Origin: Rhodamnia argentea
Lineage: Eukaryota; Streptophyta; Magnoliopsida; Myrtales; Myrtaceae
Length of the DNA: 64,000 nucleotides
NCBI RefSeq assembly: GCF_020921035.1
Contig: NC_063154.1
Span: 26,855,948 to 26,919,947 of the forward strand
Direction of reading: 5' to 3'
Part shown: positions 1 through 64,000 of the stretch, piece by piece
Numbering within the stretch: position 1 is the first letter of the stretch
Layout of the letters: each line of letters opens with the position of its first letter
Notes under the pieces: model-generated
Told to the model about the DNA's origin: nothing
What the model saw: only the letters and a program-made list of their open reading frames with translations
Database searches by the model: none
Program-made: the position numbers and the translations under genes

Positions 1-215
1 CAAACTCTTAGCCTCTTTTTGTTTTACGAAAAATGAATGATTTGAAAAATATTTTCCTGAAAATAATATCTTTAATCGCTTGAAATAATTAATTAATGAT
101 TATTTTTAAAAAATTTCCACAATAGTTATATCTAAACGGCAATAAAAATATTTTTTATTTAATCATTTTTATAAGCGATAGAGTCGATTTTTTTATTGAA
201 AAACATTTTAAAAAA
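1..215. repeat. MITE-like AT-rich element, truncated by window start
   Basis: The segment carries the string TTTTACGAAAAATGAATGAT followed by alternating AT-rich runs. The same string, in a similar order of internal words (GAAATAATTA, AAAATATTTTTT), recurs near 60260-60440, so both are copies of one short element. Here the outer end is cut off or has decayed, so no target-site duplication can be read. From about 215 to the promoter of the eL24 gene I see only AT-rich spacer. Confidence 0.5.
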
Positions 216-370
216 TGGAGCCTTAGTGAATATTTGATATGATTTTGTCACCTCATTTTGTAAACTAATTTAGCAAATTAATTTGAATTTTAGTTAGCAT
301 GACTCGATGTGAAATTTCTAAACATCTTCCAAGGGAATGATGATAGTGAGAAAAGTCGTCCTAAAATAAC

Positions 371-471
371 TGGGCCTGGAATTTGACTTATGGGCCCAGT
401 AGCTGCATCCATCAGCCCATTAGCCTCTTCTTGTCCGCTTTTAAAGTTTGGCGCACCAGGAATTAGGGTTT
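371..471 (+). promoter_or_regulatory. Site II plus telo-box promoter of the eL24 gene
   Basis: TGGGCC occurs at 371 and again at 391 (TGGGCCCA), and a reverse-orientation relative AGCCCAT lies at 414-420. TTAGGGTTT at 463-471 is a telo-box (AAACCCTAA) in reverse orientation. Site II motifs followed by a telo-box is the established promoter signature of plant translation-machinery genes expressed in dividing cells, and the gene starting at 532 encodes a ribosomal protein. The telo-box sits about 60 bases before the start codon, so it probably lies close to the transcription start. Confidence 0.8.
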
Positions 472-531
472 TCGCTCGAACCCAGCAGAAGCGGCGAGGC
501 ACACCTCCATTTCCAGCTCCCGTCAGCCACC

Positions 532-1980
<1,449 letters not shown>

Positions 1981-2759
1981 ATCCCAGCTTAAACATCCAG
2001 ATTACCGACTGTTTCGATTTCTGACTCGTTTAAGCAATATATTTTGGCAATCTTTTGCGGTATCTTCTGTCTGATCCGCTTAGTTTTTGTTTAGTGCAAG
2101 TTTTGACAGTGCTGTAAGCTGAATATCAGTTCAAAGGTTGTGCTTCTGTTTGCTTATGCTCGTCACTAAATAACTAGTGTTAGGCTCTCAATTTGAATTA
2201 CTTTCTAGTCTCTGAAATGAGGCTTACCTTATGACCTAGTGTCAGAAATTGAGTTGTTTTACCAAGGTTCTTTCAGTCCTGCCTGAACCCCTCTGTCATC
2301 CTTGGAACACCTTTGAGAATATAATCGAGTTTTGATGTGAATTCGGTGGCGAGCTCAAATCGAGTATCAAAGTACTTGTAGGAGGCCTACTCTATTCATC
2401 ATTGTTGGAATTGGGTCCAGGCTTTTCCTAGTCCGTTCTCATCAACGGACTTACACAAAATTTGGATTTTCGAGCTATAATTCTCTATTTCAATCGAGTT
2501 ATGAGTAAAACGAAGATCGATCTAAATAAGCTTAAGTATTTTCCCTTTGTATAATGTGTGTATGTTATGGAAATGTGAGGATTTTCTTGTCCATTTTTTT
2601 TAGGACTAAATAAAATTTTTGAATAAAATAGTTATACGCCCAATACCATATGATTAGGCTCTCAAGTTTGTCGAGCTGATCAAGATCTTCGATTGGCTCT
2701 AGCATAATTTAGACAAGCCATTCTTGAGAAACGATCAAGTATTTATATTTTGAGTCATT
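1981..2759. other. 3' UTR and spacer, nothing further seen
   Basis: The first few hundred bases after the eL24 stop probably contain the 3' UTR. The remainder is AT-rich with no open frame that resembles a protein family. Confidence 0.4.
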
Positions 2760-3165
2760 ATTTAGGGAAACCGACACATATGGTCCTAAACTTTAACTTT
2801 ATGTGTGATGTAGTTCCTGAATTTTTAATTTGGCCAATATGGTCTCTGAATTTTAGCTTAATGCATAATGTGGTCCCTGAACTTTTAATTTTACCAATAT
2901 AATCTATGAATTTTTGGAATATATTCAATTTAGTCTTTGAACTTGAATCAATGGAAGGACTATATTGAACATTTTCTTATAATTCAAGGATTAAGTTGAA
3001 CACGTCCAAAAAGTTCATGGACCATATTTATCAAATTAAAAGTTCAAGTACCATATTGCATATTAAGTAAAGTACATGGATTGTATGATCAAATTAAAAA
3101 TTCAAGGACTACATTGCATATTGGGTCAAAGTTCGGGGACCCCCTGTGTTATTATCCCTAATTAT
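2760..3165. repeat. Foldback MITE with internal subrepeats
   Basis: The left side is a series of phrases like GGTCCCTGAACTTTTAATTT and the right side is a series of their reverse complements (AAATTAAAAATTCAAGGACT, GGGTCAAAGTTCGGGGACC). The ends read ACACATATGGTCC and GGACCCCCTGTGT, so the whole block can fold on itself. Related but more diverged blocks lie at 13800-14000 and 33030-33375. No coding capacity is seen, which fits a non-autonomous element. Confidence 0.6.
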
Positions 3166-5380
3166 TTTGTAGTTTGGAACGAGTTGTGAGATAGAGTGGC
3201 GTTCATTTTATGATAATTTGGTAGTCACAAATGAAAGTCTTTGATAATATCTACGAACTTATATACTCAGGAAAAATGAATTGTTAAGTTCAAGAGCATC
3301 TCGAATAAAAAGAAAAGAATAGAAAAAAAGGAATTCACGACATTTCGATTTTTACCTTCAATTGAAATTCTCTTCTCCAATCCACATTTTAGGTACATGG
3401 TCAATTAGGGCAATTATTAATTTGTGGAAAGAGAATGTATACAACTCCTAGTCAAGTGAATTTTGAGATTATCCAAAGAAAGGGATTGGCAAAGAAGAGA
3501 AGATTTCATTTTGATTACCTGGAAAATCTTATCATTCCAAATTGAGTAGTTGCCCTCCTAGTGTTCTGACCTTATCAAAAAGCCTTGCATGCAAATGAAT
3601 CGAAGATACTCTTACCATAATAAACCAACTCAGCTCAATAAATCCAATTACCTTAATTAAAGATCCAATTCATTTCTTTCCTTTGTACTCGTCGTTTCTT
3701 TTCTCCCATTATGTCCCATAGGATTGCACATGTTTCTTCAAGTTGATGAAAAATATCTTGTCCATCAAGTACGAAATTCATTCAGCTAAAATTCAGGCAG
3801 AGGGTAATTTGAGACAGCACAATGACTTGTTGTAAAGCATTAAAACCTAGTGATAAAATAGACGGCTTCATATAATGTACCGCATTAGTATTGTAACCGC
3901 TATCCCAAATGATCGTCAATTGTCTCATCCAGCCGACTAATCCGGACTAGATACGATTGACAGACGGGTTGAGTATTGGTGTAAAAACTCCTGTCTAGAA
4001 GAAGTGCATCGAATTCCGACCAAATAAAAAAAAAAAAAGAATTGCATTGAATTATAATATTTCTTTTGAGAAATAATTAGGTATGAGTGAGCATAACCAG
4101 ACGGTCCAAACCTAAAAAAATTCAATTTATGTAGATCACACATTTTCTCTTTGGACCTGGATGCTTCGTCGAACCAATAATTAGGTTGTGATCTACATAC
4201 AAAATAACGCAAAAAAAAAAAAAAATACCTTATCTTATTTTATGCCTTGTTGCAAACAAGTCGCCCGGTACCTTTGGAAAAAAAATATGGTGCTGACTGC
4301 CCCATCACTCTTTCAATTTATACAAGAATTAACATGAGAGTTTACAAAAAATGTCAAATAAGAAGCTTTATTTGAGCCCGCTACTGGCATGAAATTTTCA
4401 CTCGGGCTGCATCCAAAGCGAGCAAGCATGGCATTGAAATGGACCATGCTAGTTTAAGATGGTACAAGATTTATCTATCAGCACAGTAGATTAGACATCG
4501 GATGCGCAAAGTCCCCCAACGCCAGTGCCCTAACTTAACAGATTAGGTAGCCCCGACCGACCTTCTGCCGGCACGATATTCGCACCACACGACTTTAAAA
4601 CGTGTGGCGGAAAAATTAATGACACATTCAACGCCTAGCAAGCTCAACTCATTAATTTTTTATAGAGATCAATTTACCTTATCCTAGCGCCATCGTATAT
4701 AACAAAATCAAGTAAATTGTTCAACGGAGTTATGATATCATCGGTTAGCACGGCATTCATCCATGGAGGAAATCAGGTGGCACAACCGGCAAAAGGAGGT
4801 TATCGAATTACACGCTACAAAATTTAATGGTGAGAAATAGAACATTACTTGTTCTGGAAGACGGTTGACGGTTTACAAAAGCGCTTTCCAAATCAATTTT
4901 AGCAACTAAGGTCAAGGGAAAATTAGCTAATTGATCGGCCGGAGGTCGAAGCTACACTGAAATATGGAGGGTCGGGGTCGAAGCCGGGAGATGTCGCTAT
5001 CAGTCTCGAGCTTTCGAGAGGGAATTACAAAATTTGGGAATTGGAGGCCGATCCGCGGCGACTGTCGGAACCCCGAGCCTGAATGTATTTATCCATGGAG
5101 GCCATTCATTGCTTCTATATCTCTTGTTTAGAACAATTGGTGAAGAAGCTCCCAAAAAGACATTCAACCTCTAATCTCTTGGTAAGGACCGGCCGGTAGA
5201 TTGCAAAGCTAACTCGTTGACCGTCAACCCGGCACCCCCGACTCGCCACTCGCGCCGACTCGCCGTGTCGACTCACCTTTCCGAGTGCGCATCCAACGCG
5301 CTCTTCCTTCTTCGTTTTGGCTGAGCGGATTGGGTAGTTCCCCCTTGTCGCCGAGTCGGCTATCCACAGCCATCAATCAG
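3166..5380. other. Intergenic spacer, no gene seen
   Basis: The first half is AT-rich with several homopolymer runs. From about 4920 it becomes more GC-rich, approaching the promoter of the RETICULATA-related gene. None of the open frames shows family features. Confidence 0.4.
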
Positions 5381-5400
5381 AACCCCTCGCGCGACCCACA

Positions 5401-5525
5401 AACCCTCTCTCTCTCTCTGTAAAAAAATAAAAAAACCCTTTTCCTAGAGAGAGAAAGTCGTCACCTTCAGGTGAGCGCACCTCGGAATCGCCATGAATTC
5501 TGCTTGAGAGAGAGAGAGAGAGAGG
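5401..5525 (+). promoter_or_regulatory. CT/GA-rich core promoter or 5' UTR with a tiny uORF
   Basis: A (CT)n run near 5405-5419 and a (GA)n run near 5505-5523 frame the probable transcription start of the RETICULATA-related gene. CT-rich tracts (Y patches) are common in plant core promoters and 5' UTRs. Between them, ATG at 5493 opens a four-codon frame closed by TGA at 5505-5507. It would be an upstream ORF only if transcription starts before it, which cannot be decided from sequence. Confidence 0.4.
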
Positions 5526-5624
5526 AAGAAACCGGAGGAAGAGCGATTGATCATCTTCTCTCTCGTCCCCTCTCTCGTCTACTCGAGGAGCCCCGAGAAG
5601 TTCAGCAGAAGAGTTGAGAGGGAA

Positions 5625-8600
5625 ATGTCGCACCCGGTGTTCAGGACGGCGCAGATCATGCCGCTGAGCTCGCAAGCTCAAGTGACCACCGCGAAGCCCT
5701 TGCCTTCGCCGTTCGTGAAGCCTATGTTGCCCGTGCCGAAGTTCGGTCCGCTGTTGCCGCCGATTTGCGGGAAGGTGGTTCGGAGAGGCGGCGTCACTGT
5801 TAGGTGCTCGTCGGCTTCTGCTTATGAGCCTGCGGTCGACGGGAGTTGTGGAGGAGAGTCTAGGGCTCTTCTGGAGCGGTGCTTCCAGGCACCGAGCTCG
5901 TCTGGTTCGGACGATTTCGGTCCAGTCATGAAGGGGGAGTATGGTGCGTTTGGGGCGGTGACCCTCGAGAAGGGGAAGCTCGATATGACGCAGAAGCAGT
6001 CCACGTCTAGCCCTGAGGTCTGTTTTTTCTATCTCAGTTACAATTTGAAATTTATGAGTTTCCTGTGGTGTGTTTCTTGCGGAATTTGCCGTCTTCTTCT
6101 TGTTATTGTGCGTTAGGAGACGCCAATGAAAAGTAGGAAATGAAAATGTTATCAGACAGCTGTGGATTTTGGAGAAGTGGAATTCATGAACGAAACAGTA
6201 GAGTTTCGGTCTTTCTGCAGAGGAGATTAAGCTTGTAGTATGGGCGGTGTCTGGTTTGATGGATGGCGTACTGCCTTTGCATTTGAAAGGGAAAGAACGA
6301 AGAAAGACTGAATGAGATAACGTGAAAAAAGGTTACTCGTTCTTGACCTGGAATGTGATAGCATGCCACTTATGGAGCTTCTTACTTCATAACCATTGGA
6401 GTTGATGTTCTTCTCGCTACGGGTCATTCGGTCCAAATTAGACCTCATAATGCTAAATCAAGGAATGAGCGTGAAGGGTATTCTGTTTTGTAAGACTGAA
6501 ATTCAATTGGACTATCTGAAGAGGCTATTGGTGGGTCTTTTCAAACGATTTTAGTTAGCTGAAGTACTGTGCTTTATGGTGCATAAAATTGAACAATTTG
6601 ACTTAAAAGGTGCGATTTTTTCTGCTTTAACTTCGTCTTAAGCTCTTTTGAAGCTTGAGTGATAAAGAAAATCGTTATAGTGTCTATTGCTCAAGCATGA
6701 AACCCCTCATTTTATCCTTTTACATTAATAAGACATGCTCACTTCTTTGTTAACGATGGACACGGACAAAGTTACATGACCTGATGTAAGCAGTAGTTGG
6801 ATATGGGATTCCACGGACTCACAGACTAGACTATTCATTTCATAGTTGAGCCGATGTTAATTGTCAAGGTTGGCACTCGGTACTCTAGAATAGGTTTTTT
6901 TTTTTCCCTTGGACACTTGTTAAGGGTAGTCGGTGCATTGTGTGATGTTACATCATTCCGTAGTTCACAACTTCAACTCCTGATGGCTGAATTGTTTTAT
7001 CCACGTCGAAACTGTTGATCTATACGAACTCTGATGCCCTTCACCCTTACTCACTGAAATTAATGTTGCTTAATGGTTTAGATTTTTCAACATCTTGCTC
7101 TTGTAATTTGTTAGGATTCGGATTAACCTTGGAGGGGAGTCATTTTGTGGTTTAGATTGTACTTCGAGGTGAGTCATTTTATGGTTTAGATTAATCTTCC
7201 GGAGATCATTTTAGTAATTTGTTTCTGTCCAACACACGAACTGAAAATCCCTCACCAAGCCCAACGTTCGTGTCACACCTTGCCTCGTGTTCGCGTCATT
7301 TACTCCTAAAATTGCAAAAACTGTAGTCCAAATTTTATATGGTCTAGCTACAGTAAGTGATTCACACTTTCTTCAATCTTGCAAAGAAGAAACTATTAGC
7401 CAGTGTTTTCCCTCTCTTCTGAAGATCATCCAAAGTATGAGTACATCCTCAAAAAAGAAACCTTCAAGGGAATTGTTTCTAGATCTTAAGTACGGGGGAT
7501 TACTTGTGTCAAGATTTTCTCACAATTTTTTATGGTGTCTGGCTCTAGGATAATTAGAAGCAAGATGGCTGTTGGTTGTCCTTATAGCTCAAGTCTTATA
7601 GCCTGTTAAGGATAATAAATTTCTCAACTTGGGTAATTTGGTTGTTTGAGACGTCTGGCAACAGTATAACAACGATTCGTGTTCCCTCTCTCTACCCAAG
7701 ACGCGAGTGGGCACAAATTTTCTGATAGGTAAGTAGAAATTCACGATGAGGCACCAAGATGGTGCCAACCCATCTACAAAAGGAGCTTGAAACCAAAAGA
7801 GCTCAAAGCCATAATAATAAGGGGATCCATTATGAGACGGCGAATCTACAGTGTCAATCAAAGTATTTACATCATCTAAGAGTATAATCCTATATACCAA
7901 AGGTAAAAATTTTCCTACCAGTTTTGAATAATCTTGAGTATAGAACTCCTTTTCTTTCAAAATCTTGTTCTGCTTTTTCCAAGCCAACGAACCAAAAACT
8001 GGAAAGAGGAACTGTGGATATCCACTTTGATGTATGGCAAGGGATAAGAGTACCTCGCCACGCCCATGGTTCTTGCTCAGTGGATCTTGCTATAACCCGA
8101 CAATGCTCCACAGAGGCATAACAGGTAGCCCCAAAAAGTTGTTGTCCAAGGACAATGAAGAAGTGTGACATGGTAACTTATCCCAGCAGGGAAGTATTGA
8201 AAAAACTCATAAGCAGAAAGCCTCTACATATCCTTGATCATGAGAAACATAATTGTCAGCTAAAAACTAAAACTGATAACACCACCTTAAAATAGCTCTA
8301 TTGCATTATATTACATCTAGGTTACAACTCCATTTTTTAATGCCATTTGGTGTCAGTGTCCTAAGAGACATCCTTTGTGAGGCTCATGATGATTTTGAAA
8401 TTTTCTATACTAGGTAATCTAGTTCCAGTAACCTATGTAAGAAAAAAATTTAGTTCGTTGTTTTGATGGATTCTCTTATGGATTTTTATCCCTAGTCATA
8501 TTTTGTGCTAGTAACAGTCAGTTCTTGACTTCTATAAGATGATTAGGAAATTCTTTACGTTCATCTAATGAACTGAGAAATAACTCCAGCAAGTTTGCAT

Positions 8601-10713
8601 CGATAAATTCCTTGAAGAAATACAACTTTCTTATTTTCTTGGCTTTTTATACTTCCTCTGGTGTAGGATTGTCAATTTGCTTAAAATTCATTATTTGAGA
8701 TAAAGTGCTGAAATTTTTTTTTTTTTTTACAGCTTGCGACGGGGGGAGGTGGCGGTGATATTGGAAAGAGGATCAGTCATGGGGGAGGTGACGGAGGTGA
8801 CGATGATGGTGATGATGATGATTATTTTGATGACTTTGATGATGGCGATGAAGGTGATGAGGGAGGGCTATTTAGAAGAAGGATGTTTCTTGAAGAGGTT
8901 GCATTTAATGCTAATATGCATTCTTATACTTTATAAAATGATAATATATCTTAAGCACTGGCCTGATCATTGTTTTTTTTTTTTCCTTCCCAGCTATTCG
9001 ACCGCAAGTTTGTTAATGCAGTATTAAATGAATGGCAGAAGACAATGATGGATTTGCCCGCTGGCTTTCGGCAAGCATGTGAAATGGTGTGGATTCTTCC
9101 TCTCTATTTATTTCCAACTGTTTACTTATCCAGGAGAATACTGAAAATGGCCTGCAGGGTTTGGTCAGCTCCGCTCAAATGGTGAAGTTTCTGGCAATCA
9201 ATGCTAGACCAACAACTGCCAGGTTTATATCACGATCGCTACCGGAAGCTTTGTCTAGGGCATTTATTGGCAGGTAATAGTAACAAACAACTTCCTCATG
9301 CTGTAGCTTGGTCAGAAACCGTCCCAACTGTAGTTTTTAAATCTTTGGATGAACTGCTATGTCTGTGAGCAGACAGCAATTTTGGGGATTGTGCAATTAT
9401 CAATCTTAGATCAACTAATCTTGTTGCTTCTGGAGGAGGTTATCTTTATAATAGTGAAACAAATTTTAGTAAACTTTCTGAGTACCCGATGTTAGTAGAT
9501 GTTCTTTTCCCCAATTTGATAGTAAGGGGTCATGGGAAGCTGCTCAAACCATGGTAGGTATGATGCCTTCCTTCAATGGATCTTGTTACCAAGGTTGAAG
9601 AGCCAGATTGCCATGTACGCTAGATATCCGATGAGTCTAGATTCATAATTTGGGATGAATTCCACTTCTTAATGGATTTTTCTCACCCATTGATTTCCTT
9701 GGGAAAGGATACCCATTTAGCTATATCAGAAACGACAAAGCCCTTGGACCATTGCTGTTGATCAGCAAAATTTCTTTAGGACCATCACAGCCAGTTGCTG
9801 TCGATGAAATTTCGTTTTTCTGTTTCAAGAAGAAAGTGGAATATGCATAGTTCGATTTTTGAACATGCACGTGATGGTCAACATACTTGCTCTCTTGCCT
9901 GTTATTTTTAATAGGATGATTGCAGATCCTGCATTTTTATATAAGCTTCTCCTAGAGCAAGCTGCCACCATCGGTTTTGCTGTTTCATGGGAATGGAAGA
10001 ATCGTAAAGAGAGGTTTGTGCCTCTCTCTTTTGTTGCAGGATATGCAGGAGTAATTGATGTGCTCTTTGGATATGCAGAAATGACTTCTTTCTACTTGTT
10101 ACAGGATAAAGCAGGAGTGGGATTTGGCGCTTGTAAACGTTCTCACAGCATCTCTGTGCAATGCTGTTGTCGTTTGGTCACTTGCCCCCTGTCGTTCATA
10201 TGGGGACACATTCCGGTTTGATCTACAAAATACCTTGCAGAAGCTCCCCAACAATATCTTTGAAAAGAGTTACCCAATGAGAGAGTTTGACCTGCAAAAG
10301 AGGTTCCATTCTTTTTGTTTCAGAGCTGCAGAGCTGTGTATGGTTGGGTTGACTGCTGGGGCAGTGCAAGGTTCTTTGTCCAATTTCCTTGCAAGTAAAA
10401 AGAATGAAAGGTAAGCATTTCTGAGGCAACTTTTTCCTGGTGTGGTAACGCTGTTTTGAAAAGAAAACAGATAACAAGACTATGGTTCCATCTTACAATG
10501 GAAGAAAGTCCTATGATTTATTTTCTGACCTGGCAATAATTGACAGGTTATCGGTGACAATACCCACAGTGAGCTCAAATGCACTTGGTTACGGTGCTTT
10601 CCTGGGCATATACGCAAACTTGAGTTATCAGCTTTTATGTGGATCTGATAGATTGTTGACAAACCATTTTGATGTTATTGGAGTGGCCCTGTTCTTTGGA
10701 ACTGCGCTGAGGT

Positions 10714-10749
<36 letters not shown>

Positions 10750-11205
10750 CGCAAGCTTGTGAGGATACTTTCATCTGTCACTTCCTTGGCTAGTTATCAG
10801 CTAATTTTTGGTAGTGAATATGAATTCATGGAAGCGGAAAGTGCTGCGTGATTGTTTGATGGACTTTCAACATGCCTTGGATCTTAACACTCTTTTGTCC
10901 TAAATTCATCTTTTATTTCATGTAGGATTATGAATGACAATGTAGGGCAGACATTGAGGCATGCTTGGCTTGGCATGGAGCCTGATCCACTGGCTCATTC
11001 AGACAGCCTTCTGAAGGCTTATAATAGGTCTGAAGAAGTTGCACCTAAATCCTCCTCCCAATGGTTCATATCGAAAAATGCCATTATTTCTGGTCTTGGA
11101 CTTTTTGGTAGCAAGGAAGGTAACGCGGATACTGTCGATGGGGAAGCACCGCCGCCAAAGGCAAGGAGGAAGAGGATAGTCAGGAAGAAGGTGACAGCAA
11201 GTTGA
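5625..11205 (+). CDS. RETICULATA-related plastid protein (DUF3411)
   Basis: Plant-specific chloroplast protein of the RETICULATA/LCD1 family, whose mutants show pale mesophyll with green veins. The biochemical role is unknown. Eight exons join in phase: 5625-6017, 8733-8897, 8994-9086, 9134-9273, 9915-10013, 10105-10410, 10547-10711 and 10926-11205, giving 546 residues. The N-terminal stretch is rich in Ser, Pro and Lys and poor in acids, like a transit peptide. Exon 2 encodes Gly-rich then Asp-rich low complexity (many GAT codons). The conserved DUF3411 part includes IKQEWDLALVNVLTASLCNA, WSLAPCRSYGDTFRFDLQNT, SNALGYGAFLGIYANLSYQL and FFGTALRIMND. The C-terminus is basic. ATG 5625 is the first ATG of its frame. 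Intron 1 is 2.7 kb. The exact paralogue is not assigned. Confidence 0.9.
10712..10746 (+). repeat. (CT)n microsatellite directly after a splice donor
   Basis: About 15 CT units begin three bases after the GT of the intron that follows exon 7 of the RETICULATA-related gene. Confidence 0.9.
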
Positions 11206-13007
11206 GCATAGCTTTGTCGTACTTGTGTCGCGCATCCAATTTTGCCTTCCAATGGAGATATATGATTTTACATTCTTTGCTCAATTAACCTTGAAGATCG
11301 TGAATTGCTCGGGTTGGTTGCCAGGTTGTCTGGAGCTGAAGTCGGGACACCTGAGATATGGCTTAAGAGATGGGTTTTGTCAATTTCCTTGTCCTTGCTT
11401 TTCTTTTCCCTTTTAGATACATGGGTTCGGGGAGGGTTGAATTTGTTAAGCATCATCTTTCCCTTCAAAGATTTGTTTTTGACAGTGGGATAACTTTCTC
11501 TATTTTACCTGATATTCTCATTGTAATATCGTTAGAATAAGAGGTGATACTCTGACACCTGCAGTAGGGAATCCTGCAGGTTTAATCTGCCTTCCAAACT
11601 GCACATTCAATTACCATCTTCACATGAAGCTGGTGTTTGGCTACATCTAAATGGAGCTGGCAACCTGTGTAACCCTGTCTGGAACATGTTCAAATAATCT
11701 GAAGTTGGGGTTATATCGTGGTGTGCCGTTTATTTATTCTGCTAGCCTTGGATCGTATAAGCAAAGTTACACAGAGATACTATTGGCTTTATCCGGGAGC
11801 ATCTGAACTTTTAGTATTGTCACCATTGGGTTGATTGTTGGGAAAAGTTGATAGGAGGGATGGTAAACCAGGGCAAAAAACTTGAGAGTCTCAAAGTAAG
11901 ATGCTTTAATATTGTGTGCCAAGAGTTCCCGGTTTGCCTCTGCACAGATCGTGTCACAGGCGTTTAGATGAGAATAGGAAAGAGATCAAACCTCATGCTG
12001 CGAAGTCATGCCACTCTTCTTTTGCCGCACTGGGGACATTGTTTACAAGTGGACATCACAGTATAGAGAGAGTCAAGAGGATGTTTGTCTCACTCAATGA
12101 GATTTTGTGCATCCATGGTCATGTTGAGATCAACCATGTAAGAATGATCCAAGGACTGCTGTTTTGTCATTGTACAATGCATAGATTGTACAAGGATGTT
12201 GCAATATCGTTAGAGATATTTTAGATATCTTCACTGATTTTCTATATTTAATTTGATTATGCACATTTGATTTGATTTTCTTCGACGGTCCTTTAATAAA
12301 ACCTATAAATGGGATTTCCATGCACTTATTTTCTATATACATCAAAATATATGAAGTTCAGTTTTCTGCACGATTCTCAACCAATATGTTGGGAATGAGG
12401 GTTGATGGTTGTAAATCCACCTCTTTATTTGATAGATTGAACTAGAAGAAATGCTTCAAGATGGCCGGCCGGCCTGATTATCGAATCTAGGCAAAAAAGT
12501 CTGGATATCTATATAAGTATTTTGTAAATATCATATCCACTTCTCACCTTTAGCTTCAAAGTTTAAAGTTGCAACTATTATTCTCTTTGTTACCTGTGAG
12601 GATGGGATCTTAGTATTTTTCCACAAATACACTAGCGGAAACTTATAAGGCTATTTCATCCATCGATATACAAAGAGATTTCTATTTTACCATAATAGAA
12701 AGTTTGGAGCAATAATTATGAAATCATTCATGGCTATGTAGATTGTGATTCAAAAACTCGTGTACTTTTTGGCTTCTTATTATACAAATTTGTGTTGTAT
12801 ATTAGGAACAAATGTAAATTCAATTGCCTTCCCATCCTTCTGTTCAAGGTGGATGTTTAGTTTGCTTCAGTATAATCTAAGGTAAAATGTCGTTTATGTT
12901 GCCGTGCTCAGTTACACTTTCTCTGTCGATTTGTTTGATACCATGTATAGGATCAAGTGATTCATCAAAGAATCGACATATAAAGGAAAGGACCACCGAA
13001 AATAGAA
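11206..13007. other. 3' UTR and spacer, no gene seen
   Basis: The 3' UTR of the preceding gene probably covers the first 300 bases. A 102-codon frame at 11916-12224 has no recognisable motif and no splice context, so I do not call it. Confidence 0.4.
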
Positions 13008-13790
13008 AAAAATTGTCAAAAAAATCCTTGAACTTACTGTACTTTTGCCGATTCAAAGCTTAAACCTTTTAATTTTGCCAATTGAGTCCTAAAATTTTTA
13101 ACGTTTTGTCAATTGAATCAATCCGGTCAATTTTAACCGGAAATTGCTAACGTGGAGGTCGATTGTCCTAGGTGGCATGGCTGGTGCCCATGTGATATTT
13201 TTTAAATAAGATTTGAATATTTTTTGTACCTCTTTCTTTCTTTATTATTATATTTATTTTCTTTGTTTTTTGACAACTGTGGCTAAAAAAGAAAAGTAAA
13301 GGCGTTGGATCAGGAATCCAATTTTGGATTCAGTATGGATAAAAGATCTTCCTCCGGCTAGGTGGGCGATCACAGGCAAGGGCCGTAACACTTGCCCGAG
13401 GCTGGCAAAGGACACCCTCATCCATACCAAGTGCTAGCCCTCGCTTGTGGCAAGCAACCTCGCCAAGGGTTGGCAAGAGCCGCTACGCTCAAGTCTGGCG
13501 AGGGACGCCCTTGTCCATACCAAGCATTACCCTCACTTGTGGCCAGAGACCTCGCTCGCCACAATTGTGTAAAAAAAAAAACAAAGCAAAAAAAAAAAAA
13601 TAAAAAAACCAACAAAATGCCATTAAAAATTATTTACAGCATTACCGACTGTGCCACGTAGGACGTCCGATCTCTTCGTTAGCTATTTTAGGCCAAAATT
13701 AACAAAACGAACTCAATTGGCAAAACGTAAAAATATTTATAATTCAATTGGCAAAATTACAATGAGTTCAGGATTTTTTGGGCAATTTTT
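13008..13790. mobile_element. Non-autonomous terminal-inverted-repeat element, about 0.78 kb
   Basis: The left end (AAATTGTCAAAAAAATCC, then phrases such as TTTTGCCAATTGAGTCC) is matched in reverse complement at the right end (AATTGGCAAAATTACAATGA, then GGATTTTTTGGGCAATTTTT). Inside, CCTAGGTGGCATGGCTGGTG on the left pairs loosely with GCCACGTAGGACGTCCG on the right. The GC-rich core holds a direct repeat of roughly 95 bases, seen as ...GTCCATACCAAG... against ...ATCCATACCAAG.... There is no transposase, so it depended on another element. Confidence 0.6.
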
Positions 13791-13797
13791 CTACTTT

Positions 13798-14000
13798 TGA
13801 TATATATATTCAATTTAGTCCTTACGCTTTATGAATATTCAATATCGTCCTCGAACTTAAATCGACAAAATGACAATATTCGACATTTCATATACTTCAT
13901 AGACAAACATGTATCGAAAGTTGGGGGAATCCCATCGAATATTTAAGGACCATATTACGTATTGGGTCAAAGTTTAGGAACCATACGTGTCATTGACCTT
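13798..14000. repeat. Diverged copy of the 2760-3165 foldback MITE
   Basis: Shares the phrases TTCAATTTAGTCCTTACGCTT and GGACCATATTACGTATTGGG with the 2760-3165 block, including the closing GTCAAAGTTTAGGAACCATA. It is shorter and probably lacks part of one arm. Confidence 0.45.
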
Positions 14001-14382
14001 TTTTTTCCTTTCCTTTCCTTCCAATCAGATGGCCCAAGTGACAATATTACAGGCACCAATTTTAATTCCAAAGGTGAAAGATGAGTTCTATTCCGGAGCT
14101 TGGAGGCCGTAGACTACTTTTGCAAAATGGGATGTCCCTAGGCTATTCAAGAAATAACACAACAAATATATTATATAGTTTTCAAAAGTGAAAAGATAGA
14201 GCGGTGGAATATCTGTGAAAATCTGCCGATGATGTGTTCGGAGCAAGGTATCTTGTCGATCATTGAACTAAGCAAGGAACCCGCTTTTTTTTTTGCCTGT
14301 GCTGTCTTAGGTTCTGTTCGTTCGTAGATTCACTCCCCTCCACACGCATTCTTCTTCTTCTTTTTCCGTCGTTCGCCGGTCA

Positions 14383-14388
14383 TATAAA
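14383..14388 (+). promoter_or_regulatory. TATA box of the thaumatin-like gene
   Basis: TATAAA lies 72 bases before the start codon, in a CT-rich to GC-rich transition, at a normal distance for a short 5' UTR. A TATA promoter fits an inducible defence-type gene. Confidence 0.6.
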
Positions 14389-14459
14389 CGCGCGCACGGA
14401 CACCTCTCGTGCACTGTCGAAGCGTAGCCCATCGGCGGCAGAGGACGAATCGGAGAGGA

Positions 14460-16130
14460 ATGGCTTTTCACGTCAGTCTGCTTCTCAAAGTCTTGCTCGT
14501 CCTCGCCATAGCCGCAACAGGTAAAATGTGGCTGTATGAATCTCTCTTGCATTAAGAAGAGCTAGTCGGATGAAGATCGTTTACCTCTCTTATGTGCTCT
14601 CATTTGGCGCCTTGGTTATTCTCGACAATTTGATCCGGTGATAAGCTTCGGAGCTAACTTTTCTCACTTGGGTCGACAGTTGAGATGAGTGGGGCGCCGA
14701 TGCGAGTACTGATGGGAGTACATCTCCGTCCGAACTTACTTAGGACAGCATGCTTGCCTTCCATGTGTTTTTACCGAACTGTAGGTTCTTAGTACGTGAA
14801 GCATAAAATAGATTCTTGTCCTTGTTTTTTGGTTTTGTAATCAGAAGTAGCCTCTCAAGAGACCAGAAAATTTACTATAGAAAACAACTGCAACGAGACT
14901 GTGTGGCCCGGGATAACAAATAGCGAAAGTTTTAACGGCAGTATCTTCGCATTGAAACCGGGCCAATCTGCCGTCTACACTGCTTCGGCCCCTTGGTCTG
15001 GGCGGATATGGGGCCGAACCGGTTGCGATTTTGATAAGAACGGCAGCGGCAAGTGTCAAACTGGTGGATGTGGCACTTCCTTGAACTGCACTGGGCCCGG
15101 GACCCCGCCTGTTTCGATTGCCGAGTTCACCCTCGGAGGACTGGATTATTATGACGTTAGCCTCGTGAACGGCTTCAATTTGCCGATAGTGATAAAAACC
15201 CTAAATGCTAAGGGAAATTGCAGCAACGCAGGGTGCGACCGAGATTTGAGAACGAATTGCCCCTCGGAGCTCGCCGTTAAGTCCGATGGGAAGGTGATTG
15301 CTTGCAATAGTGCATGCGATAAGTTCAACACGGATGAGTATTGTTGCAGGGGCGCGTTTGGAACCGCGGACACTTGCCAGCCAAGTAACTACTCAAGGGC
15401 TTTCAAGTCTGTCTGCCCAGATGCTTATAGCTACGCGAAAGACGATAAGACGAGCCTCAAAACTTGTGCTAGCCCAGATTTCGTCGTGAGCTTCTGCTCA
15501 TCGAGGTAATTCTTGCGACATCTGTTCTCGTTTCGTTGTTTTGATACAACCACTGCTGCTTCATTATCATTTACTTGGGAACATTGAGAAGTTGTAGGAC
15601 TGCCATTTTCAGAGTCCTAACCTCACATCTTTTCAAAATTTCTAGTCTACACCAAAAGTTAGTGTTAACCCTCGGAAAAAATGAAATGCTTAACTTATGC
15701 AGATTCAATTTATTTGTGAAATACCAATACCGATAATCAGTAAATGCTAGCTTCCCATAAGGGGTTGACATTGTTGCTGCTCTCCCCATGAACCAAGCCA
15801 ATTAGATGAAACCCGATCCAACATAATATTTTATAAGACCTGGTTTTGAACTGTTCATGTAACCGGCTTGTACGCAATTCAATCTGGACCGGGTTTCATC
15901 CAATGGGCTCAAACTCGAGACATTATTTTAAAGGACATGTTATTTTACCGGCTCATCAAACATCTGTGCCTTTTGAATACAGGAATGGAACTGTATGCTC
16001 TTATCATGACAGTACATTGAAATGCAATGGATCAGCCGATTTGAGGGCATCCTTCAATGGATGGTGGTTTCTGGTGATCATACTGCCCGTGATCGTCAGT
16101 TCCCATCATTTTTTGGGGTTCATTATGTAA
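14460..16130 (+). CDS. Thaumatin-like protein (PR-5 family)
   Basis: Secreted defence-type protein of the thaumatin/osmotin family. Exons 14460-14520 and 14845-15509 give 241 residues: a signal peptide (LLLKVLLVLAIAA, cleavage near residue 24) and a thaumatin domain with the full set of 16 cysteines, ending VVSFCSSR and TAA. The TAA overlaps a splice donor (AG then GTAATT at 15506). If used, intron 15506-15982 joins exon 15983-16130 in frame and gives 289 residues with a hydrophobic C-terminus. I give the span of the three-exon form; the two-exon form is equally possible. Of the acidic-cleft residues, Arg78, Glu114 and Asp124 are kept, but the usual second Asp is Asn129 and the TGDC motif reads TGGC (Gly95). 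Confidence 0.85.
15983..16130 (+). other. Putative third exon of the thaumatin-like gene, hydrophobic tail
   Basis: The segment is preceded by an acceptor (GAATACAG) and encodes a 48-residue extension. It has two cysteines, an N-G-S-A-D polar stretch and a final hydrophobic run (WWFLVIILPVIV) before TAA. This layout resembles a GPI-anchor signal or a single membrane anchor. Exon status is inferred from phase compatibility and the donor at 15506, not proven. Confidence 0.5.
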
Positions 16131-16484
16131 ATCGATTTCTCGAATCTGTACATTGACGTGATCGGGATTGAGTCGAGACTATAATCTGAAGATGTTTCTG
16201 GTTTCCGAACAACTCGTGTGATTTAAGCGGTGCTGAGCTCAATAACAACAAAACTGTTGATGCTCATATCGTGATATATAGTGTTAGCTATATGCACAGA
16301 GAAGTACATGAATGTGTAAACGCAAGGGAAGAAGTGCAGGTATATGCTGTGATTGTTTATTGTTGATTCATGGCAGCCTTTTGATTGAAGAATTTTTGTT
16401 GGGTCCATTGTCGGATAAAGAGCACGAGTCATAGTCACACCTTCAACGGTAAATCATTGAAAATAAATAGTGAATGTATAGTTA

Positions 16485-16805
16485 TTTAAGGGTGCTTATG
16501 GTAACATTTGGAACAATTTTTTAGCAGAAATGATTTTTTCCTAACTTTGTACTCGGGAACAGTTTTTGAGTAGAAGAACACGCTTGATAACTGCACAAAA
16601 TTTATGTTCTCGGAATAGAAAAAGAATATAAATGTGTTTGGTACGATCCTAAAAATTTCTATTTCCAATTATTTTTTATTTTATTATAAGATGTCAGTGG
16701 AGGCGGTGGGGATCGGTGAGGAAAGAAGAAGCTACTTTTTTTTATTCTTATTTATGTTCCCGGGAATAGAAATATCAATTGACGCACCCAAACAAGCTTA
16801 TGTTC
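16485..16805. repeat. Short MITE-like element
   Basis: GGGTGCTTATGGTAACATTT near the left end is answered by CGCACCCAAACAAGCTTATG near the right end, imperfect inverted repeats of a type common in plant spacers. The interior is T/A-rich without coding capacity. Confidence 0.4.
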
Positions 16806-16984
16806 TTATTACGTTCCGGGGAAAAAAAAATAAACTGTTTGATATCTCTGCTCGTTGTCCTCCTGTTACTCACCAATCCCCTCTTTGAACCCTTGTTATC
16901 CCTGTTCTCAAGTGACATCTTTAGTCAAGAATTCCACCAAGAGTGATAATGCCTTGTATACACATTTCAGACATCATCACATTC

Positions 16985-17400
16985 GAGGAAAATTGCTAAA
17001 AAAAGACCTAAATTTATTGCACTTGTATTAATTTAGTCTTAAACCTTTTAACTTGATCGTTTGAAGATTGCCAGTTCAGTCCTAAACTTTTCATTTGTAC
17101 CAATTTAATTCTAAATATTTTTTTTTTATGATTTTCCAATTTAATCATTCCAACTAACTCTGACAGAAAAATACTTATGTGGCGGTATAGTTAGCACCGA
17201 TCGTCCTACGTAGCATGGTTGGTGTTGATGCGGCTAGTTTTTTAATATATGTACATTTTTCTTTATAACTATTTTTTTTTTCTTTTTTTTCTTTTTCTTT
17301 CGTAGTTTGGGCAAGGGAATCCATGCCCTCACTAGTTAGCCGGCCCTCACCGGCTAAGCAAATATTTGACATGTCCCCCCTCTTCTAGGTTCATCACAAG
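16985..17400. repeat. Partial copy of the 13008-13790 element
   Basis: The left-arm phrases recur (CCTAAATTTATTGCACTTGT, CTTAAACCTTTTAACTTGAT, then GTCCTACGTAGCATGGTTGG), followed by the start of the GC-rich core (GGCAAGGGAATCC-like). The right arm is missing and the plastid-derived patchwork begins just after it, so the copy is truncated or was broken by insertion. Confidence 0.5.
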
Positions 17401-17416
17401 GGAAACGTAAATACAT

Positions 17417-17476
17417 GCCTATGACTTTGTTTCCCGGGAGATCCGTGCAGCGGAAGATCCTGAATTTGAGACTTTC
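17417..17476 (+). pseudogene. psbD: Plastid-derived psbD fragment
   Basis: The frame at 17417-17476 encodes AYDFVSREIRAAEDPEFETF, a conserved stretch of the photosystem II D2 protein with one Gln to Arg change after the Ser. Similarity then stops and the frame closes with a TAA shortly after. Twenty codons of a plastid gene in nuclear sequence indicate plastid DNA that was transferred and has decayed. Confidence 0.8.
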
Positions 17477-17654
17477 GCAAGAATGAAACTCAATGATTAA
17501 GCTTTGGATTTGAAATCACTGCTTATATACCTATTATTGACCATAATTCACAAGAACATTCTTTAGTCTGAAAAATGAAATATAGTATGCCCCGTCCTAT
17601 TTTATTTTGTTTTCCTCCCATAACCGTTCTTCCATCAAATATTCTGCTTTTTCC

Positions 17655-17732
17655 CGTAATCGATTAGTTAACATGTTGGTTAACCGTATTATGAAACACG
17701 GAAAAAAAAAATCATTGGCTTATCAAATTATC
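17655..17732 (+). pseudogene. rps7: Plastid-derived rps7 fragment
   Basis: The frame encodes [16 protein letters not shown], then Lys residues and SLAYQII, matching plastid ribosomal protein S7 near its N-terminus. One extra Lys codon sits in the A-run. Identity ends abruptly after this block, where a different plastid-like segment begins. Confidence 0.8.
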
Positions 17733-17734
17733 TT

Positions 17735-17833
17735 GAAAAGCGCAATACAATGGAGAGTTGTATGCTGCGTTCGGGAAGGATAAATCGCTCTCCAAAAGGA
17801 ATCTATTGATTCTCTCCCAATTGGTTGGATCGC
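17735..17833 (+). pseudogene. Probable plastid trnI-GAU intron fragment
   Basis: The text GTATGCTGCGTTCGGGAAGG followed by TCTATTGATTCTCTCCCAAT and TGGTTGGA resembles the 3' part of the trnI-GAU intron in the plastid inverted repeat. This rests on recollection of the plastid sequence. It directly abuts the rps7 piece although the two are separated in plastid genomes. Confidence 0.5.
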
Positions 17834-17963
17834 TTGGGAAAATAGAAGGAAACATGTATCACCCGCGCAAAACTCACTTCTCCTTCTCAATGGTATGTAT
17901 GCTCGGGATTTTTCGATAATGAAGATCTAATTCTAAGTTATGTTTCATGAAGGATCCGACAGA

Positions 17964-18043
17964 GTTTTCTACGTGAAGGAAGTAGGACTGCCTTACCAAT
18001 AGTGGAGACCCAATTGGGAGATGTTTCGGCTTATGTTCCTACA
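17964..18043 (+). pseudogene. atpA: Plastid-derived atpA fragment with internal deletion
   Basis: GTTTTCTAC (VFY) is followed at once by a GEGS-like codon run and then [19 protein letters not shown], a conserved segment of the plastid ATP synthase alpha subunit. In an intact gene roughly 20 codons separate VFY from GEGS, so there is an internal deletion. The frame ends at a TAA two codons later. Confidence 0.75.
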
Positions 18044-18590
18044 ATTGAATAATCTATAATAATTTGCATATATATCGAGATGGGCTAATTGTTCTCGGAT
18101 AGCACCCGCTCCAGTGTTTTTTGGTAATTGTCCTTCAAAAGCGTGTCTAGTTCGACGATTCGTTCGGTGGACAGGAGAGCAAGAGCATACGAGATCCCAT
18201 CATGTGTTCCTTACTTCTTCGTCGTTAATAGTCCAAGTCTCCTCCGGACAATTGATGCATTTGCGATTATACTCAAGGCCCGCCATTGCTTGTCTGTGAA
18301 AAAAGAGAAAGAGTCTAGAATCACCTGCCTTTTAACCAAATTAGTATAAGGCAGTTGTTAATTAAAATGACAAGCGTACCGTTATCGCTGAGTAGAGGTG
18401 GACTCAACCATTGCGCGATGACCCGATAGACCCCGATAGACTTTGGTCCGGTCGGACTGAAAGGTAAAATGAGCATGCTTGAGCAAGCAATTGCATTCTC
18501 ACGCCCCGCCTGCCCCCCTAGGCTCTTCTAGATGCAATCAATCTCTATATATACCCGTCGGAAACTTTTATACCCATTAGCAATCAATCA
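18044..18590. other. Possible further organelle DNA, not identified
   Basis: The stretch from about 18060 to 18350 has a base composition like the plastid pieces before it and no plant gene features. I cannot assign it to a named organelle locus. The rest up to 18590 is unremarkable spacer. Confidence 0.25.
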
Positions 18591-19520
18591 GGGTTTTTTT
18601 TTTTAAATATGGTTAAAAAAAATTACCATTTTACGTGTTTTTTTTTTAAATTTACCCATTTAGAGCATGTGCGCCTCTCAAAGAGGCGTATATGATTTTT
18701 TAATACTATCTTATCCTTGACGACAAACACATAATCTGCTAATTTGATAGTGTTATCTAAAACCCTAGTTGGCACCATAGGTTTTTGGAAGCTAACGGTT
18801 ACAAGAGGCACTTACTCTTTTAAGTGTCCAATTTGGTGGGACTCTAGCAACGCAAGCTCGCAATCTTTTATGAGACCAAATTTCCATGGACATGACCGGC
18901 GGCGCGTTTCTTCTTCATCTTCTTCTTTTCAAGCATGGCTGTGATGTGAATACATCATCAAAATAAGAAAATAGTCTATGCTTCCCATCACAGGATATGC
19001 CATCGTCATCTACACTTCCTATTCATCCGAAACTTCCTCATCCTCGGTACAACACTAGACCTGCCGAACAACGAAGATAACTCGATTTCAGTTCATGGAT
19101 TGTGATCTACTATTGCATTTTCTTTTAATCTGGATATTTCATCTTTATGTATCTTACCAATTTATTTTATGCGCTTTTCTTTTTATTTTTTTAGCAATTT
19201 TATCTATATCTATTAATTATATGTCTTAATAAATTTTAAATTAATTATTAATAATTACGTTATAAAAAGAAGGTTTACAAAGAAAAAAAAAGTTATATTT
19301 ATAAAGTTGTATAAATATAGATGTTATAAATAAACGTTATTATAAATATAAAAAGAAAAAAAGGTTAAAAAATAAATTTACGGCAAAAAAAAAAAAAAAA
19401 CGGGTGTGAGCCTCTATGGCAGGCGCAGCCTCTCAAAGAGTGCGCCTCTGACAAATTTTTTAAAAAATCATATAAATTGGTAATTCTTTTTTTTAATCAT
19501 ATTTTGAAAAACAAAGCCCC
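18591..19520. mobile_element. Terminal-inverted-repeat element with palindromic GC motif, about 0.93 kb
   Basis: The left end (T-rich run, ATATGGTTAAAAAAAATTACC, then GCGCCTCTCAAAGAGGCG) is mirrored at the right end (CCTCTCAAAGAGTGCGCCTC, then AATTGGTAATTC and AATCATATTTTG). The two ends are imperfect inverted repeats of roughly 100 bases. The interior is AT-rich with no transposase, so the element would be non-autonomous. Confidence 0.5.
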
Positions 19521-20208
19521 ATCAATTAACCAATTCATAAGCTTGCAGGTAGCCAATCTCTCCGGTCGTGCCTCTAAATTATAAAAAAGAGGAAAAAAGG
19601 AAAATATAAACAGGATCTCCCTTTCGCATTACTTTCAGGAGTTTATCCAGTTTATCCACTTGACCACAGGTACGGGGACGGTGCTCTTTTCGACAGTGCT
19701 TTAGATGCTTGCACTGGATCGAGAGCATCCGTTTCATGGCTTGTGGGAGTCCTGATCATCATATGCTCTTGACGATCACAGCGCCGTGCACTCTTCAGGG
19801 TTTCTTCTGGTATACCAATTTTGCAACCCCGCCCCATTTTTCTTGTTTTCCTTCTTCTATTTGAGTTGCAAATACGATATGATCATGTTCCTGGTTTCAG
19901 AACAACTTCTCATGCGATTTAGACCGCGCCAAGCATGATACAGGGTTTCAAGGTTCATTCCAGTATATACTCAGTAGTCAGTCCTAGTGATATCTCAAAG
20001 GGGCACAGACAAGTGTACTAGCAACTATTGCAAGGGAAAAAGAACAAGAAAATGCACATATATCCACAACGAACTCAAGAATGGCGAGCAATGTCGTTTA
20101 TCCGTGTCGGCTTAGCGGAAGAGAGCACAAGAAGTCCTAATAACGAGATCCTTTCAGAAATAATGTATGTACAAGAATTAGGAAGAAGTAGCAGGGAAGC
20201 TTCACTAC
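19521..20208. other. Spacer, no gene seen
   Basis: Contains the probable polyadenylation region of the following minus-strand DUF639 gene near its right edge. No protein-like frame was recognised. Confidence 0.35.
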
Positions 20209-23200
20209 TTATAGCTGATCGCCTCCTCTGAGATTACCTTGCGATCTTTCTTGTTTGTCAATTGCTGTTCTGTTGGGTGACCCGGATTCTTCATTTTGAT
20301 AAGGCAAGACTATGACCGGTGCTGCCGGTAACATGTCCCAACGTTCCTTTAGGAAACTCCTGAACCGCTGAACCGTTTCTTTCCGGAAGTCTAGCTCCCG
20401 TGTGAAGAGATCAAACAGAAGGAAACTAAAAATATATTTGAACGGCACAAGAAGCATGATTGTCGCCGAAGACAACAGAACCAGGGCAACCTCTGTCGTT
20501 ACCTGTAAAGAGGACAGTATTAGATATATACTCGAGTGAGAGAGAGGGGATCGGTCAAACATCAAATACAGATATCGAGAGACTAATGTCAGTATAGAGT
20601 GAAAGGTTTTAACTTAAAATCACGAGTCGAAGACTAAATTATACAGAGAAACCAGCAAAAGAACAAACCGCAGAAAGAATGTGATCATACAAGAATTGAA
20701 AGTAATGACAGCAGCATAGTTGTCAACTTGTTGCGACTCGAGACACAACCCTTATATAACAGTAGATTAGATAAAAGCAGGCCGGTCAAGTGTTACCAAT
20801 CGGGACAGCGCCAGTCATCTAAGTTGTGAATGGGATTATGTTAAGCCCTAACATCATTATCATAGACAACTAGGGATGGAAGCCCACGGCAATGCAGCAA
20901 GATGGAAAAGCATAACTAAAGATTCAAGAAATAGTAATTTTGAGATGATAACCATATACTCAATAGTCGACTATTCCGAGAGTCAATACATACGTGAATT
21001 TGGTGAAGATAATAACTTAAGTGAGCCATAAACCAGAGCTTCTCAAGTTGATTGCTCCAGGATTATGCTAAAAACACGAGCTAGGAAATTGAGCAGTGGT
21101 GATAACTGTAGCATAAATTAGTATGACACCTCCTGAGTATTGGCCAAATTAAGGTGACACCCTGGTGTTTATAGAAACTAGACTAATACCTCTAACAGAG
21201 CTAAAATAAAATAAAATAAAATAACTTTGTTAAAGTTTTCGTTTGACTTTCTTTATCCAACTGAAAGCGCTGATACGAATGCAATGAGTCCTCGTACAAA
21301 ATCCATAACGACTCTAAGCATCATGCCCATAGGATACAAAGCTTGCAAGAAAGGAAACAAGCTTAACACACGTCCTAAGCAAAAACCAGAGCGAAGCGCC
21401 TGCATAGTGGATTGAGTCTATTTCATTTTGGCTAGCTTTCAAGCCTATGACATGATGCCACACGCTATTATGAGCTGTATAGGAGGATAGATTACACCAA
21501 CAATTTCAGTTTACTAGGATGAAATAGAAGAGAACTAGGAACTTTTTGTTAATCTTTTCTCGGTCTAATAAGAGGTTACAGCCTACTTATAAAAGTAAAG
21601 ATCTAATCAAAAACAAACTCAGAATGTGCCACAGTAACTTACTTTGATTTGAAAAATGTAACTTGTACTAATTGTCAAATAGACAATATGTTGAAGGAAC
21701 TAAATCCGCAAAGTTAAAAAGAAAAAACAAGTGTAACTTTTCCTAAGAAAATCTGTTTCACGCTCTTCCAGTTTTAGATCTTCACTACCCCTCTAGTAAG
21801 GTAGAACTTTAATACTAAATGCACCTAGAAAATGATCGGAACTAATTGTTTTCTTGTCTCAACTTTTTTTCATTTCAGGTGGAACTATATACAGTAATAT
21901 GCACTTTGATATGACAGGGAAAAAAAGTCTCACATCATGTACTATATCAGAAGAAAAGTCATTGAATGGACCCACAAAAATCACCTGACACAAATTGGAT
22001 TTACTTAGATGCCCATGCACATGCGATATTACAATGAAGATGCAAGTGAAAAAGGGCAAATGAAATAAGCAAAGTTCTTTGACAATAAGAAAAATCTCGA
22101 GTACCATTGGAGAGGTACATGATAGAGTGCAATGGCACAAAATGATCCATGCATCCAACTATTCTGAGTGAGAAAAGGCTATTGGTATCTGTTCTTGCTT
22201 TTATCTTATAGAAGCCGAAAAAAACAATGTTCAGGAGTGCTGATAAAATGCTGTAAGGAAAGAACTTCTGTTAGTATGTCATGTTAACATACCTGAGGAT
22301 GACCAGCAAGCACAATCGTTTGTACTTTTAGAAGTAAAATATTCAGATTCTGGAGACCGTACTCAACATCACGCATAGCATCTTTCAAAGCTACGATTTT
22401 TTCAATGGTATTCGAAGGTGGCTGATCACGAATTGTAACTGATCCAAAAGATCTGCCGAGGCGGCCCTGCCCTTTTAATCCTTTTAATGTCAGCATAGCA
22501 GCTGCAAGAATAATTAATGTTGATGGAAATATATATGACCATAAATTCCTGCAAAGCATCACGTCGCCAATGAGTGCTAAGAGAATAAGACTACTTAAAA
22601 AATAATCAAAGACGGAGTGCTAAAAGTAAGACTACTTGAGAAATCATAAAAATAAGTGTCATCTTGTAATCTCCAAGGTACAGAAGGCAAATTCTAATTT
22701 TTTTGAGTTTTTTAGCATCAAAATCTGCATCTTCTATGTCAAATAGGAAGAATGTTTTTAACAATTGTGTTCACCTAAATAGTTAAAAGTAGGCACAAAT
22801 CATTTAAGAATTAGTTCAAAGTACTAATTTCAGAGGAAGGACAAGCTGCGCAGATGAAATATATAAATCCCAACTTGTCAAGTTATAGTTGTAATGCACA
22901 ATGATAATAGGCCATTGCCAAAAGAATAATGATAAAAGGGCCTCTGATATTTATATTCAATGCAAAAAGGGCTTCAATAAATAGAGACACAGAGACAATC
23001 AGCATCATAGTAGACATACTAGAAGAGTTTCGACAGCTGATGATAATGTTGCAGGTATGTACAAAGTACACAATACGCTTGTATTTCGTAAGTTCTAGTG
23101 ATTGCAATGCATGTTTGTTCTCTAAATCAAGTATTATCTTCGAAATAGTTGGAAGAAAACTTCAAACGTTTCTCTCCATGACAAGGATAGAGGAGTGTCA

Positions 23201-25299
23201 AAAGCCTACCTGAATATCAAGGTATATGCACATGCAAGAAATGAGATGGTGAGGTGAGGCTCCTCCCAGCGTCTGAGCCTTTCAAAACTTCTGATAGGGA
23301 TTGTCAAAGGAAATATAATTTCCTGCAAAATGAAATATTTTTTATTGAAAAAACAATAGTTTGAAGATCTTCAAATACCACAGTAAGAAGCACCAAGTTA
23401 ACTTCTGTTGATCAATAAGAGGAAATCCAATAGCGACAGCACCAAGGAGCAACAACCCCAACACACACACACACCCCCAAACAAAAAAAAAAAAAACCAA
23501 AACCATGTATATAAATAAAGAGAACGAAAGAAGACAAAAGCACAACCATCTTCCCCCAGATGCAAAAATAATTGACAGTCAAGTGTAGCCAACGAGTCGG
23601 ATCATTTTTATCAAGTCTCCATTGATGATTAAGCAGCAAGTGCAGTGACCATGGAAATAGAGTTAACGGTTTGTGAAGCCATTTGAAATAGGACAAAATG
23701 GATGTAATTTATCCACATGTTACCTAAACATGCAGGGAGACAACAAGAGTCTTGACCTAGTTGAGGCTTGAGAGACAGGTCACACATTTGCAATATACTA
23801 GCAATGTCAAAGTCAGCATTTGCCACTTAGTTCTTTCAAGCGAGTAAAATGCACTAAGTGCTATTGGACACCAAGATGTACTTGCATTCTCAAGTCCACC
23901 ACACTGGCACCTATCCCTACTCCATGTCTTGCCTTCATGGTTTGGAACTTAATCATGTTGAATCCTTCCTCTCTGCCCTTTCCAGTATCAATCTTGGTGG
24001 TTCAAGGGAGACAAACTTCTTCGGAGTCTCCTTCTGTTGGGCTGCCACTTGGTATAAATTTCTGTTTATCTTAGAAAGTGAATTTTTGTTTTGATTGATT
24101 GGAGTTGCACGAGGTGCTCTAGGGAATTCACAAAGCATTTAGTTCTTTAATCCAATATTGGTCAATAATTCTGGCATTTCATTGCCAACAGTTGTTTCAG
24201 TGCTGCAACTCTTCTTCCTCCTGCTCTCACCTTTCCAAAAAGGCTCAGCTTGTTGGCTCCACTTTGTCTCATGTGGTGCATTGGAGATGAATGGAATAAG
24301 AAACAATTTGAAGGATCTAAATCTTCATCTCTTTTCATTAGGTATCAAACCTTCAGGTTGATTAATCTCTAGCAATGCAAGCAAATCGCCCCACCACATG
24401 AATCAGGTAAGGCTTTAATACAAAGGTAAGAGCACCAAAACTATGAGCGGAGACCCGACTAAGAACTGGACCATTAAGCCAAATTGTTCAGGGTTAGGAT
24501 CTGAATCAGTCTTCAAACAATTGTATTTTCTTGATTTTAACTCCATGCTCTGGTCTTACTATGAATTTGGGTGGTCTCTTCTATTTATTTTTTTCATCTG
24601 TTCTTGTATCGACTAGTTTCATTTTCAGTAAAAGTTTATCTTACAAAGAACGGATTCCCTCTTGTCTATCCTATGCATTCCGTTTATAGACATTTACTGA
24701 GTGATGCGGGAGCATTAATCACATTTTTAACTCCTCTGGTCAACAACTCATGTTGGCACTCAACTCATACAGTGAAAATCAGGAAAAGTAAAAGGTAACT
24801 GCTCCTTCTCATCCAAATTCCCTGTTCTGAACTTTTATCATTTTGAGCTATCCCTCCTGAAAAGTTTTGTCACTAAGCCTCTTTCTTTCCAATCATAAAT
24901 TTAGTGATTCTCTTTTGGCCAGACAATTTGTTTCTTTTTACTACCTCAGTTATGTTCCATCTACCATCCTTTGGAATGCCGTGGCTTCCTACTCTTTGAT
25001 TTACAATTATATTGTTCGTCCTTTCTTTTTAACCATAGGTATTCTTTTGGGAGCAGAAGACGTTTCAAATACCACATATGGGTTACTCAGTAGAATATGG
25101 AGGTACTTATGGCATGACTCCCCAACCTAGATCCCGTTTCTTCTTTAGAGCAAAGGGGCCAAAAAGGTCTCATTTTCCTAGTACCTTATGAGGTTTACAC
25201 AGTTTGTATATCTCTTCACTAGTTCATTTATCAAAGATTATTTCCTGTCAAAATGGGAAATTGGATAACTTCTAACTTATTATGTTGTATTGCATGATT

Positions 25300-25334
<35 letters not shown>

Positions 25335-28300
25335 GTGGTAATATTGTGTTAATGGCTAGAGAATATTGGCGTGGTTATATATCAGGAAATCTTGTTTGAA
25401 GTGGTACCCTACAGTTTTTACCTTTTATTCGGGAAAACCAAGACTTTAGTTGATCTATCGTGCAGGTGCTGCATTAATTGCTTACAACGCAAAATGACGT
25501 CTTTTTAGTTGTCTTTCTATGGTTTGATATTCTCTTCAATTTCCTTCCATCCCTCCATTCCCTTCCATCCTCCAAACGAACAAACAAAACTAAGCCAAAG
25601 TACGAATTAACCAATTATAGCTGACCAAGAAACATGAGTAAAGGAAAGGACAAAAGAAATTCCTACCTTGAAAAGGTCTATGTTATTCGGTATTCCCTTC
25701 ACCATTGCAGCATCTATTGTCGCTTGTGTTTTTTCAACCATCTCACCTTTCTTTCTGCATGTAGTTGCTGCTTTTTCTACCAGGCTTGCATCAGCCACAA
25801 CGAGATTTTTACTTAATACAAGACCTTGTTTTATTGATGCATTCCTCCAAAAAGTGACCGAAGAGCTGGAAACCCAAGATGGAGATCTCATCCACTTTCT
25901 CAAGTATATGCTTCCATCAATGTCGTAAATATGACTGCCATTTTCTGATATTTCATCAGAAGGCGATGATTCTCGATCTGATGTAGAGCTTGCTTTTGTA
26001 TACCTTGTAACTAGCTGTCCACCCCAAAAATTCAAAGCTAGAGCTTGACAAACAACACTACCAAAGGGTGAATTCTGTAGGTACGAAAACTGAACCAATT
26101 TAAGGGGATTATCCAACAACCTACGCATAAATTGAAGAGCTTGAAGTCTAGCTATGCTGTTAATGGCACTCATGATTGCTCGTTCCTTTCCTTTATGGGC
26201 TCCATATACATGAAAGATAGATTGATCATTGTCTTCAGGTCCATATTCACGGATGAACTTGTGCAAAGCTACAACTTCACATATAAAAGCATGCCAGACA
26301 TCTCTTCTCATCTCACCTCCCAAATCAACAAATTCCAAAAGCCATGTATCTGACCTGCATGCAGTTGCACAGAAATTTTAGGACTATGCATAGACATTGC
26401 TGTTTCGAGCTGAAATACAGACAAAGCAAAAGATCAATCTAGAACAATTAATGCAGATAAACCAATTATACACATTCAAGCCTTGCAATGAAACCACTCC
26501 TGCTTTGAAAATTTTTAGTTGCATTACACGGACAATTCCTATATGGAATATAGATGTACTCCATGTGCTGATGATGTTATTTTCTACAATAGATACACTT
26601 GTGAGTGCTTTTATGGAAAAAAAATACACTAAACCCACTCATAATGTCAGTCATATTCTACTTGCCAACCTGTGCTTTAAACAGTTGTTGCAAGTCATTG
26701 TTGACTGATGCATTAGGGCTGATTTTAGAATCTCCAGAAGCAAGAAATGATAAATGGTGAATTTCAGCTCTTAAATGAAGCTTGTAAGCTCCTTTTTCCT
26801 GTTGCTTCTTGAAGATTTGACAGTCAGACTTTCGGATTTCATCCCTTATCATTTAGGTTTCAGCTATACGTGACCATTTGTTGGTTGAGGCAATCACCTA
26901 CTATTTTCGAACACATGAAACATGAAAGATAGTCAGTTCTCATATTTACATTGTGATAAAAAATCTTAATAGCTTTCAGAGAAAATTGCATTTTAAAAAA
27001 AAAGTTCCAACACTAAACTGTATGTTGGTATTCTATTTTTTCCACTTAGACTTCTTGCTATCTGAAATACCAACCACATAATAGCAAGGAGAGGTTTTGT
27101 TTTGGACATGATCAGCAAATTTTGAAAGAAGAGCTGAGAGTGATTGACCTCTCTCTCACAGCACACATGCTATCAAATGCTCTACAGCAAGTCTAGAGGA
27201 GAGATAAATCCTAGAGAAAGATAACTGCACGTGTGTAATTGATACAGACTCATTAATCTACACCATGAACTTTATCTCGCCTTCTGTCTCATTAAAACAG
27301 CTTCATTAATGTACTCCTTGAGAGTGGCATTTCTAGATTTACCTAGACTGGTCAAATTCAGGAAGCAAAACAAATAGTATACTTCTATAGATGCAATACA
27401 CCATTCCAGGATAACCGTCAGATAAACGCTGCAAAATCCGTCTGAATATGATGTAGTTCTATAAGTTTCCCTAAAACTTCTTTCCTAATACAGAAAATTG
27501 GGTCTTGCACTATTTTTGTACTTCTCAAATACATTGTGCGAAACCAGAGATGCTGATTCCTTCATTTCTCTCTCATAGTGAACTGAACTTGAAGAGTCTA
27601 GCAGGTTTAACAAAAAACAATGGACTGCCTTCGCTGTCAACATGGTCCATCTTCATTCATATATGTCAATTTGTCTGAATAGTCAATCTCCAACTACTAT
27701 AACATAAGCAACTGAGAAAGCAAATAAAATAGCAAATACACAGCTCAGACTGACAACAGAAGCTTACTCACTGAGAACCACAAGAAATAGAGATAGCAGA
27801 GTCAAAAAGAAGAGATCCCAAAGGCCCAACTTTTGCTTTTTCTACACATGCTCCAGGCTTTGTAAGATCCAGCCTTGCTGAATCTTTGCGTCCCCTTACA
27901 CCAACTGCCTACAGTACAGGGGCCAGTGAAATGAAAGGTTATAAGCACAAAATTCCTCAAACAAAATTAAAATCATAATTTGTGAAGCCATCATTTTGTT
28001 CACTAGGAAGATGAATCATACAATTTCATCTCTGTGGGACAACAGCTTTGGAAAATATAATTGGGATAACCCATCATGTACTCCTCAGGGCCCTTTCTAT
28101 GAGTCAAAAAGGTCCATGAAGTTTTAGAAAATCTGCTTTCGCATTTCAAGCTAGCAAGTGAGGCTCTATTTCAGCAATTCTAGAATAAAACTATTCTCTA
28201 GTTGTGGCAATTTATGCTGAGAAAGCAACATGTCTATCGAGAGCTAGTCAACCGAAAAGTTAGAGAAATAGTCAACTGAAAAGCATCTAGTCAATAGTAG

Positions 28301-31300
28301 CAGGGTTACTAGGTGGAAAGGACTTCTGACCCAGTTTCAAGCTGAAGTCCAGAGGATCAACGATTTAGCTATGGAAAATCAATTCAATCTTTATAATCAC
28401 CCTCTTAAATTCTATTTCTGATGCCTTTGTCATTTCTTTGATACCTTATCACAGCCTTTTTGAATTGCTGACATTGCTTTCAGACATGCGCATAGTGTAT
28501 ACAGCCCCCTGTCATTCTCATGTCTTTGTTTTATGTAAACTTTGTGGAGTTTCCTTCCATTTTTCTGATTTTCCCCATAAGTGAAAGTGGGCTACTTTTC
28601 GAAACTGTGAAGCTGACTGTCATTACTTCATCTGCTTCATTACCGTTAATATGCAAGTGAATCATAGTAGTTTGGAACATTAAGGGTATGCCGCCTGATT
28701 CACCATGTTCTCCGAAGAAAGGGCAACAGTAAACCAAACAAACCAGGAACGTAGCATGACATTGTAAAGCATCATTAATACATGACACCCTACTATATCA
28801 TTACCTCAAAATAGATTGCTTTATCTGTCAAGATAACATTTCCTGGCCATCCCATATTATTGTCCCATTTAAGCACAGGCCTTTTCCTGCTAGAGCCAAT
28901 GCATAAGACCTGCTCCAGAGAGATCTTTGTACATTCTCGAGCCTGATATGATTTTCGTCCTTCATGTACCCTACATGGCAGCAGTACAAATTTCAACTAT
29001 CATCTGCTAAGAGATAGTTGGAGCCATTGAAAAAACTAGCAACATGCATTTGCACACATGGGAGTCAATTTAACTGGAGGGAAAATGTCTCCATGTACAA
29101 CTATATGCAATAACAGCAAAGAGAGTCAGAATAGCTCAACACTAAAGTTCTAAAATTTAGCAAGGTTTCTAAAAGATTTTTTTAATATTTAATATAATTC
29201 TTTACTCATATAAGAAATTAGCAAGTTAGCTGTAAGCCTTTAATTTGAATGGGAAAGCGCATCACATGCTGGAAGGTTAAAGATGCAAAACTATCTACCA
29301 TGTGACAAACCTATAAAAACCAAATAATTCATGACATTGTTTGAAAGAAACATTTCCATATCAAAGCAAAACAGTACAATTTCCAGGAAACTTTAATCCT
29401 CATGATAGAGAATCCTACAAAGTTGATTATATGCCTTTCTATAAGCATAATCTGAGACTAAATTCTAAGCAATGCTTACTTGAGGAGCTCATCTATGTAA
29501 GTTAACCACGAGCTCAAGGAGATGCCATTATCATCAGCAAGTGCCTTAAATAGATTATGCACTGTTGATGAATCAGCCACTCCTTGGACAGCAGGAGCGA
29601 TTCGGGTAAAAGCCTCTTCACCGACAAGCTTACTCTAGAAAAACAAGGCAAAGCAAATCTTAGCTTTAAGCGAAGCTTATTCTGAATTACTCAACCACCA
29701 TTTCACACATCAGTAAAAGCAACTCCATTCAACTATTTCATGCCTTTAACAGTACAAAGAAGTGTTATCAATAAATAGAATTCCACATATAATAAATAAT
29801 TAAAAAGCAACACAACAACATAAGAGGAAGCAAATTGTAGGGTCTAATAAGAAATTTGGGTTACAGGTATAAGAGGCTTCCAATTAGCGTTGCCTTCTTA
29901 ACATGGATAAATAGAACTAACATGATATAAAATTCATTGGGGAGTCTGGATTGGAGTTGTCTGTGTAGGGGCAGCTGTGAATTAGTACACTTCACACGTC
30001 GGAAATAACAATGTTAAAAATTAAGTTTTAAACACATGCATGAACCTCATAAATTAGAAGCATCACCAAGGACATTTAAACTTCCATTTATTTGTCCATC
30101 ACTTAGTTGTAACTTGTAAGGCCAAGTGCCCCTCAAAGCACATAGACTTTTCTCCAGTTAGCAATTTAGGTAATATTGAAGGAACATTAAGGAAATAATC
30201 AAGTTCATGCGATCTAATGAGGTAGAGATAACATAATCCAGTGCCTTTACATGGATTGATATGCTTCATTGCAACCAGTTTAGTTTGTTTAAAGCCATTT
30301 CACAGAAGGTTCAATGAAGATCTGGTGAGTTAAGCCTGGAAATAATCAACAAAGTTGAGATTATTAATCTTGACAACTTAATGTCACTCGTCCATGAAAC
30401 CTTTTCCTCAGTAATTAGAGACAAATATGACTGACCCCTCAAATAGAGTGACAAAAACGCTAAATATTATGATGATTTGAAAGCATAAGATCACTAAGTG
30501 TCTTTTACACATTTGTCAATTAGGTAATAGACAGGCCCCGAATTAATCAAACTTTTGAGCTTTAACATTAAACAAGAGAAACGTTTCCTCCTTTAAGCCC
30601 TAAGTTTACATATCTTCAACATTTGCAAGTCGGAGCAAATGAACAAGACTACAGCTATGTTAAATTACACTTTTTTCGGGATTATGATGAAAAGAACCTG
30701 AAAGGAAGATCTCTCCACAGCATCCTGGTTGGCATCTTCACAGTAGGGATTCCCCCAGGCTAGCATCGTCAGGAAAATTAGCTTCTGGAATGCAGGTTCC
30801 TGGCAGCAAGTTATAAAAGCATCCAGAGATCACATCATGCCAAAAGATAAGCTATGATTTATAGAAGAACCTTGAGGATCATTTCCCCACCTAATAAATA
30901 ACTTGACGATGAAAATGAGAAAAATAATACCCTAGGAAAAAGGTTAAGAAAATAGATCTTTTCTATGTCCCAGTAGAACATAAAACAGGTCTGTAGTAAT
31001 CCTTATAGATACTAAACCACAATAACCATCAGAAGAAGCATCTAAAACGATGTCAACAGCTGGGTGAAAACCTTGCCCATTACCATGAAAGGGGACGCTG
31101 ATGTGAAAGATTTCAGACATATTAACCTTGTGGATGGTCTAAAATTTGAAAAGATGACCATGATATCACCACCACAGCAGAATTACAAGACCAGCAAATA
31201 GTGGCCTTGAAGACATACTTCTTGCCTTCTTTAGTGATGGTGGTGGTCCTTGTGGAGGTGCTTAGATTAAGAAAAGCACAATTGCTTTCACTTGATTTTA

Positions 31301-32502
31301 AAGAGGAGACTTCAGAAAATCATCGAACTTTGAAGTAGAAGGATGTCAAGGAAATCTAAATGTCAAATGGTTAGCCACCCTTCAGAACCTCAACATTCCT
31401 CGTGTTCTAAACTACAAATCTTATTAGAAGTGCAAATGTATTAGGAATCCTTATACTTAATGATAAGCACAGAGCATCACATGGTCGTGGATAAAAGAGA
31501 AAAAACTATAATTTCCATAGACCCATTCCAAGCTTACAAACCTTAAGGCAGGGATGAAAATGGGAACCATCCCTTGACAAGAATCTGTAGCAGCAGTATT
31601 CCACCAAGTTCCTAGCATCATTATATACGGATTCAGGGACCAGGGCTTTGAATATCTTCTGCATTTTCTGACCAGTCAATCCATTCATCCTGCATATCTT
31701 AACTTTAAAAAGTCAAACACATTTCCTTCATTAGTTTGATAAATACAAAAGATGAAAGAAAATTCAAACAGAAACGAAAAGGAAATTCAGTCAATCCCTT
31801 CATCCTGCATTAAAAGGTAAGTACATGCACCAGGAATTAGCTAAAATGCAAATGAAAATGAAGCCACGCCATGGACAATTAGAAAAGGAAAATAAGAAGC
31901 GCACAACTTTATTGAACTATAGCGCCATGCCCTTCAGCCTATCTTCTTTCAGAAAGGACTAATCTCCAACCATAATTAGTCAACGTGCTCACCTGCTGAA
32001 TTGCTCTATGGCCAAAACAGCTTCCCAGGAGAGAACCCCATTCGGCATCCCTCGTTCGACCGTCCATTCTCCTTCGAAAGTCTCCCCCATGTCTTGATTG
32101 TTGGAGACATTCTCCGGATCAGGTTTTCTACCGTGACCGCTCTTTACCAGCGGAGAAGTGGCTTCTCTCAAAAAGTTCTGCGTCTTAGACAGCCACGAAG
32201 TCACTTGCTCTTGCACTGAACCTGCCGAGAGCAACAACACCGGATTCCGGGGGAATCTCACTAAATCCACGCCGCAAACATAATCATACAAATGCATAGG
32301 AACAGCTCGTAAAGCTTAAGGCCAGAGTAGTCCGTTAAGAATCAGAACCCAAGTTTCGCTCAATTTTAGCCTCACGAAAGAAACTGCCAGACGAGGACAG
32401 TAACTGCAAACACCTCGAGCTATTAAAACTCAAGGAGCTCAAACAAAGTGGAGCTCGCTCATCACTTACACCAAACAACTAAGGCTTAATCACATGAACA
32501 GC

Positions 32503-32541
<39 letters not shown>

Positions 32542-32754
32542 CCCACTGGCGTCGATGTCGTTCAACTTCCATTTATCGCCGAGAGACTGGCACACGAGCT
32601 TCAACCGCAGGGTCTGCCGGCTCCGCCGAAGGCGAGCGGCCGGAGAGCCGCCGGAGCAGAGAGAACTTCCACGATACGCGAAGGGAGATGGCGACGAAGC
32701 CGGCCTCGGTTTCGGCTGAGGGAGCGAGAGCTTCGACTGCATCATCTTCATCAT
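20209..32754 (-). CDS. DUF639 family membrane protein, likely plastid-targeted
   Basis: Plant protein of unknown function. Eleven exons join in phase: 32754-32547, 32305-31993, 31689-31542, 30799-30698, 29634-29480, 28970-28805, 27908-27772, 26354-25667, 23322-23210, 22548-22293 and 20502-20209, giving 859 residues. The first 60 or so residues are rich in Ser, Pro, Arg and Lys with almost no acids, like a transit peptide. Family blocks include MNGLTGQKMQKIFKALVPES, EPAFQKLIFLTMLAWGNPYC, WPGNVILTDKAIYFEAVGVR and RRDVWHAFICEVVALHKF. Hydrophobic segments near residues 660-700 (LTISFLACAYTLIF, TLIILAAAMLTL) and 768-795 (ALVLLSSATIMLLVPF) predict membrane spans. The C-terminus is polar. The exon 1 donor (GCCA then GTGGGA) is weak and runs into a CT tract, so that junction is the least certain. 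Confidence 0.88.
25301..25331. repeat. (CT)n microsatellite in an intron
   Basis: About 15 CT units lie inside the 2.3 kb intron between exons 8 and 9 of the DUF639 gene. Confidence 0.9.
32503..32540. repeat. (GA)n microsatellite just inside intron 1 of the DUF639 gene
   Basis: About 18 GA units on the plus strand read as CT on the transcribed RNA. They begin within ten bases of the splice donor of exon 1. Confidence 0.9.
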
Positions 32755-33029
32755 CAGTGAATCGCGATTCGCTTTCTCATCGTCGGACTGTGGAGAGAGA
32801 AAGAGAGAGAGGCGTGGGAGATGATGAAGCGTGAAGCGACACCCATTTTCTGGACGACATGACGGTTGGCTTCGCTGAACGTGGAAAAGTGAGCTTGTCC
32901 GGCGGGGGCAAAATGGTCAAAACCCAAAAGGCTAGCGATCGAGAAGATGGTGCTTTGCAAGAAAAGGACTTGGACTCAAAAGGAAATTTTATCCAAGTCC
33001 AAGCAAATAGTATTTAGTATTTGGAAAAA

Positions 33030-33375
33030 GGACATGGTATCTCAACTTTCACCGAATATGTAATATTATCCACGAATTTTTAATTTATTCAACATGATTT
33101 CTGAATTTTTTATACAAGCTCAAATTAATTCCTAGACTACGTGAAAATGTCCAATATTATTTCAAATCTTGAATTAATAGAAAAAAAAACATTAACTATT
33201 TTCATATGGTTTAAAAATTACGTTTGGCATGTATCAAAAATAGATTAAAAGTCTTTAGACCTCATTGTATATTTTGTGTTGAAATTCAAAGACCATATTA
33301 AATAAATTAAAAATTTATGAAACACGTTGAGCATTGAGTCAAAATTCATGTACTATTTGTGCCATTATCCCATAA
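33030..33375. repeat. Diverged copy of the foldback MITE
   Basis: Carries the same phrases as 2760-3165, such as CACGAATTTTTAATTTATTC on the left and GACCATATTAAATAAATTAA with a closing CATGTACTATTTGTGCCATT on the right. Both arms are present, but drift is strong. Confidence 0.5.
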
Positions 33376-33623
33376 TATTTTGATAGTCAAAAATACAAAA
33401 TAGAAATCAAGAGAATAGTTTTTAAATAAAAAGAAAAATAAAACAAAACACAGAAAAAGAAAAACGGAGAAGAGAAAAAGGAAATGAGAAGCATAGGCAC
33501 GGTCCCACCAAGGTCGCAAGACAGTGGTCGAGGGTGCACGGCCGTTGGCCAACCTCCATCGCTATCTCTCGACCCTTGACGATAGCTACGTCGGTGTTGC
33601 TCGACCTCCTTGGCGAAGCGCGT

Positions 33624-33624
<1 letters not shown>

Positions 33625-33656
<32 letters not shown>
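33625..33656. repeat. (CT)n microsatellite
   Basis: About 16 CT units in spacer. There is no nearby gene in either direction for over 850 bases. Confidence 0.9.
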
Positions 33657-33658
<2 letters not shown>

Positions 33659-34639
33659 TGAGGGGTAAAAATTAAAACTCTGATAATTCGGTAAGAGCAA
33701 TGTTGGAAGAAATAAAAATACGTTAAACCAAATTACTTTCTGAAATTACTTTCGAAATTGCTCAAAGCCCACTTAGGTGGGTACTAGGTGAGTTTTAGGC
33801 TTTGTAAAGGCCTATGGGTCCCAAAGTGTTTCCAAAAAACCAAACTACTTGGCCCAAAAGCCTTTGAAAACCCAAATTGCTTTCCATAATATCTCCATAA
33901 ACATCCTAACCAATGGTTTTTTTTTTTTTTTTTTGAGGGTATGGCACCATACTATCTTATATTATTATACAAGTCATACTGTATGCTTTATATGTCGTAT
34001 GCAGATTGCGAAACCGTGATTCCTCCTCATGCCTCCTCACCCCTCTCCCCTTGAAGGTAGAGACTCAAACTTTCCAAATGGAAAAAGTGGCCACTGAAGC
34101 AAGGCCCCAATTCTAACTAGTGTTATTAGATGATTTATATTTTGGCAAAGGCAAGAGGAATCCTATGTCACTCCATTTTAGAGTGAGAAAAATATCGAAT
34201 TTCCCATGAAATAATTTTTTTAAAAAAAAAAGCAATAATCATTGTCATTAACCCGCTTGGACCGCACGGATTTAGTGATGAGCACAGCCCAAAGCAGGTG
34301 AATGACGAAAATTATAACCGGATGAATTTTGTCCTATCAAACTTTTATTGAGCCTAACCCTAGATGGGCTATGGTAAATTGAAGGCGACTAGATAAGTAA
34401 AAAAAAAAAACTGTTTTAAAACTAAAAATAAGCATAATGAAATATGGATTTAATTAATTTCACTAGCAGAGTAAATAAGGAATACTAACATACTCCCCAG
34501 TTGGATAAGTATTTTTTAACCGCAAGTTTTAAATGAATTATATGTAATAAATGTGTGTGTATATATATTAGCCTCGCCCAACCTCATGAGGAACTCATTT
34601 TAAGATTAGTGATTTCTATCGCATCGAATGTATAGAAAA

Positions 34640-36840
34640 GACTTGCGGTACCTAATTTTTTTTTCCCATTTAAATGAAACTACACACTTCAATTATTTTT
34701 TTTAATAACTCGCTCTTTTTTGCAATTACAAGATTATTAACTTTTGTATCTTTTATCTACCCGGCCTTATTCTCGGTGGTGTGCCGATTTGTTTTTACTC
34801 ATACATCTTACCTTTACCAAAAAAAAAAAAACTTTTGTATCTTTTACTTAATCATGTTTGTCTTCTTACCTTAAGTTTACCAACTTCTCTACAAATTTTG
34901 ACTGTCTTACCAATTTTTTTTTGTGGTAAATTACAAACTAATTTGACATTATCATCTCTCATTTGAGTTCTCAATGGCGTTTATTTGATTTCTATTTTTT
35001 TTTTCAAAATTCATCAACTTTTGTTATCATTTACTAACTTTTCATATGCTTCTTTAAAAGTAGAAACGCCTTAAATTTATTATCTCTTATATGGATGTAG
35101 CAATCTTTATTTGCATGACTTATCAATTTTTTTTCTTTAGGTTGCCAATTAATTTTTGTTTGCCAAATCTCATGTGAGTTGCTTAGAACATTTCTTAATT
35201 TCTTTTAATTTACCAGCTTTTTCTTGTATAACTTATCGAAATTAACCAATTCTTTTTAGAAAGTGATAAGTTTATTAGAAGTCTTAAAACTTGTCATGCA
35301 AATACAATTGAATCCTAAAACTTTCAAAAATGCAATCAAGTTCTAAAATTTGTTAAATTGATATAATTAAGTCCCAACACTTGTTAAGTTGGTGCAATCA
35401 ATTCCTAAAAATTGTTAGCATTTGTCATTTGTCAACTTGGTTGGAGTTAATGAAAAGACTTTATTGCATTTTTTAAAAAGTTTTAAAATTCACTTGCATT
35501 TTTGTGACAAATTTTAGGACTTTCTGTACACGTATCGCTTTTAGAAATTACGAACTTTAATTGGAGTAGTTACCAACTTTTATCAAATTATTACCAACAA
35601 GTTTTTTGTCATTGACTCTTATTTGAGTTGGTTACAAAAAGTTCTAACTGCCGACTCTTTTTATCTAAAAAAAAACATTTCTTATTATTTACAAACCTTT
35701 TTATTTATCTTTCATATCACTGTGCTAATTTTACCAACTTTTATGTGAAATTACCAATCTCACTTGAGTTACTTACCACTTCTATTTTCCTTTGCTGACT
35801 TTTTAAATCTACCACCTTATTTTAGAAATTATCAACTTGTAATTAATGTGATTCCCAAATTCTTACCAACTAATGTTGCGTTACCAACTCCTATTTCAGT
35901 CAGTTACCCATATTTGTTTGGTTTTTGTAACACTGAACTTCCTTTATCTATGGCAAATATTTTTTTTAAAAAAGAGCTTCTCTTATCACTTACTAAATTT
36001 TATTTATCTTTCTTACAAAATCTTAAATTTATTAATTAATTATGTGAAATTGTCAACCTTTATGCGTATGACTTATAACTTCTCTCCGATTAAATTACTG
36101 ATTATGTAGTTATCATTTTCATCTGAACTACTTATTGACATTTATTTGGTTTCTCTTACATTTACTAACTTTTCTTTTAAGTTGCCATTTTTATTATTCT
36201 TACTTATTAACTTTTAGAATTTACCAACTCTTTTTAAAAAGTAGTAACTTAAATTAGAATGATTACCAACTTTTCTTTGAATTCAAGTTTTCAACTAATT
36301 TTGCACTACCAACTCCTATTTGGATTAGTTACACATATAAAAAAGTTGGTAACTTTTAAGGCATTGCTAAGTATACAAATAAAAGTTTATAAATGATAAG
36401 AAAAGTTGACAAATTAAACTAACCAAATAAATGTCAGCAAATAACATAATACGTGGTAATTCCATGAGAGAAATAGTAGAGAGTCACGCTAATTTAGGTT
36501 AATAATCTCTACAAAAAAAATTAGTTAATGCAAGGAGTTGCTAACAAAGACGAAAAAAAATTCCATAACTCAGAAAGGTTGGTCAATTGAAAACGAAAAA
36601 GAGTTAAACTTAGATAAATAACTCAAAATGAAAGTATGTAACCCACAATCAGTTGGCAATTCCATTTAACAAAAGTTGGTATTTTACTTGAATATAGGTT
36701 AGTGACTTCATACGCGAGTTAGTGAATTCAAAACGTTGATTAGTTTATAAAATAAAAATTGGTAAACTTATTAACAAGGGTTTGCCAACAATATACCCGA
36801 AACAACGTCACCAACAATTTTTTTTTTAGTTTTTCCACAC
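34640..36840. repeat. Long AT-rich foldback region of TTACCAACTTTT units
   Basis: From about 34640 to 36300 the plus strand repeats degenerate forms of TTACCAACTTTTATTT, often followed by GAGTTAGTTAC-like words. From about 36330 to 36830 the reverse complement dominates (AAAAGTTGGTAACTTTT, AAATTGGTAAACTT). The block is over 2 kb, has no coding capacity and could form an imperfect hairpin with arms of unequal length. It is best described as a foldback-type repeat or a decayed transposon. Exact borders are not clear. Confidence 0.5.
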
Positions 36841-37214
36841 AAAGTCACATGTATAAACAAAGAGGGCACCCAAAATTTCCGGTGATCAAGTTCCTCTGCT
36901 TTTGCTTTGGGCAAAGGTCAAACGGTTTCCCATAATTCTCTCTCTCTCTCTCTCAAGTAGAGCCTTCCTCGCCGTGTTTAGACCCAGAGAAAGGCCGAAT
37001 ATACTCTCCAGTAGTTTGAGACAAATCACTTCACAACATACAGCCTACAATTTGGAAAACTTGCCAGCAGATCGTCTGATCAACTCGTGCTGATCGAAAA
37101 CATTCGAGAGGTAAGACTTCACGACCAAACGTCTCTGTAGATGTCACAAGCAATAAACAGAACTCTAGATATGTACACAGGCCCTTGTGAGTGAGGCGTG
37201 CGAGTCACGATGTG

Positions 37215-40200
37215 CTATTCATCTGCGCATGAAAGCATGTGAGAAGCTTCGGCGTGCGCTTCTTCCAGTTTCATCATGAGGTCTCTGACAAACACTGTAC
37301 TTGTCCCGTGAGTCACCCGCAGTATGTCAACTGCTTTGGTCAGTGATTTGATAGCATTTCCCGTGTCGCCAAGTAACCTGCCGCGTGTAAAATAGCAAGG
37401 TTGAAACCAAAGGAAAAGCCAGTAATAGAGGGTGGGGGCGAACTCTGAGGCCATTCCATGCATGAAGCATTGGTTAAAATGACAGAGCAAGTCTTTCAAG
37501 CAGACGATGTAACATTGTCCTAACAATCTTCTCTACTCCAGGTGATGCTTTCTTAGTACTGCTCTTTGAAATAACAACACTAAAACAAAAGACAAATTCG
37601 TGACAGAGCACACCAATAGTTCAGCACCAGATCACGCATTGCTTGGTCTCAAATCTATCGTAAGTGCATGTAGCGTGAATTTACGTCAGCAACTTGTCCA
37701 ACAAAGTGAAGGTAATGCATGTACCTCATTGAAAAAATCAATGACTGACGCGAATCTCAACAGCCTAGCATTAAAAGACTAAATGCGGGGGAGGAAAAGG
37801 AAGAAGTAAGGTAAATGGACAATAAAAATCTAGAGAAACATACAGACCATTCAAGTTTTCCGCTGGTATAGTATTGTAACCCAAGCAAAGGATGGTACCC
37901 AGGATATACTCCTGCAGTATAAAGTCAAAGGTAGGAGTTCAGAGGAAAATACCAAAACACCAGAGACATTTTATCAGCATTTTTTTAGATCAAATTAAAA
38001 ATAGAAAGACAATTAAAAAATTCTAGCAAAAATCTTTCACAGACAATTAAGTATTATCAGTCACATAAACACTGGCACAACTACAGAGTGCCACAGCATT
38101 ATATGTATCAAATTCTTATTAAGTTTAGTTACCTTAAGCTCATTGCAGTATGTTTGCTCTAATGAATAATATTGCTATCAGTACAGCAGGAGCATTGCCA
38201 TCCAGGTAGCACAAGTTGAACAAAAACCGCACGTCTTTAACCAAAGTAGTAGTAGTAGTTTCGACCCAAAAGAAAAAAAAAAAAAAAAACCCAAAGTAGT
38301 GGGCATCGCAAGATATGGCTCCCATTAATGTCTCTAATGCTTTTAAGGACTAAAGAGCAAATATACTCATGGGTTCAAGGAGTGCGACTTCATGGAACAA
38401 AAGCTCCGGCCATATGATTGGATGAAATGGGGGCAAAAACTAACAAGCTAATTATTAAACACTGGACCACATGCAATCAAATCATTTTACTTCTAAAGCT
38501 TCCAACCAAATCACAGCTTAATGGTCTCAATTGAAAATACTCTATTGCCCTTATTCAAAAGATCTATCAAAAAGCTAGTATGAAAAGTAAGCCACATGGT
38601 ATATCTTGTTGGTTTTGGCCGTTCCTCGAGATTTTATGAAGAAAACCTAATAGCAACCTAATTTCAAATAATCTGATTGAACTTTCTTAAATAGAAAGAC
38701 AAACCGCTTAAATTGAGTTTCTTCGATTAAGGGGAAAGTGCAAGATAGGTGGAAGTCACGCTTACAAACAAAAACTCATCCCAACAGAAAAGAACATTGT
38801 TCAGCGGAACTTGTTATGGCGAGGCTCATTTGCTACTATAGCACTCCACTCAATAATCTCAAAGATGAATGGTTTCGTTATTTCACATCCACTTATTTCT
38901 ACCTCATAAGTGAGCATCAATAGGGAAAACATGCAAACTTGATAAATATCTGTGCCATGTACGTATAATTTGTGAACCCTGCATTGCTAAAAAAAATCCC
39001 AATTAAAAAAAAAAAAAAAACAGCATACTTTCATAAACAGGAATTGTTAGCTTGCAGTACACCAGAGCTTCCTTCCAATCTTGCAGATCCATCAACATCT
39101 GCAGTTCACAGAAGCTTTAAATGTCAAGCAACAACACAATAATCATTCCTCATGGAAGGATCAGATAACACCAAGCTATATATCACAGAAGCGAGCGCTC
39201 CACAGAGAAAACATAAGAATATGGAGAAAATCAACAGTCTATCTGATGCATTATTCGTTGGCAGACCAATCTTGAGAAAAATGGAAACTGGAATCATTCA
39301 AAACATGCTGCAGAAAAGACATTTCCCACTTCACAGAAATTTGAATACCTCAAAATTTGACAAATCATATGTTTCTTAGTTTGGTGAAACTGGTTCTCCA
39401 CCACACACTTCTAAATATTGGCAGATCTCCCTAGTTTTAGGCTCAAGAGAATTCATTTCTGGTAGCCGGAAACACTAAAACAAACTACCTTTGGATATGT
39501 TCAAGACAACAGAGTTGCGATGCTTATAAAATTCTCTCAATGAGGGATAGAAGCTATAATAAGACTAAGGAGAAAAAAAACTACCTTCAATATCTTTTCT
39601 CGGGTTCGCAACAAGATGATTGAAAAAGGATGATATAGTTTCCCTTGGAGATTCTCAATCATCTTATAGACGGAAACAGCTTCTTCATGTATTTTAAGAA
39701 GTCAAGTTTAAACCTTTCTCAAGTATGCAGCCAAATGGATGACTTGTTCTGAAATGGGAAAAGTGAGAAAAAGGAAGTAGTCCTAAGTGAAATTTTACAC
39801 CATGAAATGCAGTGAGAGAGATTCAGGAAATACAGACATTACACAAACATGCTGCCAAATTAGTTGCAGCAATGGCTGTGAAGAAAGGATACGGCTAGAG
39901 GACGTAGACAATGATGTCCTCTCTGCCATCAATTTAATTTCACTAACAATGCCTCTTATCTCTTCTTTGTTCCTTACAAGTCCACACTGTTGGCACACAA
40001 AACCTTGTTTCTCTGCATATGCAAGGAAAACCTTGTAAAAAACTTCAGCTATTCAATGAAAGTGCTGAAGCTTGATCCACATACCAGAGTCACGGAGCAG
40101 AAAACCAGAGCATCTGTCATCTTCGCATCTGTAGCCTTCCAAGATTGCACTTTCTTTGATATCATCAGGTTGCCCCTTAATAATGAATTTACCTTTGTTA

Positions 40201-43200
40201 ACCCAACTTCAGATTCTCAAATGTCAAGAGAAAGGATGCAACACAAGCAATCATAATCAAACTCTTTATGTAGAAAGTTACCAATTTGGCACAGCGAGGG
40301 CATGCGCAAGCAAAGTGGTATTGTTCTCTAAGAGACTTCAGTCTAGTCGTTGTGCTTCCAGCAGTTTCTATGTAGCTTATCAATACCTTGCAGGAAAATT
40401 ATTTCTGGTCAGCACAACAGAATGAAGCATGAGCACGACCCTGCTTGATGCACCAAAGTATTTCATACAGCGGTATAATCATCAAAGCATTCTTCTACAC
40501 CATGAGATGTAGGAGTGATGGGAAACGATAAATATCTCAAAAACAAACAGCCTCAAAATTCTGATTTGTTATAATCCCACAACAACCAGGTTGTGCACAG
40601 GCAATTTGACCAGATCTATGTGAATTAGTGCGCCACATAATCTGCGATAAGCAATTAAATAATCATACCAATACACTGACTGGAGCATTGTGGCTGGTTT
40701 TGTGTTTAGGTTTAGGTTCAGTGTCTTAAAGTTACCATCGCTAAAAGTTCAGTGGTTGAAAGTTTCAGCACTCATTTTTAAGCTTCATACAGCAACCCTT
40801 TAGTTAGGCAATGACAATGAAAAGATATTGCAGTTAATTAGCGTCAAATGGCTGGAAGGATAACTTCTTACATATTATATTATTCATAATCTTTATCCAA
40901 CCATTGGAGAAGCATTATCCAGTAACAAGAATCTGCTGATCAAACTTGATAGTGAAATTCACATTGAAAATCTTTTAATTGTTTTATCCAATCTTAATTC
41001 TTCTTGAAGCTAATGATGGGGTCTAGCATTTGTTTCTGTTCCATTACATATTCCATATAATTCTGCTGGATTGTACTGTCAAATCTTAGACTCACTAAAT
41101 GTCCAAAGCATAAAATTTTCTATTGTAGAAAGGCCAAGTCGAGATTCCACATTGACGTGCATTTGCATCTACAAAACCATGAACCTTGTTTCACGACTGA
41201 TCAGAAGCAGTGATTTTTCCTGAATCAGATTTATTCCTAAATTAAGATAAGATATAGCCAAGCACCAAGAATTCAAGATTAATCTATAAAAGATCACAGA
41301 ATTCTGCAGCCTGACAGCTACAATTTCATAGAGCATAATATGATTAAACATTGAATAATCGGGAGTTGGATGGACTGGAAAACACATTAGCAATGGTAAT
41401 CACCATGTTGGAATACTGGAAATGAGTTTATCCATGATTATTCCTGGATGTCACGTTAAAGTTCTGCTGAAAAACCACCGGTTACCCTATCATTAAGTAG
41501 GAATTTCAGCAGTGAACTGAAAAACGATAAGTTGCCTCCATTTCAAGAGGGAAGCAGGAGAATCAAGAAAAAAGCACAGACTACCTCAGAACCTTGCACT
41601 ATTTGTTGTACAGCACGAACCACAGCTGTCCTTCCCTCAAATAGCAATACTGCATTTGGCAAGCAGCTATACGAGCAAGTCAGAAGCAAAATATTGTAAT
41701 GGCAAGCATAGATGGTGTCAGACCAATAGGGCAGCTACCTGTGATTGATTAGAGAGATGACAGGATAGAGTCCAGTTCCTAGTGGTCTGAGCTCACTGTC
41801 ACAGATTGTATGTGCATTACATGAAAGCTGCATATTAGCTGGGTTTTTTAGCACATCAATTGGCAAACCAACTTCAAAATAAGATATTTCCATATGTCAG
41901 TGATTACAATTGCTTTGATGCACGTTGCACCTGTAGGCAGCACATAAACTATCTTCATCACGTAAAAGTTCTTGTCCGCTTCCAAATGATTATGACATAT
42001 TGTCAAATGTACCAACAGGACATACTACGTTAGACATCAAGACACAAGAATCCTTATGTTTCCAAAACCCACGGTTTGCCCAGCGCTTTAAGGGACAAAA
42101 ATACAAGATACAGAAGATTCTCTAGAAAGCAGCACTCCATTCAAATCTGAAGTACACTAGGGACTAGGGAGAGGGATAACTACTGTTTGAGAGAAATTAT
42201 ATTTGCACTCATAACAAACATGTATGCCTATTTAGCAAAGACAGCAGGCATGAAGTTTTTCAGAATGGACCTTGGAAAAGTTCTCTGCAACTTCTTTGAT
42301 GTTGATCTCGGGCCACTGCAGTATTATATTAATGAGGTTAGCCATTTGTGCATAGAGCACCAGCTGCTTCTCATCAATTTCCGACATGTCTTATCGGAGA
42401 GATTCAGTGAAAACAGTAATCTGGATAATCAAAACAGCATAAACAGTACAAACTATAACCAATGACTACACCAAAAGAAGCCGAAAAAGGATACGGGCCA
42501 CCAAGGCATCCACCAGACTATAATTGTCCATTGCAGTAGTCGAAATGATCTGCACAGGAGCAAACAAATCTTTGATTAATGATGCGATCCCCTGGATGGA
42601 TGCCAGAAGTTTTTTTTGCATTCGAACCGAATAAATTTGCAAGCATACAAATCTTTGATTAATGATGCGATCCCCTGGATGGATGCCAGAAGTTTGTTTT
42701 GCATTCGGACCAAATAAATTTGCAAGCATTCTCTCTCCATAGAAGAACATCATAAGAACTGGAAACTCGAACAGTTATTCAAGATAATACAGTTGATTTT
42801 GTTACGCTAGGCACAATATTGCAAAGACACCAATCTTACCAGATCCAAAAAGTGGGAATCCATAGTTTCTGTTGCTGTAAAGTGAGATAAACATCCATTG
42901 GAAATAAAGATTCGTATGATAACTCACCTCTTTCCCAGTAAATATATGACTGTCATTAATGGCAGAAACATTGACAGCAAACTATAGATGCTTGTCAAAT
43001 TATTGGAAAATTTGAAAATAACAGACAAACATGTGCATCTATGCTGACAATGTCAGCATAAAAGGAAATTAGAATTTTTCGAGCTCTAGTTATCTAAAGA
43101 TATATGTTCAACTTGGGAAACCTCAAAATATGTATACATTCTCACTAACCAGGAATAAATAATCTGCTGAGTAACAAATTAATAAAGTACACTGAAGTGC

Positions 43201-44359
43201 AAAGGGTGATTGTATTGCTGACATCCTCCTGATAATATGGTTCAATCTCTCAATCAAAATCCATGAGATCTGATTTGTTCTTTGTCAAGATGCGACTTCT
43301 CTAATTTTTCCAGTGAAGGTTTATAGAAAAGAAACTTGACCAGACTACTGCCTTAGAGGTGCATAAACTAGCCAAGCAGTAGTACAGCTGAATACAAACT
43401 CTCACTTTATTCTCAGGAACAACCCAAAAAACTTCTTCCAGAAGCAATCTTCAAACGAAGGTCGAGATTGAGAATTCAACTTGCCAGCAAAACAGAAGTA
43501 TAGCAAGTCAATTGCCAAGTCAAAAGCAAGAGAAAATCAACAAATTCTAAGGATGCAAAATGAAGTCTAATGAAATTTGAAACTACCGGGGAAGAACACG
43601 GGGAAAAAAACACCTTGTCATCTTGTAGCTTTCTTCGTATGTAGAGCTTAATCATCAGACGTATGGAAGGGGCAACAGATTTCCTCTTTTCTTTATCGAG
43701 CCTCGCTAGAGCCATGCATTCAAGCCGATGCACCTTCCACTCTGATTTCTACACACATCAATGAACAGTAACTCGATACAATCACCCACTACACTAAACT
43801 CAAAATCAGGACTCGCAAAGCAATCACTATCCACTTCACAGAAACTTCTCTCCGTGATTCTTTTTAGCTTCAAAGATCAAACCATCCCTCGCAAACGAAG
43901 TACTGAACACATGAATTTCACTATACTATCAGGTGATTGCCCCCAAAAAATTGTATTTGAGCATAGAGCTAAAGAGATATAATGTCAAGACAAAGCAACT
44001 TCACTGAAATTGCCAGCTCTGTACCTGACAAGAACTCCCACAATACCAAACTGCCTGACAAGCCGAACACTTTCTGAGGTGAGTCGAGGCGAAACAGTGA
44101 TCACACCTGGGCTCGGCAGAGTTCGGCACGAAAACATACGGCTCTTGGCTGATAATCACTTCCCCTGCATTGACCCGACATTAACGTCTCAGACAACGCA
44201 AAAAAATTAGTCCAACGGTACCAACGTTTGCTTGGTCAGAGAGAAAGGGAGGAAGGGACCTGGGTGGAAGTCTCTGGCGGCGAAGAGACAACGGCCTTTC
44301 TCCTGAAGAGAAGCGACTGTCAGGCATCGCTCGTGAAGGGCAGTCTTCAAATCCTCCAT
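37215..44359 (-). CDS. ASHR1: SET and MYND domain methyltransferase, ASHR1-like
   Basis: SMYD-type putative lysine methyltransferase. Fourteen exons: 44359-44260, 44164-44025, 43748-43614, 42549-42495, 42389-42271, 41827-41739, 41666-41585, 40386-40282, 40175-40085, 40012-39893, 39682-39585, 39098-39029, 37911-37848 and 37377-37215, giving 476 residues, close to the 480 of Arabidopsis ASHR1. A split SET domain surrounds a complete MYND finger (Cys54, 57, 66, 69, 75, 79, His87, Cys91). The cofactor motif INHSCLPN is at 210-217 and Tyr245 lies in LISYIE. The post-SET CACPRC is at 267-272. A helical C-terminal region follows (WKEALVYCKLTIPVYE, GNAIKSLTKAVDILRVTHGT). Introns 4 and 10 start with GTATCCTTT, the U12-type donor. 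The exon 10/11 junction (acceptor at 39683) is the least certain. The gene is divergent to the glycosyltransferase gene. Confidence 0.93.
42564..42729. repeat. 83-bp tandem duplication in an intron
   Basis: Two copies of 83 bases, starting at 42564 and 42647, differ at only a few positions (for example TTTTTTTGCATTCGAACCG against TTGTTTTGCATTCGGACCA). They lie in intron 3 of the ASHR1-like gene, and the first copy begins about 14 bases from the acceptor of exon 4. Confidence 0.9.
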
Positions 44360-44762
44360 GGACCCAAGCTCCGGGATGGTCGGCGGAATTTGGCGGCAAA
44401 TTAGTCAAACCCAAAACAATTGTTGGAAGCAACGTCACCTCTGGAGCTCAAGCATCAGTCATTCCGTGGAAAAGTGCGTCAGATAGAGGGAGAGATTTCA
44501 TGGGTTGCCTCGAAACTTCGACTAGTCTAGAAGGGAACCGTCGGAGAAGTCGAGTCGGGAGGTTCTGGTTCGAATCAACCAGTTCTCGACTGATCTCACC
44601 AGGCTTGGCCAATGGGCCGATGGGCCATGAAATGTTTAACTGCTCCAATGAAGCTTCAGTCCTTTCCACGCTCGACACCGAAATCTCAGACCAGTAAGCA
44701 AAAAGCATAGGCCGACGACGTCTTTCATCTTCCACTGGTCGAACCTTGTCTTGTACTACGCC
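44360..44762. promoter_or_regulatory. Shared divergent promoter of 403 bases
   Basis: The ASHR1-like gene (minus) and the glycosyltransferase gene (plus) start 403 bases apart. The gap holds two TGGGCC site II motifs, at 44613 and 44621 (AATGGGCCGATGGGCCATG). These are common in plant promoters of housekeeping and divergent genes. No clear TATA box is seen on either side. Confidence 0.6.
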
Positions 44763-47700
44763 ATGTCGAATCCAAGCGAATCCGAGAAGAAGAACAAGAA
44801 GAGGGCAAACCCCATCGCTCTGTTCATGGCCTTTGGCACGAAAGGCGACGTCTTTCCCATCGCCGTAATTGCCTCGCCTCCCTGTCGCAGCTCCATTGAT
44901 CTTTGTTTGTTGTTGTGATCTTGGCTTAGTATTGAATCGTTCTTGATTTCCTATTTTTGCTCATTGCAATCTCCAGGCGATCGCTGCTGCATTTGGTGGT
45001 GAAAGGAAGGACTACAGAGTGTTTTTCGTCACTCATTTGGCACACCGGGTACTTTTCATCGACATTTAATCTGTTTATCCTTATCAGTAGTCACTCTTTT
45101 TTTTTCTGGAACTTTGGATATGTTATGAGTGACTAATCGTCTAATATTCGGAGACTAGTTGAGATCGACTGGTTTTCTTTGTTTGGTAAGTGTTTTATGC
45201 TTATTATGCTTATCAATTGGTTCTGAGCATGAATGTCTTGACAGTTCCAAGTTTCTTGCTGTTTCTTGCAGAGTTTGAGTGCCCATTTGACCAAAAAGTG
45301 TGTGACGTATGTGCCAATTTCATCACCGCCTGTACTTCCTATCCAGGAAGATAGTAGCCCTGCAGGTTTCGGGTCACTTCGCTCCATTTGGTTCCTAAAA
45401 GGGACACTGTTTTTTAGATTCAAGAAAAAGAAACATGGTTTATGTAATGCAGAGAGAAGATTCTGTCCTTGATCACTTATCTGAAATTCTACTATTCATT
45501 TATTTAGGATCATTGCAACCGCCGTTTTCTCTACAGAAGAGGAACATTACCAACGTGCACAGACAAGAATGCTTATCCGCAGTTGAGAGCATCTTTGGAC
45601 TCGAAGAAGTCATTGCTGGTGACTTTATTTTGATTAACTTCTTTGCTCTGGTACTTGTGTTTTACATATGGAAGATGCATTTGCCTTTACCAAAAGCTGT
45701 GCTGTTGCTGTTAATATGAACATGCTTTCATAAGTTTCAAAAGCAGCACTATACTGTAAAAATATGCTACTCTATATCGAGTTGTGAAGATAACTTCTGT
45801 TTATTGCAGCATACCATGATCCAATTGGAAAAGCAAAAAAATAAAATAAAAGGAAGAAGGCCTTTCTTTTTCCCTGCTTTGAGCTTTTCAGTTAATAAAA
45901 AGCAATTATTGTAGTTAACTGGTGTAGCATTATAGTCATCTATCATTGGTAAGTTACAACCTGAAAAGAATGTAGACAATTGGAAGTGCTTATGTACCTG
46001 AAACAGAAAGAATTGCTTTCCTGACAATATAGGAGGGATGGAACCTTGCAGAGCTTTTTCAGGTCCGCTGCGTGGTTGCTGCTCCATATGTCGTTCCTTA
46101 TAGGTAATGATGAAAAATACAGTGATTATCCTCTATTTCAAACTTTTATTCTCACTTTTATAGCTCTTTTTTGGTTGTCTTTGCTGATGTTGCCATTTCC
46201 CTATGATCCGTTTGAGCCAACCTTGTGCTTAATCCTTTCCCACCTTGATAGAATATCCAATCTCAACGCAGCTATTTAAGCTATAAGAGGTCATGTAAAT
46301 GTGTCATTCGACTTTTTATTATGCAGTTAGTGTGTCGAACCTTTTTTTTATCCTTGAGATATTGCCTTTCCATTTCGACTAAAGGAAAATTTCTTATGCA
46401 TCTTGGTCATCATTGTCAATGGTTCATACATTTATAGCTGTATCTTTCTTTCTTCATGTTGTCTCACTTCACAGCACATATTATATCCACTATAAACTTA
46501 AAAGGCATCAATTTAGCAGGTAATGTCATGCTGTACTTTTGCGTCAAACAAATTGCTATGGTATTTCTGGATGTCTGCTCAGTATTTGATATTGTAAATG
46601 CATGTTCAACTTTACTTACTCTTCCCTGCATTGTGCTGTCCTTGATGAAAGGTGATCAAACATCTGAATTTGACCATAGAGGCAGCTAAGGTCCAACTCA
46701 AAGTTATGAATCTACTCTTGAATGTTGCTGGTACCTGATCTTATGGCTTAATTGTCAATTCACTCTCAATCTCAGAAGAACTGAAAAAAGTAGGATTATT
46801 TTCTTTGTGAGATGAGTGTATTACTTGGATTTTCCACCATAAATCTAATGGGTCTCAGCATACTGGGATTGTTGGAGATTTTATATGAGGACAGGGACCT
46901 CTAATAGCATTTTTGCATTGTTCTATACAGTTAAGGGATATAAAATGTTGTTGCTTCTGTGTTTTTCACTTTTCTTCTCGCATCCCTTTGAGGAAGTATT
47001 TTGAAGTAGTTTTAATTCCATATTCTACTGGTATCGATTCCGGGATGATCGTGAAATATTCATTTATCAATTTGTCATGTGTTTTATAGTGCTCCTTCAT
47101 CATTTGAGCGTCACTTCAGGAAGAAATTTCCATTGCTGTATGAATATCTCCAAGAAGCTCCCAGTGGCAAGGTATCGTTATCATGCTAACTTATAAATTG
47201 ATATTGCAAAATCTTCTAAAGTTTTTCTTTTCGTAAAACCTTGATACTGGTTGTTACTGAGGTGACCAAAGGTTTTACGATATTTACCTACTTCTATATT
47301 GATTTCTCGCCCCTCAAATTCTTAGGTCTGCTGGAAAGATGTGACCCATTGGATGTGGCCACTTTTTGAGGAAAGTTGGGGCTATTGGAGAAGTGATGTC
47401 TTACATTTAAGTTCCATTCCTTTTACTGTCAGTGCTCTCGAGACTCGTAAACTCTTCCAAGCTTTTGTTATTGGCTTATACATCTTTTATAGGTGGACAA
47501 TGAAGCCTTTTGGCTGGGATGCTGTGTGAACCTCTTGGCAATATGATTTCTGTTCATCAGTGCAGGATCCAGTGACAAGTCTTCCAATGTGGCACGAGAG
47601 AGATCCATCTCCTCCACTCTTGTAAGCTTTCAGGCTTTTTTCATTTGAAAGTTATATTACAGGGACTTTAGTAATAAAACAGAAATGAATGTCTCGATCT

Positions 47701-50700
47701 GAATGGAATCTTTCTCTTTTGGCTATTTTTTCATTTTCTTTTTGTTGTGGGGGGGGGGGGTGGGGGGTGGTGGTGGTGGTGGTGTTATTGCTTTTATACT
47801 TTATAGTCATATACTTATCACAAGTTTTATGCTATCAAGATTATGCGTCCGGGAATTCTAAAGATCTACCGGTTTGAAATTGAGTCGTCTCTGCCAATTG
47901 AGAGATTTTGAGAGTGAAACAACCTTTGTGCTGAATAATTATATTCGACAAGTGTGAAAAATCATCAGCATGGCCTCTGCACACATGGGCACGCACACTC
48001 TTACGCATCCACGACAAAATATGTACCCAAATGACAACAGAGGGAGGTAGGGAGTTAGGCATCTACACTGTGAGTGACCTGTTGGGGTATAAAGAACCAG
48101 TAGTATGGAAATTCCTTTTGTTGTGTAATTCCATAATCTTCTGTGTTTTTTTTTTTGTTTCTAATGATAATAGTGTAAGTATACTTGATAATTGAGTCCC
48201 TATCCTATTGATGGTACTTGGAAAGTTGAATACAGGTCTTCTTTCAATCAACAACTTCCCGTAAAACAATTTTTGTTGCTGTAGAAAAGGAATTATGGGA
48301 CTGATTACATGTTCTGTCATCTCGATTTGCAGAACCATATGATCTTTGATGAATTATTTGCCGATGAATTTCCTGTAACATGCAGGAGCTTCTCATTTAA
48401 TTAGCCGTAAACAAGTTGTCCATTGTTTAATTTATTATGAAATGGAGCTTAACTATACTATTGTCGATTTTTCTACTTCACAGCTGCTGGCCAATTCTTC
48501 AAGTGCCTCTTTGATGCTATACTGTTTCTCTAATTGTACAATGTTTAAAACCCGTTTGTTATACTGTTTGACAGGTATGGGTTTAGCGAGGATATTGTTG
48601 AACACCCTGGTATAACACATTCTGGGAGTCGCCTCCTTACATGCTTCTAATTCACACAAAATAGATTAACTTCTATTCTTGGGCTGCCGTTTGCTTGAAG
48701 GAATGCTTAAAGCACGCATGAGTAAGGGGATGCCTAACAGATGTAGGGCCGTATCATCCAATATTTGCTTGCCAAGAGACCTTCATTCACATTCTCTACT
48801 TAGAACTAGTTCTCAAGCATTGGCTTTCTAATTATCAAGTGAATCTTTGGTTTTCATTGACTGAGGCTAACAGAAAAATGTGGTTCTTGGTTAAAAAATG
48901 ATGAATCAACAATTCCATGCTCGGAAAGCTTTTATGTGACCCTTCTTTCTGTGGTTAGTCTGCATGAAAGTTATCCTTTGTTATTTAACTTTCACCTCGT
49001 GGTTTGATTTTCTCATCATTACAAGTATCAACAGATTATTGGCCGTCAAATGTTCGTGTTTGTGGATTCTGGTTTATCCCAATCGAGTGGCAGTTTTCCT
49101 GTCAACAGTGCCTTGAAGGTGCAGCACCTGATTTAGAAGTGCATTCAAAGACAGAATATCCAACATGTTCTGTTCATGTTCAATTGCATTCTTTCCTGAA
49201 GACCGATAATTCAATGCCACTTGTTTTTGTCGGCCTGAGTTCAATTGGCAGGCAAGTCTTTTCAGCTTACTTTTGCCTCTTTCTTTGTGTACAACAGACA
49301 GGCAAAAAATGAGCTAGCAAAAGAAAAACAGTTATGGTAACTGAATATGTAAAGTGTGTGATGGTTATCAGAAAATTTCTTAGCCAAGAAACTCTGAACT
49401 CTTGATGTTAATACCAGCATTTGGTATGGTCTCCCTTGCAAATCATTGATTTTGTATGGTATGCAAACCACTTTCACTATATATGTCATCTTTTCCAATA
49501 ATTTGGTGTTGGTGCCAACCAACTGTTTTTACGCACTCTGTTTTTCTGTCAGTGTCAGTCTAAGTCTCTAAATCTCTCTCCACCATGTGCGATTGTCTGC
49601 AGTATGGGCTTGATGCGGAACCCTCAAGCTTTTCTTGCTGTCCTGCAAATTGTTACCAGAATTACAAATTACAGGTTCATTCTATTTACTGCTGGTCATG
49701 AACCCTTACAAGCAGCAGTTCTTGCTGCTGCTGCAGAGGAATCATCAAGTTTTAGTCAAAGACAGTTTATTGAAGATGGGATAATCCTATTCAGTGGACA
49801 ACTCTTCTGCTTTAGTGGGTCAGTTAATTTTTTTTTACTTTACTTGAGCATCAGTGAGTGAGAATTTAGAAGAACAAAGAAGGAAAGAATGACATAAAAA
49901 GTTGATAAGGCGATGTGTCTGATTAGAAAACTTCGGAGCCTGGCAATTGAAACCAAGCAATGGGAAAAGAGTAAAATTACGAGTTTATCATTATTATCCA
50001 GCTTTTTTTTTGTAATTTGAAGTTTTGAAGTTCAAACATGAATCTGCTCAGTATCAATTGAATTCACCTTCAGCTTTGCCTAGGTTGCCTGTCAAACTGG
50101 TATTCTGTCCTATGCAGAATTGCTGGAGACCATCTTAGTTTAGCTTTTCCTTTTGATGAGTAAAAATTTATTAATTGGCAGCTGGCCACATACTGGGGTG
50201 CCCTTTGTATAAACAGAGGGAAGGGGGAATCTAGGACATTGTTGTAGAGCCAAATTTCTTACATTCAGAGATCCACCTAAGGGGAGAACTATGATTTTGG
50301 GACACTTAACTCTTCTGTCTGTCATGCCTTTGATGCAACGGTCTTCCAGGGAAGGTCATTTCTACTCTGTATGTGTAGCAAGGAGGGATAATCCACCTTT
50401 TAAGAGCAAAGGAACTTATATCTGCTATATAAGTTAGAACTATGAATAGATACCGGAATCTTTATCTTCCATTTCTTTTTGGCAATGAAGCCTGAAGCTC
50501 TAAAAGAAAAATGAGAAGATAAAAAGTAATTGATTGGTTTCCTTCGTTTATTATATTTATTCTTCCGCATCTTATTCTTTGATGCATATTTGTGATAAGG
50601 GATAAAACCAGCTACATTAACTGGTCTATAATTACCATCTTTCGGTGCATGTGTATAGATTTCCAATCTGAATTTATTGGGCTTCTTGTTGTGTATCTTA

Positions 50701-52390
50701 GAAGCATTCCATACCTCTGGCTGTTCCCAAAATGTGCAGTTGCAGTTCATCATGGGGGAAGGTTAGGTGTTTCATCATTATCCACTAGTTCTGTAGTTAC
50801 AGTATTAGCGCTACAACTCCCTCCTCTGACTTGTGCTGCACTGTTCTCTGTTAATGAATGTTAGTGGGTCAACCGCGGCAGCACTTAAAGCTGGTATTCC
50901 CCAGGTTAGTTGTGAAGTTGACATCTTACTCATATTTGTGGTCTTAGAATCGCTTCATTGCTTGATTGACTTATTTGTGAACCATACCTTTGAAGTTGCA
51001 TAAGGTTCTCAAGAAATAAAGCATGTGCCCCTTTTTATACGGTGGATCATGTAAAAAAGACATTGTGGTAATTGTAGGAGAAAGCGTCAACTGGAATCTC
51101 GAATGAAGGCTTTCTGTGATTGTATCTGCTATTAGGGGCAAAAATTGCTGCAAATGTTTTAACTTAATAAACAAAATGATGACGTGAGAGACATGACCAG
51201 GGTGTCGATTATCCTTTTTTTTTTTTTTTTTCGGGGGGGAGGGGGGACACATTGAAGTTCTTACTTGTCTTCTATCATCACGAATGCAATTATAGTACTA
51301 TCAACATGTAAGGACAGGAGATTATCCTAATTTTTTTCTTCTCTATTTAAGTCCTGAATTAGCCCAAACGTGTCAGACAGGTCATGTGAAAAAATTGTAA
51401 GTACAACCTCAATTTTCCGAACCCCCAGACTATTGGGAATCATGGATGTAATTTTCCACAATGGGAACATTTCAATCTTAGTTTCAGCCACCATTAAAAA
51501 TAAATTACAAAGGAACTCTGAATTCTTACTGTCTTTTTAGAGCTTATTAGTTTACATCAAATATACAAAAATCTAATGCGCCATTGCTTGCCTGCAATAA
51601 GATTTGTCACCTTCTGTTCTTTTTTTTGGTATGTCGATTTGGATGTTTGAAGAGCAACGCTTGTTTCCATTCTCGGGCTTCATGCACCTTTTCATTTTGA
51701 GTGATTATGCTCTCTTTCTCCCATGATATTAGGTAATTTGTCCATTTCTCCTGGATCAATTCTACTGGGCTGAGAGGATGTTCTGGCTTGGGGTGGCCCC
51801 AGAACCACTTAAAAGGTGCCATTTGCTCCCGGAAAGTACTGATGGCATGTGCATTATGGAGGCCGCAAATGTGTTTACAGGCTCCATACACACTGCACTT
51901 TCTGCTACAGTCCAAGCACGTGCTGCAGATATATCTTCACAAATTGCTCACCAGGTAATTAACTGTCATGCTTGGTTATCCTAGATGCATATACTAATCT
52001 GCTAGTAGAATGTTCAGGATTCACACACTGGCTTGCTGTTAATTTCACTGGCCTTGGTCCTGTCACTGGTCAAATGGCCCTTTTTGGTGGCTGGCTGGTG
52101 GTGTTTAAAGTGGGATGTTAAGTTTTGCCACTTGAGCCTCATTTGATGTTGCATCAAAGACTCGGTTACACAAATCGAGCAAATTAGCAGATTTGATTGC
52201 ACAAAAGAAAATTTCTATGATGAAATTGAGAAGCTGCAAGTCAGAGGACCAACATTCTTCTTGAGCCTTATCATATGTTCCTTTACTACATGGTTCAATA
52301 AAACAAGATTGACAAAGTTTAATTGTCGTCAATTCTTAGGATGGAGTTTCGGAGGCTGTGAAGATTCTGGAAAGGGAGATATGTTGTTAA
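44763..52390 (+). CDS. UDP-glycosyltransferase, sterol glucosyltransferase-like
   Basis: Predicted to move a sugar from a UDP-sugar to a lipid-like acceptor such as a sterol; the substrate is not proven. Fifteen exons: 44763-44864, 44977-45048, 45272-45365, 45508-45650, 46033-46103, 47090-47171, 47326-47427, 47566-47621, 48575-48609, 49026-49251, 49603-49818, 50702-50761, 50865-50904, 51733-51954 and 52340-52390, giving 523 residues. The N-terminal domain starts with the FGTKGDVFPIAAIAAAF loop typical of sterol glucosyltransferases. The C-terminal sugar-nucleotide site is HHGGSGSTAAALKAGIPQ (about 416-433), then PFLLDQFYWAERMFWLGVAP. There is no signal peptide or membrane segment. The intron after exon 10 has a GC donor (AG then GCAAGT). 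The length matches an uncharacterised Arabidopsis relative of the UGT80 group. Confidence 0.92.
47749..47784 (+). other. G-quadruplex-prone G tract in an intron
   Basis: A run of about 13 G, then T, six G and a series of GGT units lies on the transcribed-sense strand of the intron between exons 8 and 9 of the glycosyltransferase gene. It satisfies the simple four-run G-quadruplex pattern. Confidence 0.7.
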
Positions 52391-54231
52391 GGTGGAAGGC
52401 TCCTTAAAGTGTACAACATATATCCTGTAATGAAATGGACTGTATTCTGGACAATATGTATGTTTTGGGGGTTGGGGTATTTTGTTCTCATAGTGGGGCA
52501 GTAGATGCAGGGATGGAAACAAAAGGAAAAGAAAAAGAAAGAGGGCACAAGTTATAAAAGCACACTAGACATGAATTGCCATTAGATCTTGAAAAGTTTT
52601 TTGAAAAGGAGCAACTGTGTTTGGATGTCTAGAATACTTTTAAATGATTAGAAACATTGTTTCGGTGCAATTAAGAATTACCGGTAGACAAAGAAGAATC
52701 GAACAAGAAATTGATTTTATGGCTCTTCAACTGACCACAAGAGTCAACCCCACAAGGCTTCCCTTTTGGCCAACCACCACTCGATTGATGACCCAGAAGG
52801 GACAACGCAACCCTCTGGAGCTCCACATGACGTTACTTCCACAGCGTGGAGAGGAAAGTGTGTTATGGTTGAGCAGTACGCCAAAAAAAATCGCCATGAG
52901 AAAAGATGAAACCAAGAAAGTACTCGAAAAGAGGCGGCAAAGGAATCAAAATGGGGACTGAAAACTCCATATCCATACCTGAGATGATAGTGGAATCATT
53001 GATCTTACCGTGGGCATCCACCGAAGACCTACTTAAGATTAAGGTCATGCATGTGAAATGGATTTGGATCGAAAAGATTACTTTGATCGGAGTGGCGACA
53101 TCGTTTGGAGGGAGTGCCATGTTGTTTATTTACTAGCCAAATGCCCGCTCAATGCTCGGATTAGGAAATATGACACAAGTGATCTCTAATTTTGATCCAA
53201 TGTGCAAATTTTTTTTTTTTGTTAAATGTGCAATTCAATTTGTTAAATATAATCCCTGGATTATTACCAAATATATAATGTTGAATTAGGAATATAGATT
53301 TCCACATGGGGTATTGTCAAAGAAAAACTCAAAATGAAATCTCCAACAGAGGCCACCAATCAAATAAACAACAGAGATCCTTAGACGATGCTCTCCATGT
53401 ATAATAATCAACATCATCAAATAACACGTCTATGGATTGTTTGAGCAAACGGAAGGATAATGTTGAACATTTACCTATAGTTTAAGAATCACATAAATTA
53501 AAATTTAAAGATGAAAAAACATGTTGGGCCAAAATTCAGAAAGTCGTTTCCCTTCCGGATTAGAATCCTTGAACAAAGATTAGAGATACAAGAGTCAGGA
53601 ACCTCCACACCATCACTAGCATTAAGTTAAGAGTTGCACGTTTGTGTTATCTGATCCGATCCAACTGCGGGTATTCTTCCATTTAACTCTTTGACGGTCC
53701 AAGGTTCTCGCAAACAGCTTTCTGTCGCCACTGAAGCCTAAAAAGGCAATAAATCACACATCACCCAAGCGGGGAAAAAATCTCAGAGTCCATGACTATG
53801 AAAAGTTCTAGAAAAGAGCTCAACGTTCTCTTGCAGATGATAGATCAATGTGGCTACATGTTAGAAGAAAATGAAGATGGGAAGCAGAATAAAAGATGCA
53901 GAGGACAATTAAATTCTGACTAAAAAAATTGAGCTTTCCCTGAAAAAATAACCTACGTTGTCTGACATTCTTTTGTGTTATTCTTATCCCATTTACTAGC
54001 TTCTACATATAAAGGTGTAGATAACTTAATGTTACCACTACTATACAAGCTTATGTGCTATTTTGTTTTACCCCCTCAATTTGCATCTGGTATTACTCTT
54101 AAAGAAAGAAAAATAATCTTGTCCACCAGTCAGGCATGATGCAACTGGGTTCGCAGGGGTGAGGCATACTGCACGATTCTTTAGCATCTTCTATTAGGAT
54201 CTTAGTCCAAGCATCTTGTCAGTCAGCTGTG
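52391..54231. other. Spacer between convergent genes
   Basis: Holds the 3' ends of the glycosyltransferase (plus) and patatin-like (minus) genes. Frames at 52644-52961 and 52906-53136 are open but match no family I know. One contains a weak F-box-like phrase (IPEMIVESLILPWAS), too poor to call. Confidence 0.35.
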
Positions 54232-57200
54232 CTATGCAGAACCATTTTTAACCAAAGGAAAATCATCTTCAACTACTTCTGAAACTGGGTTGTCCTCAGC
54301 CCAGACTGCAGCATCAAGGTATCCAAGCTCAAACAGCCTGTCAAGGATCTCATCTTCTGCAGGTTCGAGCGCCCAGTTGAAAAGCTGACAAAACCCTATT
54401 GTCAGTTATCTTCACCATGGATAATCAAAACTTACTGCAGGAACTAAGATTACCTCTCTGGGGCTTGCCCTATGTTCTGGATTGCAATCGGGGCTGATCC
54501 CAATCCCTTGCAACCCTAGTTGAGTGGCTGGAAAGGCACAAACCCGGACCTGTAGGGGAAAAAACTGGGATAAAAATGACTCGTTCATGAGTAGCTTTTA
54601 TGACCAATTTGAATGGTCTAGCATGGACAATCACAGAAGACCTCATCCCACAGAAATAACCATCGTATCCAAATACTGGCAAATGTTACTCTCCAAAAGT
54701 TCTTAAGGGATCCTGAGAATATTCACTTTGCCACTTTCCAATACTGGCGAATGCAATTTGCAATACTAGTACTAGGGCCAAAAAAGGAACAATCCCTGCC
54801 TCAACTAGATGCTTGAATGCACTGCACAGGAAGTAATGATACTTTACCAGTCACCAAGCACGCTAAAACAAGAAGATATATCTATCAAACAGGCATGCAC
54901 CATGCAGTGAGACTTCGTGAGAACCACATTTATCGGTTACCAACAGGAAAAATGGGGGTAAAACAAGCCCAGATAAACACAGGAAACTGCTTTAAGGAAA
55001 GGATGAGAAAAACTAAAGAAATGCTGAAGCAATTCAAAAAGTTCCATGCTAAAGAGCTAGAGTATGCAAGTCCAAGAAGCAGTATTGCTACTGTTAAATT
55101 CTCCTTTTCATACTACCAAACAACAAACATATGTATGTCGTCTTGAGGATAAACATGTCCATGCCAAAACTGAGAGTCATCATCGATGGAGGTTAAGGAA
55201 AAAACTCAAGGTAAGCACCGGCGCTAAGTTACAGGTTGCCAAAACTAATCATGACATTTCCACTCAACTGATGGACATGGGAATCGACCTAAATGATTCT
55301 CACCAAGTAATTAGTCCACCCTTCTCCCAAATAGATCTCAACCACCTGACCACGTTTCATATTTTAGATGCTATGATGTAGAAACATGCGGTTTCTTTGG
55401 ATGCCAGGTAAACAGAGACAAGTTTAAATGATTTTTCAGGACAAATCAGCTCTCGCTCTTTAACATGCTAAAGAAATATAATACCCAAGCACATACAGTT
55501 TGAGCGGCAGATGTAGGTGGCATGAACAACGTCAGACCCCCGTCAATGCATAGTCGATTACGAAATAAAGTGGCTGGTCGTGGCGCGAGATATCTGCACC
55601 ATATTAGATCTCTCCATAAACTGCATTGGACAAGGCAATTTACTACAAAGACAAAAATTTAGCAACTATTCACCCCGGGATGAAGGAAGAAGTGAATACT
55701 GCATTGATAAGATCTTCTTTGGAGTCAAACTGATCCACCAGTAAACCCCTAGGCCTCCAAAGGATCTGGGTAACAGCAACTGCAACACCAAATCTTAAGA
55801 AGATGCTATAAATAATACTTGCATAAAATTAATAGCTCAATAAAAAAACAGTTTTAAGTGGTGACTTTCATGAACTATCGCAAGCATAGGCCACTAGTCA
55901 AGTTCCTCTAATTGCATACAGAAGAGTAAGCTTAACGTTGAGAAGCCTTTCCGATCTAGTCCTGTAACCCCTAACAGTTCAATACAAACCTCTATCTATA
56001 GATGGTCTCAAGTAACAGTGAAAGGCGTAACAGCTGCAACATCCAACACATCTTCCAGTCACGGATACCACTTCACTCACTTATAACAATAAGCTTCAGT
56101 TCAAGACTTCTTCTATGTAGAAGCAAAATCTGCAACAGTCTATGAATTGGCACTGGTTATTAGAAATTTAATGCTCATGCTTTTGGAGACAAATCCTAAT
56201 TTCAAACCAAAGTAGGATGGACAAAAACAGGGAGTAAAAAGAGAATAGCTAGCTTATAGACGTTTGAAGACGAATAAGAGGAAATAGGGGACGAGCCATA
56301 ACCCTTCCTCCGGAGAGTAGCTTGCTTATAGATGTTTGAAGACAAATAAGAGGAAACAGTGGACCAAACCCCGAAACCCCGCCCCCCCCCCTTTTTTCCT
56401 TCAAGGAGTACTCCACATCGTGCAAGTGTACAACACAAGCAGTTTGACAAATCGAATACATTTGACAGAAACTCATACATAGTAAGACAAGGTATTGGAC
56501 TTTCAAGGATTATTTAGAGTTGGAATTAGGTTGGGATAGGCTCCGGCATAGCTATTTGTCAACTAAAAGTATACTAATACCCCAATACCTTTATCTACTA
56601 CTCCATCAGGCATTACCATTCATGTTTTGCTCCCATGAGCTAGTCACTTATGCTCTTCATTAAATTAACACAAACTCGATATCACATTGTCAGCATTCAC
56701 ACAACAACAAAGAAGTGCTAGATAGAGCACACAGGCAGCACGCAGAGAGAGAGAAGAGGGGATGAAAATGGAATTCGCACTTACTGCGGACCCTTCCATT
56801 GGACCTGGTATGAGCATCTTCAGGAAGGAACTTATCAAGCACATCACGAAGAACAGCCTAACACAACAAGCATAAGAAATGCCAATGTTTATGGAAAACA
56901 TAGTCATAAATTTCATAACAATGAGAATCGATGTCATGTTCTGTGGGGTGAAATGTCTTTGATGACAAAATAGAGTCCCGCAGAAACAGTGGATAATGAC
57001 AAAAACAGTATTCTTTTGGTCCGCACAAACTTTTTGACTCCTCATTTAACAAGATAACTGAGTAAAAGTTATGCCTACAACTATTGGGAAAGATTATATG
57101 GAGAAAAATAAAATTTAAGAAGTATCATGTGAAAAAATACAGTCCATACCCCGAGCCGAAAAGCAGTTCCTCTTCTGCGACAATCCTCAGCTAGTACCTT

Positions 57201-59091
57201 AGTAGCCATCAAAGCCCCTTCCATGCTGGCTCCAGAAGCAACCACTGCACATACTATGGCGCCAGCTGATGAACCAGCCAATGGTGTGGTTTCCTAATAC
57301 ACACAAAAAAAAAATCTTCAACCAAAGTAAAGACTAAGTCACTAAGTGCACAAGTGACATCACATGTACATAGAAACCCATGCAACACACAGGAAGCTAC
57401 TGGATACAAACAATAAAAAGAAATAAAGCAAGAGAAAAAAGTTAACTTTAGCCAATTAAGTTTGTAATATGTTAATAATCCTAGCAAACTACTTACTCAT
57501 TCTCAGTAATTAAAGCAGACTAGGGTAAAGAACACACCATAAAGGAGTTAACAGTTCACAGTAGTGACTCTACTAGTACATAACATAGATGTCATATCAA
57601 GCTATGAATCTTAAAGGATGTTGTAAAGTGAATCAGGAAATAGAATTTGCTAAAGTACCTCATTTTCCATGAGGTAATATTAACATAACCCTTTTGCTTC
57701 ATAAAGTAGTTTGGAGGCCAATGACAAAAGAATAATATCTTTCACATATATGTCCTAAATTTCTATTAATCAGCAATTCAAACACATGATTTGTTTCAAA
57801 CAAAAATTGGACTTCAACAGCAACAGAAGGTTGTCGACAAGTGCATATCAATAGATCATGAGTTTATGGTAGTAACTTCCATGAAACTGTTACAATACCA
57901 TACAAGAACCATGATAGTATAAGATCTTATGACTCAAACATCAAAAATAAGTTGAACCAATAGACTCATTTGAGTTTTGATATATTGGTGGGGAAATGAA
58001 CAATTCACAGTGACTTGCTAATCAATAGATTCACTTAATAGCTTCGTGGCATTTGGGCCATGAACTGCAAGATAGGAATTGAAAAATGTATCTGCTATGT
58101 ACCTAACTTAGACCAACGTGGTATTGCAACCTAAACGCCCATAGCTGGTTAAATAAAAGGAAGGGGATAGCACAAGTCAGACTTTACAGACAGTACAACA
58201 GATTGAAACATTTGACATCGCCAATCCCAAGTATACTCTCCTCATTGTCCTGATTAGTTACAGGCACATCAAACCCATTAAGAGGATCATCTTGCAAACG
58301 ATCAGCAAGTATACTCTCCTCATTGTCCTGATTAGGGTCATCTCATGAATTTGGCCGAACCAACCAAGACGTAAGCCACAATAAACTTCAGGCCTAACTC
58401 AACTTCCAATAACCACGCTTCAAGATCATTTCATATCCAATGAGCCAAGAAATATCTACCAAAGGACCAAAGTATTCCAGAGAAAACAAAATTGAACCTT
58501 GATATAGCCCTTCTCGATGAGGAATTGCGCGACCCCAAGATGGTATGGGAACAAGAGCCCGGCTGCCGAGAAGCTGAACCCGGGACTAGTCACCACTCTC
58601 CTCTTCTGCTCCGCCTCCACATCCTTAATCCTCTGCTCCCATATCACATCAGGCTCTATCTCGTCCTCAATCACGATGCCAATCCTCTCCTTACTGTCGT
58701 ACCCCGCGCTCCTCCCGCCGCCATTGACGCTCGCCCCGTTCGGACCGTCCCTGAGGAAGCCCGTCTCCGACCCGGCGCTCCCTTCCTTCCTGCTGTTGCG
58801 GCTCTTGATCAGCCGAGAAGCGATGCCGAGGAAGAGCTCCCCAGTGGCAATGGCGAACGATTTCTTGTCCGTCTGAGACGAATTGAGCTTCTGGGTCTGG
58901 TCTTGGCTTGGGTTTCGGTTCTGGGTCTCGTTCTGGCTCTGGTTCTGGCTCTGAGTGGAGGGTTTAGAAGAGAAGGCTAAGGTTTCGAGACGAGGAGGGA
59001 GGCGAGCGAAGGTGGGTCGGGAGGTCAGAGAAGGGAAAGGGTTGGCTTGGTGGGGAGAGAGATAGAGGGAGGAGAGGGAGGAGGGAGCCAT
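54232..59091 (-). CDS. Patatin-like phospholipase, likely plastid-targeted
   Basis: Predicted lipid acyl hydrolase with a Ser-Asp dyad. Seven exons join in phase: 59091-58498, 57293-57150, 56857-56785, 55779-55674, 55593-55497, 54549-54454 and 54384-54232, giving 420 residues. The first 60 residues are rich in Ser, Pro and Arg without acids, like a transit peptide, followed by a Gln/Asn/Ser low-complexity stretch. The patatin domain begins at FSFSAAGLLFPYHLGVAQFL. The nucleophile motif is GSSAG (Ser207) and the second catalytic motif is DGG (Asp323, in CIDGGLTLFMPP). The glycine-rich oxyanion loop is atypical (SAAG instead of GxGxxG). Between them are WRPRGLLVDQFDSKEDLINA and SSFIPGYLAPRP. 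The C-terminus is acidic. It probably acts on plastid lipids; the substrate is unknown. Confidence 0.92.
56248..56365. repeat. Imperfect tandem duplication, period about 74
   Basis: TTATAGACGTTTGAAGACGA and TTATAGATGTTTGAAGACAA, each followed by ATAAGAGGAAA, occur in tandem inside intron 3 of the patatin-like gene. A C run follows at about 56381-56391. Confidence 0.75.
58184..58342 (-). other. Open, coding-like duplicated segment in intron 1 of the patatin-like gene
   Basis: On the gene's own strand a 52-codon frame is free of stops between TGA and TAA. It contains NQDNEESIL twice (period 78 bases, copies at about 58306 and 58228 of the plus strand), joined by ADRLQDDPLNGFDVPVT. The composition looks like an acidic protein linker rather than intron. 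No matching domain is recognised. It may be a captured exon or a cassette exon. Confidence 0.35.
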
Positions 59092-60235
59092 GGAAATGAA
59101 AAAGGTTGCAGAGGTTTTGGCTCCACACTCTGTTCTGTTCTGGCTGTACAGGAAGTAGTTTTTGAAGTCGCCTTCTTTCTTTCCTTCTCTTATTTAAAAC
59201 CGATAGTGATATAACTAGTCTTCCTTCCCCAAATATCACATATTTTTTCCAATTTTTTTTTAATTCTTCAATACTTCGTATTATCAAAAATACTTCATTT
59301 TTTTATGTTTCAAGACTTCGAATTTTTTAAAACAAAAAAAAAAGTATCTCATAAAGATCTATTATTTCGATAGATTGAATACGCAAGGAAAACCCGACAT
59401 ATTAAGCACGCAATTATTATATCCGATTGCTCTTGAAAAGACTCCCGTTTTAGCAAATAATTGATAAGTTATTTTTTTTGGGGGAATGCATTAAATGCGG
59501 GAAAATTAAGAGAAAGCCCGCGTCAAATTTACATGATTAAATAAGGAATTACTCGACATATTGTTCGAATTATAAAATTCCCTTTAATGATTTTCATAAA
59601 ATCCATCCAATGGAACACGTGATTTTCGTGCGATGAGTATCCCTTGTCGTCCTTTTCGTGAAAATACTATAAAGACAAAATGCGTTTCTCGTTTGTTTCG
59701 GTTGGCGTTTTCTGTATGTTTGAGTGCGACTTACGTTTGGTTTTTTGCCGGGAGAGGGAGAGAGAGAGAGAAAGGCGGGCGGGCGGACTCTGCCAACCGA
59801 AACAACGTCCACAACCGGCGAATTGCGGTATTTCGGTTTTATATTATTTTCATCGATCGGAATTTTATATATTTGGAATTTTTCTCTCATGCCTTCTTTC
59901 ATATCGACGCCTCAGCTTTCCTCGCTTGTAAAGCCTAAATTTTCCGCCATCGACTCATTTATCATCGAGAATCAAGGAACGGATAGCCCGATGTTTCGAG
60001 CGTGTTTCGGGCCGGATGCCGATGTTGAGATTCTAACATACGCCACGCATATCGACATGGGAACATGGACTCGCGTCTCGGGCAATTAGTAATCCAAAGA
60101 TGGGCCAATACAAACACCGACGCATTGGCCCCATAGTCGAAATAATCTTAAAAACCTGTTCTCTGACTTTAGACATGGTTTTCCTTTAAAAGGCAGTAAA
60201 AATTTTGCTCTAACCCTTTAATTGGAGTATTAGAG
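59092..60235. other. Upstream region of the patatin-like gene and spacer
   Basis: Contains the 5' UTR and promoter of the patatin-like gene, then AT-rich spacer. Overlapping open frames at 59630-60090 around a GA-rich stretch show no family features and are not called. Confidence 0.35.
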
Positions 60236-60500
60236 TTTTTCACGTTATTTATGACTTCGTTTATTTTACGAAAAATGAATGATCTGAAAAAAAAAAATTA
60301 TAAAAATGACCGTTTGATCAATTGAAATAATTAGTCAATAAAAAATATTTTCAATATCAATAATAATTTATAATTAAATATTTAGATGAATAATGAAAAT
60401 ATTTTTTGTTTATTGACTTTTGTAAACTATACAAGCATTATTTTTTTAAAAAAATATATTCTTTAAATTATTTATTTTTCGCGAAACAAAGTGGAGCTCG
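60236..60500. repeat. MITE with terminal inverted repeats
   Basis: Left end TTTATTTTACGAAAAATGAA and right end ATTATTTATTTTTCGCGAAA are imperfect inverted repeats around an AT-rich core of about 200 bases. The left half matches the element at 1-215. Confidence 0.6.
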
Positions 60501-60687
60501 TTGTTTAAAAGAAAATTTGGTCCTCGGAATGCGTTGAACAGCGTAAGGCTAACCATATCAAGTCTCTACTGCTCAACAGCATTACAGAAAACTAAGTTGA
60601 AATCCAGTATACCCGAAATGTTGAAGACCCTTTCCCATTATGCAGGTCTTACAATCCACTTACGAGTCGAACAGATTGGAATCCAGT

Positions 60688-61358
60688 TTAAAAGCAACTT
60701 CTGTACCTTAGTATCTCAATGCCCAAATAATCAAGAGGACCAGGAACTGCAACATGAGGCTTCCCGACTTTCACACGAACAGCCGTTATCCGGGGGAATT
60801 TTGCCAGAGCAGTGGACGCAATGTGCTCTGCCACCGCCTCTAGAAGATTCTTGGGCGGTCCTTCCACGACTTCCTTCACTATGCTGTCAATTAGATAGGA
60901 AGTACACTTGGGAATGGTTCATACAATCGATCAAAACTCAAGATAAGTATAATGCTGCTAGCAGTGGAGGAGGCACTCTTGCTATTTAATCATTCATTGC
61001 GATCAACCGAAGTCATGGCCCAATTAAACAAGTTCAAACAAACAATAGCATGAGTATTTGGAGGCAAGAACTTGGCAAGCAAATCAACTTTCACACAGAC
61101 AACATTCTTCAAGGCATTTGGACTTACCCTACTAAATAAGCTTCAAGTGACTCACCGATAGATGTCAGTGTAACTGACAGTATCAGACAACACGTCCGAC
61201 TTTCCAGCTGCCTGGAGATCCATCCAAGCATCTACATCAATCAAAAATTTCTGACCTAGTTTCCTCTCTTCTGACTTCACCCCATGGAAGCCATGGAACA
61301 ACAAGCCTCTCAATATGAGCTTGTCACCCCTCAACACCTCGAGGTTTTCCATCGACAT
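60688..61358 (-). CDS. FOLB: Dihydroneopterin aldolase (folate synthesis)
   Basis: Cleaves 7,8-dihydroneopterin to 6-hydroxymethyl-dihydropterin and glycolaldehyde (EC 4.1.2.25), an early cytosolic step of folate synthesis. Two exons, 61358-61156 and 60883-60688, give 132 residues, close to the plant norm. Family features: LILRGLLFHGFHGVKSEERK (with the conserved Glu), the VSYTDIY tyrosine motif, NLLEAVAEHIA, then VRVKVGKPHVAVPGPLDYLG with the conserved Lys. The ATG at 61358 is preceded by TTTTGTCAGGA, an acceptor-like sequence, so a 5' UTR intron is likely. A second ATG two codons on (61352) is an alternative start. There is no transit peptide. Confidence 0.92.
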
Positions 61359-64000
61359 TCCTGACAAAAATGACGTCGGATTTATCAGAAAAACATGCTA
61401 ATAAAGTCATTGAAGAGTAAGGTCATTTCTACTCGATGAAAATTTGCTTGAACTTTCAAAATGCGATGATCAAGACATTGATTAGTTATCAGTACTTGCT
61501 ACATTTTTCGGCTCCAAAGCTTGCCCTAGAGATATGATGAGGAGGATAATCGTGCGAATACATCAGGGAGAAAAAGAAACTAAGTAACCTCTCCAATTCC
61601 GAAATCACCGATAGAAGTTCCATATGAGTAAATTTAGCCTCATTTTCCCACACAGATACACACCCGTAGTATTTACTTCAATGAAAGAACTGAACTTTGA
61701 TTCTGTCAACCAAAATTGATCACCCTACATTTCTGTATCAAGAGCCCATTTATTTAGCTTTTGTCAATTCAGCTGCCATAAAATTTCAATAAAACCACTA
61801 GTTGTTTTCGGCACCATGAGGTCCATGACCCCCCTGAGCTGAGTCAGAGACTCGGGTCTTCCAAATTCTGAGCTATAACTAGCTCGGCCAGTATGACGTT
61901 CAAATCTGATACCAACCGATATTGAGGGGTGCTTTTTGTCAATCACTTTAAGATTTGCACAAGAAAGAGGAGCATTTTCCAATGCCAAAAGGGCCCAGCT
62001 CCGAGACAAGCTACAAGGGACCCCCTTGATCCCACGCACGTCTCTTCTACACAAGGAACAAGCGTCGACCATTCACCTGACATTTCTACAAACACATGGC
62101 GCGCGAGAGAAGGCTCCAAACAGAAGGACCAAAAACGTTCGGAAACAAAAGTTAGAAATTGGGAGGCAAGACCCACTACCGAAGAGCGCATCGAATGCAA
62201 GAAAACAAGCAACCCGGAATCAAAGAACGGCAAATCAAAAGTAGGAAAGCGGACACACCACACCCCTACCATATCGAGCAACGACAGTTAACGAAGGGAG
62301 GACATGGCGACTTACTGATCTCGATCGAAGTAGCCAGACGACCCTTCAAACCAACGATGATGTCGCCACCAACATCGACCAAATTGCGACGCTAGTGTGC
62401 TTGGCGAACGGAAGGCTACTGTGCGCGGGGTTCACGAGCTTGGGAAATGGAAGACAAGAGGCCAATCAGATGGGCTGGTGGGCCGCGCCTGAGATGATCC
62501 ACGGGCACGGTGGTCACGACAAGTTTGGAAAATTGCAAAAGACCCCTCCAATTGGTCGCCTTTTTTTTTTCAAAAGACCCCTCACATGCAATCAATGTGT
62601 TCCAATTGACCCCCCTCCCCAACTTTTTTTCTGGTCTGACCCCGACCTTGTCGTGGTGCTAAAATTCAACTACATGGCGAGCACGTGACCATCACGTGCC
62701 CGTATCTAGTCGGTGGGCGGGAGTGTATTCATAGCGATCCAGACTCTCGAAATAAATTTATATCTTGCGCGCCCTGAAGAAAAGTACTCATAGTTGGTTT
62801 TTCATGAGCTCTCCATCTTCCATAGGAGGAAAGTTACATCATGATCATGCTTTGAATCTATGGTTTTCAAGTCCGGGCCGGCTGACATGGCAATCTACAC
62901 AATTATTCCCATTTTGCGCCCATTACTTATTTGTTTTTTGTTTGTTCACAAAAAGATGGGGAGGAACAACAAGAGCTCTGGGACCCCTCTGGGTGTTATC
63001 ATTGGGATCCCACAACCGCTGTGTTCAATTTTACCCACCACCAACTACTCCACACCAATCATAACCCGCAAGTTCGAAATTGTTAACTCTATCGCCACAG
63101 TTCCATCAAGATCTTAACAGCTAAGGAGTCTCTTCACACAAGATATGCCACAGGCCCACAGCTAATTACTGCTTCACTAGTTGTTCAAATGTTCATTGGC
63201 GACATAAATTGAACTATTGATCTCGTGAAAGACAGGTAACCCTAATAGGCCAACCACCTTTTTGATGCCATTTGCGCGCTTTCCCTTTCTCACCCTCTTT
63301 TTTTTTTTTTTTTTTTTGGGTCGGAATACCTTTCTCACCTTAATCAATTGTTTCTTGGTTGAGTATTTTTCTTTTGGATTTCGATTTTCCTGTTATGGGG
63401 GAATTTCAACTTTTATTTCCTATAATCTCCCCCCATGAACTATTTTTTTTTTTTCACAATTATCATATCTTGAAGGATAAATGTAAAACATTTCGCGGAT
63501 ATAAGAACAAAGTAACATGTTATTTCTCTTTTTTCTCTACATTTTTCCTTTCACATTCTCAACAAATTGATCGATCGATAATAATCTTATTCGCCAAATT
63601 GAAAAAATATTTTCAATTATGTGGGTAATTTGTACAATAAGCTCATGCATTGTCGCATAAATGAGAAATTAATGATACATGTTCCGACCCAATTGAATTT
63701 GCAATATGCATACTCACCAATTGCACATCGTTCCCATTACCCCTGTTCACGGATATCCTATCGAGCTTTCATTCGCTTTGAATCATTTTTCTAGATTTCG
63801 GAATTCTTACAAATAAGGAGGAGAGTGGATAGTTTGAGCAAATGTCGGAGAGCTCTCAGAAGGGCATAGGATTACGTAGGAAATCGGCGACTTTGCGACA
63901 CGGTTGAGACCGCCATCCTTTCGCCTTTGGGCTTAAGGGCTGTCTGAGTTCAGCATATTATTTTCATTGTCCAAGAGGTGCTCCACCATCTGAGAACCTG
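61359..64000. other. No supported gene; spacer with homopolymers
   Basis: The first few hundred bases probably include the 5' UTR intron and promoter of the dihydroneopterin aldolase gene. Open frames on both strands at 61764-62291 are GC-moderate but match no family. Around 62540-62630 the phrase AAAAGACCCCTC appears twice, a spacer repeat. The last kilobase is T-rich, with no recognisable gene at the right edge. Confidence 0.35.

Follow-up and report, generated by a model that had tools for sequence, protein, structure and literature searches.

Two introns of a SET-MYND methyltransferase gene, introns 4 and 10, both with GT-AG ends, probably belong to the minor (U12-dependent) class, while the other eleven introns of the gene are probably of the U2 class; we put the probability of this reading at roughly 0.8. 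The gene lies on the minus strand of the window, by which we mean the whole stretch of 64,000 nucleotides of Rhodamnia argentea DNA that was analysed. For both introns, the assignment is well supported by features readable from the sequence, namely the donor, an intron phase of 1 and a C at exon position -1. The call was made because of these features and not because of the branch site or the pyrimidine tract.

The gene was rebuilt from splice signals and reading frame as 14 exons and 13 introns, with a coding sequence running from 44359 to 37215 on the minus strand and a product of 476 amino acids. The reading frame is unbroken across all 14 exons. Intron 4 is flanked by exon 4 (42495 to 42549) on its 5' side and exon 5 (42271 to 42389) on its 3' side, and intron 10 by exon 10 (39893 to 40012) and exon 11 (39585 to 39682), all on the minus strand. 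Pfam searches with the first 423 residues of the product placed a SET domain at residues 22 to 245 (6e-12) and a zf-MYND domain at residues 54 to 91 (4.5e-9), and the top relatives in the PDB were SMYD2 (2.3e-43) and SMYD3 (1.6e-40). The hallmarks of the SMYD/ASHR1 type were both found, that is, a zf-MYND inside the SET domain and a C-terminal region matching SMYD3. Since the segment from exon 10 to the C-terminus matches SMYD3 (1e-11) across residues encoded by exons 11 to 14, the exons 3' of intron 10 are genuine. Judged by these matches, the predicted product combines SET and MYND domains and is a relative of SMYD2 and SMYD3. We take ASHR1 to be the plant name of the gene, following the label of a first-pass annotation of this DNA rather than a database name.

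A six-frame search of the plant's own genome with the methyltransferase gave 11 matches, nine of them at the window locus on contig C5 and one each on contigs C8 and C6. The latter two are distant relatives, and within the reach of this search's scoring the gene appears to be present in a single copy. The relative on C8 (L027, G000:C8:10164356-10164652) is 38% identical over 91 residues and sits in an open frame of 419 amino acids, possibly with few introns. Within the methyltransferase gene, intron 3 contains a direct tandem duplication of 83 nt (42559 to 42724, 95% identical), which stops 9 nt short of exon 4 and so doubles the sequence shortly before the intron 3 acceptor.

The donors provide the clearest signal. 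Intron 4 (42390 to 42494, minus strand, 105 nt) and intron 10 (39683 to 39892, minus strand, 210 nt) have GT-AG ends and were identified from the gene model and the donor score. The first-pass annotation had reported that both open with the full U12 consensus, and this proved correct: each begins with GTATCCTTT, a match of 9/9 to RTATCCTTT, at 42486 to 42494 and 39884 to 39892, respectively. The remaining 11 donors score 3 to 7 of 9, the best being that of intron 12 (7/9). The further claim that no other donor in the window has this form therefore holds for the other introns of the gene, but the same 9-mer is present once more at 9704 to 9712 on the minus strand, where it may or may not serve as a donor. 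The same is true of a match to ATATCCTT at 8228 to 8235 on the plus strand.

In total, GTATCCTTT was found at 3 of the 6367 GTs in the window (both strands), and two of these open introns 4 and 10. At the window rate, with these two sites included, the binomial probability of at least two such 9-mers on 13 donors is 1.7e-5. It falls to 5.2e-7 when the whole-genome count of the 9-mer (2827) is combined with the GT density of the window, the genome count corresponding to a frequency of approximately 8e-5 of GTs. The shorter 8-mer RTATCCTT is not enriched in the window (4 matches versus 5.2 expected). The donor signal is the placement of the 9-mer on two splice donors, not an abundance of the 8-mer in the window.

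The exon context points in the same direction. Introns 4 and 10 are both in phase 1 and both are preceded by C, while 6 of the other 11 introns are in phase 0 and 10 of the 11 are preceded by G. According to PMC7367187, U12 introns disfavour phase 0, and those in phase 1 or 2 tend not to be preceded by A or G at position -1. A perfect GTATCCTTT donor, phase 1 and a C rather than a G at -1 are features that introns 4 and 10 share with known plant GT-AG U12 introns.

Two snRNA components of the minor spliceosome are encoded in the same genome. A search of its 346.7 Mb (74 contigs) with gathering cut-offs of 53 bits for U12 and 33 bits for U6atac returned one U12 snRNA match (87.3 bits) and three U6atac matches (94.9, 86.6 and 57.2 bits), the last of which is missing the start that the others have and is possibly a pseudogene. 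On the strength of these U12 and U6atac snRNA genes, the organism can be predicted to possess a minor spliceosome. The U12 gene includes ATGAGTAAGGAAAAC, which we take to be the branch-site pairing stretch, and all three U6atac matches include AAAGGAGAGA, presumably the stretch that pairs with the donor. Donor positions +4 to +9 of introns 4 and 10 (TCCTTT) are the exact complement of AAAGGA within AAAGGAGAGA; the other introns agree at 0 to 4 of these 6 positions.

An intron that is strongly U12-type, with GTATCCTTTTGA and TTTCCTTGAC, was found elsewhere in this genome in a PAP_fibrillin gene (L018, 1501 to 1600), where the Pfam match of the spliced translation spans the junction (3.5e-9); as this intron was picked by a pattern that requires a good branch site, it shows the occurrence of such introns and not how frequent good branch sites are. 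Four other translations gave no Pfam family above its cut-off. Across the whole genome, the donor-plus-branch pattern, applied to a narrow length class, gave 7 matches, two of them at one site, versus 11 in the reversed control.

Branch sites and pyrimidine content were found not to discriminate. Candidates were ranked by agreement with TTCCTTRAY, and the best candidate with an A at position 8 was taken. In intron 10 this is CTTCTTAAAA (39692 to 39701, minus strand), which can be read in two registers, TTCTTAAAA and CTTCTTAAA, each matching at 6/9 with the A 10 to 11 nt from the exon; a further 6/9 candidate, AAACTTGAC, lies 19 nt from the exon. In intron 4 it is the weak candidate TTCACTGAA (42403 to 42411, minus strand), also 6/9, whose presumed branch A is 14 nt from the exon. 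Neither intron rises above background, as a match of at least 6/9 is found at 41% of 6085 AG sites (those preceded by A, C or T), and the ordinary introns 2 and 11 carry 8/9 matches. The TTCTTAAA that had been proposed as a near-consensus branch site of intron 10 is indeed present close to the acceptor, but a match of this quality is commonplace. Likewise, the candidate described as weaker in intron 4 exists and lacks the CTTRA core, yet it scores the same as those of intron 10. The spacing of 10 to 14 nt between the candidate branch A and the exon resembles that of known plant GT-AG U12 introns; the poor match to the consensus is a difference from them.

The lack of a polypyrimidine tract in intron 10, also put forward as a mark of its class, fared similarly. 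The pyrimidine fraction before its acceptor is low (0.53, compared with 0.65 for intron 4), but the ordinary introns 1, 5, 8 and 11 are poorer still (0.41 to 0.47). Predicted duplexes between the branch candidates and the genome's own U12 gave no gain over 300 shuffles, 21% and 32% of which were as good, and the strongest such duplex belongs to the ordinary intron 9. Duplex energies with U6atac were -5.4 for intron 4 and -6.3 for intron 10, and -5.5, -5.3 and -6.0 for introns 1, 3 and 8. Branch scores and own-genome duplexes with U12 and U6atac do not separate the two introns from ordinary ones and were dropped as independent evidence of class.

These results bear on two alternatives to the U12 assignment. 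If introns 4 and 10 were both U2-type and their donor matches a coincidence, branch sites no more U12-like than background would be expected, and GT-AG ends fit either spliceosome; two exact 9-mers on 13 donors, at a probability of at most 1.7e-5, nevertheless make this very improbable. Somewhat less improbable, though still doubtful, is that intron 10 alone is U12-type and that intron 4 is a U2 or converted intron in which a U12-like donor has been left. The missing CTTRA core in TTCACTGAA would fit such a history, as would an acceptor of middling pyrimidine content with no pyrimidine-richer AG upstream of it within the intron. Against it stands the intron 4 donor itself, which matches at 9/9, with C at +5, a 9-mer that occurs at so small a fraction of GTs. 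We therefore favour the U12 class for both introns. Both would then be removed by the U11/U12-U4atac-U6atac spliceosome, with their weak branch sites in use.

The acceptors of the two introns are fixed by the reading frame, since every alternative AG at least 40 nt into the intron (2 of 2 in intron 4 and 6 of 6 in intron 10) runs into a stop within the 150 nt that were translated. One of those in intron 10 is a U2-like acceptor, TCTCACTTTTCCCATTTCAG (39749 to 39768, minus strand), with a pyrimidine fraction of 0.88, located 66 nt upstream of the real acceptor. A tract as rich as this is found at 0.8% of the 7909 AGs in the window, and the chance of one such AG among the 7 tested in intron 10 is about 5 to 6%. 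Its use clashes with the conserved C-terminal frame that is supported by the SMYD3 match. As a mark of the U12 class, a pyrimidine-rich acceptor left unused proved weak: 7 of the 11 ordinary introns bypass a pyrimidine-richer AG within 150 nt of the true acceptor, and introns 5 and 13 contain equally rich AGs (0.88) more than 300 nt from theirs. Because ordinary introns also bypass richer AGs, the acceptor at 39749 is notable for the effect that its use would have and is not a proof of class.

By frame arithmetic, an unremoved intron 4 would end the protein after 152 residues, within the SET region, and an unremoved intron 10 would end it after 377 residues, past SET and without the C-terminal domain. 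Splicing to 39749 would end it after 358 residues, again past SET and without the C-terminal domain. The methyltransferase gene may on this basis be sensitive to the efficiency of U12 splicing. The inner acceptor also calls for caution with gene predictors, as a model of ordinary-intron acceptors may pick 39749 and truncate the protein.

A U12 intron is also known from an animal member of the family. Table 1 of PMC7367187 gives SMYD2 a phase-1 AT-AC U12 intron in five species (human, dog, mouse, rat and chimpanzee) and classes the macaque entry as U2-type; the exon bases before the U12 intron are ATAAAT or ACAAAT. This was the sole source for SMYD2 as a U12-type gene in the literature searched, which was mostly without subscription journals. 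The tabulated bases imply Y, H, N or D, followed by K and then a codon starting with T, a pattern that the SMYD2 chain contains three times, as HKL, DKL and YKS (Tyr-Lys-Ser). We take YKS to be the only one that fits the human SMYD2 codons.

In 30 of 32 alignment runs, plant intron 10 fell 3 codons downstream of YKS and in the same phase, the other two runs being misaligned elsewhere, and in none of the 32 pairwise alignments did it share a residue with the SMYD2 intron. The PDB matches gave the same offset for intron 10, and the coordinates from the search with the C-terminal part agree. In 15 of the 16 runs with full-length sequences, plant intron 4 fell on a histidine that precedes the DKL candidate by 4 codons. 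Exact positional identity of intron 4 or intron 10 with the SMYD2 intron was given by no alignment. Protein family, U12 class and phase 1 are common to the plant introns and the tabulated mammalian one; the AT-AC ends and consensus branch site (TTTCCTTGAC) of the latter differ from the GT-AG plant introns, and, with YKS as its site, the alignments place intron 10 at a distance of 3 codons from it.

It is possible, and can be put forward tentatively, that intron 10 and the AT-AC intron of animal SMYD2 go back to one ancestral U12 intron, with a change of ends and an acceptor shift of 9 nt since then. The common phase and the nearness of YKS are consistent with this, and a moved acceptor, which would fit the AC/AG difference, could account for the offset of 3 codons. 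The failure of all 32 alignments to place the two introns together argues against it, as do the weakness of the C-terminal SMYD2 alignment (domain i-Evalue 1.5, 3qwv) and the fact that YKS is one of three fitting places. This shared ancestry is compatible with the U12 class of introns 4 and 10. We consider it unlikely that the whole of a more elaborate scenario applies, in which a U12 intron already present in the plant-animal ancestor gave rise to intron 10 and persists in SMYD2 with AT-AC ends, one lineage underwent the dinucleotide switch and the 9-nt acceptor shift, and, in the plant, competition between the U12 acceptor and the inner U2-like acceptor acts as a splice switch that decides whether the enzyme is made in full or lacks its C-terminal domain. 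U12 positions common to human and Arabidopsis have been counted as 7 (minor introns, PMC10639083 Table 1), 8 (PMC7367187) and, in an older count, 20 (PMC2426677); going by these tabulated or quoted figures, such sharing is rare but known.

The U12 assignment of introns 4 and 10 also fits what is known of genes with several minor introns. U12 introns are stated to gather in the same genes in 21 of 21 genomes tested (PMC7367187), and Na+/H+ antiporter genes, as cited in PMC2426677, have two shared U12 positions; the present gene resembles these in having two putative minor introns. The literature searched contained no report of U12 introns in ASHR1, whose Arabidopsis locus is AT2G17900 and which supplementary genome-wide lists of U12 introns may name. 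Two U12 introns in an ASHR1-like plant gene are credible as a new case, ordinary in kind, and not as a new phenomenon. If the assignment is right, it would provide one more plant example of two minor introns in a single gene, and U12 introns would occur in the SMYD family in plants as well as in mammals. Should intron 10 and the SMYD2 intron prove to be anciently shared, the position would be a useful marker, few positions being common to human and Arabidopsis.
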